Source of the DNA: an uncultured Dysosmobacter sp.
GTDB taxonomy: Bacteria > Bacillota > Clostridia > Oscillospirales > Oscillospiraceae
Direction of reading: 5' to 3'
Length of the DNA: 64,000 nt
Assembly (NCBI RefSeq): GCF_947631165.1
Contig: NZ_CANRKH010000016.1
Location: forward strand, 1-64,000
Shown here piece after piece: positions 1 to 64,000 of the stretch (within the stretch, counting starts at the first letter, position 1; each line of letters opens with the position of its first letter). The position numbers were made by a program, and so were the translations under genes. The notes under the pieces were generated by a model. It did no database searches. It was given only the letters and a program-made list of their open reading frames with translations, and was not told where the DNA came from.

Positions 1-129
1 AGCCGCGAGCAGTTCGAGCGCCGCACCCACAAGAGACTGATCGACATCACCAAGTCCACTCCCAAGACCGTCGAGGCTCTGATGGCCCTCGAGCTGCCCG
101 CCGGTGTGGAGATCGAGATCAAGCTGTGA
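1..129 (+). CDS. rpsJ: 30S ribosomal protein S10, C-terminal part
   Basis: The window opens inside this gene. The visible 42 codons read [16 protein letters not shown] and end [11 protein letters not shown] followed by TGA, which is the conserved C-terminal part of S10, a 30S head protein also known as antitermination factor NusE. S10 normally heads the S10 operon, and rplC, rplD, rplW and rplB follow here in the usual order. The start and promoter lie outside the window. The 211 bp gap before rplC is longer than the 10-25 bp spacing seen between most later genes. Confidence 0.95.
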
Positions 130-340
130 CCAGCCGCCTCTTTCCGCCTTGCCTGGCGAAAAGATCCAGCCGGTCCCCCGAGGTCCGCTAAATCCCCGCT
201 CAAAAAAGCGCCTGCGCTTTTTTGAAACAAAGTTGCTCACCCATGCTCATCGTCTTGCGAGATGAGCGGGTCATGTCGGCAGAGCAATGCGCCGCGGCGT
301 ATCTAAGCCGACCAATAACCTTTCAGGAGGAGAATACACA
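130..340 (+). other. long rpsJ-rplC spacer with two hairpins
   Basis: This gap contains no credible gene. It holds a terminator-like hairpin (201-224) and a second weaker hairpin, CTCATC-9 nt-GATGAG, around 244-265. The rplC ribosome binding site AGGAGG lies at 325-330. The hairpins could attenuate transcription between rpsJ and the rest of the operon or act as an r-protein binding leader. No known leader family was recognised. Confidence 0.5.
201..224 (+). terminator. terminator-like hairpin between rpsJ and rplC
   Basis: CAAAAAAGCGC and GCGCTTTTTTG form an 11 bp inverted repeat with almost no loop, ending in six T. It is symmetrical, so it could work on either strand. Inside an essential operon it is more likely a partial terminator or attenuator than a full stop. 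Confidence 0.55.
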
Positions 341-1060
341 ATGAAAGCGATCATCGGCAAAAAAGTGGGCATGTCCCAGATTTTTGACGAGAACGGTCAT
401 GTGATCCCCGTCACTGTCATTGAGGCGGGACCCTGCGTGGTCGTTCAGAAAAAGACTTCCGAAAAGGAAGGCTACCAGGCTGTTCAGCTGGGCTTTGAGG
501 ACATCGCCGAGCACAAGCTGACCAAGCCCGAGATGGGCCACCTGAGCAAGGCTGGCGTGTCTCCCAAGAAACACCTGCGCGAGTTCGACCTGGAGAACGC
601 CGCCGAGCTGAACATCGGCGACATCGTCAAGGCCGACACCTTCAAGGCCGGCGACTTCGTGGACGTCACCGGCACCAGCAAGGGCCACGGCTTCCAGGGC
701 GTCGTCAAGCGCCACGGCGCTGCGGTGAAGCGCAACACCCACGGCGGCGGCCCCGTCCACCGCCATCAGGGCGCTCTGGCCGCCGGTACCGATCCTGCCC
801 GTATCTTCAAGGGCCGCGACGGCGCCGGTCACATGGGCGTGGATCAGGTGACTGTGCAGAACCTGTCCGTCGTCAAGGTCGATCCCGAGCTGAACATGCT
901 GGTCGTCTGCGGTGCCGTTCCCGGCCCCAAGGGCGGTCTGGTGACCATCAAGTCCACCGTGAAGGTCCACAAGGTCAAGCAGGCTGGCGCCGACATCAGC
1001 AAGAACCCGCAGAAGGCTTCCGGCCGCAACCCGCAGAAGGCCTCCGCCAGAAACAAGTAA
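341..1060 (+). CDS. rplC: 50S ribosomal protein L3
   Basis: L3 binds near the 3' end of 23S rRNA and helps start 50S assembly. The protein begins MKAIIGKKVGMSQIFDENG and contains the conserved GTSKGHGFQGVVKRH and HRHQGALAAGTDPARIFKG stretches, so the family is certain. The ORF track start at 287 is too early: AGGAGG at 325-330 points to the ATG at 341, giving 239 residues. That is about 25 longer than usual L3. The extra C-terminus holds two imperfect copies of an RNPQKAS-like unit, a basic low-complexity tail of unknown role. rplD follows 18 bp downstream. Confidence 0.97.
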   Translation: MKAIIGKKVGMSQIFDENGHVIPVTVIEAGPCVVVQKKTSEKEGYQAVQLGFEDIAEHKLTKPEMGHLSKAGVSPKKHLREFDLENAAELNIGDIVKADTFKAGDFVDVTGTSKGHGFQGVVKRHGAAVKRNTHGGGPVHRHQGALAAGTDPARIFKGRDGAGHMGVDQVTVQNLSVVKVDPELNMLVVCGAVPGPKGGLVTIKSTVKVHKVKQAGADISKNPQKASGRNPQKASARNK

Positions 1061-1078
1061 GAAAGGGGTGCTTGAGAA

Positions 1079-1702
1079 ATGTCTACCGTGAAAGTTTTGA
1101 ACATGGCCGGCGCAGAAGTCGGTACCGTGGAATTGAACGACGCCGTCTTTGGCATCGAGCCCAATCAGACCGTCGTTCACGAGGTCGTGAAGAACCACCT
1201 CGCCAATTGCAGACAGGGCACTCAGAGCGCCCTCACCCGCGCCGAGGTCTCCGGCGGCGGCAGAAAGCCTTGGCGTCAGAAGAGCACCGGTCACGCCCGT
1301 CAAGGCTCCACCCGGTCTCCCCAGTGGACCCATGGCGGCATTGTGTTTGCGCCCAAGCCCCGGGATTACAGCTATGTGCTGAACAAGAAGGTCAAGCGCC
1401 TGGCGCTGAAGTCCGTTCTGTCCGCCAAGGCTGCCGAGGGCAAGGTGGTCGTGATCGACGCCATCAAGCTGGACGCCATCAAGACCGCTGATTTCCGCAA
1501 GTTCCTGGACGCTGTCAAGGTCGGCGGCAAGGCCCTGGTGGTCACTCCCGCTGTTGACACCGTGGTGGTCAAGAGCGCCCGGAACATCCCCGGCGTGCTG
1601 ACCACTCCCGCTGCGCAGCTGAATGTCTATGACATCATCAACGCCCAGTATCTGGTGGTGGATCAGGCCGCGCTGGCTAAGATCGAGGAGGTGTACGCAT
1701 AA
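1079..1702 (+). CDS. rplD: 50S ribosomal protein L4
   Basis: L4 lines the polypeptide exit tunnel and in several bacteria represses its own operon. The 207-residue protein has the family core SGGGRKPWRQKSTGHARQGS (about residues 58-77) and the loop SPQWTHGGIVFAPKPRDY that reaches into 23S rRNA. The start at 1079 follows GAAAGGGG. The stop overlaps the first base of rplW (TAATG), so the two are probably translationally coupled. A shifted-frame ORF at 1072-1491 is a shadow. Confidence 0.97.
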   Translation: MSTVKVLNMAGAEVGTVELNDAVFGIEPNQTVVHEVVKNHLANCRQGTQSALTRAEVSGGGRKPWRQKSTGHARQGSTRSPQWTHGGIVFAPKPRDYSYVLNKKVKRLALKSVLSAKAAEGKVVVIDAIKLDAIKTADFRKFLDAVKVGGKALVVTPAVDTVVVKSARNIPGVLTTPAAQLNVYDIINAQYLVVDQAALAKIEEVYA

Positions 1703-1995
1703 TGACTGCTTACGATATCATTATCCGTCCCATCATCACCGAGCGTGCTATGGCCGGCGCTGCCGACAAGAAGTACGTGTTCGAGGTTGCCAAGGACGCC
1801 GGCAAGATCGAGATCAAGAAGGCTGTTGAGGAGATCTTCGGCGTGAAGGTCGCCGCTGTCAACACCCTGACGGTGCCCGGCAAGGAAAAGCGCATGGGCG
1901 CCGGCCGCCCCGGCATGACCAAGACCTGGAAAAAGGCCTATGTCCAGCTGACGGCTGATTCCAAGACCATCGAATTCTTCGAAGGCATGGTCTGA
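1702..1995 (+). CDS. rplW: 50S ribosomal protein L23
   Basis: L23 sits at the exit of the ribosomal tunnel and docks trigger factor and signal recognition particle. The 97 residues match the family: DIIIRPIITERAM at the N-terminus, the KYVFEVAKDAGKIEIKKAVE helix region and the KVAAVNTLTVPGKEKR loop that reaches the tunnel. It shares one base with the rplD stop. The ribosome binding site is GAGGAGG at the end of rplD. Confidence 0.96.
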   Translation: MTAYDIIIRPIITERAMAGAADKKYVFEVAKDAGKIEIKKAVEEIFGVKVAAVNTLTVPGKEKRMGAGRPGMTKTWKKAYVQLTADSKTIEFFEGMV

Positions 1996-2018
1996 TAACG
2001 GAAGGAGAGTAAAGCGAT

Positions 2019-2852
2019 ATGTCTATCAAAACCTTTAAGCCGACGACTCCCTCCCGCCGTCAGATGACGGTCTCTGGTTTCGACGGCATCGACAAGAAGG
2101 CCAAGCCCGAGCCCAGCCTGACTCAGCCCCTGAAGAAGAGCTCCGGCCGCAACAGCTACGGCCGCATCACCGTCCGCCACCGCGGCGGCGGCAACAAGCG
2201 CAAGTACCGCGTCATCGACTTCAAGCGCGACAAGTTTGGCTCCGCCACCGTGCTGCGCCTGGAGTATGACCCCAACCGCAGCGCCAACATCGCCCTGATC
2301 CAGTACGAGGACGGCGAGAAGCGCTATATCCTGGCTCCTGTCGGCCTGAAGGCCGGTCACAAGATCATGACCGGTCCCGACGCCGATATCCTGCCCGGCA
2401 ACGCGCTGCCCATCGCCAACATCCCCGTGGGCACCATCATCCACAATGTGGAGCTGCATCCCGGCAACGGCGCCCAGCTGGTGCGCTCCGCCGGCACTTC
2501 CGCCCAGCTGATGGCCAAGGAGGGCAGCGACGCGCAGATCCGCATGCCCTCCGGCGAGGTCCGCATCGTGCGCACCAACTGCTATGCCACCATTGGCCAG
2601 GTGGGCAACATCGAGCATGAGAACATCAACATCGGCAAGGCCGGCCGCAAGCGTCACATGGGCTGGCGGCCCACCGTCCGCGGCTCCGTCATGAACCCCA
2701 ATGACCACCCCCACGGCGGCGGCGAGGGCCGCGCGCCCGTCGGCCGTCCCGGCCCTGTCACTCCCTGGGGCAAGCCCGCTATGGGCTACAAGACCCGCAA
2801 GGGCAAGAACCCCACCAACAAGTTCATCGTGAAGCGTCGCAACGAGAAGTAA
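2019..2852 (+). CDS. rplB: 50S ribosomal protein L2
   Basis: L2 is needed for subunit joining and lies near the peptidyl transferase centre. The 277-residue protein has normal length and the signature [20 protein letters not shown] (about residues 229-248), including the conserved histidine of the loop facing the active site, plus the N-terminal [21 protein letters not shown] purine-rich GGAAGGAGAG precedes the ATG. rpsS follows 15 bp later with its own GGGAGG. Confidence 0.97.
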
Positions 2853-2867
2853 GGGAGGCAAGTAAAT

Positions 2868-3128
2868 ATGAGCAGATCTATTAAAAAAGGCCCGTATGTT
2901 GCCCCTGAGCTTCTGAAGCGGGTCGAGGAAATGAACGCGAAGAACGAGAAGAAGGTCCTCAAGACCTGGAGCCGCAGCTCCACCATCTTCCCCGCCTTCG
3001 TCGGCCACACCATCGCCGTCCACGACGGCCGCAAGCATGTGCCTGTCTATATCCAGGAGGATATGGTGGGCCACAAGCTGGGTGAGTTCGCGCCCACCCG
3101 GACTTTCCGCAGCCACCGGAAAGACTGA
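2868..3128 (+). CDS. rpsS: 30S ribosomal protein S19
   Basis: S19 lies in the 30S head, partners S13 and contacts the A-site tRNA. The 86-residue protein is complete, opening [19 protein letters not shown] and carrying [20 protein letters not shown] and [15 protein letters not shown], the rRNA-binding signature. GGGAGG precedes the start. The next gene begins 19 bp after the stop. Confidence 0.96.
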
Positions 3129-3147
3129 TTGAAGGAGGATGCTGAAC

Positions 3148-3492
3148 ATGGAAAATAAAACTGCGAAAGCGCATCTGCGCTATGTCCGCATCGCTCCCCG
3201 CAAGGTCCAGATCGTCTGCGATCTGATCCGCGGCAAGGACGCCGGCACTGCCATGGCGATCCTGATGCAGACCCCCAAGGCCGCTTCCGAGCCTCTGATG
3301 AAGCTCTTGAAGTCCGCCTGCGCCAACGCCGAGAACAACTTCGGCATGGATCCCGCCAAGCTGGTGGTGTCCGAGGTGTTCGCGACCCCCGGCCCCATCC
3401 TGAAGCGGATGATGCCCCGGGCGCGGGGCCGCGCCTATCGTATCAACAAGCGCACTTCTCACGTCACCCTGGCTGTGACGGAAAAGGCATAA
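3148..3492 (+). CDS. rplV: 50S ribosomal protein L22
   Basis: L22 binds all domains of 23S rRNA, and its hairpin lines the exit tunnel. The track starts at 3139, but GAAGGAGG (3131-3138) directly abuts that ATG, so translation most likely starts at the ATG at 3148, which is 9 bp from the site and gives 114 residues ([20 protein letters not shown]). The beta hairpin region [22 protein letters not shown] is intact. This is the tunnel element linked to macrolide resistance in other species, and nothing unusual is seen in it. Confidence 0.94.
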
Positions 3493-3510
3493 GAGGGAGG
3501 AGAACAGTTT

Positions 3511-4395
3511 ATGGGACAGAAAGTTAATCCCCACGGTTTGCGCGTGGGCGTCATCAAAGACTGGGATTCCCGTTGGTATGCCAGTGAAGAGAAGGTCGGC
3601 GATCTGATCGTTGAGGATCAGAAGATCCGCAAGTACCTGAAAAAGACCCTGTACGGCGCCGGCGTGCCCAAGATCGAGATCGAGCGCAGCGCCGATACCG
3701 TCACCATTTTCCTGCACTGCGCCCGTCCCGGCGTCGTCATCGGCAAGGGCGGCGAGCAGATCGAGCAGTACCGTCTGGCTGTTGAGAAGCTCATCGGCAA
3801 GAAGGTGCGGCTGAATATCGTCGAGGTCCGCAATCCCGACATGAACGCACAGTTGGTGGCCGAGAACATCGCTCAGCAGCTGGAGAAGCGCATCTCTCAC
3901 CGCCGCGCCATGAAGAACGCCATGGCCCGCGCCATGCGCGCCGGCGCCAAGGGCATCAAGACCTGCTGCTCCGGCCGTTTGGGCGGACGCGAGATCGCCG
4001 GCGTGGAGCACTATCACGAGGGCACCATCCCCCTGCAGACCATCCGCGCCGACATCGAGTATGGCTTCGCGGAGGCCGCCACTACCTTTGGCCGCATCGG
4101 CGTGAAGGTGTGGATCTACAAGGGTGAGGTCCTCTCCCAGACCCTGCGCACCACTCCCCGCACCATGGACACCTCCAAGCCCTATCAGGAGCGTCGTGAG
4201 CGTCGTCCCCGCCGTGACGGCGACCGCCGCGGCGGCTTTGGCGGCGACCGCCGTCAGGGCGGCGGCTTCAACCGTGACCGTCAGGGCGGTTTCAACCGCG
4301 GCGGCCAGGGCCGTCCCCAGGGCGGTTTCAACCGCGCCAACAATACCCGTCCGGCTGCTCCCGCAGCCCCTGCTAAGGAAGGAGGAGCCCAGTAA
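3511..4395 (+). CDS. rpsC: 30S ribosomal protein S3 with RGG-like tail
   Basis: S3 forms part of the mRNA entry channel. The core is normal: [20 protein letters not shown], a KH domain with [13 protein letters not shown] (about residues 75-87), and the C-terminal [17 protein letters not shown] region. The core ends near residue 215. The remaining roughly 75 residues form a low-complexity tail rich in Arg, Gly, Asp, Gln and Phe, with repeated GGFNR and GDRR units and an alanine/proline end. Total length is 294 against about 218-235 for usual S3. Such tails bind RNA in other proteins, so an added RNA contact at the mRNA entry is plausible but inferred. The stop overlaps the rplP start. Confidence 0.95.
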
Positions 4396-4817
4396 TGCTT
4401 CTGCCGAAGAGAGTGAAATACCGCCGCATGCAGCGCGGCCGTATGACCGGTAAGGCTACCCGCGGCAACACCGTCGCCTATGGCGAGTGGGGCCTGGTGG
4501 CCGACGAGCCCGGCTGGATCAAGAGCAATCAGATCGAGGCCGCCCGTATCGCCATGACCCGTTATACCAAGCGCGGCGGTCAGGTCTGGATCAAGATTTT
4601 CCCCGACAAGTCCGTCACCATGCGGGCTGCCGATTCCCGAATGGGTTCCGGTAAAGGCACCCCTGAGTACTGGGTCGCCGTGGTGAAGCCCGGCCGTGTC
4701 ATGTTTGAGATCGCCGGCGTACCCGAAGATGTTGCCCGCGAGGCGCTTCGTCTGGCCAGCCACAAGCTGCCCATCAAGACGAAGGTGATCGCCCGCACCG
4801 AGGAAGCAGGTGAGTAA
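4395..4817 (+). CDS. rplP: 50S ribosomal protein L16
   Basis: L16 organises the A-site side of the large subunit. The 140-residue protein begins [19 protein letters not shown], the typical L16 N-terminus, and has [21 protein letters not shown] and [20 protein letters not shown], the family signatures. It overlaps rpsC by one base (TAATG), so coupling is likely. GAAGGAGGAG within the end of rpsC is the ribosome binding site. Confidence 0.97.
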
Positions 4818-4818
4818 G

Positions 4819-5019
4819 ATGAAGGCAAGTGAGATTCGTAAAATGACCCCTGAGCAGTTGAATGAGAAGCTGACGGGTCTGAAGAAGGACCTGTTCTATC
4901 TGCGTATGCAGCACGCTACCAATCAACTGGACAACCCCGTGAAGATCCGGGAGATCAAGCACGATATTGCCCGAGTCAAGACCGTGCTGGCGGAGCTCTC
5001 CGCTTCCGATAAGCAGTGA
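4819..5019 (+). CDS. rpmC: 50S ribosomal protein L29
   Basis: L29 is a small two-helix protein next to L23 at the tunnel exit. The ORF track opens at a GTG (4810), but the family begins MKAxEIR, and the ATG at 4819 gives MKASEIRKMTPEQLNEKL with AGGTGAG just upstream. That yields 66 residues, the usual length. The start then lies just after the rplP stop (4815-4817). If the GTG were used the genes would overlap slightly. The conserved DNPVKIREIKHDIARVKT segment confirms the family. Confidence 0.92.
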   Translation: MKASEIRKMTPEQLNEKLTGLKKDLFYLRMQHATNQLDNPVKIREIKHDIARVKTVLAELSASDKQ

Positions 5020-5036
5020 GAAGGAGGTAAGCGAAA

Positions 5037-5303
5037 ATGAACGAAGAGAAGAGAACTTCCTCCCGTAAGGTCCGCGTCGGCAAGGTCGTTTCCGACAAGA
5101 TGGATAAGACTGTGGTCGTGGCCATCGAGGACCGCGTGGCCCATCCTCTGTATAAGAAGATCGTCGGCCGCACCTATAAGCTGAAGGCCCATGACGAGCA
5201 GAACGCCTGCGGCATCGGCGATAAGGTCAAGGTGATGGAGACCCGCCCCCTGTCCAAGGATAAGCGGTGGCGCGTGGTCGAGATCATTGAAAAAGCGAAG
5301 TAA
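5037..5303 (+). CDS. rpsQ: 30S ribosomal protein S17
   Basis: S17 is a primary 16S rRNA-binding protein with an OB fold. The 88 residues include the signature [22 protein letters not shown] and [35 protein letters not shown] precedes the ATG at 5037. The protein is complete and unremarkable, and rplN follows 14 bp later. Confidence 0.96.
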
Positions 5304-5317
5304 GGAGGTGCCGAGTT

Positions 5318-5686
5318 ATGATTCAGCAGGAAACTTTTTTGAAAGTCGCCGATAATACCGGCGCCAAGGAGATCAAGTGCATCCGTGTTCTGGGCGGCTC
5401 CAGCCGGAAGTTCGGCAACATCGGCGATGTGATCGTTGCCTCCGTCCGCAAGTCAACCCCCGGCGGCACGGTGAAGAAGGGCGAGGTCGTCAAGGCCGTC
5501 ATCGTCCGCAGCGCCAAGGGCGTCCGTCGTGCCGACGGCACCTATGTCCGCTTCGATGACAACGCCGCCGTCCTGATCAAGGATGACAAGAACCCCAGAG
5601 GTACCCGTATCTTTGGGCCTGTGGCTCGTGAGCTGCGCGACAAGGATTACATGAAGATCCTGTCCCTCGCTCCCGAAGTGATTTGA
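5318..5686 (+). CDS. rplN: 50S ribosomal protein L14
   Basis: L14 lies at the subunit interface, contacting L19 and helix 14 of 16S rRNA. The 122-residue protein has the canonical length and sequence: [19 protein letters not shown], then [19 protein letters not shown] and [30 protein letters not shown] precedes the start. It is one of the most conserved proteins of the spc cluster and shows no oddities. Confidence 0.97.
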
Positions 5687-5699
5687 GGAGGGCGGCGAA

Positions 5700-6011
5700 A
5701 TGGCTATGAACATCAAGAAGGGCGATACCGTTGTCGTCCTGTCCGGTAAGGACAAGGGCAAGCAGGGCAAGGTGCTGGGCACCGTTCCCGGCTCCCTGAA
5801 GGTCGTTGTGGAGGGCATCAACATGGTGACCTGCCACGTCAAGCCCCGCCGTCAGGGCGAGGAGGGCGGCATCGTCAAGCGCGAGGCTGCCATCGCTGGC
5901 TGCAAGGTGCAGGTCGTCTGCCCCAAGTGCGGCAAGGGTACCCGCGTCGCCCACAAGGTCGAGGGCGGCAAAAAGACCCGCGTGTGCAAGCACTGCGGCG
6001 CCGAGCTGTGA
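5700..6011 (+). CDS. rplX: 50S ribosomal protein L24 with zinc-ribbon end
   Basis: L24 initiates 50S assembly. The N-terminal KOW motif (KGDTVVVLSGKDKGKQGKVL) and the HVKPRRQGEEGGIVKREAAI segment identify it. The C-terminus carries CPKC (about residues 80-83) and CKHC (about 97-100), a four-cysteine zinc-ribbon-like extension seen in L24 of a number of Firmicutes. Length is 103 residues. GAGGAGGGCGG precedes the ATG at 5700. Confidence 0.96.
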   Translation: MAMNIKKGDTVVVLSGKDKGKQGKVLGTVPGSLKVVVEGINMVTCHVKPRRQGEEGGIVKREAAIAGCKVQVVCPKCGKGTRVAHKVEGGKKTRVCKHCGAEL

Positions 6012-6028
6012 GAAAGGAGCGTTGACAA

Positions 6029-6568
6029 ATGGCTAGACTGAAAGAAAAGTATACCGCCGAGGTCGCTCCCGCTCTGATGAAGCAGTTCGGCTATAAGAGC
6101 GTCATGCAGATCCCCAAGATCGACAAGGTGGTCGTGAACGTGGGCTGCGGTGAGGCTCGTGAGAACTCCAAGATCCTGGAGAACGTTGTCGGCGACCTGA
6201 GCAAGATCACCGGCCAGAAGCCCATCATCACCAAGGCCCGCAAGTCCATCGCCAACTTCAAGCTGCGCGAGGATATGCCCATCGGCGCGAAGGTGACTCT
6301 CCGCGGCGACAAGATGTGGGAGTTCCTGGACCGCCTGTTCAACGTGGCTCTGCCCCGTGTGCGTGACTTCCAGGGCATCAATCCCAACTCCTTTGACGGC
6401 CGCGGCAACTATGCCCTGGGCATCAAGGAGCAGCTGATCTTCCCCGAGATCGAGTACGACAAGATCGACAAGATCCGCGGCATGGATGTGGTCATCTGCA
6501 CCACCGCGCACACCGACGAAGAGGCCCGCGCCCTGCTGCAGCAGGTCGGCGCTCCCTTCGCCCGCTAA
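6029..6568 (+). CDS. rplE: 50S ribosomal protein L5
   Basis: L5 binds 5S rRNA and contacts the P-site tRNA and S13. The 179-residue protein is full length and contains [20 protein letters not shown] near the N-terminus, [25 protein letters not shown], and the C-terminal [30 protein letters not shown] precedes the ATG. rpsN type Z follows 14 bp downstream, the normal order in Gram-positives. Confidence 0.97.
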
Positions 6569-6582
6569 GGAGGAAGAGAAAA

Positions 6583-6768
6583 ATGGCTAAAACTTCGATG
6601 AAGATCAAGCAGCAGCGTCCCGCCAAGTACTCCAGCCGGAAGTACAACCGCTGCAAGCTGTGCGGCCGCCCCCACGCCTATCTGCGTGACTACGGCGTGT
6701 GCCGTATCTGCTTCCGGGAACTGGCCTATAAGGGCGAGATCCCCGGCGTGCGCAAGGCTTCTTTCTAA
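6583..6768 (+). CDS. rpsZ: 30S ribosomal protein S14 type Z (zinc form)
   Basis: This is the 61-residue zinc-binding form of S14, late-assembling in the 30S head. The four zinc cysteines are present as CKLC (about residues 24-27) and CRIC (about 40-43), flanked by [12 protein letters not shown] and [18 protein letters not shown]. Organisms with this form often keep a zinc-free S14 elsewhere under Zur control, and none is in this window. The gene ends the first half of the spc cluster, and a 402 bp gap follows before rpsH. Confidence 0.95.
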
Positions 6769-7170
6769 GACTTTATCCCACCGCGCGCCGCCCCCTGACG
6801 TATCCCGATACGCCTTCGGGGCTGGCGCGCTGTCTGGGAAAAGCGCCGGAAGCCGGCGCGGGCTGCTTTTCAGGAAAAAAGTACAAATATTGGCGCAAAG
6901 TACTTGACGGACTGCGTTTTTTTTGGTACTTTAAAATGTGGGGCACCTTGAGAAAGGTGCGCCACTTGCGCCGTTCTTTGGAGATTTTCAAAAGCGGCTG
7001 TTCTTACTTTTTTGTGACCACGGGCTTTTGATATGGGGCCCTTGGCGATACGGATGGCGAAAGGTCATGACCAATTGGGCACACATGCGCCAGCAGACTG
7101 CTCCATTGGCCATGATACCTCGCTGCCGGAACGGCCACAGGCCGTAACTCTAAAAATAGGAGGATTTACT
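6769..7170 (+). other. 402 bp gap inside the spc operon
   Basis: No gene was found here. The ORFs on both strands are short, lack ribosome binding sites and show no family resemblance. The gap holds a small hairpin (GCGCCGG/CCGGCGC near 6843-6860), a possible sigma-A promoter at 6904-6932, and further unassigned sequence up to the rpsH ribosome binding site AGGAGG at 7159-7164. Most bacteria have under 30 bp between these genes. Confidence 0.6.
6904..6932 (+). promoter_or_regulatory. possible internal sigma-A promoter for rpsH onward
   Basis: TTGACG (6904-6909) is followed after 17 bp by TACTTT (6927-6932). The -35 is good and the -10 is moderate. It would re-initiate transcription of the second half of the spc cluster and leave a leader of about 230 nt before rpsH. 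Confidence 0.4.
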
Positions 7171-7569
7171 ATGCATATCACCGATCCTGTTGCGGATATG
7201 CTGACCCGCATCCGCAACGCCAACAGTGCGAAGCACGACACCGTTGATGTTCCCGCCTCCAACATGAAGAAGAGCATTGCGCAGATCCTGTTGGACGAGG
7301 GCTATATCAAGAACTTCCAGGTGGTGGACGACGGCCTGCAGGGCATGATCCACATCACCCTGAAGTATAACGCGGGCAAAGAGAAGGTCATCACCGGCCT
7401 GCGCCGCGTTTCCAAGCCCGGCCTGCGCGTCTATGTGGGCGCCGATGAGCTGCCCCGCGTGCTGCGTGGCCTGGGTATCGCCATCATCTCTACGTCCAAG
7501 GGCGTCATGACCGACAAGAAGGCCCGCGAGCTGCATGTCGGCGGCGAAGTCCTGGCATTCGTCTGGTAA
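7171..7569 (+). CDS. rpsH: 30S ribosomal protein S8
   Basis: S8 binds the central domain of 16S rRNA and in E. coli represses the spc operon. The track ORF from 7033 is too long: TAGGAGG at 7158-7164 sets the start at the ATG at 7171 ([20 protein letters not shown]), giving 132 residues, the normal length. The C-terminal [20 protein letters not shown] is the family signature. The gene sits after a 402 bp gap that may hold its own promoter. Confidence 0.96.
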
Positions 7570-7585
7570 GGAGGGCAAACGAACA

Positions 7586-8131
7586 ATGTCTAGAATTGGC
7601 AGAATGCCCATTACCGTTCCCGCCGGCGTGACTGTGAATATCGCCGAGGGTAATGTGGTTACCGTTAAGGGACCCAAGGGCGAGCTGACTCGCGCGCTGC
7701 GCCCCGAGATGATCATTAAGCAGGAAGGCACCACGATCACTGTTGACCGTCCTTCCGATGACAAGCTGCACCGCAGCCTCCACGGCCTGACCCGCACTCT
7801 GCTGCACAATATGGTCGTCGGCGTGACTGAAGGCTTCAAGAAGGAGCTGGATGTGAACGGCGTGGGCTACCGTGTGGCCAAGGAGGGCAAGAACCTGGTC
7901 ATGAACCTGGGCTACTCTCATCAGGTGATCGTTTCTGAGATCGAGGGCATCACCATCGATGTCCCCTCTCCCAATAAGATCGTCATCAATGGCTGCGACA
8001 AGCAGGCCGTCGGCCAGTTCGCCGCCGAGGTCCGCGAGAAGCGTCCTCCCGAGCCTTATAAGGGCAAGGGCATCAAGTATACTGACGAAGTCATCCGCCG
8101 CAAGGTCGGTAAGACCGGCGCCAAGAAGTAA
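7586..8131 (+). CDS. rplF: 50S ribosomal protein L6
   Basis: L6 lies near the GTPase-associated centre by the sarcin-ricin loop. The start is the ATG at 7586 after GGAGGG (7570-7575). The earlier track start at 7535 lies inside rpsH. The 181-residue protein opens [19 protein letters not shown] and contains the second-domain signature [20 protein letters not shown]. Complete and ordinary. Confidence 0.96.
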
Positions 8132-8145
8132 GGAGGTGTGCCGAT

Positions 8146-8505
8146 ATGATTAAGAGACCCAATACCAACGCCCAGCGTCTGAAGCGCCACAAGAGAGTGC
8201 GCGCCAAGATCTCCGGCACCCCTGAGATGCCGCGTCTGAATGTGTTCCGCAGCGAGGCCAACATCTACGCCCAGGTCATCGATGATGTCAGCGGCGTGAC
8301 TCTGGCTTCCGCTTCTTCCCTGGATAAGGCCATCGAGGGTTACGGCGGCAACATCGCCGCCGCCACCGCCGTTGGCAAGCTGGTGGCTGAGCGTGCCAAG
8401 GCCAAGGGCATCGAGACCGTGGTGTTCGACCGCGGCGGTTACCTGTATCACGGCCGCGTGCAGGCTTTGGCCGAGGGCGCCCGTGAAGGCGGCCTGAAAT
8501 TCTAA
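8146..8505 (+). CDS. rplR: 50S ribosomal protein L18
   Basis: L18 binds 5S rRNA together with L5. The 119 residues fit the family: a basic N-terminus ([20 protein letters not shown]), [21 protein letters not shown], and the C-terminal [34 protein letters not shown] precedes the ATG. rpsE follows after 19 bp with its own GGGAGGAGG. Confidence 0.96.
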
Positions 8506-8524
8506 GGGAGGAGGAACGACAACA

Positions 8525-9025
8525 ATGCCTAGATTTGAAAGAGAACAGAGCGAGTATATCGAGAAGGTCGTGTACCTCAACCGCGTTTCCAAAACCGTGA
8601 AGGGCGGCCGCGTCATGAAATTCTCCGCCCTGGTCGTCGTTGGCGACGGTAAGGGCAAGGTCGGTTACGGCCTGGGCAAGGCTGCTGAAGTTCCCGAAGC
8701 GATCCGCAAGGGCATCGAGGACGCCAAGAAGAATATGATCACCGTGACCCTCTCCGGGACCACTGTCCCCCATGAGACCATCGGTGAGGCCGGCGCCGGA
8801 CGCGTGCTGATGAAGCCCGCCGCCCCTGGTACCGGCGTGATCGCCGGCGGCGCTGTGCGTGCCGTCGTCGAGGCCGCGGGCATCAAGGACATCCGTACCA
8901 AGTGCCTGCGTTCCAACAACCCCAACAACGTTGTCGCCGCTGCTTTCCAGGGCCTGAAGAACATGCGTGGTCCTGAGGAGATCGCCCGCATCCGCGGCAA
9001 GCGCGTCGAAGACATCGTGGGTTAA
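8525..9025 (+). CDS. rpsE: 30S ribosomal protein S5
   Basis: S5 lies at the mRNA entry channel and affects decoding accuracy. The 166-residue protein has the double-stranded RNA-binding N-terminal domain ([20 protein letters not shown], then [20 protein letters not shown]) and the C-terminal [21 protein letters not shown] motif. GGGAGGAGG lies upstream. Overall length and motifs are normal. Confidence 0.97.
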
Positions 9026-9038
9026 GGAGGCGCGAAAC

Positions 9039-9221
9039 ATGGCAAACTTGAATATTAAGCTCGTCAAGAGCCTGAACGGTCGTCTGGAAAAGCAGATCCT
9101 GACCGCTCATTCCCTGGGCCTGCGCAAGATCGGTGACGTCACCGTGCAGCCCGACAATGATTGCACCCGCGGCAAGATCGCCAAGATCGGCTATCTGCTG
9201 CAGGTCACTGAAGTGAAGTAA
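9039..9221 (+). CDS. rpmD: 50S ribosomal protein L30
   Basis: L30 is a small protein of the 5S region. The track start at 8967 runs inside rpsE. The real start is the ATG at 9039 after TAAGGAGG, giving [15 protein letters not shown] and 60 residues, the usual size. The motif [17 protein letters not shown] matches the family. rplO begins 13 bp after the stop. Confidence 0.95.
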
Positions 9222-9234
9222 GGAGGCACGAAAG

Positions 9235-9675
9235 ATGAAACTGAGCGAACTGTCTCCCGCCGAGGGCTCCGTCCGTCAGGCTTACCGCAAGGGCCGGGGC
9301 GCCGGCTCCGGCAACGGCAAGACCGGCGGCCGCGGCCACAAGGGCCAGAAAGCCCGCAGCGGCGGCAAGATCCGCATTGGCTTTGAGGGCGGCCAGATGC
9401 CCCTGGCCCGCCGTATCCCCAAGCGCGGCTTCAACAATATCTTTGCAAAGCCGTTGGAGATCGTGAACCTGAGCGCCCTGAACGCCTTTGAGGACGGCGA
9501 GACCGTCACTGCCGAGGCGCTGCTGGCCAAGGGCATCCTCTCCAAGTGCGTATACGGCTACAAAGTTCTGGGTAACGGCAAGGTTGCCAAGAAGGTCACT
9601 GTCAAGGCTTCTGCTTTCTCCGCGTCTGCCAAGGAGGCCATCGAGGCGGCCGGCGGAAAGGCAGAGGTGATGTAA
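9235..9675 (+). CDS. rplO: 50S ribosomal protein L15
   Basis: L15 is a late-assembly protein with a long basic extension that threads through 23S rRNA. The 146-residue protein shows the glycine/arginine-rich N-terminal half ([20 protein letters not shown]) and [18 protein letters not shown], both diagnostic. TAAGGAGG precedes the start. Its last codons carry the ribosome binding site for secY, one base apart. Confidence 0.96.
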
Positions 9676-9676
9676 C

Positions 9677-11077
9677 GTGATCCAGACGATTCGCAAGGCG
9701 TGGGGTATCCCCGAGCTGCGGAAAAAGATCATCTTTACACTCCTCATTCTGCTGATCTTTAGAATCGGCAACGCCATTACCGTTCCCTATATCAACAAAA
9801 TCGCGCTGGAAGCGCAGCTGAACAGCATGGGGACCACTTATTTCGGATTGCTCAACGCCATGAGCGGCGGCGCTTTCGCAATGGCTACTGTTTTCGCCCT
9901 GAGCATCCAGCCCTATATCAACAGCTCCATCATCATCCAGCTGCTGACCGTGGCCATCCCCGCTCTGGAGCGGCTGGCCAAGGAGGGAGGCGAGGAGGGC
10001 CGGAAGAAGATCCAGTCCATCACGCGCTACACCACCATCGGTATTGCCGTCCTGCAGGCCGTGGGCTACTACTTCATGATGAAGCGCTACAACCTGCTGG
10101 AGACCGGAGCCGACGGCATCTGGCCCGCACTGGTCATCATCGTGACGCTGATCGCCGGTTCTTCCTTCGTGATGTGGATGGGAGAGCAGGTCACGGAGTT
10201 CGGCGTGGGCAACGGCATTTCCATCATCCTGTTCGCGGGCATCATCTCCCGCGTGCCTAACATGATCAGCGGCATGATCGACGGCGTACGGACCTGGTCC
10301 GGCGTCAAGGCCGGCAGCATCACGCTGGACGGTCTGGTGTCCGGCTATCAGTCCGCCGGCTATTCCGCCACGGTGGCCAATCAGATGGCTGAGTCCAAGA
10401 TGGCTGGGGCTATCGCTCCTTGGGGCATCGTTCTGCTTCTGGTGGGCATCCTGGCGCTGATCGTGTTCATCGTGTTCATCAACGACGCCGAGCGCCGCAT
10501 CCCCGTGCAGTATGCCAAGCGCCAGGTGGGCCGGAAGATGTACGGCGGCCAGAGCACCAACCTGCCCATGAAGGTGAGCATGGCCGGCGTTCTGCCCGTG
10601 ATTTTCGCCCAGAGCATCGCGTCTCTGCCCATCACCGTGTGGAGCTTCATCGGCACACCGGCGGAGGGCAGCGTGTCCCGCGCCATTTACGACGCCATTG
10701 ACACCAAGTCCGTGCTCTATATGGTCGTATATTTCATCATGATCATCGGCTTCAGTTATTTCTATTCCAGCATCCAGTTCAATCCCGTTGAGATCGCAAA
10801 CAACCTGAAGAAGCAGGGCGGTTTCATCCCGGGCTTCCGGCCCGGCAAGCCCACGGTGGACTTCATCAAGAAGGTCCTGAACAAGATCACTCTGTTCGGC
10901 GCGATCTATCTGGGCATCGTGGCGATCTGCCCCCTGCTGGTGGGCAAGGCCATCGGCAACAACTCCGTGGCCATCGGCGGCACCTCCGTCATCATCGTGG
11001 TGGGCGTGGCGCTGGAGACTGTCAAGGCGTTGGAATCCCAGATGCTGATGCGTCAGTACAAGGGCTTCCTGGAATAA
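9677..11077 (+). CDS. secY: protein translocase subunit SecY
   Basis: SecY is the channel of the SecYEG translocon in the cytoplasmic membrane. The start is a GTG at 9677, preceded by AGAGGTGATG at the end of rplO. The 466-residue protein has the usual ten hydrophobic segments, beginning with RKKIIFTLLILLIFRIGNAI, and the cytoplasmic loop NDAERRIPVQYAKRQVGRKM that contacts SecA and the ribosome. The plug region GGAFAMATVFALSIQPYIN is present. Its partner secG lies at 18140 in this window. Confidence 0.97.
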   Translation: MIQTIRKAWGIPELRKKIIFTLLILLIFRIGNAITVPYINKIALEAQLNSMGTTYFGLLNAMSGGAFAMATVFALSIQPYINSSIIIQLLTVAIPALERLAKEGGEEGRKKIQSITRYTTIGIAVLQAVGYYFMMKRYNLLETGADGIWPALVIIVTLIAGSSFVMWMGEQVTEFGVGNGISIILFAGIISRVPNMISGMIDGVRTWSGVKAGSITLDGLVSGYQSAGYSATVANQMAESKMAGAIAPWGIVLLLVGILALIVFIVFINDAERRIPVQYAKRQVGRKMYGGQSTNLPMKVSMAGVLPVIFAQSIASLPITVWSFIGTPAEGSVSRAIYDAIDTKSVLYMVVYFIMIIGFSYFYSSIQFNPVEIANNLKKQGGFIPGFRPGKPTVDFIKKVLNKITLFGAIYLGIVAICPLLVGKAIGNNSVAIGGTSVIIVVGVALETVKALESQMLMRQYKGFLE

Positions 11078-11092
11078 GAAAGAAGGCAGTTT

Positions 11093-11725
11093 ATGAAACT
11101 GATCCTGCTGGGCGCCCCTGGCGCCGGCAAAGGCACACAGGCGGAGATCCTGTGTGAAAAGCTGGGGATCCCCACCATCTCCACCGGCAACATCCTCCGT
11201 GCCGCCATCAAGAACGGCACGCCCACCGGCATGAAGGCCAAGGCTTTCATGGACGCGGGCAAGCTGGTGCCCGATGACGTGATCATCGGCATCATCACCG
11301 AGCGGGTCGCCGAAGCGGACTGTGCCAACGGCTATATCCTGGACGGGGTTCCCCGCACCATCGCCCAGGCCGAGGCCATGGAGAAGGCCGGGATCGTGTT
11401 TGACGCCGTCGTTTCCATCGAGATCTCCGATGAGACCATCATGGAACGCATGAGCGGCCGCCGCGTCTGCGAGGCCTGCGGGGCCAGTTACCATGTGGTG
11501 GCTGTGCCTCCCAAGGCTGAGGGCGTGTGCGACAAGTGCGGCGGCAAGCTGGTCCAGCGAAAAGATGATGCCCCCGAGACCGTGAAAGCGCGTCTTGAGG
11601 TCTATCATAGGGAGACTGAGCCTCTGAAGGACTTTTACGCCAAGCGCGGTCTCCTGAAAACTGTGGAAAACCAACCCTCTGTGGCGGAGACCTCTGCGGT
11701 CATCCTCCGCGTGCTGGGGAGATGA
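11093..11725 (+). CDS. adk: adenylate kinase, zinc-LID type
   Basis: The enzyme catalyses ATP + AMP to 2 ADP in the cytosol. Seen in the 210-residue protein: the P-loop [12 protein letters not shown] at the N-terminus, the AMP-binding [11 protein letters not shown] region, [10 protein letters not shown], and a LID domain with four cysteines (CEAC and CDKC) that bind structural zinc, as in Gram-positive Adk. The usual phenylalanine of DGFPR is valine here, a minor change. AGAAGGCAG precedes the ATG, and map follows 4 bp after the stop. Confidence 0.97.
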
Positions 11726-11729
11726 GCCG

Positions 11730-12482
11730 ATGATTACGCTCAGATCCCCCCATGAGATCGAACTGATGCGCCATGCCGGAAAAATTACCGCGGCTGCCCG
11801 TGCGTTAGCAGGGGAAATGGTAAGGCCTGGCGTAACGACCCAAGAGATCGATCATGCGGTGGAGCATTTCATCCGCAAACAGGGCGCGGTGCCGTCCTTC
11901 CTCCACTACAACGGCTATCCCGCCAGCGCCTGCATCAGCGTCAACGACGAGATCATCCACGGCATCCCCGGCAAGCGGGTCTTGCAGGAGGGCGATATCG
12001 TCAGCGTGGACGTGGGCGCCTACATTGGAGGATTTCACGGCGACTGCGCGGCGACCTTCGCCTGCGGCAGGATCTCTCCCGAGGCTCAGGACCTGATCGA
12101 TGTGACCAGGCAGAGCTTTTTCGAGGGGATCCGGTTCGCCAGGGAAGGGCGCCGGCTGCTGGATATTTCCGCAGCGATCCAAACCTATGTGGAAAGCCAC
12201 GGCTACTCCATCGTCCGGGAATATGTCGGCCACGGCGTCGGCACGGCGATGCATGAGCCGCCGGAGATCCCCAACTACGGCCATCCCGGCCGGGGACCCA
12301 GGCTTCTGCGCGGCATGACTCTTGCGATAGAGCCCATGGTGAACGCCGGCTCCGCCGCGATCAAACAGATGCCTGACGGCTGGACCGTCAGGACCCTGGA
12401 CGGCAAGTGGGCGGCCCACTACGAAAATACGATCCTGATTACCGATGGTGAGCCTGAGATCCTCACGGCTCCCGCTATCTGA
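11730..12482 (+). CDS. map: methionine aminopeptidase type I
   Basis: Removes the N-terminal methionine from new proteins. The metal ligands are all visible: Asp in SVDVGAYIGGFHGDC (two), His in YVGHGVGTAMHEPPEIPNYG, and Glu in TLAIEPMVNAG and in the last ENTILIT segment. Length is 250, the ordinary single-domain form. Placement between adk and infA is standard for Firmicutes. The start ATG at 11730 follows GGGGAGATGAGCCG. Confidence 0.97.
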   Translation: MITLRSPHEIELMRHAGKITAAARALAGEMVRPGVTTQEIDHAVEHFIRKQGAVPSFLHYNGYPASACISVNDEIIHGIPGKRVLQEGDIVSVDVGAYIGGFHGDCAATFACGRISPEAQDLIDVTRQSFFEGIRFAREGRRLLDISAAIQTYVESHGYSIVREYVGHGVGTAMHEPPEIPNYGHPGRGPRLLRGMTLAIEPMVNAGSAAIKQMPDGWTVRTLDGKWAAHYENTILITDGEPEILTAPAI

Positions 12483-12498
12483 AAGTAAGAAGAAACGT

Positions 12499-12783
12499 AT
12501 GGAGATCGCAAAATCAAATATTGTTCGTTCCAGCGCTGGACGGGATCGGGGCAAGCTCTTCGTCGTTCTCGCGGTGGAGGGGGAGTACCTCCTGCTGGCG
12601 GATGGAAAGGGACGGAAGGTGGAATCACCCAAGCGCAAAAAGCGCAGGCATGTGCTGTTTGTAGCGGCGGATGAGACCCGCCTTTCAGAAAAGATCAAAA
12701 GCAGCGAAAAGATCACCAACAGTGAACTTCGCAGGACCCTGGCGGGCTACCGCCAGGAAGTCCAACCGGACCAGGAGGGATAA
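12499..12783 (+). CDS. KOW-domain (L14e-like) RNA-binding protein
   Basis: A 94-residue protein found between map and infA in many Clostridia, usually described as KOW-domain or ribosomal L14e-like. The N-terminal half has the KOW pattern (IVRSSAGRDRGKLFVVLAVEG), then a basic PKRKKRRHV stretch that could contact RNA. The true start is the ATG at 12499. The track start at 12445 lies inside map. Its exact function is not known, and the operon position points to translation. The stop is 4 bp from the TTG start of infA. Confidence 0.8.
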   Translation: MEIAKSNIVRSSAGRDRGKLFVVLAVEGEYLLLADGKGRKVESPKRKKRRHVLFVAADETRLSEKIKSSEKITNSELRRTLAGYRQEVQPDQEG

Positions 12784-12786
12784 CGT

Positions 12787-13005
12787 TTGGCAAAATCCGA
12801 TATGATCGAAGTGGAAGGTGTTGTGGTGGAAGCTCTGCCCAACACGACGTTCCAGGTTGACATTGGAAATGGACACACGATCCTAGCGCATATTTCCGGA
12901 AAACTCAGAATGAATTTCATCAGGATTCTGCCCGGCGACAAGGTCACGGTGGAGATGTCCCCGTATGATCTGACCCGCGGCCGGATCACCTGGCGCAGTA
13001 AGTAA
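12787..13005 (+). CDS. infA: translation initiation factor IF-1
   Basis: IF-1 blocks the ribosomal A site during initiation. The 72-residue OB-fold protein reads [19 protein letters not shown] and ends [16 protein letters not shown], which is typical. The start codon is TTG at 12787. The next in-frame ATG would remove conserved residues, and CCAGGAGGG just upstream supports the TTG. A rare start may lower expression relative to its neighbours. Confidence 0.96.
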
Positions 13006-13027
13006 GCGTCAGGCGAACAGAGACTAG

Positions 13028-13168
<141 letters not shown>

Positions 13169-13194
13169 CATTTAATTGGAGGTGCTTTAAAAGT

Positions 13195-13560
13195 ATGGCA
13201 CGTATTGCCGGTATTGACCTGCCGAAGGATAAGCGTATCGAGATCGGCCTCACCTATATCTACGGCATTGGCAGAAAGAGCGCCAAGGACATCCTGGCGC
13301 AGACGGGCATCGACCCCGACATCCGCGTGAAGGATCTGACCGACGCCCAGGAGCAGCAGCTCCGTGACGCCATCGACGCCTATACCGTCGAGGGCGACCT
13401 GCGCCGCCAGACCGCCCTGGACATCAAGCGCCTGAGCGAGATCGGCTGCTATCGCGGCATCCGGCACCGCAAGGGTCTGCCTGTCCGCGGCCAGCGCAGC
13501 AAGACCAACGCGCGGACCCGCAAAGGTCCCAAGAAGACCATTGCCAACAAGAAGAAGTAA
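13195..13560 (+). CDS. rpsM: 30S ribosomal protein S13
   Basis: S13 links the 30S head to the large subunit and contacts P-site tRNA. The 121 residues include [20 protein letters not shown], the helix-two-turn-helix [13 protein letters not shown], and the basic tail [27 protein letters not shown] precedes the ATG. It begins the alpha operon genes rpsM-rpsK-rpsD-rpoA-rplQ. Confidence 0.97.
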
Positions 13561-13575
13561 GGAGGGAGAACAGAA

Positions 13576-13980
13576 ATGGCAACTGCAAAAGCTAGCGGCA
13601 AGAAGGTCATTCGCCGCCGTCGTGAAAGAAAGAACATTGAGCGTGGCCAGGTCCATATCCGTTCTTCTTTCAACAACACCATGGTGACTGTTACCGATAC
13701 CCAGGGCAACGCCATCTCCTGGGCTTCTTCCGGCGGCCTCGGCTTCCGCGGCAGCAAGAAGTCCACTCCCTTTGCGGCCCAGACCGCGGCTGAGACCGCT
13801 GCCCGCGCCGCCATGGAGCACGGCCTCAAGACCGTGGAAGTTTTCGTCAAGGGTCCCGGCCAGGGCCGCGAGGCTGCTATCCGCGCCCTGCAGGCCGTGG
13901 GTCTGGAAGTGACCATGATCAAGGACGTCACTCCCATCCCCCACAATGGCTGCCGTCCCCCGAAGCGTCGCCGCGTGTAA
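13576..13980 (+). CDS. rpsK: 30S ribosomal protein S11
   Basis: S11 lies on the 30S platform near the exit-site mRNA. The 134-residue protein has the characteristic [18 protein letters not shown] near residues 28-45 and the C-terminal [24 protein letters not shown] precedes the ATG. The overlapping minus-strand ORFs here are shadows. Confidence 0.97.
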
Positions 13981-14004
13981 TCGAAAGAGGAGGTAACAAG
14001 CAAT

Positions 14005-14607
14005 ATGGCAAAGAATATGCAGCCGATCGCCAAGCGCTGCAAGGCTTTGGGCATTTCTCCTGCCGTCATGGGCTATGCGAAGAAGGAGACCAATCGCAAT
14101 CCTGGCGGCCAGATGAGAAAGAAGAAGAGCGAATATGGCATTCAGTTGAACGAGAAGCAAAAGGTCAAGTTCATCTATGGCATTCTGGAAAAGCAGTTCC
14201 ACGACTACTATGAGAAGGCTGCCGCCGCCCCCGGCAAGACTGGCGACAACCTGCTGATCACCGTGGAGCGCCGTCTGGACAATGTGGTGTACCGCATGGG
14301 CTTCGCCATGACCCGCCGTCAGGCTCGTCAGCTGGTGAACCACGCCCACTTCACCGTCAATGGCCAGAAGGTCAATATCCCCTCTTACCTGGTCAAGGCC
14401 GGCGATGTGATCGAGGTGGCTGAGAGCAGCCGTTCTTCCGAGGTCTTTAAGCGCCTGCTGGGCCAGGACGCCCCTATGTTCCTGCTGCCACCCTGGATGG
14501 AGCGTGAAAAGAACGCCCTGAAGGGTACAGTGACCCGCCTTCCCGCCCGCGAGGACATCGATGTTCCCGTGGAGGAGCACCTCATCGTTGAGTTGTACTC
14601 CAAGTAA
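14005..14607 (+). CDS. rpsD: 30S ribosomal protein S4
   Basis: S4 nucleates 16S rRNA folding and in many bacteria represses the alpha operon. The 200-residue protein has the S4 RNA-binding domain [20 protein letters not shown] and [20 protein letters not shown]. The N-terminus lacks the four zinc cysteines of the C+ form, so it is a zinc-free paralogue type. AGGAGGTAACAAG precedes the ATG. An 87 bp gap with a GTGCAATCGTGCAC hairpin separates it from rpoA. Confidence 0.96.
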
Positions 14608-14694
14608 TCGGAGGATACCCTCAATAATGATGAAAACTGCCGGCGGCGTGCAATCGTGCACTGCCGCAATGAGAAGATGAAGGAGGGTAACTGC

Positions 14695-15645
14695 ATGATC
14701 GAAATTGAGAAGCCCCAGATCGACTGTACCGAGACTCCCGGCGATGTCACGTACGGCAAGTACGTTGTGGAGCCGCTGGAGCGCGGCTATGGCACGACTT
14801 TGGGCAATGCGCTCCGCCGCATTATGCTTTCCTCTCTGCCGGGCACCGCGCCGACCACGCTGAAGATCGCCGGCGTCCAGCATGAGTTTTCCACCATCCC
14901 CGGTGTCAAGGAAGACGTGACGGAGATCGTCTTGAATGTGAAGGGCCTCCTGACCAAGCTGCACAGCGAAACGGTGAAAACCGTCTATATCGAAGCGGTC
15001 GGCCCCTGCGAGGTCACCGCCGGCGACATCAAGGCCGACGGCGAGGTGGAGGTCCTGAATCCCGAGATGCACATTGCCACTCTGGATAATGGCGCCACAC
15101 TGAACATGGAGATCACTCTGTCTCACGGCCGGGGCTATGTGCCTGCCGACCGCAACAAGCCTCAGCAGAATGTGATCGGCACCATTGCAGTGGATTCCAT
15201 CTACACCCCGGTCTACAAGGTGAACTACACGGTGGAGCCGACCCGCGTGGGCGCTTCCAGCGACTTTGACAAGCTGACGCTGGAGGTCTGGACCGACGGC
15301 ACCATTTCCGCGCGGGACGCGGTGTCTCTGGGCGCCAAGATCCTGTGCGACCACTTTACGCTGTTCACAGACCTCTCCGAAAACGTGGGCAGTAAGCCCA
15401 CTGTGGTGGAGAAGGCCGAGGCCCAGCGGGATAAGGTGCTGGAGATGACCATCGAGGAGCTGGACCTCAGCGTCCGCAGCTTCAACTGCCTCAAGCGCGC
15501 CAACATCAACACCGTGGAGGACTTGATCTCCAAGACCGAGGACGAGATGATGAAGGTCCGCAACCTGGGCCGCAAGTCCCTGGAAGAGGTCATCAACAAG
15601 CTGGCTATGATGGGTCTCCATCTGGCCGACGAGGAAAATAACTGA
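14695..15645 (+). CDS. rpoA: DNA-directed RNA polymerase subunit alpha
   Basis: Alpha dimerises to seed RNA polymerase assembly, and its C-terminal domain contacts UP elements and activators. The start is the ATG at 14695 after AAGGAGGG (14680-14687), giving [11 protein letters not shown] and 316 residues. The track start at 14656 is too early. The N-terminal domain contains [20 protein letters not shown], and the C-terminal domain (about residues 245-310) contains [16 protein letters not shown] and LGRKSLEEV. Normal in all respects. Confidence 0.97.
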
Positions 15646-15852
15646 GCCGGGGTCCCCGGCTGACCAAGGCCCGATGTACGGCGATCCCCCTGGAGAAGGG
15701 GCGCTCGTCACGGCGCTGAGAGCCCTGCGCTCACGGCGCCGGACCGTATGGACGGCAAACTTTTTGACGGCTGTGCCGTCGGGCCGCTTTCTGCGGCTCC
15801 AATAAAACGGATGGGCCGTTTTGTTGAGAATCAGTATAAGGAGGAAACCGAA
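15646..15852 (+). other. rpoA-rplQ spacer containing a hairpin repeat
   Basis: A 207 bp gap where most genomes have under 50 bp. Its right half is a hairpin repeat unit (15766-15842) ending at the rplQ ribosome binding site. The left half is GC-rich and can fold in several ways, but no specific signal was recognised. No gene is present. Confidence 0.6.
15766..15842 (+). repeat. three-hairpin repeat unit, half copy (ATACTGATT family)
   Basis: Three adjacent hairpins: GACGGCTGTGCCGTC (15766-15780), GGGCCGCTTTCTGCGGCTCC (15781-15800), and AATAAAACGG-5 nt-CCGTTTTGTT (15801-15825). They are followed by GAGAATCAGTATAAGG, whose last bases form the rplQ Shine-Dalgarno. The order GC hairpin, GC hairpin, AT-rich hairpin, end motif matches one half of the element at 36275, and the end resembles the fragment at 49887. 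Confidence 0.6.
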
Positions 15853-16197
15853 ATGCCCGGAACTCGGAAACTTGGCAAGACTACCGACCAGCGCATGGCG
15901 ATGCTGCGTCAGCAGGTCACGGATTTCCTGGACAACGGGAAGATGGAAACCACCGTAACCCGCTGCAAGGAGATCAAGCCTTTGGCTGAGAAGATGATAA
16001 CCCTCGGCAAGAAGAACGATCTGGCTGCTTACCGGCAGGCTATGAGCTTCATCACTCGCGAGGACGTCTGCAAGAAGATCTTCAAGGAGATCGCCCCCAG
16101 CTATGCGGAGCGGAACGGCGGTTATACCCGCATCGTCCGCACCGGTGTGCGCCGCGGCGACGCTGCGGAGACCGCGATCATCGAACTGGTGAAGTGA
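15853..16197 (+). CDS. rplQ: 50S ribosomal protein L17
   Basis: L17 is the last gene of the alpha operon. The start is the ATG at 15853 after ATAAGGAGG, giving [19 protein letters not shown] and 114 residues. The track start at 15748 lies in a repeat. The signature [19 protein letters not shown] and the C-terminal [20 protein letters not shown] confirm it. The Shine-Dalgarno is contributed by the end of a hairpin repeat, so that insertion may have been selected to keep translation. A strong terminator follows. Confidence 0.96.
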
Positions 16198-16207
16198 TCC
16201 ACGTATG

Positions 16208-16257
16208 AAAAAAGCCCTTTGCAATGTGTACCTAGGCACGTTGCAAAGGGCTTTTAC
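16208..16257 (+). terminator. rho-independent terminator after rplQ
   Basis: AAAAGCCCTTTGCAA (16210-16224) pairs with TTGCAAAGGGCTTTT (16241-16255) across a 16 nt loop. It ends the S10-spc-alpha region. Confidence 0.9.
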
Positions 16258-16297
16258 GTTTATCAAGAAGCCAGCAAGTCTAAACATACGATTTTTC

Positions 16298-16326
16298 TTT
16301 TCAAATCGACAGAAATGTGATATAAT
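16298..16326 (+). promoter_or_regulatory. extended -10 sigma-A promoter
   Basis: A perfect TATAAT (16321-16326) is preceded by TGA, making an extended -10 (TGATATAAT). The -35 is poor (TTTTCA at 16298). It would drive the zinc-ribbon protein gene at 16514. Confidence 0.6.
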
Positions 16327-16513
16327 GAAATGGGTTTAGGCAATGTTTGAAAATTGGCGGAATGCTGGATCGGGACAGATTTTTTCGTCAGGCAAGGCGA
16401 TTTCCCGGAGGAGTCCTGACGGATCTCAAGGGAGATTAACGAAGTCCTGACAGGAAAAGGCGCATAATATTTTGACATTTTTCAAACAGGGCCTGGAAAG
16501 GGAGGGCTATCAC

Positions 16514-16894
16514 ATGCGAAAGGTTCGCTGCTATGAGTGCGGCAAAAGCTATGATTTTGACGAGGATGATTTCTGCCCCAGATGCGGGGCCTTCAACCAG
16601 CCGCCCAGAGAAACCCGCATCGGGGTGGATGGCACGCTGGTCCGGGTCGATGGTCTGAACGAGCGGAACCACAAAGGCTCCTTCGTTCACCGGGAGCTGC
16701 ATGAGGAGAACCGGGAGCGCCGGGCCATCGGCCTGTCCAAGGGGGTGAAACGGGGGAGGAGCCAGCCTGCCGCTTCCTCTGTGCGAAAGCCGAAGAAGCA
16801 GGAGACTAAAAATCCCTTCGCCATTGTGGGAAAAATCATTTTTTGGATCATTATCTTAAATGTTTTTGCCACGATATTAGAAATCATATTTTGA
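16514..16894 (+). CDS. zinc-ribbon protein with C-terminal membrane anchor
   Basis: A 126-residue protein of unknown function. It opens with a zinc ribbon, CYEC (about residues 5-8) and CPRC (about 21-24), then a polar middle rich in Arg and Lys, and ends in one hydrophobic segment, IVGKIIFWIIILNVFATILE, that should anchor it to the membrane tail-first. The start ATG at 16514 follows GGGAGGG. It stands alone between two terminators with its own promoter. The gene at 23933 also joins a zinc ribbon to a membrane segment, but the rest differs. Confidence 0.8.
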   Translation: MRKVRCYECGKSYDFDEDDFCPRCGAFNQPPRETRIGVDGTLVRVDGLNERNHKGSFVHRELHEENRERRAIGLSKGVKRGRSQPAASSVRKPKKQETKNPFAIVGKIIFWIIILNVFATILEIIF

Positions 16895-16901
16895 TCCTAT
16901 T

Positions 16902-16935
16902 AAAAGAGCCGCCCCAGCGGGCGGCTCTTTTTTTG
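16902..16935 (+). terminator. rho-independent terminator
   Basis: AAAAGAGCCGCCC pairs with GGGCGGCTCTTTT across a 4 nt loop, followed by T residues. It ends the zinc-ribbon gene. Confidence 0.9.
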
Positions 16936-16998
16936 AAGCCCCGGCGCTCTTCCGCGGCAGTTTTTGACAGAGGTATTTTTCCCCGGCCTGCACAAACT

Positions 16999-17180
16999 AT
17001 AGTCGACACACTTGAAAAGAAGCAAAACTTCTTTTCAAACCATCGGCGCATGCGCCGATGGTGGCCGCAAAGCGGCCTAAGTGTCTTCTTCATAGTCAAC
17101 GCCCACGGGCTTTGCCCGTCCAGCGGGTATGCCCGCTGGTTGAAAATCTGCTTTTGCTGATTTTCAAGTGCGTTGACTAT
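16999..17180. repeat. paired three-hairpin repeat, full copy (ATAGTCAA family)
   Basis: This 182 bp element consists of two inverted halves. The left half runs: end motif ATAGTCGAC, hairpin 1 (TTGAAAAGAAG/CTTCTTTTCAA, 17012-17038), hairpin 2 (17040-17061), hairpin 3 GGCCGCAAAGCGGCC (17063-17077). After a central CATAGTCAACGC the right half has the reverse order: ACGGGCTTTGCCCGT (17105-17119), CCAGCGGGTATGCCCGCTGG (17120-17139), a TTGAAAATC/GATTTTCAA hairpin (17140-17167), and end motif GCGTTGACTAT. The half-units differ in sequence but keep every stem. Copies lie at 62318 and 63814. Confidence 0.75.
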
Positions 17181-17222
17181 ATGCTCACCCGCGGCGCGGG
17201 AAAAGATGCGGAGGGGATGCGG

Positions 17223-17939
17223 ATGCGGAAACAATGGCTGCTGGCGCTGACAGCGCTGGCCGCTCTGGCGCTGCTGGCGCGTCCAGGGGAGCGGCAGGCA
17301 GTCCCGGCGGATGGCACGGCGGAGCTGGCAGCAGAGACCCATTATATCGCCCTGACGTTTGACGACGGTCCCCGCCATGATACCACCGCCCGTCTGCTGG
17401 ACGGTCTGCGGCAGCGGGGGGCCAGCGCCACCTTTTTCCTGGTGGGGGAGCAGGCCCAGGCAAATCCGGAGCTGGTAGAGCGCATGGAGGCGGAAGGCCA
17501 TCAGGTGGGCAACCATACCTGGAGCCATGTCCGGCTGGAGGGCGCCTCCCGGGAGGCCGTGGCGGAGGAGGTGGCCCGGACCGAGGCATTTTTGAGCCAG
17601 CTGCTGGGAGGAAACGGCTATTGGCTCCGCCCGCCCTATGGATTGATCACCGCCGGAACAGAGAACCAGATCACCGTCCCTATGGTCAAGTGGTCCGTGG
17701 ATCCCAGAGACTGGGAGAGCCGGAACACCGCCAAGGTGGTCCAGGCGGTGCTGGAAGCCGTCCGCCCCAACAGCATCATCCTGCTCCATGACATCTATCC
17801 CACCTCTGTGGAGGCGGCCTTGCAGGTCGTGGATACCCTGCAGGCGCAGGGCTATGTGTTCGTCACCGTGGAGGAGCTGCTGTATCTCAACGGCGTCCGG
17901 CCCCAGCCGGGGGTCATGTACCGCACCGGAAAAGGATAA
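17223..17939 (+). CDS. polysaccharide deacetylase (NodB family), exported
   Basis: Likely removes acetyl groups from peptidoglycan or another cell-surface glycan. The 238-residue protein has an N-terminal signal segment (KQWLLALTALAALALLARPG) and the NodB motifs: TFDDGPRHD with the catalytic Asp and metal Asp, NHTWSH with the two metal histidines, RPPYG, and ILLHDIYPTS. The start ATG at 17223 is preceded by GAGGGG. The track start at 17058 lies in the hairpin repeat and is rejected. Sporulating Clostridia have several such enzymes (PdaA/PdaB-like), and which one this is cannot be told. Confidence 0.9.
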   Translation: MRKQWLLALTALAALALLARPGERQAVPADGTAELAAETHYIALTFDDGPRHDTTARLLDGLRQRGASATFFLVGEQAQANPELVERMEAEGHQVGNHTWSHVRLEGASREAVAEEVARTEAFLSQLLGGNGYWLRPPYGLITAGTENQITVPMVKWSVDPRDWESRNTAKVVQAVLEAVRPNSIILLHDIYPTSVEAALQVVDTLQAQGYVFVTVEELLYLNGVRPQPGVMYRTGKG

Positions 17940-18096
17940 GGACCCGTATCCACAAGCGTTCACGCGAGATTGCCGAGCCTTTTTCCGCCATCCTGCGTTG
18001 TCTTTTCCTGCGCCTTCAAAAGGCTCCCTGCGTCAAAATACCCTCTCCAACGAAAAAAGTCCGCCGTCCATCCGGCGTTCCCCGCCTATGGATACA
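17940..18096. repeat. ~160 bp inverted-repeat element, copy 1 (GGACCCGTAT family)
   Basis: Begins GGACCCGTATCCA immediately after the deacetylase stop and ends CCTATGGATAC, giving terminal inverted repeats. The reverse complement aligns without gaps to copies at 50586-50746 and 54138-54301 over common blocks such as GCCGGATGGACG and GACGCAGG. At the middle, where the other copies have different stems, this one can pair GCCTT with AAGGC. One in-frame stop breaks the reading frame that is open in the other two, so it is not a gene. Confidence 0.7.
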
Positions 18097-18100
18097 GATC

Positions 18101-18130
18101 AAAAAAAGAGACGCCCAACAGGCGTCTCTT
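18101..18130 (-). terminator. terminator of secG
   Basis: On the minus strand AAGAGACGCC pairs with GGCGTCTCTT, followed by seven T. It lies just after the secG stop. Confidence 0.85.
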
Positions 18131-18139
18131 CTGCGCTTT

Positions 18140-18370
18140 TTATCCCAAGATCAGCAGCACCAGGGTCAGGATCAGGAAAACGGCGCCGATCCACTTGGTG
18201 GCGCGGGCCAGCTTGGCGTCCAGGGTCTTGGCCTTGTTCTTGGCCAGGAAGGAATCGGCCACGCCGCCAATGGCACCGGAGAGACCGGCGCTCTTGCCGG
18301 ACTGGAACAGCACCGCCAGAATGATGGCCAGGCCGCAGATCAGCTGCAAAATCGTGATAAACAGTTTCAT
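18140..18370 (-). CDS. secG: preprotein translocase subunit SecG
   Basis: SecG supports SecYE during protein export. The 76-residue protein has two hydrophobic helices (LFITILQLICGLAIILAVLF and AVFLILTLVLLILG) joined by the typical QSGKSAGLSGAIGG loop. The start is the ATG at 18370, preceded by GGAGG on the minus strand, while the track start at 18409 adds 13 unsupported residues. A minus-strand promoter and terminator flank it, so it is a single-gene unit. Confidence 0.95.
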   Translation of the reverse strand: MKLFITILQLICGLAIILAVLFQSGKSAGLSGAIGGVADSFLAKNKAKTLDAKLARATKWIGAVFLILTLVLLILG

Positions 18371-18431
18371 AACGGAAAACCTCCAAACAAATATCCATGC
18401 GCTGGGCATGAAGAGCTATTCACAGACAATC

Positions 18432-18460
18432 ATGTTACCATAGGTCGCACTTATTTTCAA
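18432..18460 (-). promoter_or_regulatory. sigma-A promoter of secG
   Basis: On the minus strand TTGAAA (18460-18455), 17 bp, then TAACAT (18437-18432). The predicted leader to the secG ATG is about 55 nt. Confidence 0.6.
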
Positions 18461-18558
18461 GGGGAAATTGAAAAAAACGTTGAATTTTCTCACAGAGACA
18501 GGCGATACTGCCGCGCTAAAGCGTTCCACGGCGCCGTCAAAAAAAATTTCACAAAAGT

Positions 18559-18572
18559 GGAACAAATGTTTG
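18559..18572 (+). promoter_or_regulatory. LexA (SOS) box
   Basis: GGAACAAATGTTTG fits the Gram-positive LexA consensus GAACRNRYGTTY. It overlaps the -35 of the lexA promoter, which is the expected autoregulatory arrangement. Confidence 0.8.
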
Positions 18573-18598
18573 CATTCCCGCCGGGTATGTGCTATAAT
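18570..18598 (+). promoter_or_regulatory. sigma-A promoter of lexA
   Basis: TTGCAT (18570-18575), 17 bp, TATAAT (18593-18598). The LexA box covers the -35, so bound repressor would block RNA polymerase. Confidence 0.75.
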
Positions 18599-18640
18599 AA
18601 AACAAAAAGAGAACGGCAGGACGGAAAAGGGAGGTCTCAT

Positions 18641-19231
18641 ATGACAGAACTTTCGGGTATGCAGCGCAGGATCTATGATTACATCGCATCTTTTATTCAG
18701 AGCCAGGGCTATCCCCCCTCCGTGCGGGAGATCGGGGAGGCGGTGGGTCTGAAGTCCCCCTCTACGGTCCATTTCCATCTCAAGCACCTGGAGGAGGCGG
18801 GCGTCATCTCCAAGGGCGCGGGAAAGGGCCGGGCCATCACCTTGACAGAGCAGCCTGTGCCGGAGAACAAGGTGCCGATCCTGGGCAATGTGGCGGCGGG
18901 CAGCCCCATTCTGGCGGAGGAGTGCATCGAGGATTACCTCACCTTTGACACCGGCGGCCGCAGCGGCGAGTTTTTTGCCCTCCGGGTCCGGGGAGAATCC
19001 ATGCTGAACGCGGGCATCCTGCCTGGCGATCTGGTGGTGGTGCGCCGCCAGCAGACTGCCAATAACGGCGAGATCGTGGTGGCCATGATCGAGGATGAGG
19101 CCACTGTCAAGCGCTTTTCCCGGCGGAACGGCCACATCTGGCTCCTGCCGGAAAACGAGGCGTATTCCCCCATCGACGGCACCTACGCCCAGATCCTGGG
19201 CAAGGTGGCGGCGGTAGTCCGCCGCTATTAA
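18641..19231 (+). CDS. lexA: LexA repressor, SOS response
   Basis: LexA represses DNA-repair genes until RecA filaments trigger its self-cleavage. The 196-residue protein has the winged-helix DNA-binding domain (MTELSGMQRRIYDYIASFI, with PSVREIGEAVGLKSPSTVHF as recognition region), an Ala-Gly cleavage site in NVAAGSPI (about residue 85), the catalytic Ser in RGESMLNAG (about 119) and the Lys in ATVKRFSR (about 156). The start is the ATG at 18641 after GGGAGG, not the track start at 18557, which would begin upstream of the promoter. A terminator follows. Confidence 0.97.
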   Translation: MTELSGMQRRIYDYIASFIQSQGYPPSVREIGEAVGLKSPSTVHFHLKHLEEAGVISKGAGKGRAITLTEQPVPENKVPILGNVAAGSPILAEECIEDYLTFDTGGRSGEFFALRVRGESMLNAGILPGDLVVVRRQQTANNGEIVVAMIEDEATVKRFSRRNGHIWLLPENEAYSPIDGTYAQILGKVAAVVRRY

Positions 19232-19235
19232 GCGC

Positions 19236-19266
19236 AAAAATCCGGCGGTCTCGCCGGATTTTTTGT
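19236..19266 (+). terminator. terminator of lexA
   Basis: AAAAATCCGGCG pairs with CGCCGGATTTTT over a 4 nt loop, ending in a T run. Confidence 0.9.
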
Positions 19267-19316
19267 GCAGAGGGACTGAATTTGGCAAAACTTCGCAAAG
19301 ATATGTGTATTTTTAG

Positions 19317-19344
19317 TTGACTTTCTAAAAAAGTTCGTTATAAT
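19317..19344 (+). promoter_or_regulatory. sigma-A promoter of the lysine-riboswitch transcript
   Basis: TTGACT (19317-19322), 16 bp, TATAAT (19339-19344). The transcript would start near 19351, right at the beginning of the riboswitch. Confidence 0.8.
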
Positions 19345-19351
19345 GTATCGC

Positions 19352-19530
19352 AAAGCATGATAGAGGCGCGAATGTCAAGAGTACTTCTCCCCACACGGAC
19401 AGGCACCGGGGAGCAGGAAAGGGGCCTTCGCCGAGGCTGCGCTCTTCCGCCTGTGGGGCGCGCTGCCGGGCTGTGGGAGAATATCCCATGGACTGTCGCC
19501 CTGAGAGGGGCGGAGCGCTGTCGTGGGTCC
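19352..19530 (+). promoter_or_regulatory. lysine riboswitch (L box)
   Basis: The conserved blocks of the lysine aptamer are in order: GATAGAGGCGCGA (19359), AAGAGTA, the AAAGGGGCCTTCGCCGAGGC stem-loop, CTGTGGGAGAATATCCCATGGACTGTCGC, and GGGGCGGAGCGCT at the end. A strong terminator hairpin follows 20 nt later and then the transporter gene. By analogy with known L boxes, lysine binding should promote termination. The identification is by motif order, not by covariance search. Confidence 0.88.
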
Positions 19531-19550
19531 ATACGCCGTTTCCGGTTTTG

Positions 19551-19587
19551 TATGAAGTCATGACGCTGTCATGACTTCATTTTTTTG
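19551..19587 (+). terminator. riboswitch expression-platform terminator
   Basis: ATGAAGTCATGAC pairs with GTCATGACTTCAT over GCT, followed by seven T (to 19586), just before the AGGAGAG ribosome binding site. It is placed to decide read-through into the transporter. Confidence 0.85.
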
Positions 19588-19601
19588 AAGGAGAGAGAAC
19601 C

Positions 19602-21338
19602 ATGAAAACCCTGAGACGCCGCCTGCTTCCTATGCTGGCCATCGTGCTGCTGCTGTGCAGCGCCATGACCGTCACCGCTTTTGCCGCTGATCCCACTGAG
19701 GAGAGCGGCACCAAGATGATCGAGTGTTCCGACTGCGGAGCCTCCGGTGTGGTCTTGTCTGAGGACTGCGAGGCTGTTGCCTGCGAGACCTGCGGCGGCA
19801 CCGGCTATGTGGAATCCCCCAGCAATGTGTTCAACACCGCCTGGGCTTTGCTGCCCCCCATCATCGCCATTGCACTGGCCCTCATTACCAAGGAGGTATA
19901 CAGCTCCCTGTTCATCGGCATCCTGGTGGGCGGCTTGCTGTATTCCAACTTCAGCTTCGAGGGCACCATCCTCCATGTGTTCAACGACGGTATCGTGGCC
20001 TCCGTCACCGATAGCTACAACATGGGCATCCTGATCTTCCTGGTCATCCTGGGCACCATGGTGTGCCTGATGAACAAGGCCGGCGGTTCCGCCGCCTTCG
20101 GCCGCTGGGCAAAGGACCACATCAAGAGCCGGGTAGGCGCGCAGCTGGCCTCCGTGGTGCTGGGCGTGCTGATCTTTATCGACGACTACTTCAACTGCCT
20201 CACCGTGGGCAGCGTCATGCGGCCCATCTCTGACAAGCACAACGTCTCCCGGGCCAAGCTGGCCTACATCATCGACGCTACCGCCGCTCCCGTGTGCATC
20301 ATTGCCCCTATCTCCTCCTGGGCCGCCGCCGTGGCGGGCTTTGCCGAGGACGGCCAGGGCTTCAACCTGTTCCTCCGCGCCATCCCCTATAACTACTACG
20401 CTCTGCTGACTATCGTGATGATGGTGGGCATGATCGTGATGAAGATCGAGTTTGGCCCCATGGCCCGGTTCGAGAAGAATGCCCGGGAGAACGGCGACCT
20501 GTTCTCCGGCTCCGACCCCTATGCCGGTGCCGCCGACGACACGCCGGAGGACAAAGGCTCCGTGCTGGACCTGGTGCTGCCTGTCATCGTCCTCATCATC
20601 TGCTGCGTCATCGGCATGATCTATTCTGGCGGTTTCTTTGAGGGGACCGGCTTCATCGAGGCCTTCTCCAATTCCGACGCCTCCGTGGGATTGATGCTGG
20701 GCAGCACTTTCGCCCTGGTATTCACCATCGTCTATTACCTGATCCGCCGCTCCATGTCCTTCAAGGAGATGATGGGCTGCCTGCCTGACGGCTTCAAGGC
20801 CATGGTCCCCGCTATCCTGATCCTGACCTTCGCCTGGAGCCTGAAGGGCATGACCGACTCCCTGGGCGCCAAGTACTTCGTCCGGGACTTCGTCCGCTCC
20901 TCCGCTTCCGGCCTCCAGCTGATCCTGCCCCTGATCGTGTTCGTCATCGGCTGTCTGCTGGCCTTCGCCACTGGCACCAGCTGGGGTACCTTCGGCATCC
21001 TGATCCCCATTGTGCAGAACGTGTTCTCCATGGACAATCCCATGGCCATCGTCTGCATCTCCGCCTGCATGGCCGGCGCTGTCTGCGGCGACCACTGCTC
21101 TCCCATTTCCGACACCACCATCATGGCCTCCGCCGGCGCCCAGTGCGACCACGTGAACCATGTGTCGACGCAGCTGCCCTACGCCATCACCTGCGCGGCA
21201 GTCTCCGGCGTCACCTATTTGATCGCAGGTATCCTGGTGCATCTGGGTGCCCCCGGCCTGCTGGGCCTGCCCATCGGCATCGTGCTGATGCTGGCTACTC
21301 TGCTGGTCATCAAGCAGACCCAGGGCAAAAAGGCTTGA
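19602..21338 (+). CDS. NhaC-family transporter, probable lysine permease, with exported zinc-ribbon head
   Basis: A membrane transporter of the NhaC (Na+/H+ antiporter) superfamily. Family members controlled by lysine riboswitches have been proposed as lysine transporters (LysW), and the L box directly upstream supports that here. The 578-residue protein is odd at its N-terminus: a signal peptide (residues 1-28, ending VTAFAAD), then CSDCG (about 42-46) and CETCGGTG (about 61-68), a DnaJ-like zinc-ribbon pattern expected outside the membrane, before about ten or more hydrophobic helices. The antiporter core shows WAKDHIKSRVGAQLASVVLG, IDDYFNCLTVGSVMRPISDK and SPISDTTIMASAGAQCDH. Transport of Na+ alone remains possible. 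Confidence 0.85.
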   Translation: MKTLRRRLLPMLAIVLLLCSAMTVTAFAADPTEESGTKMIECSDCGASGVVLSEDCEAVACETCGGTGYVESPSNVFNTAWALLPPIIAIALALITKEVYSSLFIGILVGGLLYSNFSFEGTILHVFNDGIVASVTDSYNMGILIFLVILGTMVCLMNKAGGSAAFGRWAKDHIKSRVGAQLASVVLGVLIFIDDYFNCLTVGSVMRPISDKHNVSRAKLAYIIDATAAPVCIIAPISSWAAAVAGFAEDGQGFNLFLRAIPYNYYALLTIVMMVGMIVMKIEFGPMARFEKNARENGDLFSGSDPYAGAADDTPEDKGSVLDLVLPVIVLIICCVIGMIYSGGFFEGTGFIEAFSNSDASVGLMLGSTFALVFTIVYYLIRRSMSFKEMMGCLPDGFKAMVPAILILTFAWSLKGMTDSLGAKYFVRDFVRSSASGLQLILPLIVFVIGCLLAFATGTSWGTFGILIPIVQNVFSMDNPMAIVCISACMAGAVCGDHCSPISDTTIMASAGAQCDHVNHVSTQLPYAITCAAVSGVTYLIAGILVHLGAPGLLGLPIGIVLMLATLLVIKQTQGKKA

Positions 21339-21351
21339 TTCTTTTCCGAGG

Positions 21352-21390
21352 AAAAACCGTCCGGCCATGGGCCGGACGGTTTACTTTTTC
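21352..21390 (+). terminator. terminator of the lysine transporter gene
   Basis: AAACCGTCCGGCC pairs with GGCCGGACGGTTT over ATG, then ACTTTTTC. Confidence 0.85.
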
Positions 21391-21441
21391 AGCAAGATGT
21401 GGTAAACTGCTGAGATAAATCAAGAGAAAGGGGAGAGGACC

Positions 21442-22437
21442 ATGAGCCGGGAGAGTATTTTGGCCCTGCTGCGGGCGCATGAAGGGACCTTTGTCTCTGG
21501 CGAGGAGATCAGCGGGGGATTGAGCCGCACCGCTGTTTGGAAGGCGGTGGATGCCCTCCGGCGGGACGGCTACGTTATTGAGGCCCGCACCGGCCTGGGT
21601 TACCGGCTGGTGTCCAGCCCCGACGCCCTGACAGAGCTGGAGATCCGGCGCTTTCTGGGCCAGACGGCGGTGGTGGGCCGGGAGCTGCGGTGCTTCGACG
21701 AGATCGACTCCACCAACACCTATGCCAAGCAGATCGCCCTGTCCGGCGCGGCGGACGGCACAGTGGTGGTGGCCAACTGCCAGACCGCCGGCCGGGGCCG
21801 CATGGACCGCAGCTTCCAGTCCCCCCGGGACAAGGGCGTCTATCTGTCGGTCCTGCTGCGGCCGGAGCTGCCGCCGGACCGGCTCCTGTCGGTAACAGCC
21901 CTGGCGGGCGTGGCGGTCTGCCGGACGGTGGAGCGGGTCTGCGGCGTTTGCCCTGGTTTGAAATGGCCCAACGACCCGGTGCTGGGGAAGAAAAAGCTTT
22001 GCGGCATCCTGACGGAGCTGGCCCTGGAGGGGGAGACCGGCCGGGTCCAGTCCCTGGTGCTGGGCATCGGCATCAACGTGCTGCAAACAAGGAAGGATTT
22101 CCCCCCCGAGGTGGCGGAGATGGCCACCTCCTTGGCCATGGAGCTGGGCCGTCCCGTGTCCCGGCCGGCGCTGGCGGCGGCCTTGATCCAGGAGCTGGAC
22201 CAGCTGTACGCGGACCTGAAGGCAGGGGACCTGTCGGCGTATTTATCCGCCTACCGGCGGGACTGTGTGAATCTGGGCAGGACCGTTCAGCTGATCGGCC
22301 CCGAGGGACGGGAGACGGTCACTGCCGTGGATATCGACCAGGATTTCGGCCTGGTGGTCCGGGACGCGGACGGTGCGGAAAAGACCGTCCGCTCCGGCGA
22401 GGTCTCCGTTCGGGGCATGTACGGCTACGTAGAATGA
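21442..22437 (+). CDS. birA: bifunctional biotin ligase / biotin operon repressor
   Basis: Attaches biotin to carboxylases and, in the two-domain form, represses biotin genes. The 331-residue protein starts with a winged helix (ILALLRAHEGTFVSGEEISG, SRTAVWKAVDALRRDGYVIE), so it is the regulatory form. The ligase domain has GRGRMDRSFQSPRDKGVYLS for biotinyl-AMP, KWPNDPVLGKKKLCGIL with the catalytic Lys, and a C-terminal SH3-like domain ending RSGEVSVRGMYGYVE. The chromate transporter genes follow 4 bp later, so they are probably co-transcribed although functionally unrelated. Confidence 0.94.
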   Translation: MSRESILALLRAHEGTFVSGEEISGGLSRTAVWKAVDALRRDGYVIEARTGLGYRLVSSPDALTELEIRRFLGQTAVVGRELRCFDEIDSTNTYAKQIALSGAADGTVVVANCQTAGRGRMDRSFQSPRDKGVYLSVLLRPELPPDRLLSVTALAGVAVCRTVERVCGVCPGLKWPNDPVLGKKKLCGILTELALEGETGRVQSLVLGIGINVLQTRKDFPPEVAEMATSLAMELGRPVSRPALAAALIQELDQLYADLKAGDLSAYLSAYRRDCVNLGRTVQLIGPEGRETVTAVDIDQDFGLVVRDADGAEKTVRSGEVSVRGMYGYVE

Positions 22438-22441
22438 AGAA

Positions 22442-22999
22442 ATGGAAGTGAGCGGTTTGAAAGAGCTTTGGGAACTGTTTTGGACCTTTGCGAAAATGGG
22501 GGTCATGACATTTGGCGGCGGCTATGCCATGCTGCCCATCCTCCAGCGGGAGGTGGTGGAGAACAAGCACTGGGCCACGGAGGAGGAGCTGGTGGACTAT
22601 TTTGCCATTGGGCAGTGCACCCCCGGCATCATCGCGGTGAACACCGCCACCTTTATCGGCCAGAAGAAGCGGGGGGCCGTGGGCGGCATCGTGGCGACCC
22701 TGGGCCTGGTGTTCCCGTCGGTGGTCATCATCTCCATCCTGGCGGGGCTGATCACCAACTTTTCCCATCTGGCCTGGGTGAAAAACGCTTTCGCGGGCAT
22801 CCAGGTGTGCGTCTGTGTGCTGATCTTCAACGCTGTGCGGAAGCTGCTGAAAAAATCTGTGATAGATAAGCGGACTGCCGCCATCTTTCTGCTGGTATTG
22901 TCCGGCGGCACCTTTTTGAACATTTCACCGGTCTGGTTCGTGATCGCCGCCGCCGCGATCGGCATTCTTCTGAAAGAGTTGGAGGCGAAGGGCAAATGA
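22442..22999 (+). CDS. chrA: chromate transporter, first half-size subunit
   Basis: A 185-residue CHR-family membrane protein. The diagnostic N-terminal motif is FAKMGVMTFGGGYAMLPILQ, followed by EELVDYFAIGQCTPGIIAVN and about five to six hydrophobic segments. Half-size CHR proteins work as pairs of opposite orientation, and the next gene is the partner. Family members export chromate in some bacteria, but the natural substrate in gut anaerobes is unknown. Its stop overlaps the next start (ATGA). The start context is weak, so a slightly later GTG or TTG is possible. Confidence 0.88.
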   Translation: MEVSGLKELWELFWTFAKMGVMTFGGGYAMLPILQREVVENKHWATEEELVDYFAIGQCTPGIIAVNTATFIGQKKRGAVGGIVATLGLVFPSVVIISILAGLITNFSHLAWVKNAFAGIQVCVCVLIFNAVRKLLKKSVIDKRTAAIFLLVLSGGTFLNISPVWFVIAAAAIGILLKELEAKGK

Positions 23000-23613
23000 G
23001 CGTGTATCTGAGACTGTTCTGGGAGTTTTTCAAAACCGGCCTGTTTGCTGTGGGCGGCGGCATGGCCACGCTGCCCTTCCTGAAGGATATCGGCGAGTCT
23101 ACCGGCTGGTACACCTATACGGAGCTGATGAACATGCTGGCGGTGTCGGAATCGACCCCCGGCCCCATCGGCATCAACATGGCCACCTACGTGGGCTTTA
23201 CCGCGGCGGGCATCCCCGGCGCGGTCATCGCCACCATCGGCGAGGTGACGCCCTCTATCATCGTGATCCTCATCATCGCCGCGATGCTGAAGAAGTTCCG
23301 GGACAGCAAGTATGTCAACAACGCCTTTTACGGCCTGCGGCCAGCCTCCACCGGCTTGATCGGCGCGGCCTGCGTGACGGTGGTCCTGGAGGTGCTGACA
23401 ACGGTGCGGGTCGTATCTCCTGGGGCGGGAGAGGGCATCGTGAACGGCTTCGCGCTGACGGGCGGCTCTCTGCTGAACTGGCAGGGGCTGGCGCTGGCGG
23501 CGGTGCTGGTAGCGCTGACCAACTGGGTGAAAAAGGTGAAGGACTGGCACCCTATCGTGTTCATCGGCGTCTCCGCCGTGGTGGGCGTGGCGTTCCACTT
23601 CGCCGGCGTGTGA
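22996..23613 (+). CDS. chrA: chromate transporter, second half-size subunit
   Basis: Partner of the preceding CHR protein, overlapping it by four bases. The 205 residues repeat the family pattern: FFKTGLFAVGGGMATLPFLK, ELMNMLAVSESTPGPIGINM and several hydrophobic helices (VIATIGEVTPSIIVILIIAA). Adjacent half-size genes are the usual arrangement for bacterial two-gene CHR systems. Transport of chromate is inferred from the family only. A long terminator hairpin follows. Confidence 0.88.
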   Translation: MSVYLRLFWEFFKTGLFAVGGGMATLPFLKDIGESTGWYTYTELMNMLAVSESTPGPIGINMATYVGFTAAGIPGAVIATIGEVTPSIIVILIIAAMLKKFRDSKYVNNAFYGLRPASTGLIGAACVTVVLEVLTTVRVVSPGAGEGIVNGFALTGGSLLNWQGLALAAVLVALTNWVKKVKDWHPIVFIGVSAVVGVAFHFAGV

Positions 23614-23628
23614 CCTGGATACGGAATC

Positions 23629-23663
23629 AAAGAAGAGAGACCGCCTGGCGGTCTCTCTTCTTT
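23629..23663 (+). terminator. terminator of birA-chrAA
   Basis: AAGAAGAGAGACCGCC pairs with GGCGGTCTCTCTTCTT, a near-perfect 16 bp stem. The remainder of the gap to 23824 shows nothing recognisable. Confidence 0.85.
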
Positions 23664-23824
23664 GCCTGCACACATGCTTGAAACTCGTTCCCATGGACAC
23701 ACGGCCATCCGGATGGCATGGACATATTTTCCAAAAATATGGGCTTCTTTTGCATGATCGTTAGGGGCGGCGGCCGCTGCGGCAGGGAAAAGCAGAAATT
23801 TCCGCAAAAATCGACAGTCCGGTC

Positions 23825-23853
23825 TTGACTGCTGCGGGAAAAGCCGGTATTAT
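23825..23853 (+). promoter_or_regulatory. sigma-A promoter for the SH3/Big2 protein gene
   Basis: TTGACT (23825-23830), 17 bp, TATTAT (23848-23853), about 75 bp before the gene start. Confidence 0.65.
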
Positions 23854-23932
23854 GTAAAGCGTAAACCCATCGTGCCGCGCCCGTTTGGCTGGACGCCGGC
23901 AGCTGAGGATAGAAATTGCGGGAGGAACCACC

Positions 23933-24925
23933 ATGGCCATGAAGCGCTGCCCCGTCTGCGGGGAAGAATATTCCAATACATACCGGACCTGTCCCTTCTG
24001 TGAGGAGGAAGAGGCCCTGCGGGATGGGGAGGAGATCCGCCGCAGCCCCAAGAAGAGCCGCCGGGCGGCCCATGGGCGGCAGTACAATCTCATCACGCCG
24101 ACCCTGGTGGTGCTGATCTTCATCATGGCGGGATTGCTGATCTATCTGCTGTATGGAGAAAAGCTGGCGGAAAAATTCGGCAAGGACGACCCCGCTAAAA
24201 CACCGGACGTGGAGGATGTGATGCCGCCTGTCACGCCTGTGGAGCCGGATGACGAGACCAAGCCCGCGGACCCCAACAGCGGCGATATGCCGGAGGACGG
24301 CGAGCCGCAGAAGCCCGACGATACCACGCCCTCCACTGCCACGCCCGCGCCTGCCGCTCAGACGGATTATGAGAAGCTCTTCGCCCTGCCCAGCGGCCTG
24401 AGCCTGAGCACCACCGACTTTACGTTAAAGACCGTGGGCGAGACCGCCGTGATCCGGGTCACCGGCGGCAGCAGCAGCGGCAGCTATACCTGGGCCAGCG
24501 AGGACGACGGCGTGGCATCTGTGGACCAGAGCGGCAAAGTCACGGCCATTTCCAAGGGTACCATCAACGTGGTGGTGTCTGACGGCACCAAGAAGGGCGT
24601 CTGCATCGTCCGGTGCAATGTGTCCGGCACTGCCGCACCTGCTGCCACACCTACCACACCCACTACGACGCCTTCCACCACGCCCTCCACTCTCGCAGCT
24701 TCTGGACTGAAGGCGGGCGCCGCCACGGTGGTCAACGGCGGCAACGGCGTGCGGGTCCGCTCCGGCCCCGGCACCAACTATGACATCCTGGCCTCCGTGC
24801 CCAACGGCGCGGATATCCAGGTGGTGGAGAGTGCCGGAAACGACTGGTACAAGATCACCTTCTCTGATGTGGGCGGCGTCACCACCACCGGCTACATGAA
24901 GGGCGAGTTCTTGCAAAACAAGTGA
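23933..24925 (+). CDS. zinc-ribbon, single-pass membrane protein with Big2 and SH3b domains
   Basis: A 330-residue membrane-anchored surface protein, function unknown. Order of parts: zinc ribbon with CPVC (about residues 5-8) and CPFC (about 20-23) on the cytoplasmic side, basic stretch, membrane helix TPTLVVLIFIMAGLLIYLLY (about 53-72), an acidic/proline linker, a Big2 Ig-like domain (TVGETAVIRVTGGSSSGSYTW to KGTINVVVSDG), a Thr/Pro spacer of repeated TPTTP/TPST units, and a C-terminal bacterial SH3 domain (GNGVRVRSGPGTNYDILASV). SH3b domains usually bind peptidoglycan. The start ATG at 23933 follows GGGAGGAACC. Confidence 0.88.
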   Translation: MAMKRCPVCGEEYSNTYRTCPFCEEEEALRDGEEIRRSPKKSRRAAHGRQYNLITPTLVVLIFIMAGLLIYLLYGEKLAEKFGKDDPAKTPDVEDVMPPVTPVEPDDETKPADPNSGDMPEDGEPQKPDDTTPSTATPAPAAQTDYEKLFALPSGLSLSTTDFTLKTVGETAVIRVTGGSSSGSYTWASEDDGVASVDQSGKVTAISKGTINVVVSDGTKKGVCIVRCNVSGTAAPAATPTTPTTTPSTTPSTLAASGLKAGAATVVNGGNGVRVRSGPGTNYDILASVPNGADIQVVESAGNDWYKITFSDVGGVTTTGYMKGEFLQNK

Positions 24926-24932
24926 GAAAAGC

Positions 24933-24967
24933 AGGGCCGCCGGACGCATTGGCATCCGGCGGCCTTT
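24933..24967 (+). terminator. terminator of the SH3/Big2 protein gene
   Basis: GGCCGCCGGA pairs with TCCGGCGGCC across a 10 nt loop, followed by TTT. Confidence 0.75.
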
Positions 24968-25263
24968 CGCGTCTCCTGCCGCATCATGATTGGCTGCCAT
25001 CCCAACGTGTTTTAGTTTCTGAAAGGGAAAGTTTACATAACATGAAGACCCCGGAAAATCAGCGTCATATTGCATTCGTCTGCTTTTTTTATCCCAAACA
25101 GAGCCGCCAGATCGCTTCGCTCCCCATCAAGCGGTACGAATAATTATCATGAATCAGGCAGTTACCCTTTGGGGGTAACTGCCCATTTGGTCATTAGGGC
25201 ATAAAATTTGGAAAACAGAGCGGCAGCAACGCCAACGGTAAAAGGGAGAGCCATTTTCTCTCG

Positions 25264-25292
25264 TTGCACCGTGGAAAAAAACGTGTTATCAT
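25264..25292 (+). promoter_or_regulatory. sigma-A promoter of the ABC exporter operon
   Basis: TTGCAC (25264-25269), 17 bp, TATCAT (25287-25292), 40 bp before the ATG at 25332. Confidence 0.65.
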
Positions 25293-25331
25293 ATACACGA
25301 TATCGATTTGGATTCCATAAGGAGCATTGCT

Positions 25332-27083
25332 ATGACGACCCGAGAATTTCAGGAAAAGACCTCTCTGCAAATATTTTTATCCTATTTCAAGCCCCACAGG
25401 AAGCTGTTCATCATGGACCTCTGCTGCGCCCTGCTGATCTCCCTCATCGACCTGGCGTTTCCGGCGGTGTCCCGGTGGTGCATGTATGAGCTGCTGCCGA
25501 AGAGCGCCTACCAGACCTTTTTCGCGGTGATGGCGGTGGTGTTCGCGGCCTTTGCCCTGCGGGCGTTGCTGACCTATGTGATCTGCTATTGGGGCCACAC
25601 CTTCGGCATCCTGGTGGAGGCGGACATCCGCCGTGACCTGTTCCGCCACATGCAGGAGCTGAGCTTCGACTATTTTGACCGCAACCGCACCGGCCAGCTC
25701 ATGAGCCGCCTGACGGCGGACCTTTTTGACATCACGGAGCTGGCCCACCACGGTCCGGAGGATATCTTCATCTCCGGCGTCACCATCGTGGGCGCGCTGG
25801 CCGTCATGTTTACCATCCAGTGGCGGCTGGCCCTGGTCATCGCCGTCATCCTGCCCATTTTCTTCGTGGTGGTGTGGCGCAGCCGGGCAGCCATGCAGGC
25901 GGCGTCCCGCCAGGTGAAGCAAAAGACCGCCACCATCAACGCCGATATCGAATCCGGCCTCTCCGGCATCCGCACTGCCAAGGCCTTTGCCAACGAGGGA
26001 ACAGAGCTGAAAAAATTTGAATCCTCCAACGACAGCTTCAAGACCTCCAAGCGCCAGTTCCATAAGGCCATGGGCCGGTTCAACGCCACCATGGAGTTTT
26101 TCCTGTGCATCCTGTCCGTGGCGGTCATCGCCGCCGGCGGCTTCTTCATCATGGAAGGTCAGATGGACACGGTGGACCTCATCACCTTCAGCCTGTATAT
26201 CACCACCTTCGTCAATCCCATCCGCAAGCTGTCTACCTTTGCCGAGCTGTTCGTCAACGGCACGGCGGGCCTGGGCCGCTTCATCGAGCTGATGCGGGAG
26301 GAACCGGCCATGCAGGACGCGCCGGACGCCCAGGTCCTCCAGCGGGTCCAGGGCCGCATCGATGTGGACCATGTCAGCTTTGCCTATCAGGACGATCTGG
26401 CGGTGCTCCACGACGTGGACCTGCACATCCGGCCCGGCGAGACCGTGGCGGTGGTAGGCCCTTCCGGCGGCGGCAAATCGACCCTCTGCCAGCTGATCCC
26501 CCGGTTCTACGACGTGACCGACGGCGCCATCCGCATCGACGGCACAGACGTGCGGGAGGTGACCCAGGAGTCCCTGCGGCAGAACGTGGGCGTGGTGCAG
26601 CAGGATGTGTTCCTGTTCGCCGCCAGTATTTTGGAGAATATCCGCTATGGCCGTCCCGGCGCCACCGAGGAGGAGGTGGCCCAGGCGGCACGGCTGGCGG
26701 AGATCTACGACGACATCTGCGCCATGCCCGAGGGCTTCAACACCTACGTGGGGGAGCGGGGCGCTCTGCTCTCCGGCGGGCAGAAGCAGCGCATCTCCAT
26801 CGCCCGCATCTTCCTGAAGGATCCCCCAGTGCTGATCCTGGACGAGGCCACCTCCGCCCTGGACAGCGTGACGGAGGCCCGCCTTCAGGAGACCTTTGAG
26901 CGGCTGTCCAAGGGCCGCACCACCATCATCATTGCCCACCGGCTATCCACCGTCCGCAGCGCCGACCGCATCGCCGTGGTGGAGGACGGCCGCATCGCCG
27001 AGCTGGGCAGCCACGAGGAGCTGATGGCCCAAAACGGCGCTTACGCCGCCCTGGTCCACACCCAGGAGCTGCGCCATGGATAA
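25332..27083 (+). CDS. ABC exporter, fused membrane and ATPase domains
   Basis: A 583-residue half-transporter of the MsbA/multidrug type that would act as a homodimer in the cytoplasmic membrane. The N-terminal 310 residues hold about six hydrophobic segments with an exporter signature loop (SFDYFDRNRTGQLMSRLTAD). The ATPase has Walker A GPSGGGKST (about residue 375), Q-loop VVQQDVFLF, signature LSGGQKQRISIAR (about 480), Walker B LILDEATSALD and the H-loop IIIAHRLST. The start ATG at 25332 follows AAGGAG. Substrate unknown. It overlaps the next gene by 8 bp. Confidence 0.93.
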   Translation: MTTREFQEKTSLQIFLSYFKPHRKLFIMDLCCALLISLIDLAFPAVSRWCMYELLPKSAYQTFFAVMAVVFAAFALRALLTYVICYWGHTFGILVEADIRRDLFRHMQELSFDYFDRNRTGQLMSRLTADLFDITELAHHGPEDIFISGVTIVGALAVMFTIQWRLALVIAVILPIFFVVVWRSRAAMQAASRQVKQKTATINADIESGLSGIRTAKAFANEGTELKKFESSNDSFKTSKRQFHKAMGRFNATMEFFLCILSVAVIAAGGFFIMEGQMDTVDLITFSLYITTFVNPIRKLSTFAELFVNGTAGLGRFIELMREEPAMQDAPDAQVLQRVQGRIDVDHVSFAYQDDLAVLHDVDLHIRPGETVAVVGPSGGGKSTLCQLIPRFYDVTDGAIRIDGTDVREVTQESLRQNVGVVQQDVFLFAASILENIRYGRPGATEEEVAQAARLAEIYDDICAMPEGFNTYVGERGALLSGGQKQRISIARIFLKDPPVLILDEATSALDSVTEARLQETFERLSKGRTTIIIAHRLSTVRSADRIAVVEDGRIAELGSHEELMAQNGAYAALVHTQELRHG

Positions 27084-27873
27084 GACGAAGCTGCTGGACA
27101 GGGCCGGGGCCGCCGGTGAGGACCGGCTGCTGCTGGCCAAGGTGCTGGACCGGGCAGGGCAGGCCCGGGACCGGAACATTCCCGCCGCCACGGACTTTTT
27201 CAGTCCCCAGCAGCAGATGCTGGCCCTGGACCTGCTGCGGCTGGCAGGCGTGCCGGAGACGGGCTATGCCCGCCTGGGCGGCTATGACGGCGCGGAGCGG
27301 GCGCTGTTCCTCTTTCTGCCGGACTGGCTGGACCGGTCGGACGCCGCGTCCCAAAGCCCCATCCGCTGCCTGCGGGCGGCCTTCCGGGCGGAAGAAAACC
27401 TGACCCACCGGGATTTTCTGGGCAGCCTCATGGGCATGGGCGTCGTCCGGGAGAAGGTGGGGGACATCTTGGTGGGGCCTGACAGCGCGGACATCCTGGT
27501 GCTGGAAACCATGGCGGACTTTTTGCTTGGCAGCTGGACCTCCGCCGGACGGGCCAGGCTGACGGTGGCGGAGATCGATCCCGGATATATCCACATCCCG
27601 GAGGTCCAATGCGAGGCGGTGCGGGATACCGTTTCCTCCCTGCGGCTGGACGCGGTGGCCTCCACAGGCTTCCGCATGGCCCGGGGCAAGGCGGCGGAGC
27701 TGGTCGTCTCCGGACGGGTCCAGGTGAACTGGCGGGAATGTACAAAGCCGGATAAGCTGCTCTCAGCGGGGGATACGGTCTCCGCCCGGGGCTTTGGGAA
27801 ATTTGAGCTGGCGGAGGTGGGCGGCGTGACCAAAAAGGGCCGTACGTCCATCGTATTGAAACGATATGTGTAA
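27076..27873 (+). CDS. YlmH-like RNA-binding protein (S4 domain)
   Basis: A 265-residue cytosolic protein of the YlmH family. The C-terminal S4 domain (FRMARGKAAELVVSGRVQVN, SAGDTVSARGFGKF) binds RNA, and the N-terminal region contains ALFLFLPDWL and the HRDFLGSLMGMGVVREKVGD motif typical of YlmH. Known relatives associate with the ribosome and help rescue stalled 50S-peptidyl-tRNA complexes, and in Gram-positives they are often near cell-division genes. Here it lies in an operon with an exporter instead. It overlaps the exporter stop by 8 bp, so it is translationally coupled. Confidence 0.85.
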   Translation: MDKTKLLDRAGAAGEDRLLLAKVLDRAGQARDRNIPAATDFFSPQQQMLALDLLRLAGVPETGYARLGGYDGAERALFLFLPDWLDRSDAASQSPIRCLRAAFRAEENLTHRDFLGSLMGMGVVREKVGDILVGPDSADILVLETMADFLLGSWTSAGRARLTVAEIDPGYIHIPEVQCEAVRDTVSSLRLDAVASTGFRMARGKAAELVVSGRVQVNWRECTKPDKLLSAGDTVSARGFGKFELAEVGGVTKKGRTSIVLKRYV

Positions 27874-27885
27874 ACGGAGGAGACT

Positions 27886-28098
27886 ATGGATCGCAAGAAG
27901 ATCGACCGCATCAACGAGCTGGCCCGCAAGTCCAAGACGGCGGAGGGCCTGACGGCGGAGGAGCGGCTGGAACAGGCGGATCTGCGCCGGGAGTATATCG
28001 ACTCCGTGGTGGGAAACCTGAAAAGCCAGCTGGACCACATCTATATCATGGATGAAAAGGGCCATAAGCAGAAGCTGAAAAAGCGGAAGGAGCGGTAG
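27886..28098 (+). CDS. DUF896 (YnzC/YaaK-type) protein
   Basis: A 70-residue cytosolic helical protein of the DUF896 family. The conserved core KIDRINELARKSKTAEGLTA, EERLEQADLRREYIDSVVGN and the QLDHIYIMDE end identify it. YnzC of Bacillus is one member. The biochemical role is unknown. GGAGGAGAC precedes the ATG. It is the last gene of the exporter/YlmH operon and is followed by a terminator. Confidence 0.88.
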   Translation: MDRKKIDRINELARKSKTAEGLTAEERLEQADLRREYIDSVVGNLKSQLDHIYIMDEKGHKQKLKKRKER

Positions 28099-28191
28099 AT
28101 CCTTCGAAGCTGTCAAATCACCGCCTGGAAAGCCGGATCTCTGTCTGCCTTGTTCTTGGCGGCTCACCGGACCATGATCGAGCGGACCAAA

Positions 28192-28233
28192 GCGCCGCCC
28201 GCCTGCGTATCGCAGGCGGGCGGCGCGGGTTTT
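28192..28233 (+). terminator. terminator of the exporter/YlmH/DUF896 operon
   Basis: GCGCCGCCCGCCTGCG pairs with CGCAGGCGGGCGGCGC over TAT, followed by GGGTTTT. Confidence 0.85.
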
Positions 28234-28374
28234 ATCTCCGTTTGTACAGCCGCGCGGCTGCAAGCACCGCCGGCAGTACCTGCCTGGGGGAAGAGACCGT
28301 CCTCCATGTCGAAGTCTCGGCCATTGCCCCGGCCGCCGCTCATAAAAAAATCTCAGAAATTTGAAAAATAGGGC

Positions 28375-28403
28375 TTGCATTTCGCAGAGAGACGTGTTAA
28401 TAT
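28375..28403 (+). promoter_or_regulatory. sigma-A promoter of tRNA-Pro
   Basis: TTGCAT (28375-28380), 17 bp, TAATAT (28398-28403), 37 bp before the tRNA. Confidence 0.7.
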
Positions 28404-28439
28404 ATACAAGCTGACTTCGGGAAGCAAAAAAATACATAT

Positions 28440-28514
<75 letters not shown>

Positions 28515-28515
<1 letters not shown>

Positions 28516-28551
28516 AAAAAGCTGGAACCGCAACGGTTCCAGCTTTTTTAT
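28515..28551 (+). terminator. terminator of tRNA-Pro
   Basis: AAAAAAGCTGGAACCG pairs with CGGTTCCAGCTTTTTT over CAA, directly after the tRNA. Confidence 0.9.
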
Positions 28552-28713
28552 TTGTCCAAAAGTTGTGTAAAAACGGATAAAAAACCAGTCTATTACAGAT
28601 AAAAAGTGTTACCGCATACTCTGGATAGAGAGCTTTTGATTTAACTGGAAAGCACAATTATATAGGAGAATAGCTTTGTTTGCTCTACTAGTAAATGGGA
28701 AGCGCTGATTCCC

Positions 28714-28742
28714 TTGACAGAGAATCAAATATAATGTATGAT
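28714..28742 (+). promoter_or_regulatory. promoter and possible operator of the YheO-type regulator
   Basis: TTGACA (28714-28719), 17 bp, TATGAT (28737-28742). Just downstream, CTGACAAATTGTCTAAC (from about 28747) is an imperfect inverted repeat that could be an autoregulatory operator. This last point is inferred. Confidence 0.6.
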
Positions 28743-28790
28743 TAACTGACAAATTGTCTAACTAGAAGAAATTTCCAAAGGGAGGAACAT

Positions 28791-29444
28791 ATGGAAAGTA
28801 TTTCAGAAAACAAAGAATTACTTCAACAGGTCATGACATTGATCGAAGAACATTTTGGAAAAAAATGCGAAGTTGTTCTTCATGATTTCAATAAAGAGCA
28901 TGATCATACGATCGTGGATATCCGAAACGGTAATATTACCGGACGTGCGATCGGCGGATGCGCTACAAATTTGGGCTTGGAAATTATGAACGGAACGCCG
29001 GCAGAGGACCAGTTCAATTACATTACTTATGCTCCCAATGGCCAGATCTTGAAATCGTCTTCTATCTATTTTCACAATGAAGAAGGAAAGGTCATTGGAT
29101 CATTGTGCTTGAATCTGGACATTTCGGACACGGTATACTTTGAAAAATGTTTGCGGGAATACAACAGTTTCCATGGAGTCAACAAAGAGGATCCGCAGGA
29201 AATTTTCACACCGAACGTCAATGAATTGCTGGACCGATTGATCGAACAGTGTATTCAGAAGTTCGGGAAAGCTCCGAAGTTATTGACAAAAGATGAAAAA
29301 ATGCAGTTCATTGCCGACCTGGATGATAAGGGCGCATTTGTCATCACAAAATCCAGCGATCGCGTTTACTCCATGCTGGGGATCTCCCGGTATACCTTTT
29401 ACACGTATTTGGATGCAGTGCGCAAATTGAAAGGGAAAAAATAA
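28791..29444 (+). CDS. YheO/DauR-type transcriptional regulator
   Basis: A 217-residue regulator. The N-terminal YheO-like PAS domain (residues about 7-120: VMTLIEEHFGKKCEVVLHDF, IGGCATNLGLEIM, IGSLCLNLDIS) is followed by a C-terminal helix-turn-helix (DLDDKGAFVITKSSDRVYSM, GISRYTFYTYLDAV). DauR of Pseudomonas, a relative, represses D-arginine catabolism, and relatives often sit beside PLP-dependent amino-acid lyase genes as here. It likely controls the ridA-lyase pair downstream, with a D-amino acid or hydroxy-amino acid as effector by inference. The gene is AT-richer than its neighbours, which suggests acquisition by transfer. Confidence 0.85.
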   Translation: MESISENKELLQQVMTLIEEHFGKKCEVVLHDFNKEHDHTIVDIRNGNITGRAIGGCATNLGLEIMNGTPAEDQFNYITYAPNGQILKSSSIYFHNEEGKVIGSLCLNLDISDTVYFEKCLREYNSFHGVNKEDPQEIFTPNVNELLDRLIEQCIQKFGKAPKLLTKDEKMQFIADLDDKGAFVITKSSDRVYSMLGISRYTFYTYLDAVRKLKGKK

Positions 29445-29509
29445 GGTCCCCCGTTTGCCATCGTACGCATCTGACTGCTGATTTTTTGTAAGAAAACAAA
29501 CAAAAAGTA

Positions 29510-29538
29510 TTGACAAGGCTCCGCGCGATCTCTATAAT
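29510..29538 (+). promoter_or_regulatory. consensus sigma-A promoter of the ridA-lyase pair
   Basis: TTGACA (29510-29515), 17 bp, TATAAT (29533-29538): a full consensus promoter, so strong control by a repressor is to be expected. A leader hairpin AACGGCGG/CCGCCGTT lies at about 29598-29627. Confidence 0.8.
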
Positions 29539-29672
29539 GAAGCTGGATCGTAAATTCGACAAAAATGGCAGTGTGATGAGATAGGCTTATACGCATCCAA
29601 CGGCGGATGCGGATCGCTTCCGCCGTTGCTTCTTATACGCCTGAGAAAAACAAAATAAAGGAGAGACGCAAG

Positions 29673-30128
29673 ATGTCTGTATATGAAAACCTAAAAGCAC
29701 ATGGGTATGAACTTCCCACGGCATTATCCCCCGCGGGTCTGTATGTTCCGATCAAGCGTACAGGAAACCTTCTTTATCTGTCCGGCCAGGGGAGCATGTG
29801 GAAGGGTGAGCATTTCACTGGCAGAGCCGGCATTGATGTGACTTTGGAGCAGGCGCAGGAAGCGGCCAAATACTGCATGCTCAATACATTGGCAGCACTG
29901 CATGGCTATCTGGGGGATCTGAATCGGGTCAAGAATGTTGTCAAGATCCTTGGCTTTGTCGCGTGCAGCGATGACTTTACCCAGCAGGCGCAGGTGATCA
30001 ACGGCGCTTCTCAGGTCTTGCTGGATGTTTTCGGCGAGAACGGCCGCCATGCAAGATCGGCTATCGGAACCAACAATCTCCCCCTTGGGCTGACCGTGGA
30101 AATCGAATCCATTTTTGAGATTGAGTAA
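29673..30128 (+). CDS. RidA/YjgF-family enamine/imine deaminase
   Basis: Hydrolyses reactive enamine/imine intermediates released by PLP-dependent dehydratases, yielding 2-oxoacids and ammonia. The 151-residue protein carries the active-site region ARSAIGTNNLPLGLTVEIE with the substrate-binding Arg, and LLYLSGQGSM near the N-terminus, and belongs to the longer YjgF subgroup. Start at the ATG at 29673 after AAAGGAGAG, not the track start at 29607. It directly precedes an ammonia-lyase, the enzyme whose product it would process. Confidence 0.9.
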   Translation: MSVYENLKAHGYELPTALSPAGLYVPIKRTGNLLYLSGQGSMWKGEHFTGRAGIDVTLEQAQEAAKYCMLNTLAALHGYLGDLNRVKNVVKILGFVACSDDFTQQAQVINGASQVLLDVFGENGRHARSAIGTNNLPLGLTVEIESIFEIE

Positions 30129-30143
30129 GGAGGTATGTGTTCT

Positions 30144-31121
30144 ATGCTGGGTCAAAATCTTACTCCCGTGCAGATCGAGGATGTCCTGCGTGCGCGGGAG
30201 CGGCTTTCCAAAACGCTTTTACCCACACCGCTGCTTTGTATGGAGCCATTGAACATCCAGCTCGGAAGAAGGCTCTATTTGAAGGCAGAGAGCCTTCAGC
30301 CTACCGGCGCCTATAAGATCCGCGGGGCGTACAACAAATGCGCCTACCTTGTTGAGCGGTTCGGCAGCGGCATTTCCGTCATTACGGCATCTTCCGGCAA
30401 CCATGGTCTGGCCTGTGCGGCAATGTCCAAAAAGCTGGGGATCCCTGTGAAAGTGGTGGTGCCGGTCCCCACGCCGCAGATCAAGAAGGACTGCATCCGC
30501 AGCATGGGCGCCGAGCTTGTGGAATACGGAGAGACCTATGACGAATCCTTCCAGGAGGCCTGCCGGATCTCAGAGCAGGACGGGTCCTATTATGTGCATC
30601 CGGTTTCTGATACGGAGGTGCTGGGCGCACAGGGCACCATCGGTTTAGAGCTGTTGGAGCAGCTGCCCAGTGTGCAGCAGGTGGTCATTCCGCTGGGCGG
30701 CGGTGGCCTCTCCTCTGGTATCTCTTACTATATCAAGCAAAACAGGCCGGATGTTCAAATCACTTGCGTTATGCCGGAGGGCTCCGCGGTTTATGCCGAA
30801 AGCCGTAAGGCAGGCAAACTGGTGGAGTTGAAGGAATGTCATTCTCTGGCGGATGCGGTCGTCCGAAAAACTGGAGAAGCGTTCCTGTTTCCTTACCTCG
30901 AAAAGTATGTGGACCGAATCGTCACTGTCCGGGAGTCCTCCATCAAAACAGCCATCAAGGATGCGGCACTGTACGCAAAGCTGGTCCTGGAAGGGGCGGG
31001 GGCATTGCCTCTGGCCGCTGTCCTGGAAGGGCAGATCGATCCTTCCCTGACCACCGTCCTCATTTGCAGCGGAGGCAATATCGATCAGAAGGTACTGGAC
31101 GACGCAATGGCGAACGGATAA
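30144..31121 (+). CDS. PLP-dependent threonine/serine-type ammonia-lyase (fold type II)
   Basis: A 325-residue fold-type-II PLP enzyme without a C-terminal ACT domain, so a catabolic rather than feedback-inhibited form. Seen: catalytic Lys58 in PTGAYKIRGA, TASSGNHGLACA, the phosphate loop PLGGGGLSSGISY, and SGGNIDQK near the end. It could dehydrate threonine, serine or threo-3-hydroxyaspartate, and sequence alone does not decide. AAGGAGG lies 1 bp from the track start at 30135, so the ATG at 30144 is preferred. Forms a unit with the RidA gene under the YheO-type regulator. Confidence 0.85.
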   Translation: MLGQNLTPVQIEDVLRARERLSKTLLPTPLLCMEPLNIQLGRRLYLKAESLQPTGAYKIRGAYNKCAYLVERFGSGISVITASSGNHGLACAAMSKKLGIPVKVVVPVPTPQIKKDCIRSMGAELVEYGETYDESFQEACRISEQDGSYYVHPVSDTEVLGAQGTIGLELLEQLPSVQQVVIPLGGGGLSSGISYYIKQNRPDVQITCVMPEGSAVYAESRKAGKLVELKECHSLADAVVRKTGEAFLFPYLEKYVDRIVTVRESSIKTAIKDAALYAKLVLEGAGALPLAAVLEGQIDPSLTTVLICSGGNIDQKVLDDAMANG

Positions 31122-31262
31122 CGGTTTCCCTGTGAGAATCCGCTGTAGGGGCACAGATTATAAAATTTTGGAAGGGGCTCCCTGCAAACTGTCGTTATGA
31201 CATATGAAGCCCTGCAGTTCCGCCATATCCAACGGAGCTGCCCCAGATAGTACGGACAGCAC

Positions 31263-31306
31263 AAAAGCGGCATTTGGATTGAAATATATCCAGATGCCGC
31301 TTTTTG
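31263..31306 (+). terminator. terminator of the ridA-lyase operon
   Basis: AAAAGCGGCATTTGGAT pairs (one G-U) with ATCCAGATGCCGCTTTT and is followed by a T run. Confidence 0.85.
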
Positions 31307-31322
31307 CTGTCTTTGTAAGCAG

Positions 31323-31366
31323 GACCCGGCGGGGACATCTGAAACGATGTCCCCGCCGGGGTCTTT
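31323..31366. terminator. second hairpin between converging operons
   Basis: GACCCGGCGGGGACAT pairs with ATGTCCCCGCCGGGGTC over an 8 nt loop. It lies beyond the stop of the minus-strand LacI gene and may stop both strands, but the T runs are short. Confidence 0.6.
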
Positions 31367-31452
31367 GTTCAGTTGGACCGTCTGCGGCGCTCTATGCCTT
31401 CCGCCCGGCAGACGCCCTCTGCTTGCCCGCGTCTTCAAAACCAAAGCCCGCT

Positions 31453-32466
31453 TTATACCTCGACCCGCCGGGGGGCGGACTGGCGGTACACGATCTCCGG
31501 CTGGATCAGGAGGCTCCGGGGCTGCGTCAGATGGCCTGCCGCCAGGTCGATGGCCATAGTGAGGCACCGCTCCATGATCTCCCGGATGCGCAGGTCCACC
31601 ACCGTCATGGGCGGGCAGCTGCGGGCGAAGAGCCGCTGGGGCCCGGCGCTGATGGCCAGCACCTGGACCTCCTCTCCGACCCGGACCCCCGCCTCGTGGA
31701 GGGCGCTGAGGATGCCGAAGCCCACCATGTCGTAGGAGCAGAGGATCACCTGGGTCAGGCGCTCCGTCCGCGCCAGCTCCCGGCCCAGCTCGTAGCCGTC
31801 GTCGACCCGGTTGGCGCAGTAGAGCGTCCGGCCCGCCGGGTCCCAGCCATGGGTCTTCAGGACCTCCACCATCCGCTCGCTGCGGGAGGTCAGGCCGTAG
31901 TAGTCCACCGTGTTCATCACCACGGTCACGTCGGTGCCGCCGCAGCGCACGGCGTGTTCCGCCGCCAGACGGGCGGCCTCCATGTGATCCACGGAAACGG
32001 AGGAATAGCCCGGCAGGCTGCGGTTCAGCAGCACGGAGGGTACCGCCGGGGGATGGGCCTCCAGCCAGGCCAGGTCCTCCCGCTGTCCCGCCACAAAGAG
32101 CATGGCGTCGCAGGTGGGGGCTTGCTCCTGGAGCAGGGAACCCAGATAGCCCTGGTCGTAGGGGCGGACGGAGATGTTCACCGGCACCGGAGAAGCGGAG
32201 AGGGCGTTGTTCAAGCCCTGCGTCAGCGGCGGCATGCACATCTCAAAATCCCGCCGGGGCCAGTAGACCGCGATCACCGGCGTGGCCGGCGGACCGCCGC
32301 TCCGGCGGCGGTGGCGGGCAGTGTAGTGCAGTGCTTCCGCCGCCGCCCGCACCCGGGCCTGGGTGTCCGCCGAGATGCGGCGCTTGTTCCCCTGTCCGCT
32401 CAAAACATAGGATACTGTGGAAGCGGAGACGCCGCAGCGCTCCGCAATATCGTATACAGTGGCCAT
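31453..32466 (-). CDS. LacI-family transcriptional regulator
   Basis: A 337-residue DNA-binding repressor. The N-terminal helix-turn-helix is complete (ATVYDIAERCGVSASTVSYV), with hinge helix region TQARVRAAAEALHYTARH, and the rest is the periplasmic-binding-protein-like sensor domain (VIAVYWPRRDFEMCMPPLTQ to SLLIQPEIVYRQ). The ligand is not evident. It is divergent from the pyruvate:ferredoxin oxidoreductase gene with a ~230 bp shared control region, so that enzyme is a plausible target as well as autoregulation. The start ATG at 32466 follows GGAGGGAG on the minus strand. Confidence 0.9.
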   Translation of the reverse strand: MATVYDIAERCGVSASTVSYVLSGQGNKRRISADTQARVRAAAEALHYTARHRRRSGGPPATPVIAVYWPRRDFEMCMPPLTQGLNNALSASPVPVNISVRPYDQGYLGSLLQEQAPTCDAMLFVAGQREDLAWLEAHPPAVPSVLLNRSLPGYSSVSVDHMEAARLAAEHAVRCGGTDVTVVMNTVDYYGLTSRSERMVEVLKTHGWDPAGRTLYCANRVDDGYELGRELARTERLTQVILCSYDMVGFGILSALHEAGVRVGEEVQVLAISAGPQRLFARSCPPMTVVDLRIREIMERCLTMAIDLAAGHLTQPRSLLIQPEIVYRQSAPRRVEV

Positions 32467-32550
32467 GCTCCCTCCTGATATGCCCTCCGGCGGTCCTGGT
32501 CATGCAGGCAGAGACCGCAGGGGAGTGCTTTATTGAGCAACTCTCTGACA

Positions 32551-32579
32551 AGCATATATCACGCCGCTGAAAAAAGCAA
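32551..32579 (-). promoter_or_regulatory. promoter of the LacI-family gene
   Basis: On the minus strand TTGCTT (32579-32574), 17 bp, TATGCT (32556-32551). A TTGAGCAA motif (32533-32540) lies just downstream on this strand's transcript and recurs twice before the divergent gene. Confidence 0.5.
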
Positions 32580-32599
32580 GTGCGGAGGCGGAATTTTTC

Positions 32600-32628
32600 T
32601 TGACAATTTCATGGGTTTGTGAGAATAT
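32600..32628 (+). promoter_or_regulatory. promoter of pyruvate:ferredoxin oxidoreductase
   Basis: TTGACA (32600-32605), 17 bp, GAATAT (32623-32628). Two direct repeats TTGAGCAA (32658-32665, 32667-32674) follow in the leader. Confidence 0.55.
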
Positions 32629-32696
32629 GTGCTTGAAGAGCTTAATAAAATATATTGTTGAGCAAGTTGAGCAAATTGGATAAGGGGGAAGCAGGC

Positions 32697-35600
32697 ATGA
32701 TGAAACGAAAGACCATGGACGGCAACGAGGCCGCCGCGTATGCATCTTATGCATTTACAGAGGTTGCGACGATTTATCCCATCACACCCTCCAGTCCCAT
32801 GGCGGAGCATGTGGACACCTGGGCCGCCAACGGCATGAAGAACCTGTTCGGCCAGCCGGTCCGGCTGGTGGAGATGCAGAGCGAGGCCGGTGCCTGCGGC
32901 GCCATGCACGGCTCTCTGGAGGCCGGCGCCCTGACCACCAGCTACACTGCCTCTCAGGGCCTGATGCTGATGATCCCGCCGCTGTACCGCATCTCCGGCC
33001 AGCTGCTGCCGGGCGTCATCCATGTGGCGGCCCGGACGGTGGGCACCAGCGCCTTCTCCATCTTCGGCGACCACTCCGACGTGATGGCCTGCCGCCAGAC
33101 CGGCTTCGCTCAGCTGGCCTCCTCCTGCGTGCAGGAGTGCATGGACCTGGCGGCGGTGGCCCATCTGTCCGCCATCAAGGCCCGGGTCCCCTTCATGCAC
33201 TTTTTCGACGGCTTCCGCACCAGCCACGAGATCCAGAAGATCGAAGTGCTGGACTATGAGGACCTGCGGAGCATGCTGGACACGGACGCGGTGGACCGCT
33301 TCCGGGCCAACGCCCTGAACAGCGAGCATCCTCTGATGCGCTCCACCGTCATCAACCCGGACACCGCCTTCCAGCTGCGGGAGGCTGTGAACCCCTATTA
33401 CGACGCCGTACCGGGCATCGTGGAGGACTACATGGCCCAAATGAGCGCCCTGACGGGCCGGGACTACAAACTGTTCAACTACTACGGCGACCCGGAGGCG
33501 GAGGAGGTCGTCATCGCCATGGGCAGTGTGTCCGGCTGCCTCCAGGAGGTGGTGAAGTACCTGAATGAGCGGGGCCGGAAGGTGGGCTTCCTCCAGGTGC
33601 GGCTGTACCGCCCCTTCAGCGCCGAGCACTTCCTGAAAGCCCTGCCGGAGAGCTGCCGCCGTCTGACAGTGCTGGACCGCACCAAGGAGCCGGGAGCCAA
33701 CGGCGAGCCGCTGTATGAGGACGTGTGCGCCGTGCTGCTCCACGGCCAGCGGCACCTCCAGGTGCTGGGCGGGCGGTACGGCCTCTCCAGCAAGGATACC
33801 ACGCCTGCCCAGATGATCGCCGTGTACGACAACATGGAGGGCGAGCAGAAGAACCACTTCACCGTGGGCATCACCGACGATGTGACCTTCCACTCTCTGC
33901 CCGTTGGGGAAAACGTGGTCACGGCGGACGCGCGGACCATCAGCTGCAAGTTCTGGGGCCTGGGGTCCGACGGCACCGTGGGCGCCAACAAGAACAGCAT
34001 CAAGATCATTGGCGACAACACGGACCAGTACGTCCAGGCGTATTTTGAGTACGACACTAAAAAATCCGGCGGCGTGACCAAGAGCCACCTGCGGTTCGGC
34101 CACACCCCCATCCTCTCCACCTACTACGTCACCATGGCGGACTTTGTGGCCTGCCACAATCAGAGCTACATCGCAAAATACGATATCGTCAACGAGATCA
34201 AGGAGGGCGGCACCTTCCTGCTGAACTGCGGCTGGTCCGACGAGGACCTGGAGCGCCACCTTCCCAACAAGGTCAAGCGGCTGCTGGCTCAGCGCCATGT
34301 GAAGTTCTACACCATCGACGCGACCCGCATCGCCGGGGAGATCGGCCTGGGCAACCGGACCAACAGCGTGCTGCAATCCGCGTTCTTCAAGCTCAGCGGC
34401 GTGCTCCCCACGGACCAGGCGGTGGAGTATATGAAGGACGCAATCAAAAAGACCTATGGCCGCAAGGGCGACAAGGTGGTGGCCATGAACTGCGCCGCCG
34501 TGGACGCGGGACTCTCCGGCATCCACGAGATACATATCCCGGAGCATTGGGCTGCCCTCACCGACGAGGCGGAGCCGGAGGATCTGTCCTCTCCGTACTA
34601 TGTGCGCACCGTCATGAAGGCGGTGAACGCCCAAAAGGGGGACTCTCTGCCGGTCAGCGTGTTCAAGGACGCCGCCGACGGCACCGTGCCCATGGCCACC
34701 TCCAAGTATGAGAAGCGGGGCTTTGCCTCCCAGGTGGCCAGCTGGCTGCCGGAGAACTGCATCGGCTGCAACCTGTGCTCCCTGGTGTGCCCCCACGCCG
34801 CCATCCGGCCCTTCCTGCTGAATGAGGAAGAAGTGGAGAAGGCCCCGGAGGATTATGTGACCAAGGAGGCCAAGGGCAGGGGCTTCCAGGGCCTGCGCTA
34901 CCGTATCCAGGTGGACCCGCTGGACTGCACCGGCTGCGGCAGCTGCGCCGCCGCCTGCATCGCCAAGGACAAGGCCATCGTCATGAAGCCCATCGAGAGC
35001 CAGCTGCCGGAGCAGCCCAACTGGGACTACAGCCTGGCCCTCAGCCCCAAGCCCAACCCCATGAGCAAATTCACTGTCAAGGGCAGCCAGTACGAGCAGC
35101 CCCTGCTGGAGTTCTCCGGCGCCTGCGCCGGCTGCGGCGAGACGCCCTACATGAAGCTGCTGACGCAGCTGTTCGGCGAGCGGATGGTGGTGGCAAACGC
35201 CACCGGCTGCACCCAGGCCTGGGGCTTCAGCGTCCCCAGCTATCCCTATACCACCAAACCCAACGGCCGCGGCCCCGCCCTTTCCAACTCCCTGTTTGAA
35301 AACAACGCCGAATACTCCCTGGGCATGGTGCTCAGTGTCCGCCAGCAGCGGCTGCGGCTGGCGCAGGAGGTTCGGGAGCTGGCGGACGAGACGAAGGACG
35401 AGGCGCTGAAAGCCGCCCTCCAGGCCTGGCTGGACGGCTTTGAGGACAAGGAGCGCACCATTGCGCTGAGCGACGCCGTCATTGAGGCGCTGAGAAACTG
35501 CCCCGAGACCGGCGAGCTGATCGAAAAGGTCCGCCGGGCCCAGGATCAGCTGGTAAAAAAGAGCATGTGGATGTACGGCGGCGACGGCTGGGCCTACGAC

Positions 35601-36275
35601 ATCGGCTATGGCGGCCTGGACCACGTGCTGGCCAGCGGCGAGGACGTGAACATTTTGGTGGTGGACACAGAGGTCTACTCCAACACCGGCGGCCAGGCGT
35701 CCAAGGCCACGCCGCTGGGCGCAGTGGCTCAGTTCGCGGCCTCCGGCAAAAAGACGGAGAAGAAGGATCTGGGCATGCTGGCGGCCCAGTACCAGAACGT
35801 GTACGTGGCGTCGGTGGCTCTTGGGGCGGACCCCGCCCAGTACATCCGGGCGCTGAAGGAGGCCGAGGCCCACAACGGCCCGTCCCTCATCGTGGCCTAT
35901 GCGCCCTGCATCAACCACGGCATCGTCAAGGGCATGGCCTTTGCCCAGGAGGAATCCAAGCTGGCCGTGAAGAGCGGCTACTGGGTCCTGTACCGCTATG
36001 ACCCGAAGCTGCGGCTGGAGGGCAAGAACCCCTTCACGCTGGACTTCCAGGACCCCAAGTACGACCTGCGGGAATTCCTCATGGGCGAGGTCCGGTTCAA
36101 CTCCCTGCAAAGGACCTTCCCGGAAAAGGCGGAGGCCCTGCTGACGGAGGCCCGGACCCAGTGCCGGGAGCGCTGGGCGCGGTACAACCACATGGCGAAT
36201 CAGGACTATTCCCATCTCCTGGACGTGCTGGAGGACTATCCCATCCATCCGGTCCAAAAGGGCGAGACTACCTGA
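32697..36275 (+). CDS. nifJ: pyruvate:ferredoxin (flavodoxin) oxidoreductase, single chain
   Basis: Oxidises pyruvate to acetyl-CoA and CO2 while reducing ferredoxin, the central step of clostridial fermentation. The 1192-residue protein has the fused domain order: N-terminal pyrimidine domain (TEVATIYPITPSSPMAEHVD), domain II, gamma-like domain (FWGLGSDGTVGANKNSIKII), a ferredoxin domain with two 4Fe-4S motifs, CIGCNLCSLVCP (about 687) and CTGCGSCAAACI (about 743), and the thiamine-PP domain with GDGWAYDIGYGG (about 962) and the cluster ligands CAGCGE. GGGGGAA precedes the ATG at 32697. The ATG at 32700 is an equal alternative. The product feeds the same pyruvate pool as the malic enzyme at 60623. 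Confidence 0.96.
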   Translation: MMKRKTMDGNEAAAYASYAFTEVATIYPITPSSPMAEHVDTWAANGMKNLFGQPVRLVEMQSEAGACGAMHGSLEAGALTTSYTASQGLMLMIPPLYRISGQLLPGVIHVAARTVGTSAFSIFGDHSDVMACRQTGFAQLASSCVQECMDLAAVAHLSAIKARVPFMHFFDGFRTSHEIQKIEVLDYEDLRSMLDTDAVDRFRANALNSEHPLMRSTVINPDTAFQLREAVNPYYDAVPGIVEDYMAQMSALTGRDYKLFNYYGDPEAEEVVIAMGSVSGCLQEVVKYLNERGRKVGFLQVRLYRPFSAEHFLKALPESCRRLTVLDRTKEPGANGEPLYEDVCAVLLHGQRHLQVLGGRYGLSSKDTTPAQMIAVYDNMEGEQKNHFTVGITDDVTFHSLPVGENVVTADARTISCKFWGLGSDGTVGANKNSIKIIGDNTDQYVQAYFEYDTKKSGGVTKSHLRFGHTPILSTYYVTMADFVACHNQSYIAKYDIVNEIKEGGTFLLNCGWSDEDLERHLPNKVKRLLAQRHVKFYTIDATRIAGEIGLGNRTNSVLQSAFFKLSGVLPTDQAVEYMKDAIKKTYGRKGDKVVAMNCAAVDAGLSGIHEIHIPEHWAALTDEAEPEDLSSPYYVRTVMKAVNAQKGDSLPVSVFKDAADGTVPMATSKYEKRGFASQVASWLPENCIGCNLCSLVCPHAAIRPFLLNEEEVEKAPEDYVTKEAKGRGFQGLRYRIQVDPLDCTGCGSCAAACIAKDKAIVMKPIESQLPEQPNWDYSLALSPKPNPMSKFTVKGSQYEQPLLEFSGACAGCGETPYMKLLTQLFGERMVVANATGCTQAWGFSVPSYPYTTKPNGRGPALSNSLFENNAEYSLGMVLSVRQQRLRLAQEVRELADETKDEALKAALQAWLDGFEDKERTIALSDAVIEALRNCPETGELIEKVRRAQDQLVKKSMWMYGGDGWAYDIGYGGLDHVLASGEDVNILVVDTEVYSNTGGQASKATPLGAVAQFAASGKKTEKKDLGMLAAQYQNVYVASVALGADPAQYIRALKEAEAHNGPSLIVAYAPCINHGIVKGMAFAQEESKLAVKSGYWVLYRYDPKLRLEGKNPFTLDFQDPKYDLREFLMGEVRFNSLQRTFPEKAEALLTEARTQCRERWARYNHMANQDYSHLLDVLEDYPIHPVQKGETT

Positions 36276-36447
36276 TACGGATTACGAATAAAACGATTTG
36301 GTCGTTTTATTAGGGCTGCGTATACGGCCCGGCGGCGCAGCCGCCAGGGATGTTGTCCATGCTTTTCTTGGCGCCGCAGGCGCGGCGGAGCAAAGCACCG
36401 CAATAAAAACTTTTTAAAGTTTTTTATCAGGTATGAAAATATCCGTA
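36275..36447. repeat. paired three-hairpin repeat, full copy (ATACGGATT family)
   Basis: Starts inside the stop of the preceding gene with ATACGGATTAC, then hairpin 1 AATAAAACGA/TCGTTTTATT (36287-36311), a weak GGGC/GCCC hairpin, and GGCGGCGCAGCCGCC. After a central spacer come GGCGCCGCAGGCGC, a GCGG/CCGC hairpin and an AT-rich AATAAAAACTTT/AAAGTTTTTTAT hairpin, ending ATATCCGTA. The order is mirror-symmetric, as in the ATAGTCAA-family copies, but the end motif differs. Confidence 0.65.
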
Positions 36448-36458
36448 CGGACAGAACA

Positions 36459-36500
36459 AGCCGCCGGTGTGTGATACATCACACACCGGCGGCCTTTTTC
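36459..36500 (+). terminator. terminator after the oxidoreductase gene
   Basis: GCCGCCGGTGTGTGAT pairs with ATCACACACCGGCGGC over AC, followed by CTTTTT. Its symmetry lets it also serve the converging glucokinase gene. Confidence 0.85.
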
Positions 36501-36527
36501 GCGTTTCAAATGGCGGGGGAGAGGCGG

Positions 36528-37472
36528 TCAGCGCAGGACCATTCTGGCGCAGCCGCAGATACCGGCGTCGTTCCCCAGCCTCGCCAGGGTCATGGGCGTA
36601 TCGGCGGAGACGTGGAAGGCGTATTTTTTATGATACGCCTTCATGGCGGAGAGCAGGATGTCCCCCGCCCGGCTCATGCCGCCGCCGATGACGAACACGT
36701 CGGGGTCGATAACGCAGGAGACGTAGCTCAGGGCGCGGCCCAGGTAACCGGCGCAACGGTCCAGGATCCGCAGCGCCATCCCGTCTCCGGCCCGGGCTTG
36801 GTCGCAGATGTCCCGGGCGGTCAGCGGTTCGATCTGCCGCAAGGCTGAGGGTGCGGCGCAGTCCGCCAGCATCTGCCGCCCCATGCGGACGATGCCGTTG
36901 GCGGAGGCATACTGCTCCAGGCAGCCCCGTTTGCCGCAGCTGCACGGCACGGTCTCCAGCGGCTCCACGGTCATGTGGCCGATCTCGCCTGCGCCGCCGT
37001 GGGCGCCGGCCACGATCTGGCCGTCCAGGGCCACGCCGCCGCCCACGCCGGTGCCCAGCGTGACCATCACGGCGCTGTGATAGCCCATGCCGCCGCCCTT
37101 CCAAAGCTCGCCCAGGGCGGCGGCGTTGGCGTCGTTGGCGGCACGGACCCGGGGGATCTCCGGCAGCAGCCGGTTCATCTCCTCCTTGACGTTCAGCACG
37201 CCCCAGCCCAAATTGACGCATTTGAACACCGTGTTCTGCCCGTCCACCGGCCCTGGGACCCCAATGCCAATGCCGGCCGCCTGCGCCGGGGCGATGCCCC
37301 GTCTCTCCAGCGCGGCCCGTATCGACGCTGCCACGTCCGGCAGAATGTGGCAGCCCTGATCCTCTGTCCGGGTTGGGATCTCCCATTTTTCACACAGCGT
37401 CCCATCCGCCAGGAACAGACCCAGCTTCACGGTGGTCCCGCCGATGTCCACGCCCAAGGCATACTTTTCCAT
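36528..37472 (-). CDS. glcK: ROK-family glucokinase
   Basis: Phosphorylates glucose to glucose 6-phosphate. The 314-residue protein has the ATP motif ALGVDIGGTTVKLGLF, the sugar-binding NDANAAALGELWKGGG, GTGVGGGVALDG, EIGHMTVEP and the ROK zinc signature CSCGKRGCLEQYAS. No DNA-binding domain is present, so it is a kinase, not a ROK repressor. It is the last gene of the maltodextrin cluster, placed to use glucose released by the 4-alpha-glucanotransferase. Confidence 0.92.
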   Translation of the reverse strand: MEKYALGVDIGGTTVKLGLFLADGTLCEKWEIPTRTEDQGCHILPDVAASIRAALERRGIAPAQAAGIGIGVPGPVDGQNTVFKCVNLGWGVLNVKEEMNRLLPEIPRVRAANDANAAALGELWKGGGMGYHSAVMVTLGTGVGGGVALDGQIVAGAHGGAGEIGHMTVEPLETVPCSCGKRGCLEQYASANGIVRMGRQMLADCAAPSALRQIEPLTARDICDQARAGDGMALRILDRCAGYLGRALSYVSCVIDPDVFVIGGGMSRAGDILLSAMKAYHKKYAFHVSADTPMTLARLGNDAGICGCARMVLR

Positions 37473-37599
37473 AGGTTCGTCTCCTTTCTTTTGCGCGGAG
37501 GCGCGGAAGCCTTCGCGGTTTTTTGTCGTCCCGTCAGACTGTCAAGCGGGACAGCCGGTCCCCGGGTCGGCAGGCCGCCGCCGGATATGCGCCGCCGGC

Positions 37600-39093
37600 T
37601 CACGTCTGCTTCGCACTCCGTCCGTAAAGGCGGCTCATGGCCTCGATCCGCCGGGCCAGCTCCGCCGTGAGCTGCCCGGGCAGCAGCCGCCACTGCCAGT
37701 TGCCGCCCAGGGTGCCGGGAACGTTCATCCGGGACCCGGCGCCCAGACCCAGATAGTCCTGCATCTGGGCGATGAACAGATCTGCCACAGAGCTTTGCCC
37801 GCCCCGGAGGACGCCCCAGTGGAAGCCCTCCTCCTCGTGCAGGCCCAGGTATTGCCGGGCCATGGCGATGTCCGCCGGGTCTGCCTCGTCCTTCCAGAGC
37901 ATGAGGGGGGCGTTGTCGTGGGTCCCGGCGTAACAGACGCAGTGGGGGGTGTAGGTGTGGGGCAGGTAGTTGCTTGGCTCCCGGGAGTCAAAGGCGAATT
38001 CCAGCACCTTCATGCCGGGGAAGCCGGATTCCGCCAGCAGCCGGTGGACCTCCGGCGTCAAAAAGCCCAGGTCCTCGGCGATGAATTGGATGTGGGGGAA
38101 CCGCCTGGTCAGGACCCGGATCAGATCCATGCCCGGTCCCTTGACCCACCGGCCATGCTTGGCGGTGGTCTCGCCGTAGGGCACCGCCCAGTAGCTCTCC
38201 AGCCCCCGGAAGTGGTCGATCCGCAGGATATCGTACAGCCGGGCGGCGCCTTCGATGCGGCGGACCCACCACTGGTAGCCGTCCCGTTTCATGGCGTCCC
38301 AGTCGTACAGGGGATTGCCCCACAGCTGGCCGCCGGCGCTGAAGCAGTCCGGCGGAACGCCCGCCACCTCGGCGGGTACGCCCCGTTCGTCCAGCTGGAA
38401 GCTCCGGGGGTCCGCCCAGACGTCCGCCGAATCCATGGCCACGTAAATGGGCAGGTCGCCGATGATGCCGATGCCCTTTTTGTGGGCATAGGAGCGCAGG
38501 GCGTCCCACTGGCGGAAGAACAGGTATTGGATATAGGTGAACAGCCGCACGTCCCCGTCCAGCTCCCGGCGGCAGCGGTCCAGCGCCGGCGGTTGGTGGA
38601 GGCGCACGTCCTCGTCCGGCCACTCATACCAGGCTTTCATGCCGTAACGGCGTTTCAGCGCCATGAACAGGGCGTAGTCTGGCAGCCATCCGGCGTTTTC
38701 CCGGGAAAAGGCCGCCACGGCTTCGCTGTCCCGGGCCCAGCCTCTCTGGGCCGCCAGACGCAGCAGGGAAAAGCGGTTTTCATAAATGGCCCGGTAGTCC
38801 ACGCGGCCGCCGTCCCGGCCCCAGTCGATCCCGCCGGTCTCCCCCGCGGTCAGCAGACCGTCTTCATGCAGCAGGTCCAGGTCCACGAAGTAGGGATTCC
38901 CCGCATAGGCAGAAAAGCTCTGGTAGGGGGAATCGCCGTAGCTGGTGGGCCCTACTGGCAGCATCTGCCACCAGGACTGGCCCGCCGCCTCCAGAAAGTC
39001 CGCAAACTCCATGGCGGCACGGCCCAGGGTCCCGATGCCGTGGGGAGAGGGCAGGGCGGAAATGGGCATCAGAATGCCGCAGCTTCTCTTCAT
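37600..39093 (-). CDS. malQ: 4-alpha-glucanotransferase (amylomaltase)
   Basis: Transfers glucan segments between maltodextrins, releasing glucose. The 497-residue GH77 enzyme begins MKRSCGILMPISALPSPHGIGTLG and contains YGDSPYQSFSAYAGNPYFVDL, LPIYVAMDSADVWAD (nucleophile region), the acid/base region FIAEDLGFLTPEV, and GTHDN with the catalytic-triad Asp. The start is the ATG at 39093. The track ORF to 39750 is out of frame with malG and wrong. It lies 11 bp after the permease gene in the same operon. Confidence 0.95.
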   Translation of the reverse strand: MKRSCGILMPISALPSPHGIGTLGRAAMEFADFLEAAGQSWWQMLPVGPTSYGDSPYQSFSAYAGNPYFVDLDLLHEDGLLTAGETGGIDWGRDGGRVDYRAIYENRFSLLRLAAQRGWARDSEAVAAFSRENAGWLPDYALFMALKRRYGMKAWYEWPDEDVRLHQPPALDRCRRELDGDVRLFTYIQYLFFRQWDALRSYAHKKGIGIIGDLPIYVAMDSADVWADPRSFQLDERGVPAEVAGVPPDCFSAGGQLWGNPLYDWDAMKRDGYQWWVRRIEGAARLYDILRIDHFRGLESYWAVPYGETTAKHGRWVKGPGMDLIRVLTRRFPHIQFIAEDLGFLTPEVHRLLAESGFPGMKVLEFAFDSREPSNYLPHTYTPHCVCYAGTHDNAPLMLWKDEADPADIAMARQYLGLHEEEGFHWGVLRGGQSSVADLFIAQMQDYLGLGAGSRMNVPGTLGGNWQWRLLPGQLTAELARRIEAMSRLYGRSAKQT

Positions 39094-39104
39094 GTGCGCA
39101 CCTC

Positions 39105-40031
39105 TCAGCCCTTGACGGCCCCTGCGGCCACGCCCTTGATGATATGCTTCTGGCACAGGAGGTAGACGATGATGATGGGGATGATGTTCAGCATGATGGA
39201 GGCCATCATGGGACCCATTTCGACCCGGCCGTAGCTGCCGCGGAAGTACTGGATCAGGATGGAGATGGTCATATAGCCCTTGGTGCGGTCCAGGACCAGA
39301 TAGGGCAGCAGGTAGTCGTTCCACAGCCACATGGTTTCCAGGATGCCCACAGAGATCAAAGTCGGCTTCAGAATGGGCAGCACCACCAGAAAGAAGGTGC
39401 GGATGGGCCCGCAGCCGTCGATCATGGCGGCCTCCTCCACCTCCAGGGGGATGGACTTCATAAAGCCGCAGAACATGAACACCGCCAGCCCCGCGCCGAA
39501 GCCCAGGTAGACGATGCAGATGCCGTAGGGGGTGTTCAGCGGCAGCAGGGAGATGTCCGCCGCTGCCTTGGAAACGCTTATCCCCAGTTTCCCGGCCAGA
39601 TTGCCCACAGTGGCGCTGGAGCCGATGCGGTCCGCCGTGGAGGACAGGGTGAACATCAGCATCTGAAAGGGGACCACCATGGAAAATACGAACAGGAAGT
39701 ACAGGGCCTTGCTGTACCAGGCGTTGACCCGGGTTATGAACCAGGCGCACATGGAGCAGCAGATCAGGATCAGCACCAAAGAGGTGACAGTGATGACCAG
39801 CGTGTACCAGAAGGCGGAGAGGAAGCCCTTGGACTGGATGGCGTCAGCGTAGTTGGCAAAGCCGGCGAAGCTCTCCGCCGTGGGCAGCTCAAAGGCGGTG
39901 CCGGTGGAGATGGCGCTCTCCTTTTTCAGGGAGTTGAACAGGATCATAAACACCGGGTAGACCCAGGCCACGCTCAGCAGGGCCAGGACCACAGTGGTGA
40001 TCCGGTCCTTCAGTTGATGTCTCTTTGTCAT
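39105..40031 (-). CDS. ABC sugar permease, MalG type
   Basis: Second permease of a carbohydrate uptake-1 transporter. The 308-residue protein has about six hydrophobic helices, starting TTVVLALLSVAWVYPVFMIL, and the EAA loop EEAAMIDGCGPIRTFFLVVLPILKP that contacts the ATPase. It starts at the ATG at 40031, sharing one base with the stop of the other permease (TAATG), so the two are coupled. No ATPase gene is in the cluster, and such Clostridia usually use a shared MsmX-like ATPase encoded elsewhere. That part is inferred. Confidence 0.93.
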   Translation of the reverse strand: MTKRHQLKDRITTVVLALLSVAWVYPVFMILFNSLKKESAISTGTAFELPTAESFAGFANYADAIQSKGFLSAFWYTLVITVTSLVLILICCSMCAWFITRVNAWYSKALYFLFVFSMVVPFQMLMFTLSSTADRIGSSATVGNLAGKLGISVSKAAADISLLPLNTPYGICIVYLGFGAGLAVFMFCGFMKSIPLEVEEAAMIDGCGPIRTFFLVVLPILKPTLISVGILETMWLWNDYLLPYLVLDRTKGYMTISILIQYFRGSYGRVEMGPMMASIMLNIIPIIIVYLLCQKHIIKGVAAGAVKG

Positions 40032-40900
40032 TACTGCTGCACCTCCTTGGAGCGGGTAGCCCGCAGCTGGATCATAGAGATGGCGATGACCAGGATGCAG
40101 AACAGCACGGCCTTGGCCTGGCCGTAGCCCTTCCACTGGGGGCCGGAGCGGCCATAGAAGGTCTGGTAGATGTTCAAAGCCAGCATTTCCGTCTGGTGGG
40201 CCGGTTCGCCGCCGGTGAGGGCCAGGTTCTGGTCGAAGAGCTTGAAGCCGTTGGTCAGGGTCAGGAAGGCGCAGATGGTGATGGAGGGCATCAGGTTGGG
40301 CAGCTTCACCTTCCAGAAGATCTGGCGCTCCGTGGCGCCGTCGATGCGGGCGGCCTCCAGATAGTCGCCGGGGATGGACTGGAGACCGGCGATATAGATG
40401 ATCATCATATAGCCGATCTGCTGCCAGCACATCAGGATCAGCAGGCCGATGAAGCCGTAGGGCGCGTAAAGGTTCATCAGAGGCTTGCCCAGCAGGGTCA
40501 GCACGCAGTTGAGCAGGATGTTCCAGATGTAGCCCAGCACGATGCCGCCGATGAGGTTGGGCATGAAAAAGACGGAGCGGAACAGGTTGGTGCCCTTGAT
40601 CTCCCGGGTCAGAGCCAGGGCGATGGCCAGAGCCGCCACATTGATGCAGGCGCTGGACACCACGGTGAACAGCACCGTGAATCCGAAGGAGTGGAGGAAA
40701 TCCGCCTCCGTCAAAGCGAAAATATAGTTCTTCAGGCCGTTGAAGGTGGCGTTATTGATGGTGACGAATTTGCAGAAGGACAGGTACAGGCCCTGCAGGA
40801 ACGGCCACACAAATCCGATCAGGAATGCCGCCAAGGTCGGCAGCACGAATACCGGCCAGTATTTTCGGATGGCTTTTTCCAAAGGTGCTACCCCTTTCAT
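40031..40900 (-). CDS. ABC sugar permease, MalF type
   Basis: First permease of the maltodextrin-type transporter. About 289 residues with six hydrophobic helices (YWPVFVLPTLAAFLIGFVWP first) and the EAA loop EAARIDGATERQIFWKVKLPNL. The start is uncertain: the ATG at 40900 has no Shine-Dalgarno, while a TTG at 40882 in frame has AAAGGGG eight bases upstream and would give a better context. The track start at 40948 adds unsupported residues. It follows the binding-protein gene by about 60 bp. Confidence 0.92.
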   Translation of the reverse strand: MKGVAPLEKAIRKYWPVFVLPTLAAFLIGFVWPFLQGLYLSFCKFVTINNATFNGLKNYIFALTEADFLHSFGFTVLFTVVSSACINVAALAIALALTREIKGTNLFRSVFFMPNLIGGIVLGYIWNILLNCVLTLLGKPLMNLYAPYGFIGLLILMCWQQIGYMMIIYIAGLQSIPGDYLEAARIDGATERQIFWKVKLPNLMPSITICAFLTLTNGFKLFDQNLALTGGEPAHQTEMLALNIYQTFYGRSGPQWKGYGQAKAVLFCILVIAISMIQLRATRSKEVQQ

Positions 40901-40962
40901 GTATATTGTGTAAAAAACAGGGCGGGCGGAGGCCCACCCTGTTTTCATGCGGATACAGGGAC

Positions 40963-42276
40963 TCAGCCGTTCAGCGCGGCGTATTCGCTGGCCCAGCCGT
41001 CCACGAACGCAGATGCCACGGTGTCCCAGGTGCCGGTACCGGCGGCATAGGCGGTCAGAGCGCTGCCCAGCTCGTTCTTCCAGTTCTCAGAGGGCATGGT
41101 GGGGAAGTTCCAGGAGACAGGGGTCTTGCCCGCGGCGGTCATATCCTGATCCTGCTTGACGAACAGGTTGGGGGACTCCACGGCGTTCTGGAAGGGGATG
41201 ACGAAGTTCATCTCCGTGGCCATGGCCTGGGTTCCCTTTTCAGAGGTGACGCACCAGTTCATGAAGTCCAGGGTGGCCTGGATGTTCTCCTCCTTGGCGG
41301 AATTGTTGACGCACCAGTAGTTCTCGGTGCCGGTGCACAGGCCCTGCTGGGCCTCGTCTCCGGCGCCGATGTAGATGGGGATCATGGCCAGGTCGTCGTC
41401 GGTGAAGGGCTTGCCCTCGCCCACCAGGTCGCCGTAGGCCCAGGAGCCGTTCTGATAGAACACGGCCTCGCCGTTGCGGAACTCATTCAGGGAGTCGTCG
41501 CCGGTCTTGCTGGCCAGCTCCTTGGGGTCGCAGGTGGAGTTGTTGATATACAGGTCGAAGATGGCTTTGTAGTTGTCCAGATAGGTGCCTTCGATGGCGT
41601 CGGTGGTGCCGATGCCCTTGTCCTGATACTCGAAGTAGATGGGCAGGTTGGCCAGGTGGGTCTTGAAGCGCCAGTCGGAGGAGCCGTCCATGCCGGCGGA
41701 GGAGAAAGCGGCGAAGCCCAGCTCATCCTTGCGGGCGGTGATGTCCTCGGCCACCTTCTTCAGATCGGCGAAGGAGGCGATGTCCTCCACGGAGTAGCCG
41801 GCCTTGGCCAGCAGGGTCTTGTTGACGATGATGCCGTAGGACTCCACCACGTAGGCGATGCCCAGGGTCGCGTCGCCGTCCTTCAGGGCGAAGGAATCAG
41901 AGGTCAGCTGGCTCAGTATGCCGGAGCCGGTCAGATCCAGGCAGTAGTCCTTCCAGTTGGCCAGGCCCACGGGACCGTTGACCTGAAACAGGGTCGGGGG
42001 ATTGCTCTTGGCGATCTCGCTCATCAGGGTCTGCTCATAGGTGCCGGAGGCGGCGGTCACCACGGTGACAGGCACGCCGGTCTCCTCGGTGTAGGCCTTG
42101 GCCAGAGCCTCCCAGGCCTCGTCCTGCTCGGGCTTGAAGTTCAGGTAGAACACTTCGCCGGCGGCGCTGCTGGCGTCTCCGCCGTTATTGGCGTCGGCAG
42201 CGGGCTTGTCGCCGCCGCAGGCGGCCAGGGACAGGATCATTGACAGGATCAGCAAAAGCGCAAAGCGCTTCTTCAT
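40963..42276 (-). CDS. maltodextrin-type sugar-binding lipoprotein
   Basis: Extracellular solute-binding protein of family 1, tethered by lipid. The 437-residue protein has a signal peptide with lipobox LSLAACGG, cysteine at about residue 20, then a mature domain opening with FYLNFKPEQDEAWEALAKAY and NPPTLFQVNGPVGLANWKDY. Its partners are the two permeases downstream, and with 4-alpha-glucanotransferase, glucokinase and phosphorylase nearby the likely ligands are maltodextrins. The start is the ATG at 42276, 7 bp from AGGAG. The ATG at 42282 is too close. Confidence 0.9.
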   Translation of the reverse strand: MKKRFALLLILSMILSLAACGGDKPAADANNGGDASSAAGEVFYLNFKPEQDEAWEALAKAYTEETGVPVTVVTAASGTYEQTLMSEIAKSNPPTLFQVNGPVGLANWKDYCLDLTGSGILSQLTSDSFALKDGDATLGIAYVVESYGIIVNKTLLAKAGYSVEDIASFADLKKVAEDITARKDELGFAAFSSAGMDGSSDWRFKTHLANLPIYFEYQDKGIGTTDAIEGTYLDNYKAIFDLYINNSTCDPKELASKTGDDSLNEFRNGEAVFYQNGSWAYGDLVGEGKPFTDDDLAMIPIYIGAGDEAQQGLCTGTENYWCVNNSAKEENIQATLDFMNWCVTSEKGTQAMATEMNFVIPFQNAVESPNLFVKQDQDMTAAGKTPVSWNFPTMPSENWKNELGSALTAYAAGTGTWDTVASAFVDGWASEYAALNG

Positions 42277-42299
42277 ATTCATTCTCCTTTTTTGATTTA

Positions 42300-42323
42300 T
42301 TTTTACATCGGACGATGTAAAAA
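42300..42323 (-). promoter_or_regulatory. perfect inverted repeat upstream of the sugar-binding gene
   Basis: TTTTTACATCG-GA-CGATGTAAAAA is a perfect 11 bp inverted repeat 24 bp upstream of the binding-protein start. It is a candidate operator for the LacI-family regulator encoded just upstream. It overlaps a weak minus-strand promoter (TTTACA, 16 bp, TAAATC). An alternative is a weak terminator for the regulator gene. Confidence 0.55.
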
Positions 42324-42364
42324 CCCAGTGGTTTGCCGCACCGGGGACGGCGCGGAGCGGAAAC

Positions 42365-43375
42365 TCACACAGCCCTGACGCTGCCGCCCTCCCGCAGGGC
42401 CGCCTGCAGCCGGAGCTGCCGGTTCTCCCCGGTGCCCTCGATCAGATCCAGCAGCAGCCGCACCGCCTTTTCCCCCAGCTCCTCCTGGGGCTGGATCAGG
42501 GTCGTCAGAGTGGGGATCATATAGGCCGATATGTCGATGCCGTCGATGGCGATGACGGAGCAGTCCTCTGGCACACGCTTCCCGCCGTCGTGCAGGGCCT
42601 TCATCGCCGCCACGGCCATGGAGTCGGAGATGGCGAACAGTCCGGTGAGGTCCGGCCGCCTTTTCAGCAGGCGGGCGGTGCCGCTGTACGCGGCGGCCAT
42701 GTCGAAATCGCTGGTCTCCTCCACCAGCTCCCGGTCCAGGGGGATGCCGGCCTCTTCCAGCGCCTGGCAGTAACCCCGGTAGCGCAGCTGACTGATGGAG
42801 TGGTCGCAGGTGGAGTCCAGCAGGATGGCGATCCGCCGGTGGCCCCGTTCAATGAGGTGGGCCACCGCCCGGCGGGCCTCCGCCTGATCGTCGATGGAGA
42901 CGGAGGAATAGGCCGTCCGCTCCAGCGTGCCGAAGCTGTTGGTGAAGGAGCAGCACACGAAAGGCACATCCAGGGCGGCGATCCGCTCCGGGGTGTAATC
43001 GAAGCAGCCGCCCAGCAGGATCAGGCCCCGCAGTTTTTTCGCCCGGGCCAGACTGGCCGCCGCGGGGACCTCATTGTCCTCCGTGTGGATCTGGTGGAGC
43101 ACCAGGGTGTAGCCCGCAGCCCGCACTGCCTGCTCGATGGCCCGGATGACGGCGGTATAAAAGGGATTGCCCACGCCCCGGACCACCAGGCCGATGGCGT
43201 CGGGCTGGGGACGCACCAGGTCCCGAGCGCTGCTGTTGGGCACATAGTGCAGCTCCCGCACCACCGCCATGACACGGGCCCGGTTGGCTTCGCTGACGTC
43301 CGGGTGGTCATTGAGGACCCGGGATACCGTGCTGACGGACACGCCGCTCTTCTCCGCGATATCCTTGATCGTCAT
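42365..43375 (-). CDS. LacI-family regulator of the alpha-glucan cluster
   Basis: A 336-residue repressor with an N-terminal helix-turn-helix (MTIKDIAEKSGVSVSTVSRV), hinge VRELHYVPNSSARDL and a sugar-sensing domain (IGLVVRGVGNPFYTAVIRAI to PTLTTLIQPQEELGEKAVRL). By position it controls the transport and degradation genes downstream, with a maltodextrin or its breakdown product as likely effector. It resembles MalR, a functional guess. The start is the ATG at 43375 after GGAGG, not the track start at 43471, which would begin at its own promoter. Confidence 0.92.
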   Translation of the reverse strand: MTIKDIAEKSGVSVSTVSRVLNDHPDVSEANRARVMAVVRELHYVPNSSARDLVRPQPDAIGLVVRGVGNPFYTAVIRAIEQAVRAAGYTLVLHQIHTEDNEVPAAASLARAKKLRGLILLGGCFDYTPERIAALDVPFVCCSFTNSFGTLERTAYSSVSIDDQAEARRAVAHLIERGHRRIAILLDSTCDHSISQLRYRGYCQALEEAGIPLDRELVEETSDFDMAAAYSGTARLLKRRPDLTGLFAISDSMAVAAMKALHDGGKRVPEDCSVIAIDGIDISAYMIPTLTTLIQPQEELGEKAVRLLLDLIEGTGENRQLRLQAALREGGSVRAV

Positions 43376-43438
43376 GGAGGGAGCCTCCCTTCGCGGTAGA
43401 TTTGGAAAGCATCCCGGCAGTGTTTCCGGTATCGTTAC

Positions 43439-43452
43439 TGGTAACGTTTCCA
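43439..43452 (-). promoter_or_regulatory. LacI-type operator upstream of the regulator gene
   Basis: TGGTAACGTTTCCA is a near-perfect palindrome with the central CG typical of LacI-family sites. It lies about 20 bp downstream of the regulator's -10, suited to autorepression. Confidence 0.65.
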
Positions 43453-43470
43453 ACTGCTTCCTTGATACCA

Positions 43471-43499
43471 CTTATACAGCGAAACGACAGCGGTGTCAA
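43471..43499 (-). promoter_or_regulatory. sigma-A promoter of the LacI-type regulator
   Basis: On the minus strand TTGACA (43499-43494), 17 bp, TATAAG (43476-43471). Confidence 0.75.
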
Positions 43500-43679
43500 C
43501 CGGTTTTGTGAAATTCGTGGATACGCATAAAGCGGCTGTGCCGGAACTGTACAGCCGCGCCGAACAGATTTTCTGCGAAATCGATTGCGATGGAAATGCT
43601 TCCATCTTATCCCAGTCCCGCCGGGGACTGGCCGCCCGCTGGAAGGAGAGGGGGGACACGCTCCGCCGCCCCCCGCGGT

Positions 43680-45950
43680 TCATGCCCCGCCCAGGTGCCA
43701 GATGTCCCGGTCATACTCCGCGATGGTCCGGTCGGAGGAGAAGAAGCCCGCTTTGGCGATGTTGATGAGGCACCGGCGCTGCCAGTCCAGGGGCCGCGCG
43801 GCATAGTCGGCGATGGCCTGCCGCTTGCGGACCAGATAGGCGTTGAAGTCCGGCAGCGTCTGGAACCAGTCCTTGCCGGTCAGGTCGTCCCGCAGGCGGA
43901 AGAGAGATTCCGCCTGCCCGTGGCGCAGCATCTCCGGTCCGGTGAGAAAGTCCACCGCCCGGCGGATGTTGGGGTCCGCCTCGTACCACTCCCGGGGGCA
44001 GTAGGACTTGGAGGCATAGCGTTTCAGCACCTGGGCGGCGCTCTGGCCGAAAATATAGATGTTCTCCGGGCCGACCCGCTCCGCGATCTCCACGTTGGCG
44101 CCGTCCATGGTGCCCAGGGTCAGGGCGCCGTTGAGCATGAATTTCATGTTGCCGGTCCCGCTGGCCTCTTTTCCGGCCAGGCTGATCTGCTCGGACAGGT
44201 CGCAGGCCGGGATCATCTTTTCGGCGGCGGTCACGTTATAGTTCTCCACGAACACCACCTGCATCCACCGGCGGGCCTCCGGCGTCTCCTCCAGGACCCG
44301 GGCGAAGGCCGCCAGGGCGTGGATGATGTCCTTGGCCAGCGTATAGGCCGGGGCGGCCTTGGCCCCGAAGAGATAGACCTGCTTCACCGGCGTCCCGTGT
44401 CCTGCCAGCAGCTCGAGGTACTGGTGGATCAAAAACAGCAGGTTCAGCTGCTGCCTCTTGTACTGGTGGAGCCGCTTGGACTGGATGGAGAACATGGCCC
44501 CCGGGTCTGTCAGTACGCCCTGGCGGCGGAACAGCCACTCCGCCAGCGCCTGTTTGTTCTCTGCCTTGATCCGGCCCAGCCGCCGCAGCGCGGCTGCATC
44601 CTCCGCCAGGGGCAGCAGCTTTTCCAATTCTCCGGCGTCCTTCTTGAAGCCCGGCCCGATCAGCCTCTCGATCTCGGCCGCCAGCCTGGGATTGCAGGCC
44701 AGCAGCCAGCGGCGGAAGGTGATGCCGTTGGTCTTGTTGTTGAACCGCTGGGGATACAGGCGGTAAAAGCCCGCCAGCTCGCTGGTTTTCAGGATCTCCG
44801 TGTGGAGCGCTGCCACGCCGTTGGTGGAGTGGGTGAAGTGGATGTCCATATGGGCCATGTGGACCCGGTCCTCCCCGTCGATGACCGCCAGGGAGGCGTC
44901 TGCCGTGCGGGCGCGGGCCAGACCGTCCAGCTGCCGGATGATGGGGGCCAGTTGAGGTGCCGTCTGCTCCAGGTCGGCCATGGGCCAGGTCTCCAGGGCC
45001 TCGGCCAGGATGGTGTGGTTCGTATAGGCGCAGGTCCGGGTCACGATCTCTGCCGCCTCCTGGAAGGGGATGCCCCGCTGGCCCAGCAGGCGGATCAGCT
45101 CCGGGATCACCATGCTGGGGTGGGTGTCGTTGATCTGGATGGCCGCATAGCGGTCCAGGTCCCGCAGCGTGCAGCCCCGGGCCTCGCACTCCGCCAGGAT
45201 CAGCTGGGCGCCGGCGCTGGCCAGAAGATACTGCTGGCAGAGCCGTAACAGCCTGCCCGCCCGGTCCGAGTCGTCCGGGTACAGGAACAGCGTCAGATTC
45301 CTGTCGATCCGGGTCTTGTCCATGGAGATGCCGTCCTGTAGGATGGACTCGTCCACCGTGTCCAGGTCGAACAGATCCAGGCAGTTGGTGCGGCCCTCAT
45401 AGCCGGTGACAGCCAGCCGGTACAGCCGTGCCTGAAAGACCCGGCCCCCCAGCTCCACCGGATAGGCAATGTCTGTGGGCCTTGCCCAGCAGCTCTCACT
45501 GAGCCAGCGGTCGGGGTATTCCCGCTGGCAGTTGTTCTCCAGCCTTTGCCGGAACAGCCCGCAGTGATACAGCAGGCCGATGCCGTCACCGGGCAGGTCC
45601 AGCGCTGCCAGGGAATCCAGAAAGCAGGCGGCCAGCCGGCCCAGGCCGCCGTTGCCCAAGCTGGGCTCCGGTTCCAGCTCCTCCAGGTCCGCCAGGGACT
45701 TTCCCGCGTTCGCCAGACAGTCCCGCACCGCGTCATAAAGTCCCAGATTGATGAGGTTGTTGGACAGCAGCTTTCCCACCAGAAATTCGGCGGAGAGGTA
45801 GTACAGCTTCCTGCCCTGTGCCTCCCGCCGCCGTTCTCCGGCCCGCTCCTCCGTCAGCCGCAGCAGCGCGGCGTACAGCTCCCCGTCCGCCGCCTGGCGC
45901 AGCGGCTTTCCGCAGAGCTGCTCTAATCGTTTTTGGATCTGTTCCGCCAT
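43680..45950 (-). CDS. glgP: glycogen/starch/alpha-glucan phosphorylase
   Basis: Splits terminal glucose units from glycogen or maltodextrin with phosphate, giving glucose 1-phosphate. The 756-residue GT35 enzyme has the family start region YYLSAEFLVGKLLSNNLINL, GNGGLGRLAACFLDSLAAL, DTHPSMVIPELIRLL and the PLP-lysine signature EASGTGNMKFMLNGALTLGT. Length is somewhat shorter than the 800-840 typical of bacterial enzymes. The start ATG at 45950 follows GGAG on the minus strand. The track start at 46154 is unsupported. It probably works with the adjacent maltodextrin uptake operon. Confidence 0.95.
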   Translation of the reverse strand: MAEQIQKRLEQLCGKPLRQAADGELYAALLRLTEERAGERRREAQGRKLYYLSAEFLVGKLLSNNLINLGLYDAVRDCLANAGKSLADLEELEPEPSLGNGGLGRLAACFLDSLAALDLPGDGIGLLYHCGLFRQRLENNCQREYPDRWLSESCWARPTDIAYPVELGGRVFQARLYRLAVTGYEGRTNCLDLFDLDTVDESILQDGISMDKTRIDRNLTLFLYPDDSDRAGRLLRLCQQYLLASAGAQLILAECEARGCTLRDLDRYAAIQINDTHPSMVIPELIRLLGQRGIPFQEAAEIVTRTCAYTNHTILAEALETWPMADLEQTAPQLAPIIRQLDGLARARTADASLAVIDGEDRVHMAHMDIHFTHSTNGVAALHTEILKTSELAGFYRLYPQRFNNKTNGITFRRWLLACNPRLAAEIERLIGPGFKKDAGELEKLLPLAEDAAALRRLGRIKAENKQALAEWLFRRQGVLTDPGAMFSIQSKRLHQYKRQQLNLLFLIHQYLELLAGHGTPVKQVYLFGAKAAPAYTLAKDIIHALAAFARVLEETPEARRWMQVVFVENYNVTAAEKMIPACDLSEQISLAGKEASGTGNMKFMLNGALTLGTMDGANVEIAERVGPENIYIFGQSAAQVLKRYASKSYCPREWYEADPNIRRAVDFLTGPEMLRHGQAESLFRLRDDLTGKDWFQTLPDFNAYLVRKRQAIADYAARPLDWQRRCLINIAKAGFFSSDRTIAEYDRDIWHLGGA

Positions 45951-46152
45951 GAGGTGCTCCTTCCCAGCGGGGGCAATGTTTTTGTCCCCGCTTTTTGAAC
46001 ATAATATACCCACCGCGCCGCATTTCTTCCAAAGTAACGGAATTCCGATCAGTAAGCCAGCAGCTTCCGGCCCGTTGGCCAGCGCCCTTGCTGCCCGTTT
46101 GAATTGCCTGCGGCGAAGCCGGTCCGCCGGACAGCGGCATTGTAAAAGAGAC

Positions 46153-46190
46153 AAAAAAGCAGCAGCGGCTTTGCCGCTGCTGCTTTTTGC
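46153..46190 (-). terminator. terminator of the diaminopropionate ammonia-lyase gene
   Basis: AAAAAGCAGCAGCGGC pairs with GCCGCTGCTGCTTTTT over TTT, a strong symmetrical hairpin 17 bp past the stop. Confidence 0.85.
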
Positions 46191-46206
46191 ACAGTTTGGG
46201 AGATAC

Positions 46207-47421
46207 TCAGATTGTGGGATATTCGCCGTCCCAAAGCACCTTACGGAACTTCATGGGGTCGGTGTTGCCCTCGGTGGAGAACAGGAGCACCTGGCTGAAC
46301 CGGTCCAGGCCCAGATAGTCCCGCAGGTCCCGGTATTCATCGGTCTCCATCAGGGCGGCGATCAGGCCCATGCCCACCGCGCCGGACTCGCCGGAGATGA
46401 CCGTGGGGTCGCCCTTGACAGGCACGCCCAGCATCCGCATCCCCCGGGCGCTGACCCAGTCGGGGCAGGAGACGAAAGCGGACACATGGTTCCGCAGGAT
46501 GTCCCAGGCCAGGATGTTCGGCTCGCCGCAGGCCAGGCCCGCCATGATGGTTTTCAGGTCGCCGTCCACGATACGGGGCTGGCCGTCTCCCGCCAGGGCG
46601 CCCTGATACAGGCAGTCCGCCGCCTGGGCTTCCATGACGATGAACTTGGGCGGGTCATTGGGGAACAGGTTGGTAAAATATCCCACAACGGCGCCGGCCA
46701 GACTGCCCACGCCCGCCTGGATGAACACGTGGGTGGGCCGGTTCACGCCGATCTCCCGGAGCTGGTTGGCGGCCTCCCCGGCCATGGTGCCGTAGCCCTG
46801 CATGATCCAGGTGGGGATCTCCTCATAGCCCTCCCAGGCGGTGTCCTGCACGATGACGCCGTGGTAGGTCTCGGCTGCCTCAGCAGCGGCCATGCGGACG
46901 CAGTCATCGTAGTTCACGTCCTCAATGGTGACTTGGGCGCCTTCTTTTTTGATGTTTTCGTACCGGGCCTGGCTGCTGCCCTTGGGCATGTGGACCACGG
47001 CCTTCTGGCCCAGCTTGTTGGCCGCCCAGGCCACGCCCCGGCCATGGTTGCCGTCGGTGGCGGTGAAGAAGGTGGCCTGGCCGAATTCCTCCCGGAACTT
47101 TTCGCTGGTCAGGTAGTTGTAGGTCATCTCGCTGACATCCCGCTCCACCATTTTGGCGATGAACCGGGCCATGGCGAAGGAGCCGCCCAGGACCTTGAAG
47201 GCGTTCAGACCGAAGCGGTAGGCCTCGTTTTTCACATACAGGCCGCCCAAGCCCAGGTATTTGGCCATGCCGTCCAGCTGGGCCAGGGGGGTCACGGTGT
47301 ACTGGGGAAAGGTGCTGTGGAAGAACCGGGCCTTGGCTACGTTGCTCAGGGACATGATGGACAGATGCTCGTCGGCGCTGGGGGGCATGGTATTTGCGGC
47401 CCATTTGATGGTTTCTTTCAT
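46207..47421 (-). CDS. dpaL: diaminopropionate ammonia-lyase
   Basis: Converts 2,3-diaminopropionate to pyruvate and two ammonia with PLP. The 404-residue fold-type-II enzyme shows NEAYRFGLNAFKVLGGSFAM with the catalytic Lys, FFTATDGNHGRGVAWAANKL, QAGVGSLAGAVVGYFTNLF and SGESGAVGMGLIAALM, which match this family rather than threonine dehydratases. The start is the ATG at 47421 with GGTGA upstream. It stands alone between terminators. Partner genes often seen with dpaL (ygeW/ygeY/hydantoinase types) are absent here. Confidence 0.88.
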   Translation of the reverse strand: MKETIKWAANTMPPSADEHLSIMSLSNVAKARFFHSTFPQYTVTPLAQLDGMAKYLGLGGLYVKNEAYRFGLNAFKVLGGSFAMARFIAKMVERDVSEMTYNYLTSEKFREEFGQATFFTATDGNHGRGVAWAANKLGQKAVVHMPKGSSQARYENIKKEGAQVTIEDVNYDDCVRMAAAEAAETYHGVIVQDTAWEGYEEIPTWIMQGYGTMAGEAANQLREIGVNRPTHVFIQAGVGSLAGAVVGYFTNLFPNDPPKFIVMEAQAADCLYQGALAGDGQPRIVDGDLKTIMAGLACGEPNILAWDILRNHVSAFVSCPDWVSARGMRMLGVPVKGDPTVISGESGAVGMGLIAALMETDEYRDLRDYLGLDRFSQVLLFSTEGNTDPMKFRKVLWDGEYPTI

Positions 47422-47477
47422 AACAATCACCACATAAAATATTTTTAGTTTTGCTAATTTTTTGTTTGGTCACTCTC

Positions 47478-47505
47478 ATGATAACATAGTTTTCCAGGAA
47501 GTCAA
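47478..47505 (-). promoter_or_regulatory. promoter of dpaL
   Basis: On the minus strand TTGACT (47505-47500), 16 bp, TATCAT (47483-47478). Confidence 0.6.
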
Positions 47506-47555
47506 GGAAATTCTTGCGGCTTTCCGAAATTTTCAGCCAATGTGAAAAAATACCG

Positions 47556-47584
47556 TTGACAAATACCCCCGGGGGGTATATAAC
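47556..47584 (+). promoter_or_regulatory. copper-controlled promoter of copA with CsoR operator 1
   Basis: TTGACA (47556-47561), 17 bp, TATAAC (47579-47584). The spacer is filled by AATACCCCCGGGGGGTATA, a GC-block palindrome of the CsoR operator type, so bound CsoR would cover the promoter and copper would release it. Confidence 0.85.
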
Positions 47585-47594
47585 AAAGCTGTAA

Positions 47595-47615
47595 ATATAC
47601 CCCCGGGGGGTATAT
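47595..47615 (+). promoter_or_regulatory. second CsoR-type operator
   Basis: ATATACCCCCGGGGGGTATAT, a 21 bp near-perfect palindrome, lies just downstream of the -10, 33 bp (about three helical turns) from operator 1 and on the same face of DNA. Two sites suggest cooperative or tighter repression. Confidence 0.8.
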
Positions 47616-47637
47616 CCCCCCATGGAAGGAGACGCTG

Positions 47638-49884
47638 ATGAAAGAGGAAAAATATGATATTTCCGGGATGCACTGCGCAGCGTGCAGCGCGTCGGTGGAG
47701 AAGGTGACCCGGAAGCTCCCCGGCGTGGAGCGCAGCGACGTGAACCTGACCACCGAGATCATGACGATCCGGTACGACGAAAGCCAGGTGACGCCGGAGC
47801 AGATCGTGGCCAAGGTGGAAAAGGCGGGCTTTGGCTGCACCCTCCACGCGGAGAAAAAAGAACCCCAGAACGCAGAGGACGCCGAGGAAAAGGCCCTGCG
47901 GCGGCGGAAGTATGAGCTGATCATTGCCGCTGTGTTTTCCGTGGCGCTGCTGTATGTGTCCATGGGGCAGATGCTGCCCTTCGGCCTGCCCAGCCTGCCT
48001 CTGCCGGATCTGTTCTCCATGCACACCCATCCGGTGAACTTCGCCATTGCGCAATTGCTGCTGACCGTTCCTGTGCTGTACTGCGGGCGGAACTTCTTCA
48101 TCAGCGGCTTCAAGGCGCTGCTCCACGGGAACCCCAACATGGACTCCCTGGTGGCCATCGGCTCCGCCTGTTCCTTTGCGTACAGCGTGGTGATGACTTT
48201 TTTGATCTCCGACGATCCCCACACCTATGTGCACAATCTATATTATGAGTCCTCCGCTGTGGTCCTGACCCTGGTCTCTCTGGGAAAATTCATGGAAAGC
48301 CGGAACATGCAGAAGACCAAAGGAGCCATCACGGCCCTGATGCGGCTGGCGCCGGACACCGCCATTTTGGCGGACACTGGCCGGGAGGTCCCCACGGAGA
48401 GCCTCAAGACCGGCGACACCGTGCTGGTGAAGCCCGGCGCACGGGTCCCCGCCGACGGCGTGGTGGCCCGGGGAGAGAGCAGCGTCAACGAGGCCATGCT
48501 CACCGGCGAGAGCCTGCCGGTGGAAAAGGCCCCGGGCAGTGAGGTCATCGGCGGCAGCGTGAACCAGAACGGCGTGCTGTACGTCCAGGTGACCCGCACC
48601 GGCGAGGACACGACCCTGGCCCGGATCATCCGCTTTGTGGAGGACGCCCAGGGCAAAAAGGCCCCCATTTCCAAGACCGCCGACAAGGTGGCCGGGGTGT
48701 TCGTGCCCACGGTGATGGGCATCGCCCTGCTGGCTGCCGTGGCCTGGGCGGTGGCGGGCCAGCCCTTTGCCTTCGTGCTGCGGGTGTTCACCTCCGTGCT
48801 GGTGATCGCCTGCCCCTGCGCCCTGGGTCTGGCGACTCCCACCGCCATCATGGTGGGCACGGGCCTGGGCGCCCGGCACGGCATTTTGATCCGCTCCGGC
48901 GAGATCCTGGAGATCACCCACAGCGTGGACACCGTGGTGCTGGACAAGACCGGCACCGTGACGAAGGGCGAGCCTGCCGTGACCTCCGTGGTGCCCTATC
49001 AGTGCGGCGGAGACGCGCTGCTGACCGCCGCAGCGGCGGTGGAGTCCGTTTCCGCCCACCCGCTGGCGGCGGCCATCACGGCTTATGCCGCAACGCAGGG
49101 CTTGGGTGAGCTGCCCAAGCCGGAGAGCTTTGAGAACCTGTCCGGCCGGGGGCTGCGGGCCGTTCTGGAGGGGGAGACTGTGCTGGCGGGCAACCGGCGG
49201 CTGCTGGAGGAGGCAGGGATCGATCCCACGCCGCTGCTGGCGGAGGCGGAGCGGCTGGCCAGCCAGGGCCAGACCCCCATGTTCTTCGCCAGGGACGGCG
49301 CGCTGCTGGGCCTGATCTCCGTGGCCGACGGCGTGAAGGAGACCAGCGCCGCCGCCATTGCCAAGATGAAGGCCGCCGGCATCCGTACAGTACTGCTGAC
49401 CGGCGACAACCACGCGGCGGCGGGCCACATCGGCCAGCTGGTGGGCGTGGATGAGGTCATCGCGGAGGTGCTGCCGGAGGAGAAGGCCGGCGTGATCCAG
49501 AAGCTCCAGGCCCAGGGCCGGAAGGTGATGATGGTGGGCGACGGCATCAACGACGCTCCCGCGCTGACCCAGGCGGAGGTGGGCTGCGCCATCGGCAGCG
49601 GCAGCGACATCGCCATTGAATCCGCCGACATCGTACTGATGCGGGACGACTTGCAGGACGTGCCCCGGGCGCTGCGGCTGTCGGCCCTGACCCTGCGGGA
49701 CATCAAGCAGAACCTGTTTTGGGCCTTCTGCTACAACACCATTGGCATCCCTGTTGCGGCAGGTCTGTTGTATTGCTTCGGCGGGCCGCTGCTGTCTCCC
49801 ATGTTTGCGGGCGCGGCTATGTCCCTCAGCTCCGTGTGCGTGGTGGGCAACGCTTTGCGGCTGGGCCGGGCGGATCTGCAGTGA
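47638..49884 (+). CDS. copA: copper-exporting P1B-type ATPase
   Basis: Exports Cu(I) across the cytoplasmic membrane at the cost of ATP. The 748-residue protein has one N-terminal heavy-metal domain (GMHCAACSASVEK, CxxC at about residues 13-16), then membrane helices, the actuator TGES motif (MLTGESLPVEK), the intramembrane ACPCALGLATP metal site, phosphorylation site DKTGT, the HP motif (SAHPLAAAI) and GDGINDAPAL. AAGGAG precedes the ATG. The csoR and copZ genes follow, giving a full copper operon with its own sensor and chaperone. Confidence 0.97.
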   Translation: MKEEKYDISGMHCAACSASVEKVTRKLPGVERSDVNLTTEIMTIRYDESQVTPEQIVAKVEKAGFGCTLHAEKKEPQNAEDAEEKALRRRKYELIIAAVFSVALLYVSMGQMLPFGLPSLPLPDLFSMHTHPVNFAIAQLLLTVPVLYCGRNFFISGFKALLHGNPNMDSLVAIGSACSFAYSVVMTFLISDDPHTYVHNLYYESSAVVLTLVSLGKFMESRNMQKTKGAITALMRLAPDTAILADTGREVPTESLKTGDTVLVKPGARVPADGVVARGESSVNEAMLTGESLPVEKAPGSEVIGGSVNQNGVLYVQVTRTGEDTTLARIIRFVEDAQGKKAPISKTADKVAGVFVPTVMGIALLAAVAWAVAGQPFAFVLRVFTSVLVIACPCALGLATPTAIMVGTGLGARHGILIRSGEILEITHSVDTVVLDKTGTVTKGEPAVTSVVPYQCGGDALLTAAAAVESVSAHPLAAAITAYAATQGLGELPKPESFENLSGRGLRAVLEGETVLAGNRRLLEEAGIDPTPLLAEAERLASQGQTPMFFARDGALLGLISVADGVKETSAAAIAKMKAAGIRTVLLTGDNHAAAGHIGQLVGVDEVIAEVLPEEKAGVIQKLQAQGRKVMMVGDGINDAPALTQAEVGCAIGSGSDIAIESADIVLMRDDLQDVPRALRLSALTLRDIKQNLFWAFCYNTIGIPVAAGLLYCFGGPLLSPMFAGAAMSLSSVCVVGNALRLGRADLQ

Positions 49885-49886
49885 TA

Positions 49887-49921
49887 TGATTGGATCGTTT
49901 TAGTTTGAGATTCGTATAAGG
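49887..49921 (+). repeat. fragment of the hairpin-repeat end motif (ATACGAATC type)
   Basis: The sequence GGATCGTTTTAGTTTGAGATTCGTATAAGG resembles the right end of the repeat at 15801-15842 (CGTTTTGTTGAGAATCAGTATAAGG), and like it ends in the Shine-Dalgarno of the next gene, here csoR. Only one arm of hairpin 1 and the end motif remain. Confidence 0.45.
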
Positions 49922-49931
49922 AGGTATCAGG

Positions 49932-50324
49932 ATGGACGATTCAGATGAGTTTGTGATTGACGCCAAGACCGTGAAGATGGTGGAGGAAATGCTGGGCCAG
50001 CCGATCAAAGTGTTTGGCCGGGACGGCAAAGAGATCGACTACGGCCAGCGCCGCAAGCATCGGGAGCCGTCGGAGCAGGAGGCGCTGCTGCAGCGGCTGA
50101 ACCGCATCGAGGGTCAGGTCCGGGGCATCCGGGGCATGGTGGAGAAGGAGGGCTACTGCACCGACATCCTGACCCAGGTGTCCGCCGTGCAGTCGGCACT
50201 GAACGCCTTTTCCCGGGAACTGCTGGGAAGCCACATCCGCACCTGCGTAGTGCGGGATATCCAAGACGGGGATCTGGAGGTCGTGGACGACCTTCTGGCC
50301 ACCATATATAAACTGATGAAGTAA
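49932..50324 (+). CDS. csoR: copper-sensing repressor CsoR with N-terminal extension
   Basis: CsoR represses copper-efflux genes until Cu(I) binds. The metal ligands Cys76 (EGYCTDIL), His101 and Cys105 (GSHIRTC) form the x-Cys-His-Cys pattern of the copper group. The RNRIEGQVRGIRGMVE helix is intact (LNRIEGQVRGIRGM). The protein is 130 residues, and the first 45 (DEFVIDAKTVKMVEEMLGQP, then a basic RRKHREP) are extra compared with usual CsoR. AAGGAGG precedes the ATG. It likely binds the two palindromes upstream of copA. Confidence 0.93.
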   Translation: MDDSDEFVIDAKTVKMVEEMLGQPIKVFGRDGKEIDYGQRRKHREPSEQEALLQRLNRIEGQVRGIRGMVEKEGYCTDILTQVSAVQSALNAFSRELLGSHIRTCVVRDIQDGDLEVVDDLLATIYKLMK

Positions 50325-50337
50325 GGAGCGAATGAAC

Positions 50338-50532
50338 ATGACGAAAATTTCTGTACCTGACATGATGTGCGAAAACTGTGTGAAGCGCATCACCAATGCC
50401 CTGACCGCGGCGGAGCTGAAATTTGAGGTGAGCCTGGCGGACAAGACCGTCACCATCGACGGCTGCCAGAACTGCGTCAAGACCGCCGTCAGCGAGCTGG
50501 AGGACCTGGGCTTTAGCCCCGCCGTCCAGTAA
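50338..50532 (+). CDS. copZ: CopZ-like heavy-metal chaperone
   Basis: A 64-residue heavy-metal-associated domain protein, probably carrying Cu(I) to CopA. The motif reads VPDMMCENCVKRITNAL (CxxC at about residues 10-13), and a second pair CQNC occurs near residue 43-46, unusual for CopZ and possibly an extra metal site. Two ATGs (50332, 50338) fit. The latter is better spaced from AAGGAG. It is the third gene of copA-csoR-copZ, followed by a terminator. Confidence 0.88.
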   Translation: MTKISVPDMMCENCVKRITNALTAAELKFEVSLADKTVTIDGCQNCVKTAVSELEDLGFSPAVQ

Positions 50533-50541
50533 ACCGCCCAC

Positions 50542-50581
50542 AAGAGCGCCCGTATCCGAAGCCGGATACGGGCGCTCTTTT
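50542..50581 (+). terminator. terminator of copA-csoR-copZ
   Basis: AAGAGCGCCCGTATCCG pairs with CGGATACGGGCGCTCTT over a short loop, followed by T. Confidence 0.85.
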
Positions 50582-50585
50582 ATAT

Positions 50586-50746
50586 GGACCCGTATTCATG
50601 ATCGTTGGACACCGCCTGGGCGGGTCTTTTTCCGCCGGGACTGCGTCGATTTTCCTTGCCATACAACAGTATGCCTGCGGAAAATTTTCTTGCCTGACGA
50701 AAAAATCTTTCGCCTATCCGGCATCTCCCGGTTGTGGATACGGGCC
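50586..50746. repeat. ~160 bp inverted-repeat element, copy 2 (GGACCCGTAT family)
   Basis: Terminal repeats GGACCCGTATTCAT and GTGGATACGGGCC frame the element. Shared blocks with the copies at 17940 and 54138 run on the reverse strand: GATGCCGGAT, GCAGG-stem-AAGG, GACGCAG, CCGGCGGAAAAAG, GGCGGTGT. The central stem here is GCATAC/GTATGG, different from the other copies. Confidence 0.7.
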
Positions 50747-50867
50747 CCAGAAGACGAGTTGTTACCGTTTTGTAACTTTTTCGTCCGAGCCTGACAGCTT
50801 TTCCCAGCGAAAAAACGCCTGTTTTCGCTAAAAGTGGGAGGAAGGAGCTTGATTTTATCCAATAAAC

Positions 50868-50896
50868 TTGACAAAAGTGGGGAAGTAGTGTATACT
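50868..50896 (+). promoter_or_regulatory. sigma-A promoter of the 3D-domain protein gene
   Basis: TTGACA (50868-50873), 17 bp, TATACT (50891-50896), leaving a leader of about 185 nt. Confidence 0.75.
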
Positions 50897-51083
50897 GGCA
50901 CCAGTTTTTCAACCGGTAACAAAAGTTACAAATCGTTTTTCCGCTTTCCGGCAGTTCCGGACTGAGGAAAAACGGTCCAAGGCGCGCCTGCTGCGAGACA
51001 GTTGAGCACACGGGCGCGGACCGCCGGCGGGCGCGGCCAATCATGACCTGTCCGCGTGAAAAACAATATTCAGGAGGTATGTT

Positions 51084-52118
51084 TTGAAGCTGCAAAACTT
51101 ACAAAAAAGCCCCCGCACCCACCGGTGCTGCCGCCCCACGGTCCTGCTGGCGTTGCTGTTCGCCCTGGCCGCCGGGGCCGCCGCCACCGGCTGGGCTGAA
51201 GCCGTCTACGTCGTTACCGGCCTGGACGACGGGGCCATCGTTTTGGATGGGGCCGGGGAGGCCCCCGACCTGTCCTCCAAGATCCTGCATATCACCTCCG
51301 GCACCAAGGGCTACGACGTGAACCTGTCCTCCGGGCGGCCTGTCACGGTCCGCCATGGCGATGAGGTATATACTGCCAAGAGCAAGCGGGAGACCGTTTC
51401 CACGCTGCTGAAGCGGCTGGGCGTGGTCCCCAGCCCCCTGGAGGGCGTGGCGGTGGACGTGACCGACGCCGGACTGACCATCACAGTGGCGGAGGAGATC
51501 ACCTATTACGAGACCCTGACGGAGGAGGCCCCTTATGACACTGTCCGGGTTGCCAATCCCGAGATGAAAAAGGGAGAGGAAAAGGTGATCCAGGAGGGGA
51601 AGGACGGCGTGCGCACCTCCATCTATGAGATCACCTGGAGCAACGGCACCCAGATGTCCCGCCAGTTCGTGGAAGAGCTGGACAGCACCGCCGTGGATAA
51701 GATCGTGGAGTACGGGACCGCAGCCGCACCGGCCGCCGCGGCCGCGGAGCAGTCGCCCATTGCCAGCGTTTCCAAAAACGCCGACGGCAGCGGCGTGCTG
51801 ACGCTGAAGTCCGGCACGACCCTGCGCTTTTCCAGTGCCAAGACCATGACCGCCACCGCTTATACTGCCGGGTATGACGGTGCGGACTACACCACCGCCA
51901 CCGGCACGTTTGTCCGGGTCGGCACCGTGGCCGTGGATAAGAAGGTCATTCCCCTGGGGACCCGGATGTATATCGTCACCAACGACGGCATCGTCTACGG
52001 CATGGCTGTGGCGGAGGACACCGGCGTGCGGGGCAACAAGGTAGACCTGTATTACGACACCTATCAGCAGTGCATCAACTTCGGCCGAAGGAGCTGCACG
52101 GTGTATATCCTGGAGTAA
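51084..52118 (+). CDS. exported G5/3D-domain cell-wall protein (YabE/RpfB-like)
   Basis: Probably a peptidoglycan-acting enzyme of the YabE/resuscitation-factor group. The 344-residue protein has a signal/membrane segment (TVLLALLFALAAGAAATGWA), a DUF348-like segment (PVTVRHGDEVYTAKSKRETV, STLLKRLGVVPSPLEGV), a G5-type region (ITYYETLTEEAPYDTVRVAN, GEEKVIQEGKDGVRTSIYEI), and the C-terminal 3D domain (MTATAYTAG, GTVAVDKKVIPLGTRMYI, AEDTGVRGNKVDLYYDT) with the three catalytic-type Asp positions. The start is TTG at 51084, 6 bp after AGGAGG. The ATG at 51079 runs straight into a stop. Confidence 0.88.
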   Translation: MKLQNLQKSPRTHRCCRPTVLLALLFALAAGAAATGWAEAVYVVTGLDDGAIVLDGAGEAPDLSSKILHITSGTKGYDVNLSSGRPVTVRHGDEVYTAKSKRETVSTLLKRLGVVPSPLEGVAVDVTDAGLTITVAEEITYYETLTEEAPYDTVRVANPEMKKGEEKVIQEGKDGVRTSIYEITWSNGTQMSRQFVEELDSTAVDKIVEYGTAAAPAAAAAEQSPIASVSKNADGSGVLTLKSGTTLRFSSAKTMTATAYTAGYDGADYTTATGTFVRVGTVAVDKKVIPLGTRMYIVTNDGIVYGMAVAEDTGVRGNKVDLYYDTYQQCINFGRRSCTVYILE

Positions 52119-52136
52119 GCTCCCAAAACAGCAGAT

Positions 52137-52168
52137 ATGAGCGCCAGCCAAAACGGCTGGCGCTCATG
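52137..52168 (+). terminator. terminator of the 3D-domain gene, first of two identical copies
   Basis: ATGAGCGCCAGCC-AAAAC-GGCTGGCGCTCAT. The same 32 bp recur at 52370-52401. Confidence 0.75.
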
Positions 52169-52172
52169 AGAC

Positions 52173-52364
52173 TGTCGAAAAAGTGGCTATGCCACTTTTT
52201 CGAGAAAGCTACGGCCTGCCGCAGCGCACTCGCTGTCCGCCTGGGCGGACAACTCGCACGTTTGCAGGCCGAGATGTGTTTTTTCCGACGTACACGCCGC
52301 CGGAAAAAACAGATCAAAATTCTTTCGCGCCTGCGGGCGCGAACTCTGCGAGACTTTTTCGACA
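52173..52364. repeat. ~190 bp palindromic element between duplicated terminators
   Basis: TGTCGAAAAAGT (52173-52184) and ACTTTTTCGACA (52353-52364) are exact 12 bp terminal inverted repeats. Inside lie nested stems: GAAAAAGTGG/CCACTTTTTC, CGGCCTGC/GCAGGCCG enclosing GTCCGCC/GGCGGAC, TTTTTTCCG/CGGAAAAAA, and TCGCGCC/GGGCGCGA. It has no ORF of note, resembling a miniature inverted-repeat element. Confidence 0.65.
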
Positions 52365-52369
52365 AACTG

Positions 52370-52401
52370 ATGAGCGCCAGCCAAAACGGCTGGCGCTCAT
52401 G
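52370..52401 (-). terminator. terminator of the HAD gene, second identical copy
   Basis: Exact copy of the hairpin at 52137-52168, here just past the stop of the converging minus-strand gene. Confidence 0.75.
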
Positions 52402-52405
52402 CTTT

Positions 52406-53113
52406 TTACGTACTGGGGATCCCGTTATCTATGGCATGCAGAAGCTCCGGGAGCTGGGACAGGGCGGTGACGCGGTAGTCCGGGGCTATATCCGGGCGGC
52501 GGGGAGCGCCGTGGGGGTCGAACCAGCAGGTGCGGATGCCGGCGTTGAGACCGCCCCGGATGTCGGAGGTCAGGCTGTCGCCCACCAGCAGGGCCGCTTC
52601 CCGGGAAAAGCCAGGGATGGCAGCGAACACCGCCTGGAAAAAGGCGGGGCTGGGCTTGTCGAAGCCGATGGTCTCGGAGATGAAAATGCCTTTGAAATAC
52701 GGCTTGATGCCCGCGCTGTCCAGGCGGCGGTGCTGCACGGCGGCAGCGCCGTTGGAGACGATGTACAGGTCGTATTGGGGGGCCAGGGCTGCCAACAGCT
52801 CCGGCGCGCCGGGGATGAAGAGATGGCCCTCCGCCAGATGGCCTTCGTAGCGTTCACAGGTCTCCCGGGCGTCCCGGTCCAGCCCTAGTTCCGTGAACAG
52901 CAGCTCGAAGCGGCGGGTCAGCAGCTGGGGACGGGTCACTTTTCCCTCCTCCAGCAGCGCCCACTGGGCGGCGTTGATCTCGTGATAGCGGTCCAGCACC
53001 GCATTCCCGGCGGGGACGTGCATCTCCGTCAGGGCCTTGGTCAGGGCCGCCCGCTCCGCCCGGGCAAAGTCCAGCAGGGTATCGTCCAGATCGAAAAAAA
53101 TGGTTTTCAGCAT
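52406..53113 (-). CDS. HAD-superfamily phosphatase, YjjG-like nucleotidase
   Basis: A 235-residue HAD hydrolase. The four motifs are visible: FFDLDDTLLDF (nucleophile Asp), IVSNGAAAVQ, the Lys in GFDKPSPAFFQAVFA, and LLVGDSLTSDIRGGLNAGIR. The match of the cap region and GDSLTSDI is closest to YjjG-type 5'-nucleotidases that dephosphorylate pyrimidine or noncanonical nucleotides. The exact substrate is inferred. It is transcribed divergently from rsmA, with overlapping promoters. Confidence 0.88.
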   Translation of the reverse strand: MLKTIFFDLDDTLLDFARAERAALTKALTEMHVPAGNAVLDRYHEINAAQWALLEEGKVTRPQLLTRRFELLFTELGLDRDARETCERYEGHLAEGHLFIPGAPELLAALAPQYDLYIVSNGAAAVQHRRLDSAGIKPYFKGIFISETIGFDKPSPAFFQAVFAAIPGFSREAALLVGDSLTSDIRGGLNAGIRTCWFDPHGAPRRPDIAPDYRVTALSQLPELLHAIDNGIPST

Positions 53114-53139
53114 AAGACGCCTCCTGTTTCGGTAAAATC

Positions 53140-53169
53140 AGTATACCATAGCTTCGGAGGGCTTGGCAA
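53140..53169 (-). promoter_or_regulatory. promoter of the HAD phosphatase gene
   Basis: On the minus strand TTGCCA (53169-53164), 18 bp, TATACT (53145-53140). It overlaps the opposing rsmA promoter, so the two may compete. Confidence 0.55.
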
Positions 53170-53191
53170 GAGGAGCTGTTTTTGATATACT
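53163..53191 (+). promoter_or_regulatory. promoter of rsmA
   Basis: TTGGCA (53163-53168), 17 bp, TATACT (53186-53191), 25 bp before the ATG. Confidence 0.6.
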
Positions 53192-53215
53192 GAGGAACAC
53201 GAAAGGCGGGATAGC

Positions 53216-54073
53216 ATGAATCTCTGTGACTATCAGACCATCCGGGAGCTGCTGGGGCGGCACGGATTTCATTTTTCCAAGTCCCTGGGGCAGAATTTTT
53301 TGATCGATCCCCAGGTGCCGTATGATATCGCGGCATCGTCTCAGGCGGACGGGCGCTGCGGCGTGCTGGAGATCGGACCGGGCATCGGTCCTCTGACGGC
53401 GGAGCTGGCCCGGCGGGCGGGGAAGGTCGTTTCCGTGGAGCTGGACAAGTCCCTGCTGCCGGTATTGGCGGAGACCATGGCCCCCTATCCCAATGTGGAG
53501 ATCGTGTCCGGAGACGTGCTGAAGCTGGACCTGAACGCCCTGGCGGCGGAGAAGTTCCAGGGGCTGCGGCCCATCGTGTGCGCCAACCTGCCCTATAACA
53601 TCACCACGCCGGTGCTGACCAAGCTCGTGGAAACGCCCTGCTTTGAGACCATCACCGTGCTGATCCAAAAGGAGGTGGCCCAGCGGCTGGCGGCGGCCCA
53701 GGGGTCCGGGGACGGCGGGGCCTTCTCGGTGTTTTTGCAGTATCACATGGAGACGCAATATCTGTTCGACGTGCCGCGGGAGAAATTCCTGCCGGAGCCC
53801 AAGGTGACCTCTGCTGTGCTGCGGTGCGTCCGGCGGGCGCACCCCGCCGTGGAGGTGGAGGACGAGGCGTTTTTTTTCAAGGTGGCCCGGGGAGCGTTCC
53901 TGCTGCGGCGAAAGACCCTGGCCAACTCCCTGGCGGCGGCGCTGGGCATGGAAAAGGCCGCCGTGCAGGCGGCCATCGCGGACTGCAGCCTGCCCGCCGA
54001 CATCCGGGGCGAGCGGCTGACGCTGGAGGACTTCGCCCGGCTGGCGGAGCGGCTGGCAAAGGAGCGCCGCTGA
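53216..54073 (+). CDS. rsmA: 16S rRNA (adenine1518/1519-N6) dimethyltransferase
   Basis: KsgA/RsmA dimethylates two adenosines in helix 45 of 16S rRNA late in 30S assembly. The 285-residue protein has the SAM motif VLEIGPGIGPLTAELARRAG, the acidic SVELDKSLLPVL, and the catalytic NLPYNITTPVLTKL. The N-terminal KSLGQNFLIDPQV is typical. The ATG at 53216 follows GGCGGG. It is the only gene of its transcript here. Confidence 0.96.
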   Translation: MNLCDYQTIRELLGRHGFHFSKSLGQNFLIDPQVPYDIAASSQADGRCGVLEIGPGIGPLTAELARRAGKVVSVELDKSLLPVLAETMAPYPNVEIVSGDVLKLDLNALAAEKFQGLRPIVCANLPYNITTPVLTKLVETPCFETITVLIQKEVAQRLAAAQGSGDGGAFSVFLQYHMETQYLFDVPREKFLPEPKVTSAVLRCVRRAHPAVEVEDEAFFFKVARGAFLLRRKTLANSLAAALGMEKAAVQAAIADCSLPADIRGERLTLEDFARLAERLAKERR

Positions 54074-54137
54074 CCGCAAAGGGAATGCCCATTTCAGACC
54101 GGCGATGCTGCTCGGTTTTTCGGATGAATCGCCAGGT

Positions 54138-54301
54138 AGAACCTGTACCAATGGGGGAGGAATGCCGGATGGACGAGGAATTTTTCTGCCGATCAAGGCG
54201 TTATGACGCAGGAATACTTGGAGTATTCCAAGGAGAAACAACGCAGAGCGGCGGGAAAAGGACCGCTCAGACGGTGTGCTGCACCTATTGGTACGGGTTC
54301 T
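54138..54301. repeat. ~160 bp inverted-repeat element, copy 3 (GGACCCGTAT family)
   Basis: Terminal repeats AGAACCTGTACCAAT (54138-54152) and ATTGGTACGGGTTCT (54287-54301) match with one mismatch over 15 bp. Inside are the family blocks AATGCCGGATGGACGAGG, GACGCAGG, AAGGAGAAAC, GGCGGGAAAAGGACCGC and GACGGTGTGC. The central stem is GGAATACT/AGTATTCC. Confidence 0.7.
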
Positions 54302-54378
54302 TACAAAATACAGGATGACTGGATCATGGCAGCCATCCTGTATTTGGCTTATATGGAGGGCATGCATGGAACCGGAAG

Positions 54379-54465
54379 TCAGAAAATCCCTTTATTGTAT
54401 TTGAATTGGGCGTAAAGCATGAAGATCAGCCCCACGACAATACCGGCAAGGCAGATTTTTATCAC
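54379..54465 (-). CDS. possible 28-residue membrane peptide
   Basis: From a GTG at 54465 the minus strand reads IKICLAGIVVGLIFMLYAQF then KYNKGIF and stop. It looks like a single membrane helix with charged ends. There is no Shine-Dalgarno and the start is not ATG, so it may be chance or a relic of a longer gene. Kept only as a weak candidate. Confidence 0.2.
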   Translation of the reverse strand: MIKICLAGIVVGLIFMLYAQFKYNKGIF

Positions 54466-54584
54466 ACTTAGAGTAAAAGGGAAGTGGGAAACTCCCTTTT
54501 ATTTTTCGTGCTGCTCAATTATTTGAACTCCCGCCAAAATGACAAAAGAAACAGTCATCCTTTAGGGTGACCGTAAAATAAAAT

Positions 54585-54827
54585 TTAGCTCTGATTCAAA
54601 TCTGAGTTACCATCGAAAAAGTCAATAATAACCTTCTGACAATCCCGGCACAAATGGGAAACAACAGCAGATCCTTTCATAACTGATAATTTGGAAAGAA
54701 CGACGGCACCATCATAGAATTCTGCCCTACCGAATAACGTTCGTTTTTCACTTTTTATCCAGGAAATCTCCTGTGGGCTTTGAATCAGCCCCTTCTCCAT
54801 CTCTTGGCCACAGTATGGACATTGCAT
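54585..54827 (-). CDS. small zinc-ribbon protein (DUF6487-like)
   Basis: An 80-residue cytosolic protein. It has two cysteine pairs, CPYC (residues 3-6) and CRDC (about 61-64), and the motif MEKGLIQSPQEISWIKSEKR, which resembles small PF20097/DUF6487 zinc-ribbon proteins. The hydrophilic sequence has no membrane segment. The function is unknown. A minus-strand promoter lies 30 bp upstream, so it is an independent unit. AAGGATG at the start gives only a weak ribosome binding site. Confidence 0.75.
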   Translation of the reverse strand: MQCPYCGQEMEKGLIQSPQEISWIKSEKRTLFGRAEFYDGAVVLSKLSVMKGSAVVSHLCRDCQKVIIDFFDGNSDLNQS

Positions 54828-54856
54828 CCTTTATCACATCCGAATCTATAGACCTG

Positions 54857-54885
54857 ATTATAGCACAGTATATGTTGGAGTTCAA
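54857..54885 (-). promoter_or_regulatory. promoter of the small zinc-ribbon gene
   Basis: On the minus strand TTGAAC (54885-54880), 17 bp, TATAAT (54862-54857). Confidence 0.7.
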
Positions 54886-54959
54886 TCTACAAGTTGGTGA
54901 AATCGACGGAGTTTCATGCCGGCAGCACAAAAGGTAAAAGAAAGGTGGGAAATGTCCGC

Positions 54960-54988
54960 TTGCATTTCCCAGCGGAAGGTGGTATCCT
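54960..54988 (+). promoter_or_regulatory. promoter of the ZnuA-like gene
   Basis: TTGCAT (54960-54965), 17 bp, TATCCT (54983-54988), with a Fur/Zur-like box immediately downstream. Confidence 0.55.
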
Positions 54989-54995
54989 ATACATC

Positions 54996-55010
54996 TGAAA
55001 ATGATTCTCA
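54996..55010 (+). promoter_or_regulatory. Fur/Zur-family operator
   Basis: TGAAAATGATTCTCA matches 13 of 15 positions of the Fur-family 7-1-7 palindrome TGATAATNATTATCA. It sits at the expected transcription start of the metal-binding lipoprotein gene, which favours metal-dependent repression, most likely by Zur given the product. Confidence 0.75.
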
Positions 55011-55029
55011 AATTGAAAGAGGATGTATC

Positions 55030-56010
55030 GTGAAAAAAAGCTGCTTTGTACTGCTGCTGTGCCTTCTGCTGACGGGCTGCGGTCCGGCAGAGGCGCCGGC
55101 CCGGCCGGACCGGCCCCAGATCGTGGCCACGGTGTTCCCAGCCTATGACTTTGCCCGGGCCGTCTGCGGGGAGCTGGCGGACGTCCGCCTGCTGCTGCCG
55201 CCGGGGGCGGAGAGCCACTCCTATGAGCCTACGCCGGCGGATATCCTGGCAGTCCAGGACTGCGACCTGTTCATCTGCCTGGGTGGCGAATCCGACGCTT
55301 GGGTCGATACCATCCTCTCCGCGGTGGAGCCACGGGGAGAGGTGCTGCGGATGGTGGACTGTGTGGAGCTGCTGGAGGAGGAGACCGTGGAGGGGATGCA
55401 GGCCCAGCCGGGCCATGACCACAGCCACGATCACGACGAACATGACCATGAGGCGGAGGAGCATAGTCTGGGCCAGGTAGTGGGCATGGACGAGCATGTC
55501 TGGACCTCCCCCTGCAATGCCGCTGCCATTGTCCGGACTGTGGGCGGACGGATGGAGACTCTGGACCGCCCCAATGCGGCAGCCTACCGGGAAAACGCCG
55601 AGGCCTATGCTGGACAGATCGACGAGCTGGACCAGCGGTTTGCGGATCTCTTTGCGGCCCAGCCGGAGCGGACCATCGTATTTGGAGACCGGTTCCCGCT
55701 GCGGTACTTCGCCGAGGAATATGAACTGGACTACTATGCCGCGTTTCCTGGCTGCGGGACCCAGACAGAGCCGTCGGCGGCCACCATTGCCTATTTGACC
55801 GCCAAGGTGCGGGACGAGGGCATCCCAACGGTGTGGTATATCGAATTTTCCAACCATCTGGTGGCGGACAGCATCGCGGAAGCCACCGGGACCCAGACTG
55901 CCATGTTCCACACCTGCCACAATGTCTCCCGGCAGGAAATGGAGGCGGGAGCCACATATCTGTCCTTGATGGAGCAAAATTTTGTGTCTTTAAAACAATA
56001 TTTTGGATGA
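55030..56010 (+). CDS. zinc/manganese-type metal-binding lipoprotein (ZnuA-like)
   Basis: Solute-binding protein of a metal ABC transporter (cluster A-I). The 326-residue protein starts with GTG at 55030 after AGAGG. It has a lipobox LLLTGCG, the first ligand His in AESHSYEPTPAD, a His/Asp-rich loop (GHDHSHDHDEHDHE, about residues 124-137) typical of zinc binders, and DEHVWTSP. At the usual third His position it reads FGDRFPLRYF, as in a Firmicute subgroup, so the fourth ligand set may differ. No permease or ATPase gene lies beside it. The track start at 54916 is upstream of its own promoter. Confidence 0.88.
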   Translation: MKKSCFVLLLCLLLTGCGPAEAPARPDRPQIVATVFPAYDFARAVCGELADVRLLLPPGAESHSYEPTPADILAVQDCDLFICLGGESDAWVDTILSAVEPRGEVLRMVDCVELLEEETVEGMQAQPGHDHSHDHDEHDHEAEEHSLGQVVGMDEHVWTSPCNAAAIVRTVGGRMETLDRPNAAAYRENAEAYAGQIDELDQRFADLFAAQPERTIVFGDRFPLRYFAEEYELDYYAAFPGCGTQTEPSAATIAYLTAKVRDEGIPTVWYIEFSNHLVADSIAEATGTQTAMFHTCHNVSRQEMEAGATYLSLMEQNFVSLKQYFG

Positions 56011-56072
56011 TTTCCAGATTTGCCGGTAGATCTGCCTTTTATCAGAGGGATAGGATGGCTTTCTTATATGGC

Positions 56073-56297
56073 TCATTCTCCGGGACCGGGGTGGATGACT
56101 TTGCCCACGCTCCAAAAACGGGCGGCCTGCCGGGCCATTTCCAGCCGTTCCTCCGGGGTGCGGTAACGCAGCTCCGCCGTGTGGCAGCCGCAGTCCAGGC
56201 AGCTGACATACACGCACCAGCCGTCCTCGTCCTGGAGCATCCCGGCTCCGTGGCACAACGGACAGTCCAGCAGTTCGATGTTTTCAAAAGAGTCCAT
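56073..56297 (-). CDS. Lar-type zinc-ribbon protein
   Basis: A 74-residue protein resembling Lar restriction-alleviation family proteins (PF14354): LLDCPLCHGAGMLQDEDG followed by VYVSCLDCGCHTAELRY, giving two cysteine pairs (CPLC, CLDC) spaced as in that family. True Lar proteins modulate type I restriction in phages and prophages, and no restriction genes are near, so the function is open. Start at the ATG at 56297 with AGGAGAACAGGT upstream. The track start at 56468 is unsupported. It converges with the ZnuA-like gene. Confidence 0.75.
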   Translation of the reverse strand: MDSFENIELLDCPLCHGAGMLQDEDGWCVYVSCLDCGCHTAELRYRTPEERLEMARQAARFWSVGKVIHPGPGE

Positions 56298-56779
56298 ACC
56301 TGTTCTCCTGTTCTGAAATGGAAGTGCGGTCGTGCTGATTTTAGTGTACCACAACGGCGGAAAAAGAACAATGAAAACTTTGCCAGGATGCGGGAGGGAG
56401 CGGTACGAGAAATCCCCACCCGTACGGGTTGGGATCATGAGTGGAGCGGATTTTGATCCGACGAGCACCGGGGCAAGAAAAACACTTTTTTACTCGCCCC
56501 TCCGTCCTATCCGACCGCGAATCCAGCGGAGCGAATCGCGGTCGGAAGCGAAGAAAAAGCACGTCTGGCGTATGAAAAGGCCTTAAGGCCTTTTCATCGC
56601 CTTAGGGCTTTTTCTGAGCTGTACCAAGGCGATGAAAATACTTTTCCAGCCAAAAGGTTTGCCAAAGCCAAACCGAAGCCCAGCAAAGCGGGTTCGGTTT
56701 GGAAAGGAGGAGCAGCAGAATGAGCGCGCTCTGACTTTTGAAAAAAGTCGGAGCAAGCGATATGCCGCTTGCTCCGACG
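56298..56779 (-). other. 482 bp hairpin-rich gap before the tRNA-Ser pair
   Basis: No gene is supported. The region carries a series of stems: GACCGCGA/TCGCGGTC near 56512-56542, GAAAAGGCCTT/AAGGCCTTTTC near 56574-56595, CCAAACCGA/TCGGTTTGG near 56668-56702, and CGGAGCAAGC/GCTTGCTCCG near 56749-56776. The last lies where the tRNA transcript would end and could be its terminator. Confidence 0.5.
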
Positions 56780-56873
56780 TGGCGCGGAAGGAGGGATTTG
56801 AACCCTCGCGGCGTTTATTAGACACCCTACTCCCTTAGCAGGGGAGCCCCTTCGGCCTCTTGGGTACTTCCGC
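56780..56873 (-). tRNA. tRNA-Ser(GCT)
   Basis: On the minus strand GCGGAAG pairs with CTTCCGC. The anticodon arm CTCCC-CTGCTAA-GGGAG has anticodon GCT, a long variable arm typical of serine tRNA follows, then GAGGGTTCAAATCCCTC and an encoded CCA end. Reads AGC/AGU. Confidence 0.95.
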
Positions 56874-56890
56874 AGATCATATGAAAAAAG

Positions 56891-56978
56891 TGGCGGAGAG
56901 AGTGGGATTCGAACCCACGGATGCTTGCACATCGCCGGTTTTCAAGACCGGTTCCTTCAACCGCTCGGACATCTCTCC
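56891..56978 (-). tRNA. tRNA-Ser(TGA)
   Basis: On the minus strand GGAGAGA pairs with TCTCTCC. The anticodon arm CCGGT-CTTGAAA-ACCGG has anticodon TGA, followed by a long variable arm, the GTGGGTTCGAATCCCAC T arm and an encoded CCA. It reads UCA-type serine codons and is 17 bp upstream of tRNA-Ser(GCT) in the same transcript. Confidence 0.95.
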
Positions 56979-57020
56979 ACGAACCGGCAGGGGGGCCGCC
57001 GCCCCTCAAGCACCTGAAGT

Positions 57021-57050
57021 ATGATACCATATCCGCTCCGGGTTTGTCAA
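57021..57050 (-). promoter_or_regulatory. promoter of the two tRNA-Ser genes
   Basis: On the minus strand TTGACA (57050-57045), 18 bp, TATCAT (57026-57021). Confidence 0.7.
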
Positions 57051-57114
57051 TATCAATTTCCCATTCGTGAGGAACTTCGCGGCGGTCCCGCACCCGGGGC
57101 CGCCGGAGACACGA

Positions 57115-57144
57115 AAGCGGGAAGCCCAATCGGACTTCCCGCTT
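57115..57144 (-). terminator. terminator of the fprA operon
   Basis: AAGCGGGAAG pairs with CTTCCCGCTT across a 10 nt loop, 13 bp after the fprA stop on the minus strand. The T run is short. Confidence 0.65.
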
Positions 57145-57156
57145 CGGCGGATCGGA

Positions 57157-58374
57157 TCACTTATTGACAGAGGCGGCGATGGCATCGGCCAGGGCATCCA
57201 TCTCGCTCAGGTTCTGTTCCTGGAGGGAGGAAGCCATGGTCAATCCGTCGTCCAGGATGTCCATGTGCTTGAGCTTCTCCAGTTCCGCACGCATGAGGGC
57301 GCCGGACCGGGGCGCCCAGGAGCCGTTTTCCACCAGGGCTACGGTGCGCTTCTGAAGATTCAGGGCCTTCATGTCCGCCAGGAAGTTGTGCATGGGCGGG
57401 AAGATCCCCAGATTATAGGTGACGGAGGCCAGGACCAGGTGACTGTATTTGAACAGGTCGGAGATCAGGTAGCTCACATGGGTGCTGGACACGTCATAAA
57501 GCCGGGTATTGGTGACGCCCCGGTCTGCCAACTTGGCGGCCAGGACCTCGGCAGCGGTCTCGGTGTTGCCGTACATAGAGGCATAGACGATCATGACGCC
57601 CTTCTCCTCCGGCTCATAAGTGGCCCAGTGGACATACTTGTCGATGATATAGCCCAGGTCCTTCCGCCACACGGGACCGTGGAGGGGGCAGAGGTACTTG
57701 ATGTTGTCCAGACCCACGATGTTGGCCGCCTTGTTCAGCAGGGCCTGGACCTGGGGACCGTACTTGCCCACGATATTGGTGTAGTAGCGGCGGGCGTCGT
57801 CGATCCACTCGCCGTCAAAGTCGAACTCGTCGGCGAACAGCTTGCCGTCCAGGGCACGGAAGGAGCCGAAGGCGTCGGCGGAGAAGAGGACGCCGTTGGT
57901 GGTGTCGAAGGACACCATGGCCTCGGGCCAGTGGACCATGGGGGCGCTGACGAAGGCGATGGTGTGCTTGCCGAAGCACTTGGTATCGCCCTCCCGGACC
58001 TCCTCCACACGGCTGCTGTCGATGGGGAAGCCGAACTGGTGCAGCAGGATCACCGCCTTGGGGGAGGTGACGATCTTCACCTCCGGCCAGCGGAGGAGGA
58101 TCTCCTCAATGGAGGCGGCGTGATCCGGCTCCACGTGGTTGATGACCAGGTAATCCAGGGTGCGGCCGTCCAGAACGGCCTTCACATTGTCGATGAACTG
58201 ACGGCCCACGGACCAGTCGGCAGTGTCGAACAGAACGGTCTTTTCGTCCAGCAGGACGTAGGCGTTGTAGCTGACGCCGTGGTACAGGGGATGGATATTC
58301 TCAAACAGGGCCAGGCGGTGGTCGTTGGCACCGACCCAGTACAGATCGTCGGTGACTTTCCGGAAATTATACAT
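57157..58374 (-). CDS. fprA: FprA-family A-type flavodiiron protein
   Basis: Reduces O2 to water (or NO to N2O) using electrons from rubredoxin, protecting anaerobes. The 405-residue protein has a metallo-beta-lactamase-like diiron domain with NHVEPDHAASIEEIL (ligands of the H-x-E-x-D-H type) and CPLHGPVWRKDLG, and a C-terminal flavodoxin domain starting MIVYASMYGNTETAAEVLAA (about residues 250-390) that binds FMN. No fused rubredoxin is present. The gene upstream, 31 bp away in the same operon, ends with one. AAAGGAGG precedes the ATG at 58374. Confidence 0.95.
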   Translation of the reverse strand: MYNFRKVTDDLYWVGANDHRLALFENIHPLYHGVSYNAYVLLDEKTVLFDTADWSVGRQFIDNVKAVLDGRTLDYLVINHVEPDHAASIEEILLRWPEVKIVTSPKAVILLHQFGFPIDSSRVEEVREGDTKCFGKHTIAFVSAPMVHWPEAMVSFDTTNGVLFSADAFGSFRALDGKLFADEFDFDGEWIDDARRYYTNIVGKYGPQVQALLNKAANIVGLDNIKYLCPLHGPVWRKDLGYIIDKYVHWATYEPEEKGVMIVYASMYGNTETAAEVLAAKLADRGVTNTRLYDVSSTHVSYLISDLFKYSHLVLASVTYNLGIFPPMHNFLADMKALNLQKRTVALVENGSWAPRSGALMRAELEKLKHMDILDDGLTMASSLQEQNLSEMDALADAIAASVNK

Positions 58375-58405
58375 AGCAGATACCTCCTTTTATCCTCAGG
58401 CAGCT

Positions 58406-60313
58406 TTAGACTTCGATTTCGATGAACTGGTCCACGCCCTCGCCGCAGTGGGGGCAGACCCAGCCTTCCGGCAGGTCCTGGAACTTGGTGCCGGGCTTGA
58501 CGTCGCTCTCGGGGTCGCCCACCAGCAGGTCGTACTCGTGGCCGCAGCCGTTGCAGATGTACAGCTTCCGAGGCTGCGTGATCTTCTTGGGCGTGGCACG
58601 CTTCATCTTCTTCATGGGCGGGGCGGGCAGTTTCTCGCCGGTGTCCAGGGCCTTGGTCAGCAGGGGCAGGATCTCCATCACATCGCCCACGATACCGTAG
58701 TCGCAGTTTTTGAAGATACGGGCGTTGGGGTCGATGTTGATGGCTACGATGGTGGAGGCGTCCTTGATGCCCTTCAGATGCTGGCCCGCACCGGAGATGC
58801 CGCAGGCGATGTACAGATTGCCCTTGAACTTCTGGCCGCTCATGCCCACATAGCGGTTCAGGGGGACGTATTGCAGCGTCTCGGCCACGGGACGGCTGGA
58901 GCCGATGGCGGCGCCGGCGGCCCTGGCCAGGTCTTCAATGAGCTTCATGTTCTTCTTTTCGCCGATGCCCTTGCCGGCGCTGACGACCCGCTCTGCCTGG
59001 ACGATGGGGGTGTCCATGGGGATGCCCACAGTGAAGTCATAGCCGTCCTTCTTCAGGGCTGCCACCAGAGCGTCGACCCGCTCCTGGGCGGTGCCGTCCT
59101 TCAGGATCTGTTTCTTGCGCTCGCCGGTCTCTGGACCGCGCTTCTGGACCGGGGCGGCGTCGGCTTTGCCTGCCTTGCCCAGGATGTGAGAGGCGATGAC
59201 GACCCGCTGGATCTCGTTGGTGCCCTCGTAGATGGTGGTGATCTTGGCGTCGCGGTAGAAGCGCTCCACCTCCATGCCCTTCAGGTAGCCGTTGCCGCCG
59301 AAGATCTGGAGAGCGTCGTTGGTGACCTCCAGAGCGATGTCGGAGGCGTACTGCTTGGCCATGGCAGACTCCATGCCGTAGGGGACATGGTCCTGCTTCA
59401 GATCGGCGGCGCTGTATACCAGCAGGCGGGCGCAGCGGAGCTTGGTGGCCATGTCGGCGATCTTGAAGGCGATGGACTGCTGCTGGCAGATGGGACGGCC
59501 GAACTGGACCCGCTCCTTGGAGTACTCCACAGCCGCCTCAAAGGCGCCCTGAGCGATGCCCAGCGCCTGGGCCGCGATGCCGATGCGGCCGCCGTCCAGA
59601 GTGCTCATGGCGATCTTGAAGCCCTGGCCCTCCTTGCCCAGCAGGTTCTCCTTGGGGACCTTCACGTTGTTGAAGAGAAGCTGGCAGGTGGCGGAGGAGC
59701 GGATGCCCATCTTGTCGTAGTGGTCGCCGAAGGTGAAGCCCTCCCAGCCCCGCTCCACGATGAAGGCGGAGATGCCCCGGGTTCCGATGTCCGGCGTGGT
59801 GACGGCAAAGACCACATAGGTGTCCGCCTCGCCGCCGTTGGTGATGAAGATCTTCTCGCCGTTCAGCAGCCAGTGGTCGCCCATGTCCACGGCGGTGGTC
59901 TCGGTGCCGCCGGCGTCGGAGCCGGCGTTAGGCTCCGTCAGGCCAAAGGCGCCGATCTTTTTGCCGGAGCACAGATCCGGCAGGTACTTCTTCTTCTGCT
60001 CCTCGGTGCCAAAGGCGTAGATGGGGTAGGTGCCCAGGGACGTGTGAGCCGACAGGATGACGCCGGTGCCGCCGTCCACCCGGGCCAGCTCCTCCACGGC
60101 GATGGCATAGCTCAGGGCGTCCAGCCCGGCACCGCCGTATTTCTTCTCATAGGGGATGCCCATCAGGCCCATTTCCCCCAATTTTTTGACGGCCGACCTG
60201 GGGAAGCGGTTCTCCTGGTCCAGCATAAACGCGATGGGCTTGACCTCCGCCTCCGCGAAGGCCCGGACCTTGGCCCGCAGTGCCTCGTGGGCTTCAGTGG
60301 TTTGATAGAACAT
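58406..60313 (-). CDS. acyl-CoA dehydrogenase / ETF-alpha C-domain / rubredoxin fusion
   Basis: A 635-residue fusion of three electron-transfer modules. Residues 1-380 are an acyl-CoA dehydrogenase with FAD loops (FGLTEPNAGSDAGG, WLLNGEKIFITNGG), QIFGGNGYLKGMEVERFYRD and catalytic Glu363 in YEGTNEIQR. Residues about 430-555 match the FAD-binding C-domain of ETF-alpha: SAGKGIGEKKNMKLIEDLA, GSSRPVAE, MSGQ, CGISGAGQHLKGI, INIDPNARIFKNCDYGIVGD. Residues 583-635 are rubredoxin with Cys587/590 and Cys620/623 (CNGC, CPHC). The ETF-alpha N-domain and ETF-beta are missing. It precedes fprA by 31 bp, so the rubredoxin part may feed FprA. The acyl-CoA substrate is unknown. Confidence 0.93.
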   Translation of the reverse strand: MFYQTTEAHEALRAKVRAFAEAEVKPIAFMLDQENRFPRSAVKKLGEMGLMGIPYEKKYGGAGLDALSYAIAVEELARVDGGTGVILSAHTSLGTYPIYAFGTEEQKKKYLPDLCSGKKIGAFGLTEPNAGSDAGGTETTAVDMGDHWLLNGEKIFITNGGEADTYVVFAVTTPDIGTRGISAFIVERGWEGFTFGDHYDKMGIRSSATCQLLFNNVKVPKENLLGKEGQGFKIAMSTLDGGRIGIAAQALGIAQGAFEAAVEYSKERVQFGRPICQQQSIAFKIADMATKLRCARLLVYSAADLKQDHVPYGMESAMAKQYASDIALEVTNDALQIFGGNGYLKGMEVERFYRDAKITTIYEGTNEIQRVVIASHILGKAGKADAAPVQKRGPETGERKKQILKDGTAQERVDALVAALKKDGYDFTVGIPMDTPIVQAERVVSAGKGIGEKKNMKLIEDLARAAGAAIGSSRPVAETLQYVPLNRYVGMSGQKFKGNLYIACGISGAGQHLKGIKDASTIVAINIDPNARIFKNCDYGIVGDVMEILPLLTKALDTGEKLPAPPMKKMKRATPKKITQPRKLYICNGCGHEYDLLVGDPESDVKPGTKFQDLPEGWVCPHCGEGVDQFIEIEV

Positions 60314-60622
60314 ACTGCTTTCCTCCTTTTCCGCTTTTCATAGAAAATGTACGCTTCACGCCAATATTTGCAGGTAGTTATTGTAGATAGTATATATAGT
60401 ATATAAAAAGACGGGAGAAAAACAAAGTGATTTTTGCAACAGTGTGGGGCTTTTGGGAGGTGTCACAAAAAGTGATGGTATTTTTTGGCGTTTTCCATGG
60501 GGAGGGAGAGGCGCTTTTTCCATACGGCGCGGGGAAGAAAAGAAACCGCCCGGCAGGTCCTGCTGCCGGGCGGGGTGCTGTTCTGGCTGTTTGGAAAGGG
60601 GGCGGGGCCGCTGCGCCTCCGG
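60314..60622 (-). other. intergenic, AT-rich promoter region of the fusion gene
   Basis: Upstream of the fusion gene is an AT-rich stretch with repeated TATA units (about 60385-60412, ATAGTATATATAGTATATAA) that can supply a minus-strand -10. No clear -35 was fixed. The rest, up to the malic enzyme terminator, shows no gene. Confidence 0.45.
60530..60575 (-). terminator. terminator of the malic enzyme gene
   Basis: CCGCCCGGCAG pairs with CTGCCGGGCGG, followed on the minus strand by TTTCTTTTC. Confidence 0.8.
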
Positions 60623-61795
60623 TCAGATCCGGGCCACACCGGAGTCCCGGGCGGCCTGGGCCACGGCGGCGGCCACAGCGTCCTTCACCCGGGGGTCGAA
60701 GGCGGCGGGGATAATGTAATCGGCGGACAGCTCCTCGCCGGAGATCAATCCCGCCAGGGCGTGGGCGGCGGCGATCTTCATGGCGTCATTGATGTCGCTG
60801 GCCCGCACGTCCAGCGCGCCCCGGAAGATACCGGGGAAGGCCAGCACGTTGTTGATCTGGTTGGGGTAGTCGCTGCGGCCGGTGGAGACCACCGCCGCGC
60901 CGCCGGCTTTGGCGTCCTCGGGGAAGATCTCCGGCGTGGGATTGGCGCAGGCAAAGACAATCGCGTCCCGGTTCATGGTCCGTACCATCTCCGTGGTGAC
61001 GGAATTGGGGGCGGAGACGCCGATGAACACGTCGGCACCTGCCAGAGTCTCGGCCAGGTTCCCGGGCTTCCGGTCCAGATTGGTGACCTGGGCCATTTCC
61101 TCCTTGATCCAGTTGAGACCGTCCCGACCCGCGTAGATAGCGCCCTTGCGGTCGCAGAGGGTGATGCGCTTGGCTCCGGCGGAGAGCAGGAGCTTGGTGA
61201 TGGAGATGGCCGCCGCGCCGGCGCCGTTGATGACGATGCGGACCTCCTCCAGCCGTTTGCCCACCACCTTCAGGGCGTTGGTCAAGCCCGCCAGAGTGAT
61301 GACGGCGGTGCCGTGCTGGTCGTCGTGGAAGATGGGGATGTCGCAGCGCTCCTTCAGCTTCCGTTCGATCTCAAAGCAGCGGGGGGCGGCGATGTCCTCC
61401 AGGTTCACGCCGCCGAAGGACCCCGCCAGCAGGGCCACGGTGTTCACGATGTCGTCCACGTCCTTGCTGCGGACGCACAGGGGAATGGCGTCCACGCCGC
61501 CGAAGGCCTTGAACAGGACGCACTTGCCCTCCATGACGGGCATACCGGCCTCAGGGCCGATGTCGCCCAGGCCCAGAACGGCGGTGCCGTCGGTGACTAC
61601 GGCCACGGTGTTCCAGCGGCGGGTCAGTTCATAGCTCTTGTTGATATCCTTCTGAATCTCCAGGCAGGGCTGGGCCACGCCGGGGGTGTAGGCCAGGGAC
61701 AGGGCGTCCTTGCTGTCCACGGCGGCCCGGGGCGTCATTTCCAGCTTGCCCTTCCACTCATAATGCAGGCGCAGGGATTCCTTTGCATAATCCAT
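60623..61795 (-). CDS. NAD(P)-dependent malic enzyme
   Basis: Oxidatively decarboxylates malate to pyruvate and CO2. The 390-residue protein is the short bacterial form: AYTPGVAQPCLEIQ, VVTDGTAVLGLGDIGPEAGM, the metal/substrate region CDIPIFHDDQHGTAVITLAG, and the dinucleotide fold VINGAGAAAISITKLLLSAG. The C-terminal phosphotransacetylase-like domain of longer forms is absent. Cofactor preference cannot be read off safely. GAGGAG precedes the ATG. Pyruvate formed here can enter the pyruvate:ferredoxin oxidoreductase encoded at 32697. Confidence 0.94.
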   Translation of the reverse strand: MDYAKESLRLHYEWKGKLEMTPRAAVDSKDALSLAYTPGVAQPCLEIQKDINKSYELTRRWNTVAVVTDGTAVLGLGDIGPEAGMPVMEGKCVLFKAFGGVDAIPLCVRSKDVDDIVNTVALLAGSFGGVNLEDIAAPRCFEIERKLKERCDIPIFHDDQHGTAVITLAGLTNALKVVGKRLEEVRIVINGAGAAAISITKLLLSAGAKRITLCDRKGAIYAGRDGLNWIKEEMAQVTNLDRKPGNLAETLAGADVFIGVSAPNSVTTEMVRTMNRDAIVFACANPTPEIFPEDAKAGGAAVVSTGRSDYPNQINNVLAFPGIFRGALDVRASDINDAMKIAAAHALAGLISGEELSADYIIPAAFDPRVKDAVAAAVAQAARDSGVARI

Positions 61796-61898
61796 GATGC
61801 GATGCTCCTCTCATTTGTTGAAAAGTGCTTTCTTCATTCTAGGGCAAAATGCTGGGGATGTCAATTCCAGATGAAAAATGTTTATGGGGCGGAGCACG

Positions 61899-61930
61899 GA
61901 AAAAGGGAGGGCCATTCGGCCCTCCCTTGG
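61899..61930 (-). terminator. terminator of the spore protein gene
   Basis: AAGGGAGGGCC pairs with GGCCCTCCCTT, with a T run on the minus strand. Confidence 0.85.
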
Positions 61931-61944
61931 GTTCCAGCGGGAAG

Positions 61945-62142
61945 TTACAGAGACTTCTCGTAGGACTCGATCATCTTCTTGACCATCTGGCCGCCGACAG
62001 AGCCGGCCTCACGGCTGGTCAGGTCGCCGTTGTAGCCTTCCTTCAGGTTGACGCCCACCTCGGAGGCAGCCTCCATCTTGAACTTGTCCATGGCGGCGCG
62101 AGCCTCAGGAACGTTGATCTTGTTGTTGTTCTTGCTAGACAT
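61945..62142 (-). CDS. alpha/beta-type small acid-soluble spore protein
   Basis: Coats DNA in dormant spores and protects it from UV and heat. The 65-residue protein has both family signatures: the germination protease region KFKMEAASEVGVNL, with cleavage expected within the EAASEVG stretch, and GYNGDLTSREAGSVGGQMVK. It shows that the organism can sporulate. AGGAGAG precedes the ATG at 62142, and a sigma-G-like promoter lies upstream. Confidence 0.95.
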   Translation of the reverse strand: MSSKNNNKINVPEARAAMDKFKMEAASEVGVNLKEGYNGDLTSREAGSVGGQMVKKMIESYEKSL

Positions 62143-62197
62143 AGTCAGTCTCTCCTTTTCATCAAATCAAATGTGGGTCTGTTGGGTATCGCAGGCA

Positions 62198-62226
62198 TAG
62201 TTTGACTCGAAGGAACGGGAATATGC
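62198..62226 (-). promoter_or_regulatory. sigma-G-type forespore promoter
   Basis: On the minus strand GCATA (62226-62222), 17 bp, CAAACTA (62204-62198), close to the sigma-G consensus GHATR-18-CATNHTA. The position fits the spore protein gene. Confidence 0.7.
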
Positions 62227-62317
62227 TGTTTTTTTGGCGGAAAAATTTTGACGATGGAGAAAATTTTTCTGAAACCATGGAGGAAGGCTGGACATTTGCG
62301 GCGGCAGCGGGTATGAT

Positions 62318-62398
62318 ATAGTCAATTCGCTTAAGAAACACAAACGGTTTTTCAAGCGGGCTGCGCCGCTTTGTGCGGAGTACACGGTTATTGGCTAT
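62318..62398. repeat. three-hairpin repeat, single unit (ATAGTCAA family)
   Basis: ATAGTCAAT, an AT-rich hairpin (CTTAAGAAAC/GGTTTTTCAAG), a GCGGGC/GCCGC hairpin and a degraded third stem, ending ATTGGCTAT. It matches one half of the paired copies at 16999 and 63814, and lies in the glmM leader. Confidence 0.65.
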
Positions 62399-62447
62399 GA
62401 TAAGGAGTTTTTCCAATAGATCTTAAATATGACAGTGGAGTGACGAT

Positions 62448-63812
62448 ATGGGTAAATATTTTGGTACAGACGGTTTTCGCGGCAAGGCGGGAGAGGGACT
62501 GACCGCCGCCCACGCTTATGAGATCGGCCGTTTTTTGGGCTGGTACTACGGCCGCGCCCAGCGGGCGCAGATCGTGGTGGGAAAGGATACCCGCCGGTCC
62601 AGCTATATGCTGGAATACGCTATCAGCGCGGGCATGGCTTCCTCCGGCGCGGACGTGTATCTGCTGCATGTGACCACCACGCCCTCGGTTTCTTATGTGA
62701 CCCGGACCGACGGCTTTGACTGCGGCGTGATGATCTCCGCCAGCCACAATCCCTTCTACGACAACGGCATCAAGCTGATGAACCGGGAAGGGGAAAAGAT
62801 GGACGAGGCCACCATCCGCCTGGTAGAGGACTATCTGGATGGGAAGCTGGAATTGGACGGCCAGCCCTGGAAGGAGCTGCCTCTGGCCACTGGAGAGGAT
62901 GTGGGCGCCATCGTGGACCACAGCGCTGGACGGAACCGGTACATTGGATATCTGATCTCCCTGGCCATGTACTCCTTCAAGGGAAAGAAGGTGGCGCTGG
63001 ACTGCGCCAACGGCAGCGCCTGGAGCATCGCCCCCAGCGTGTTCAAGGCATTGGGCGCCGAGGTGCGGGTCATCAACGACAGCCCTGACGGATTGAACAT
63101 CAACCGGGACGCCGGATCGACCCACATCGACGGCCTGCGGCAATACGTGCGGGAAAACCACATGGACGCGGGATTTGCCTTTGACGGCGACGCGGACCGC
63201 TGTCTGGCTGTGGACGAGAACGGCGAGCTGGTGGACGGCGACAAGATCATGTACATCTACGGCCTTTACATGAAGGAGCGGGGCAAGCTGGTGAACAACA
63301 CCGTGGTCACCACGGTGATGAGCAACTTTGGCCTGTACAAAGCCTTGGATGAGGCGGACATTGGCTACGTCAAGACCGCCGTGGGCGACAAGTACGTCTA
63401 TGAGTACATGGTCCAGCACGGCAACCGCATCGGCGGCGAGCAGTCCGGCCACATCATCTTCTCCAAGTATGCCCGGACCGGTGACGGTATCCTTACCGCG
63501 CTGAAGGTGATGGAGGTCATGCTGGCCAAGAAGCTGCCCCTGAGCCGTCTGGCGGAGCCGGTGACCATCTATCCTCAGGTGCTCATCAACGCCCGGGTGC
63601 GGGACAAGAAAGAAGCCCAGGAGGACCCGGCGGTACGGGCTGCGGTGCAGGCCGTGGCCGACGAGCTGGGCGGCACCGGCCGTATTCTGGTGCGGGAGTC
63701 CGGCACGGAGCCGCTGGTGCGGGTCATGGTGGAGGCGGAGACCCAGGAGCGCTGCCAGACGCTGGCGGAGCGGGTCGTGGCCGTCATTCGGGAACAGGGC
63801 CACATGGCCTGA
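62448..63812 (+). CDS. glmM: phosphoglucosamine mutase
   Basis: Interconverts glucosamine 6-phosphate and 1-phosphate for peptidoglycan precursor synthesis. The 454-residue protein has the phosphoserine loop MISASHNPFYDNGIKLM, the magnesium loop FAFDGDADRCLAVD, the sugar loop GGEQSGHIIF and the phosphate-binding RESGTEPLVRVMVE. The N-terminal MGKYFGTDGFRGKAGEGLTA is typical. GGAGTGACG precedes the ATG. Its leader contains a three-hairpin repeat and its 3' end is followed at once by another. Confidence 0.96.
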   Translation: MGKYFGTDGFRGKAGEGLTAAHAYEIGRFLGWYYGRAQRAQIVVGKDTRRSSYMLEYAISAGMASSGADVYLLHVTTTPSVSYVTRTDGFDCGVMISASHNPFYDNGIKLMNREGEKMDEATIRLVEDYLDGKLELDGQPWKELPLATGEDVGAIVDHSAGRNRYIGYLISLAMYSFKGKKVALDCANGSAWSIAPSVFKALGAEVRVINDSPDGLNINRDAGSTHIDGLRQYVRENHMDAGFAFDGDADRCLAVDENGELVDGDKIMYIYGLYMKERGKLVNNTVVTTVMSNFGLYKALDEADIGYVKTAVGDKYVYEYMVQHGNRIGGEQSGHIIFSKYARTGDGILTALKVMEVMLAKKLPLSRLAEPVTIYPQVLINARVRDKKEAQEDPAVRAAVQAVADELGGTGRILVRESGTEPLVRVMVEAETQERCQTLAERVVAVIREQGHMA

Positions 63813-63813
63813 T

Positions 63814-64000
63814 ATAGTCAATTGACTTTAAAAATCGCAAGTGATTTTTAAAGCGGGCTATGCCCGCTGCGCACAAAGTGCACAGTCATTGACTATGAAA
63901 TCTAAATCAAGGCCGCATCCCGCGGCCTGTCACAGCGCATATGTGCTGTGACACTTGAAAAGTGGGTTTACCACTTTTTAAGTTATTTGATTATAGTTGA
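63814..64000. repeat. paired three-hairpin repeat, cut by the window end (ATAGTCAA family)
   Basis: Left half: ATAGTCAAT, hairpin TTTAAAAATC/GATTTTTAAA, AGCGGGCTATGCCCGCT, GCGCACAAAGTGCAC, ATTGACTAT (63888-63896). Right half in reverse order: AGGCCGC/GCGGCCT, GTCACAGC/GCTGTGAC, CTTGAAAAGTGG/CCACTTTTTAAG, then TTTGATTATAG at the window edge. Its stems share positions but not sequence with the copy at 16999. Confidence 0.75.

Follow-up and report, generated by a model that had tools for sequence, protein, structure and literature searches.

In Streptococcus pneumoniae, the RUP repeat is associated with IS630, resembles a MITE and adopts a fold in which its ends are paired (PMC3049150). The Correia elements (CREE) of Neisseria measure up to ~156 bp between 26-bp inverted repeats and occur in many intergenic copies (PMC3049150). 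BOX of Streptococcus pneumoniae is a small mobile repeat built of modules, and its extensive secondary structure takes in its ends (PMC3049150). The REPIN or BIME repeats, which are moved by RAYT transposases, comprise an inverted pair of structured units and are likewise intergenic and numerous. IS630 elements use TA targets, and their transposases, of the DDE type, are generally taken to work on DNA in double-stranded form. The ends of Correia elements begin with TATAG and their target is also TA. Y1 elements have neither terminal inverted repeats nor target duplication.

The element described here was found in a 64,000-nucleotide stretch of DNA from an uncultured Dysosmobacter sp., referred to as the window. 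Like RUP with its partner IS630-Spn1, it is a small intergenic repeat with IS630-type ends, a proposed movement in trans and a tight fold (PMC3049150). RUP is set apart by its description and length as a simple 107-bp AT-rich unit, whereas the present element comprises two three-armed cloverleaves in ~183 bp, exhibits strong covariation and belongs to the Oscillospiraceae. BOX differs in that its ends resemble ISSpn2 and its boxA, boxB and boxC modules vary in number, whereas here two inverted cloverleaves form a constant pair and the ends are of the IS630 type. REPINs lack terminal TA inverted repeats and their mover is a Y1 enzyme, whereas the ends of the present element are of the DDE (IS630) kind. 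The end sequence of Correia elements diverges beyond TATAG, and we know of no covarying double cloverleaf for that family. Hairpins maintained by template switching resemble the present stems in their simultaneous compensatory changes and loop inversions; the parts of that account drawn on here concern microRNA and rRNA genes and name no bacterial MITE family (PMC8794818). A literature search, with most subscription papers outside its coverage, found no description of this repeat family. The kind of element is already known from RUP and Correia, and the strongly covarying pair of three-armed cloverleaves appears to be a novel form of it.

The cloverleaf element in the window

The copies in the window and their parts, with the two cloverleaves labelled CL1 and CL2, are as follows.

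16998–17181, minus strand: complete element, 184 bp including the TA at both ends, CL1 on the minus strand
17092–17180, minus strand: cloverleaf CL1 of this element
17092–17102/17170–17180: CL1 closing stem
17105–17119: CL1 short arm
17120–17139: CL1 GC arm
17140–17167: CL1 AT-rich arm
17086–17091, minus strand: linker TTCTTC (GAAGAA on the minus strand)
16998–17085, minus strand: cloverleaf CL2 of this element
17005–17009/17081–17085: CL2 closing stem
17012–17038: CL2 AT-rich arm
17039–17062: CL2 GC arm
17063–17077: CL2 short arm
63813–63995, plus strand: complete element, 183 bp
63814–63896, plus strand: CL1 of this element
63897–63995, plus strand: CL2 of this element, with a GGCCGC arm, a GTCACAGC arm and an AT-rich arm
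62317–62420, plus strand: degenerate lone CL1, CL2 lost

A short linker joins the two halves of the element, which are three-armed cloverleaves inverted relative to each other, and each cloverleaf has its own closing stem. In the copy at 16998–17181 these stems are ATAGTCAACGC/GCGTTGACTAT for CL1 and GACAC/GTGTC for CL2, and the linker GAAGAA lies within an internal motif, CTATGAAG, that is kept across copies. The two inverted half-units that the sequence-only reading had described at 16999–17180, each with an end motif and an AT-rich, a GC and a short hairpin, are present; the closing stem of each half was overlooked. Of its two further half-units, both are related to the element. The one at 62318 is decayed, being a degenerate first half, and the one at 63814 is half of the complete element at 63813–63995, whose second cloverleaf had escaped notice.

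Covariance model R1 (window), with E-values that come from a short calibration, scored the copy at 16998–17181 at 96.4 bits (E 6e-21, minus strand), the copy at 63813–63995 at 198 bits (E 8e-45) and the remnant at 62317–62420 at 37.2 bits (E 4e-7). The predicted RNA fold of 16999–17180 has an energy of -100.6 kcal/mol, compared with -51.5 +/- 4.1 for shuffled sequences (z = -12). The 63814 half-unit also folds more stably than its shuffles (z = -6.8), and the decayed half-unit at 62318 reaches a z of only -2.4. The complete element at 63813–63995 begins with the base that directly follows the stop codon of a glmM-like gene and precedes a terminator-like hairpin. The remnant lies upstream of this glmM-like gene of the phosphoglucomutase/phosphomannomutase family (Pfam), which starts at 62448.

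The outer ends read TATAGTC...GACTATA in nearly all complete copies, and the sequence outside them is unrelated from copy to copy. In one of the strands, pairing joins the invariant ATAG of the left end to an internal CTAT and the GAC of the right end to an internal GTC, and the fold thereby brings both ends to the short GAA linker. This end-to-internal pairing and the overall architecture are kept across very different subfamilies; the pairing favours some role of the fold.

The window also contains a second hairpin-rich repeat at 52137–52401 on the minus strand, with a core of ~183 bp and without TATAGTC ends; it occurs about 9 or 10 times in the host. A terminator-like palindrome of 32 bp borders it on each side in the window, the two palindrome copies being identical, and terminator-like palindromes also adjoin two of the other copies of this repeat. 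A weak match of model R1 at 52162–52335 belongs to this different repeat and was rejected as a cloverleaf element.

Dispersal, target sites and IS630 ends

A strict pattern of both ends found 13 copies in the host genome, most of them then with a second cloverleaf. A covariance model built from 12 complete copies placed the element at ~40 distinct sites in the host at E ~1e-3 or better, a lower bound since 150 of the 1425 first-look candidates were scored. Full-length matches in the host extend over 183 positions with E down to 1e-43. The search that the sequence-only reading had proposed yielded further genomes with copies as well, and the high copy number that it had named as a test is borne out by the dispersed host copies. 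Two main types are seen in the host, with a CL1 of 89 bp and of 83–85 bp, respectively. Some copies consist of a solo CL1 (L002, L005), and CL2 has been lost in another (L165). Three copies at unrelated sites (L138, L140 and L141) differ by a few bases, which indicates recent spread.

Carriers number 19 of 119 genomes, mostly draft or metagenome assemblies, namely the host and 18 of 118 relatives. All fall in the host's genus-level group of the Oscillospiraceae. Carriers with names in the genome collection are, among others, an uncultured Dysosmobacter, Oscillibacter sp. 1-3 and further Oscillospiraceae. A carrier genome may have up to 20 or more copies, and many close relatives have none, so that the distribution is patchy. 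The exact two-end pattern, applied to 60 relatives, yielded isolated matches beyond the host, and their interiors were unrelated; it was judged too strict because the covariance model found copies in 18 of the 118 relatives. Among 80 viral stretches searched, of 87 found with the end pattern, two carry the element (L428, 1840–2022; L436, 932–1116). The copy in L428 sits exactly between the tail-sheath and tail-tube genes, directly after a stop codon, and phages may therefore spread the cloverleaf element. Searches of named phage and plasmid collections for the element gave no match.

Comparison with orthologous sites argues for insertion into TA, with duplication of that target. One empty site is exact to the base: host locus L145 reads GCCGTT-TA...TA-CACC, and the corresponding site in genome G072 reads GCCGTT-TA-CAC. 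Two further host copies (L163 and L142) compared with empty sites are consistent with a 2-bp target, with small differences. The element that follows glmM in the window is missing in four genomes (G006, G007, G020 and G021). Genomes G065 and G034 have identical insertions with identical flanks in common at two places (L244/L260 and L249/L262), as expected of inherited insertions. Among 92 insertions, TGA stands beside the CL1 end in 24 and AAA beside the CL2 end in 20; the oriented context TGA|TA|AAA may reflect a preferred target or an insertion complex that is itself oriented.

At ~183 bp the element is non-coding and too short for a transposase gene. Elements with a transposase and similar ends were found elsewhere. 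Locus L083 encodes an intact 280-aa IS630-family transposase (NF033545, 135.5 bits with a cut-off of 100; PF13358 and PF01710), and the right end of its element is TATAGTCAACAAACTTGAAAAG. An IS630 relic of 938 bp at locus L134 has ends of the TATAGTC kind on both sides, and these ends are identical to each other at 19 of 22 positions. In genome G031, from the host's genus-level group, a somewhat decayed IS630 copy of 878 bp has the ends TATAGTAAAACCAGTTGAAAAA and TATAGTTACCACAGTTGAAAAG, the latter agreeing with the element ends at 17 to 22 of 26 bases. Since the IS630 ends match the element ends, the terminal repeat includes TTGAAAA, the outer strand of the AT-rich arm. In L134 (4391–5328) several small GC-rich repeats of the CCTGCCGGC type break the transposase frame; they resemble insertions of a further small repeat. 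The IS630 copies inspected in G033, G034, G074 and G065 lack TATAGTC-type ends and are not the obvious movers. A complete matching IS630 element was sought in the host draft assembly (94% complete) and none was found, just an IS630 fragment with other ends; an autonomous partner in the same genome is not strictly required because partners can be lost.

Further MITE-like repeats (L021, L033, L038, L109, L110, L042, L122 and others) from gut and termite-gut Clostridia have TATAGTC......ACTTGAAAA ends around other interiors. The ends therefore define a broader superfamily.

Site and end comparisons demonstrate, at the level of sequence, the mobility of the element, its TA target and its tie to IS630 ends; as judged from them, it is a mobile element and not an RNA gene. 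A mobile element had been among the options of the sequence-only reading and was right in kind: copies are present in relatives, empty orthologous sites have the TA target, and the terminal repeats are held in common with IS630-family insertion sequences.

Covariation and the level of its upkeep

MAFFT misaligns arms 2 and 3 across subfamilies, and a covariance-model alignment was therefore used. Covariation was assessed with a home-made, R-scape-like test, in which Fitch changes were randomised over the branches of a FastTree tree and the statistic was a G-test with average-product correction. With 48 sequences and structure pairs alone tested, 9 of 64 structure pairs were significant; with 95 sequences the number rose to 28 of 64. 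When all column pairs of the 95 sequences were tested, 14 were significant and all 14 lay inside the structure. Changes on both sides of a pair fell on the same branch 244 times, compared with 74 expected, and 204 of these 244 double changes replaced one Watson-Crick pair by another. The closing stems covary like the arms. In a sequence-only alignment of 24 copies, changes on both sides were seen at 25 of 40 predicted pairs, so that the covariation is not solely a product of the fitted alignment. The claim that the stems keep pairing while their letters change therefore holds across copies.

That such change must mean selection on a folded RNA is not supported. In a functional RNA G.U pairs should be tolerated and A.C mismatches should not, and the strand should matter. 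Among stem mismatches flanked by good pairs, the home-made count of G.U to A.C was 37:53 and 67:51, and an alignment-free scan of the element gave 35:44. A ratio of 214:128 from a wide alignment seemed inflated by misaligned columns and was set aside; restriction to well-flanked mismatches reduced it to 67:51. Lysine riboswitches from the same and related genomes, a small control put through the same scan, gave 22:9 compared with 55:59 for the element. A member of this control family (RF00168, 96.5 bits) lies in the window at 19353–19528. Insertions have no orientation bias relative to transcription, as gene ends were counted 46 times at the CL1 side and 43 times at the CL2 side by a rough open-frame criterion. 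In Rfam, no family reached the gathering threshold and none was convincing at a permissive threshold.

Loops between copies of the same arm are sometimes exact reverse complements, as in CGGT-ATCT-ACCG and CGGT-AGAT-ACCG in G065. Without A/T runs, such inversions occur in 8 of 251 pairs compared with 177 of 18722 control pairs, a modest excess (p = 0.003) that weakens to p = 0.047 once A/T runs are included. Monttinen et al. (2022, PMC8794818) describe loop inversion and simultaneous compensatory change as marks of hairpin template switching. The strand-symmetric pairing, the unbiased orientation and the loop inversions point to upkeep of the stems at the DNA level, by hairpin template switching or by a need for a single-stranded DNA fold, and not to selection on RNA. 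Selection on a single-stranded DNA shape, which the sequence-only reading had named beside RNA, may be at work, but template switching in palindromes, a mutational process, accounts for the same pattern.

Alternative explanations and significance

The best explanation, to which we assign a probability of about 0.82, is a non-autonomous MITE of the IS630 / Tc1-mariner kind that is moved in trans and whose stems are re-paired at the DNA level. An IS630-family transposase provided in trans would recognise the ~20-bp ends, TATAGTC......ACTTGAAAA or close variants, and would move the element into TA, which would be duplicated, mostly between genes. Renewal of the pairing at the DNA level would leave the stems paired despite changes of letters. 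The likeliest route would be template switching between hairpin arms while the element is single-stranded in replication, perhaps with help from selection for copies whose folding keeps them out of the way. We infer the trans-mobilisation by an IS630 transposase, and likewise the upkeep by template switching, with or without selection on a single-stranded fold.

An IS630-type MITE may instead require its folded single strand, with selection preserving the shape of a single-stranded DNA or a cruciform. The extruded double cloverleaf might, for instance, serve the transposase or a host factor, or folding might allow replication to pass over the element harmlessly. The architecture kept across very different subfamilies, the covariation of closing stems as well as arms, the pairing of end bases with invariant internal bases that unites both ends, and a strand symmetry that fits DNA all agree with this explanation. 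It is nevertheless possible rather than likely, as DDE transposases of the IS630 family need just double-stranded ends (textbook knowledge), as template switching explains the stems without selection, and as MITEs with the same ends and other interiors exist (L033, L109 and L110), so that movement in general does not depend on the double cloverleaf. The stricter proposition that the double cloverleaf is a selected, functional single-stranded DNA or cruciform, and that movement or harmless passage of replication depends on uniting the ends, is doubtful; if true, it would be a structure-dependent transposon, which is not described for the IS630 family.

A transcribed structured RNA, acting in 3' end processing, stability or regulation and selected for its RNA fold, would agree with the significant covariation, the strong predicted RNA fold, and the position of some copies directly after stop codons, one of them ahead of its gene's terminator-like hairpin. 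It is improbable in view of the equal frequency of G.U and A.C mismatches, the unbiased orientation relative to genes, the lack of an Rfam match, the patchy presence and the empty orthologous sites; the processing or termination role raised by the sequence-only reading is disfavoured on the first three of these grounds. The inverted pair of structured units and the many intergenic copies also recall single-stranded mobile elements of the REPIN or IS200/IS605 sort, whose mover is a Y1 (HUH) transposase. Such a mover is very improbable, because the element has terminal inverted repeats and a TA target and the same ends occur on IS630 (DDE) elements. Unrelated intrinsic terminators that resemble each other by chance would account for GC hairpins between genes, and one AT-rich arm scores as terminator-like. 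This last explanation deserves almost no credence: it is refuted by the full-length matches over 183 positions, and the ends are held in common and a separate terminator-like hairpin lies beyond the element at glmM.

The element brings to light an abundant family of mobile repeats in a major group of gut bacteria, and near-identical copies in some genomes suggest recent activity. It also presents a clear case where strong covariation does not imply a functional RNA, although a covariation test alone would call it a structured RNA. The more than 100 hairpin sets form a natural data set for asking whether compensatory change arises by selection or by template switching, and the same data set could ask whether a DDE-type MITE needs its fold.
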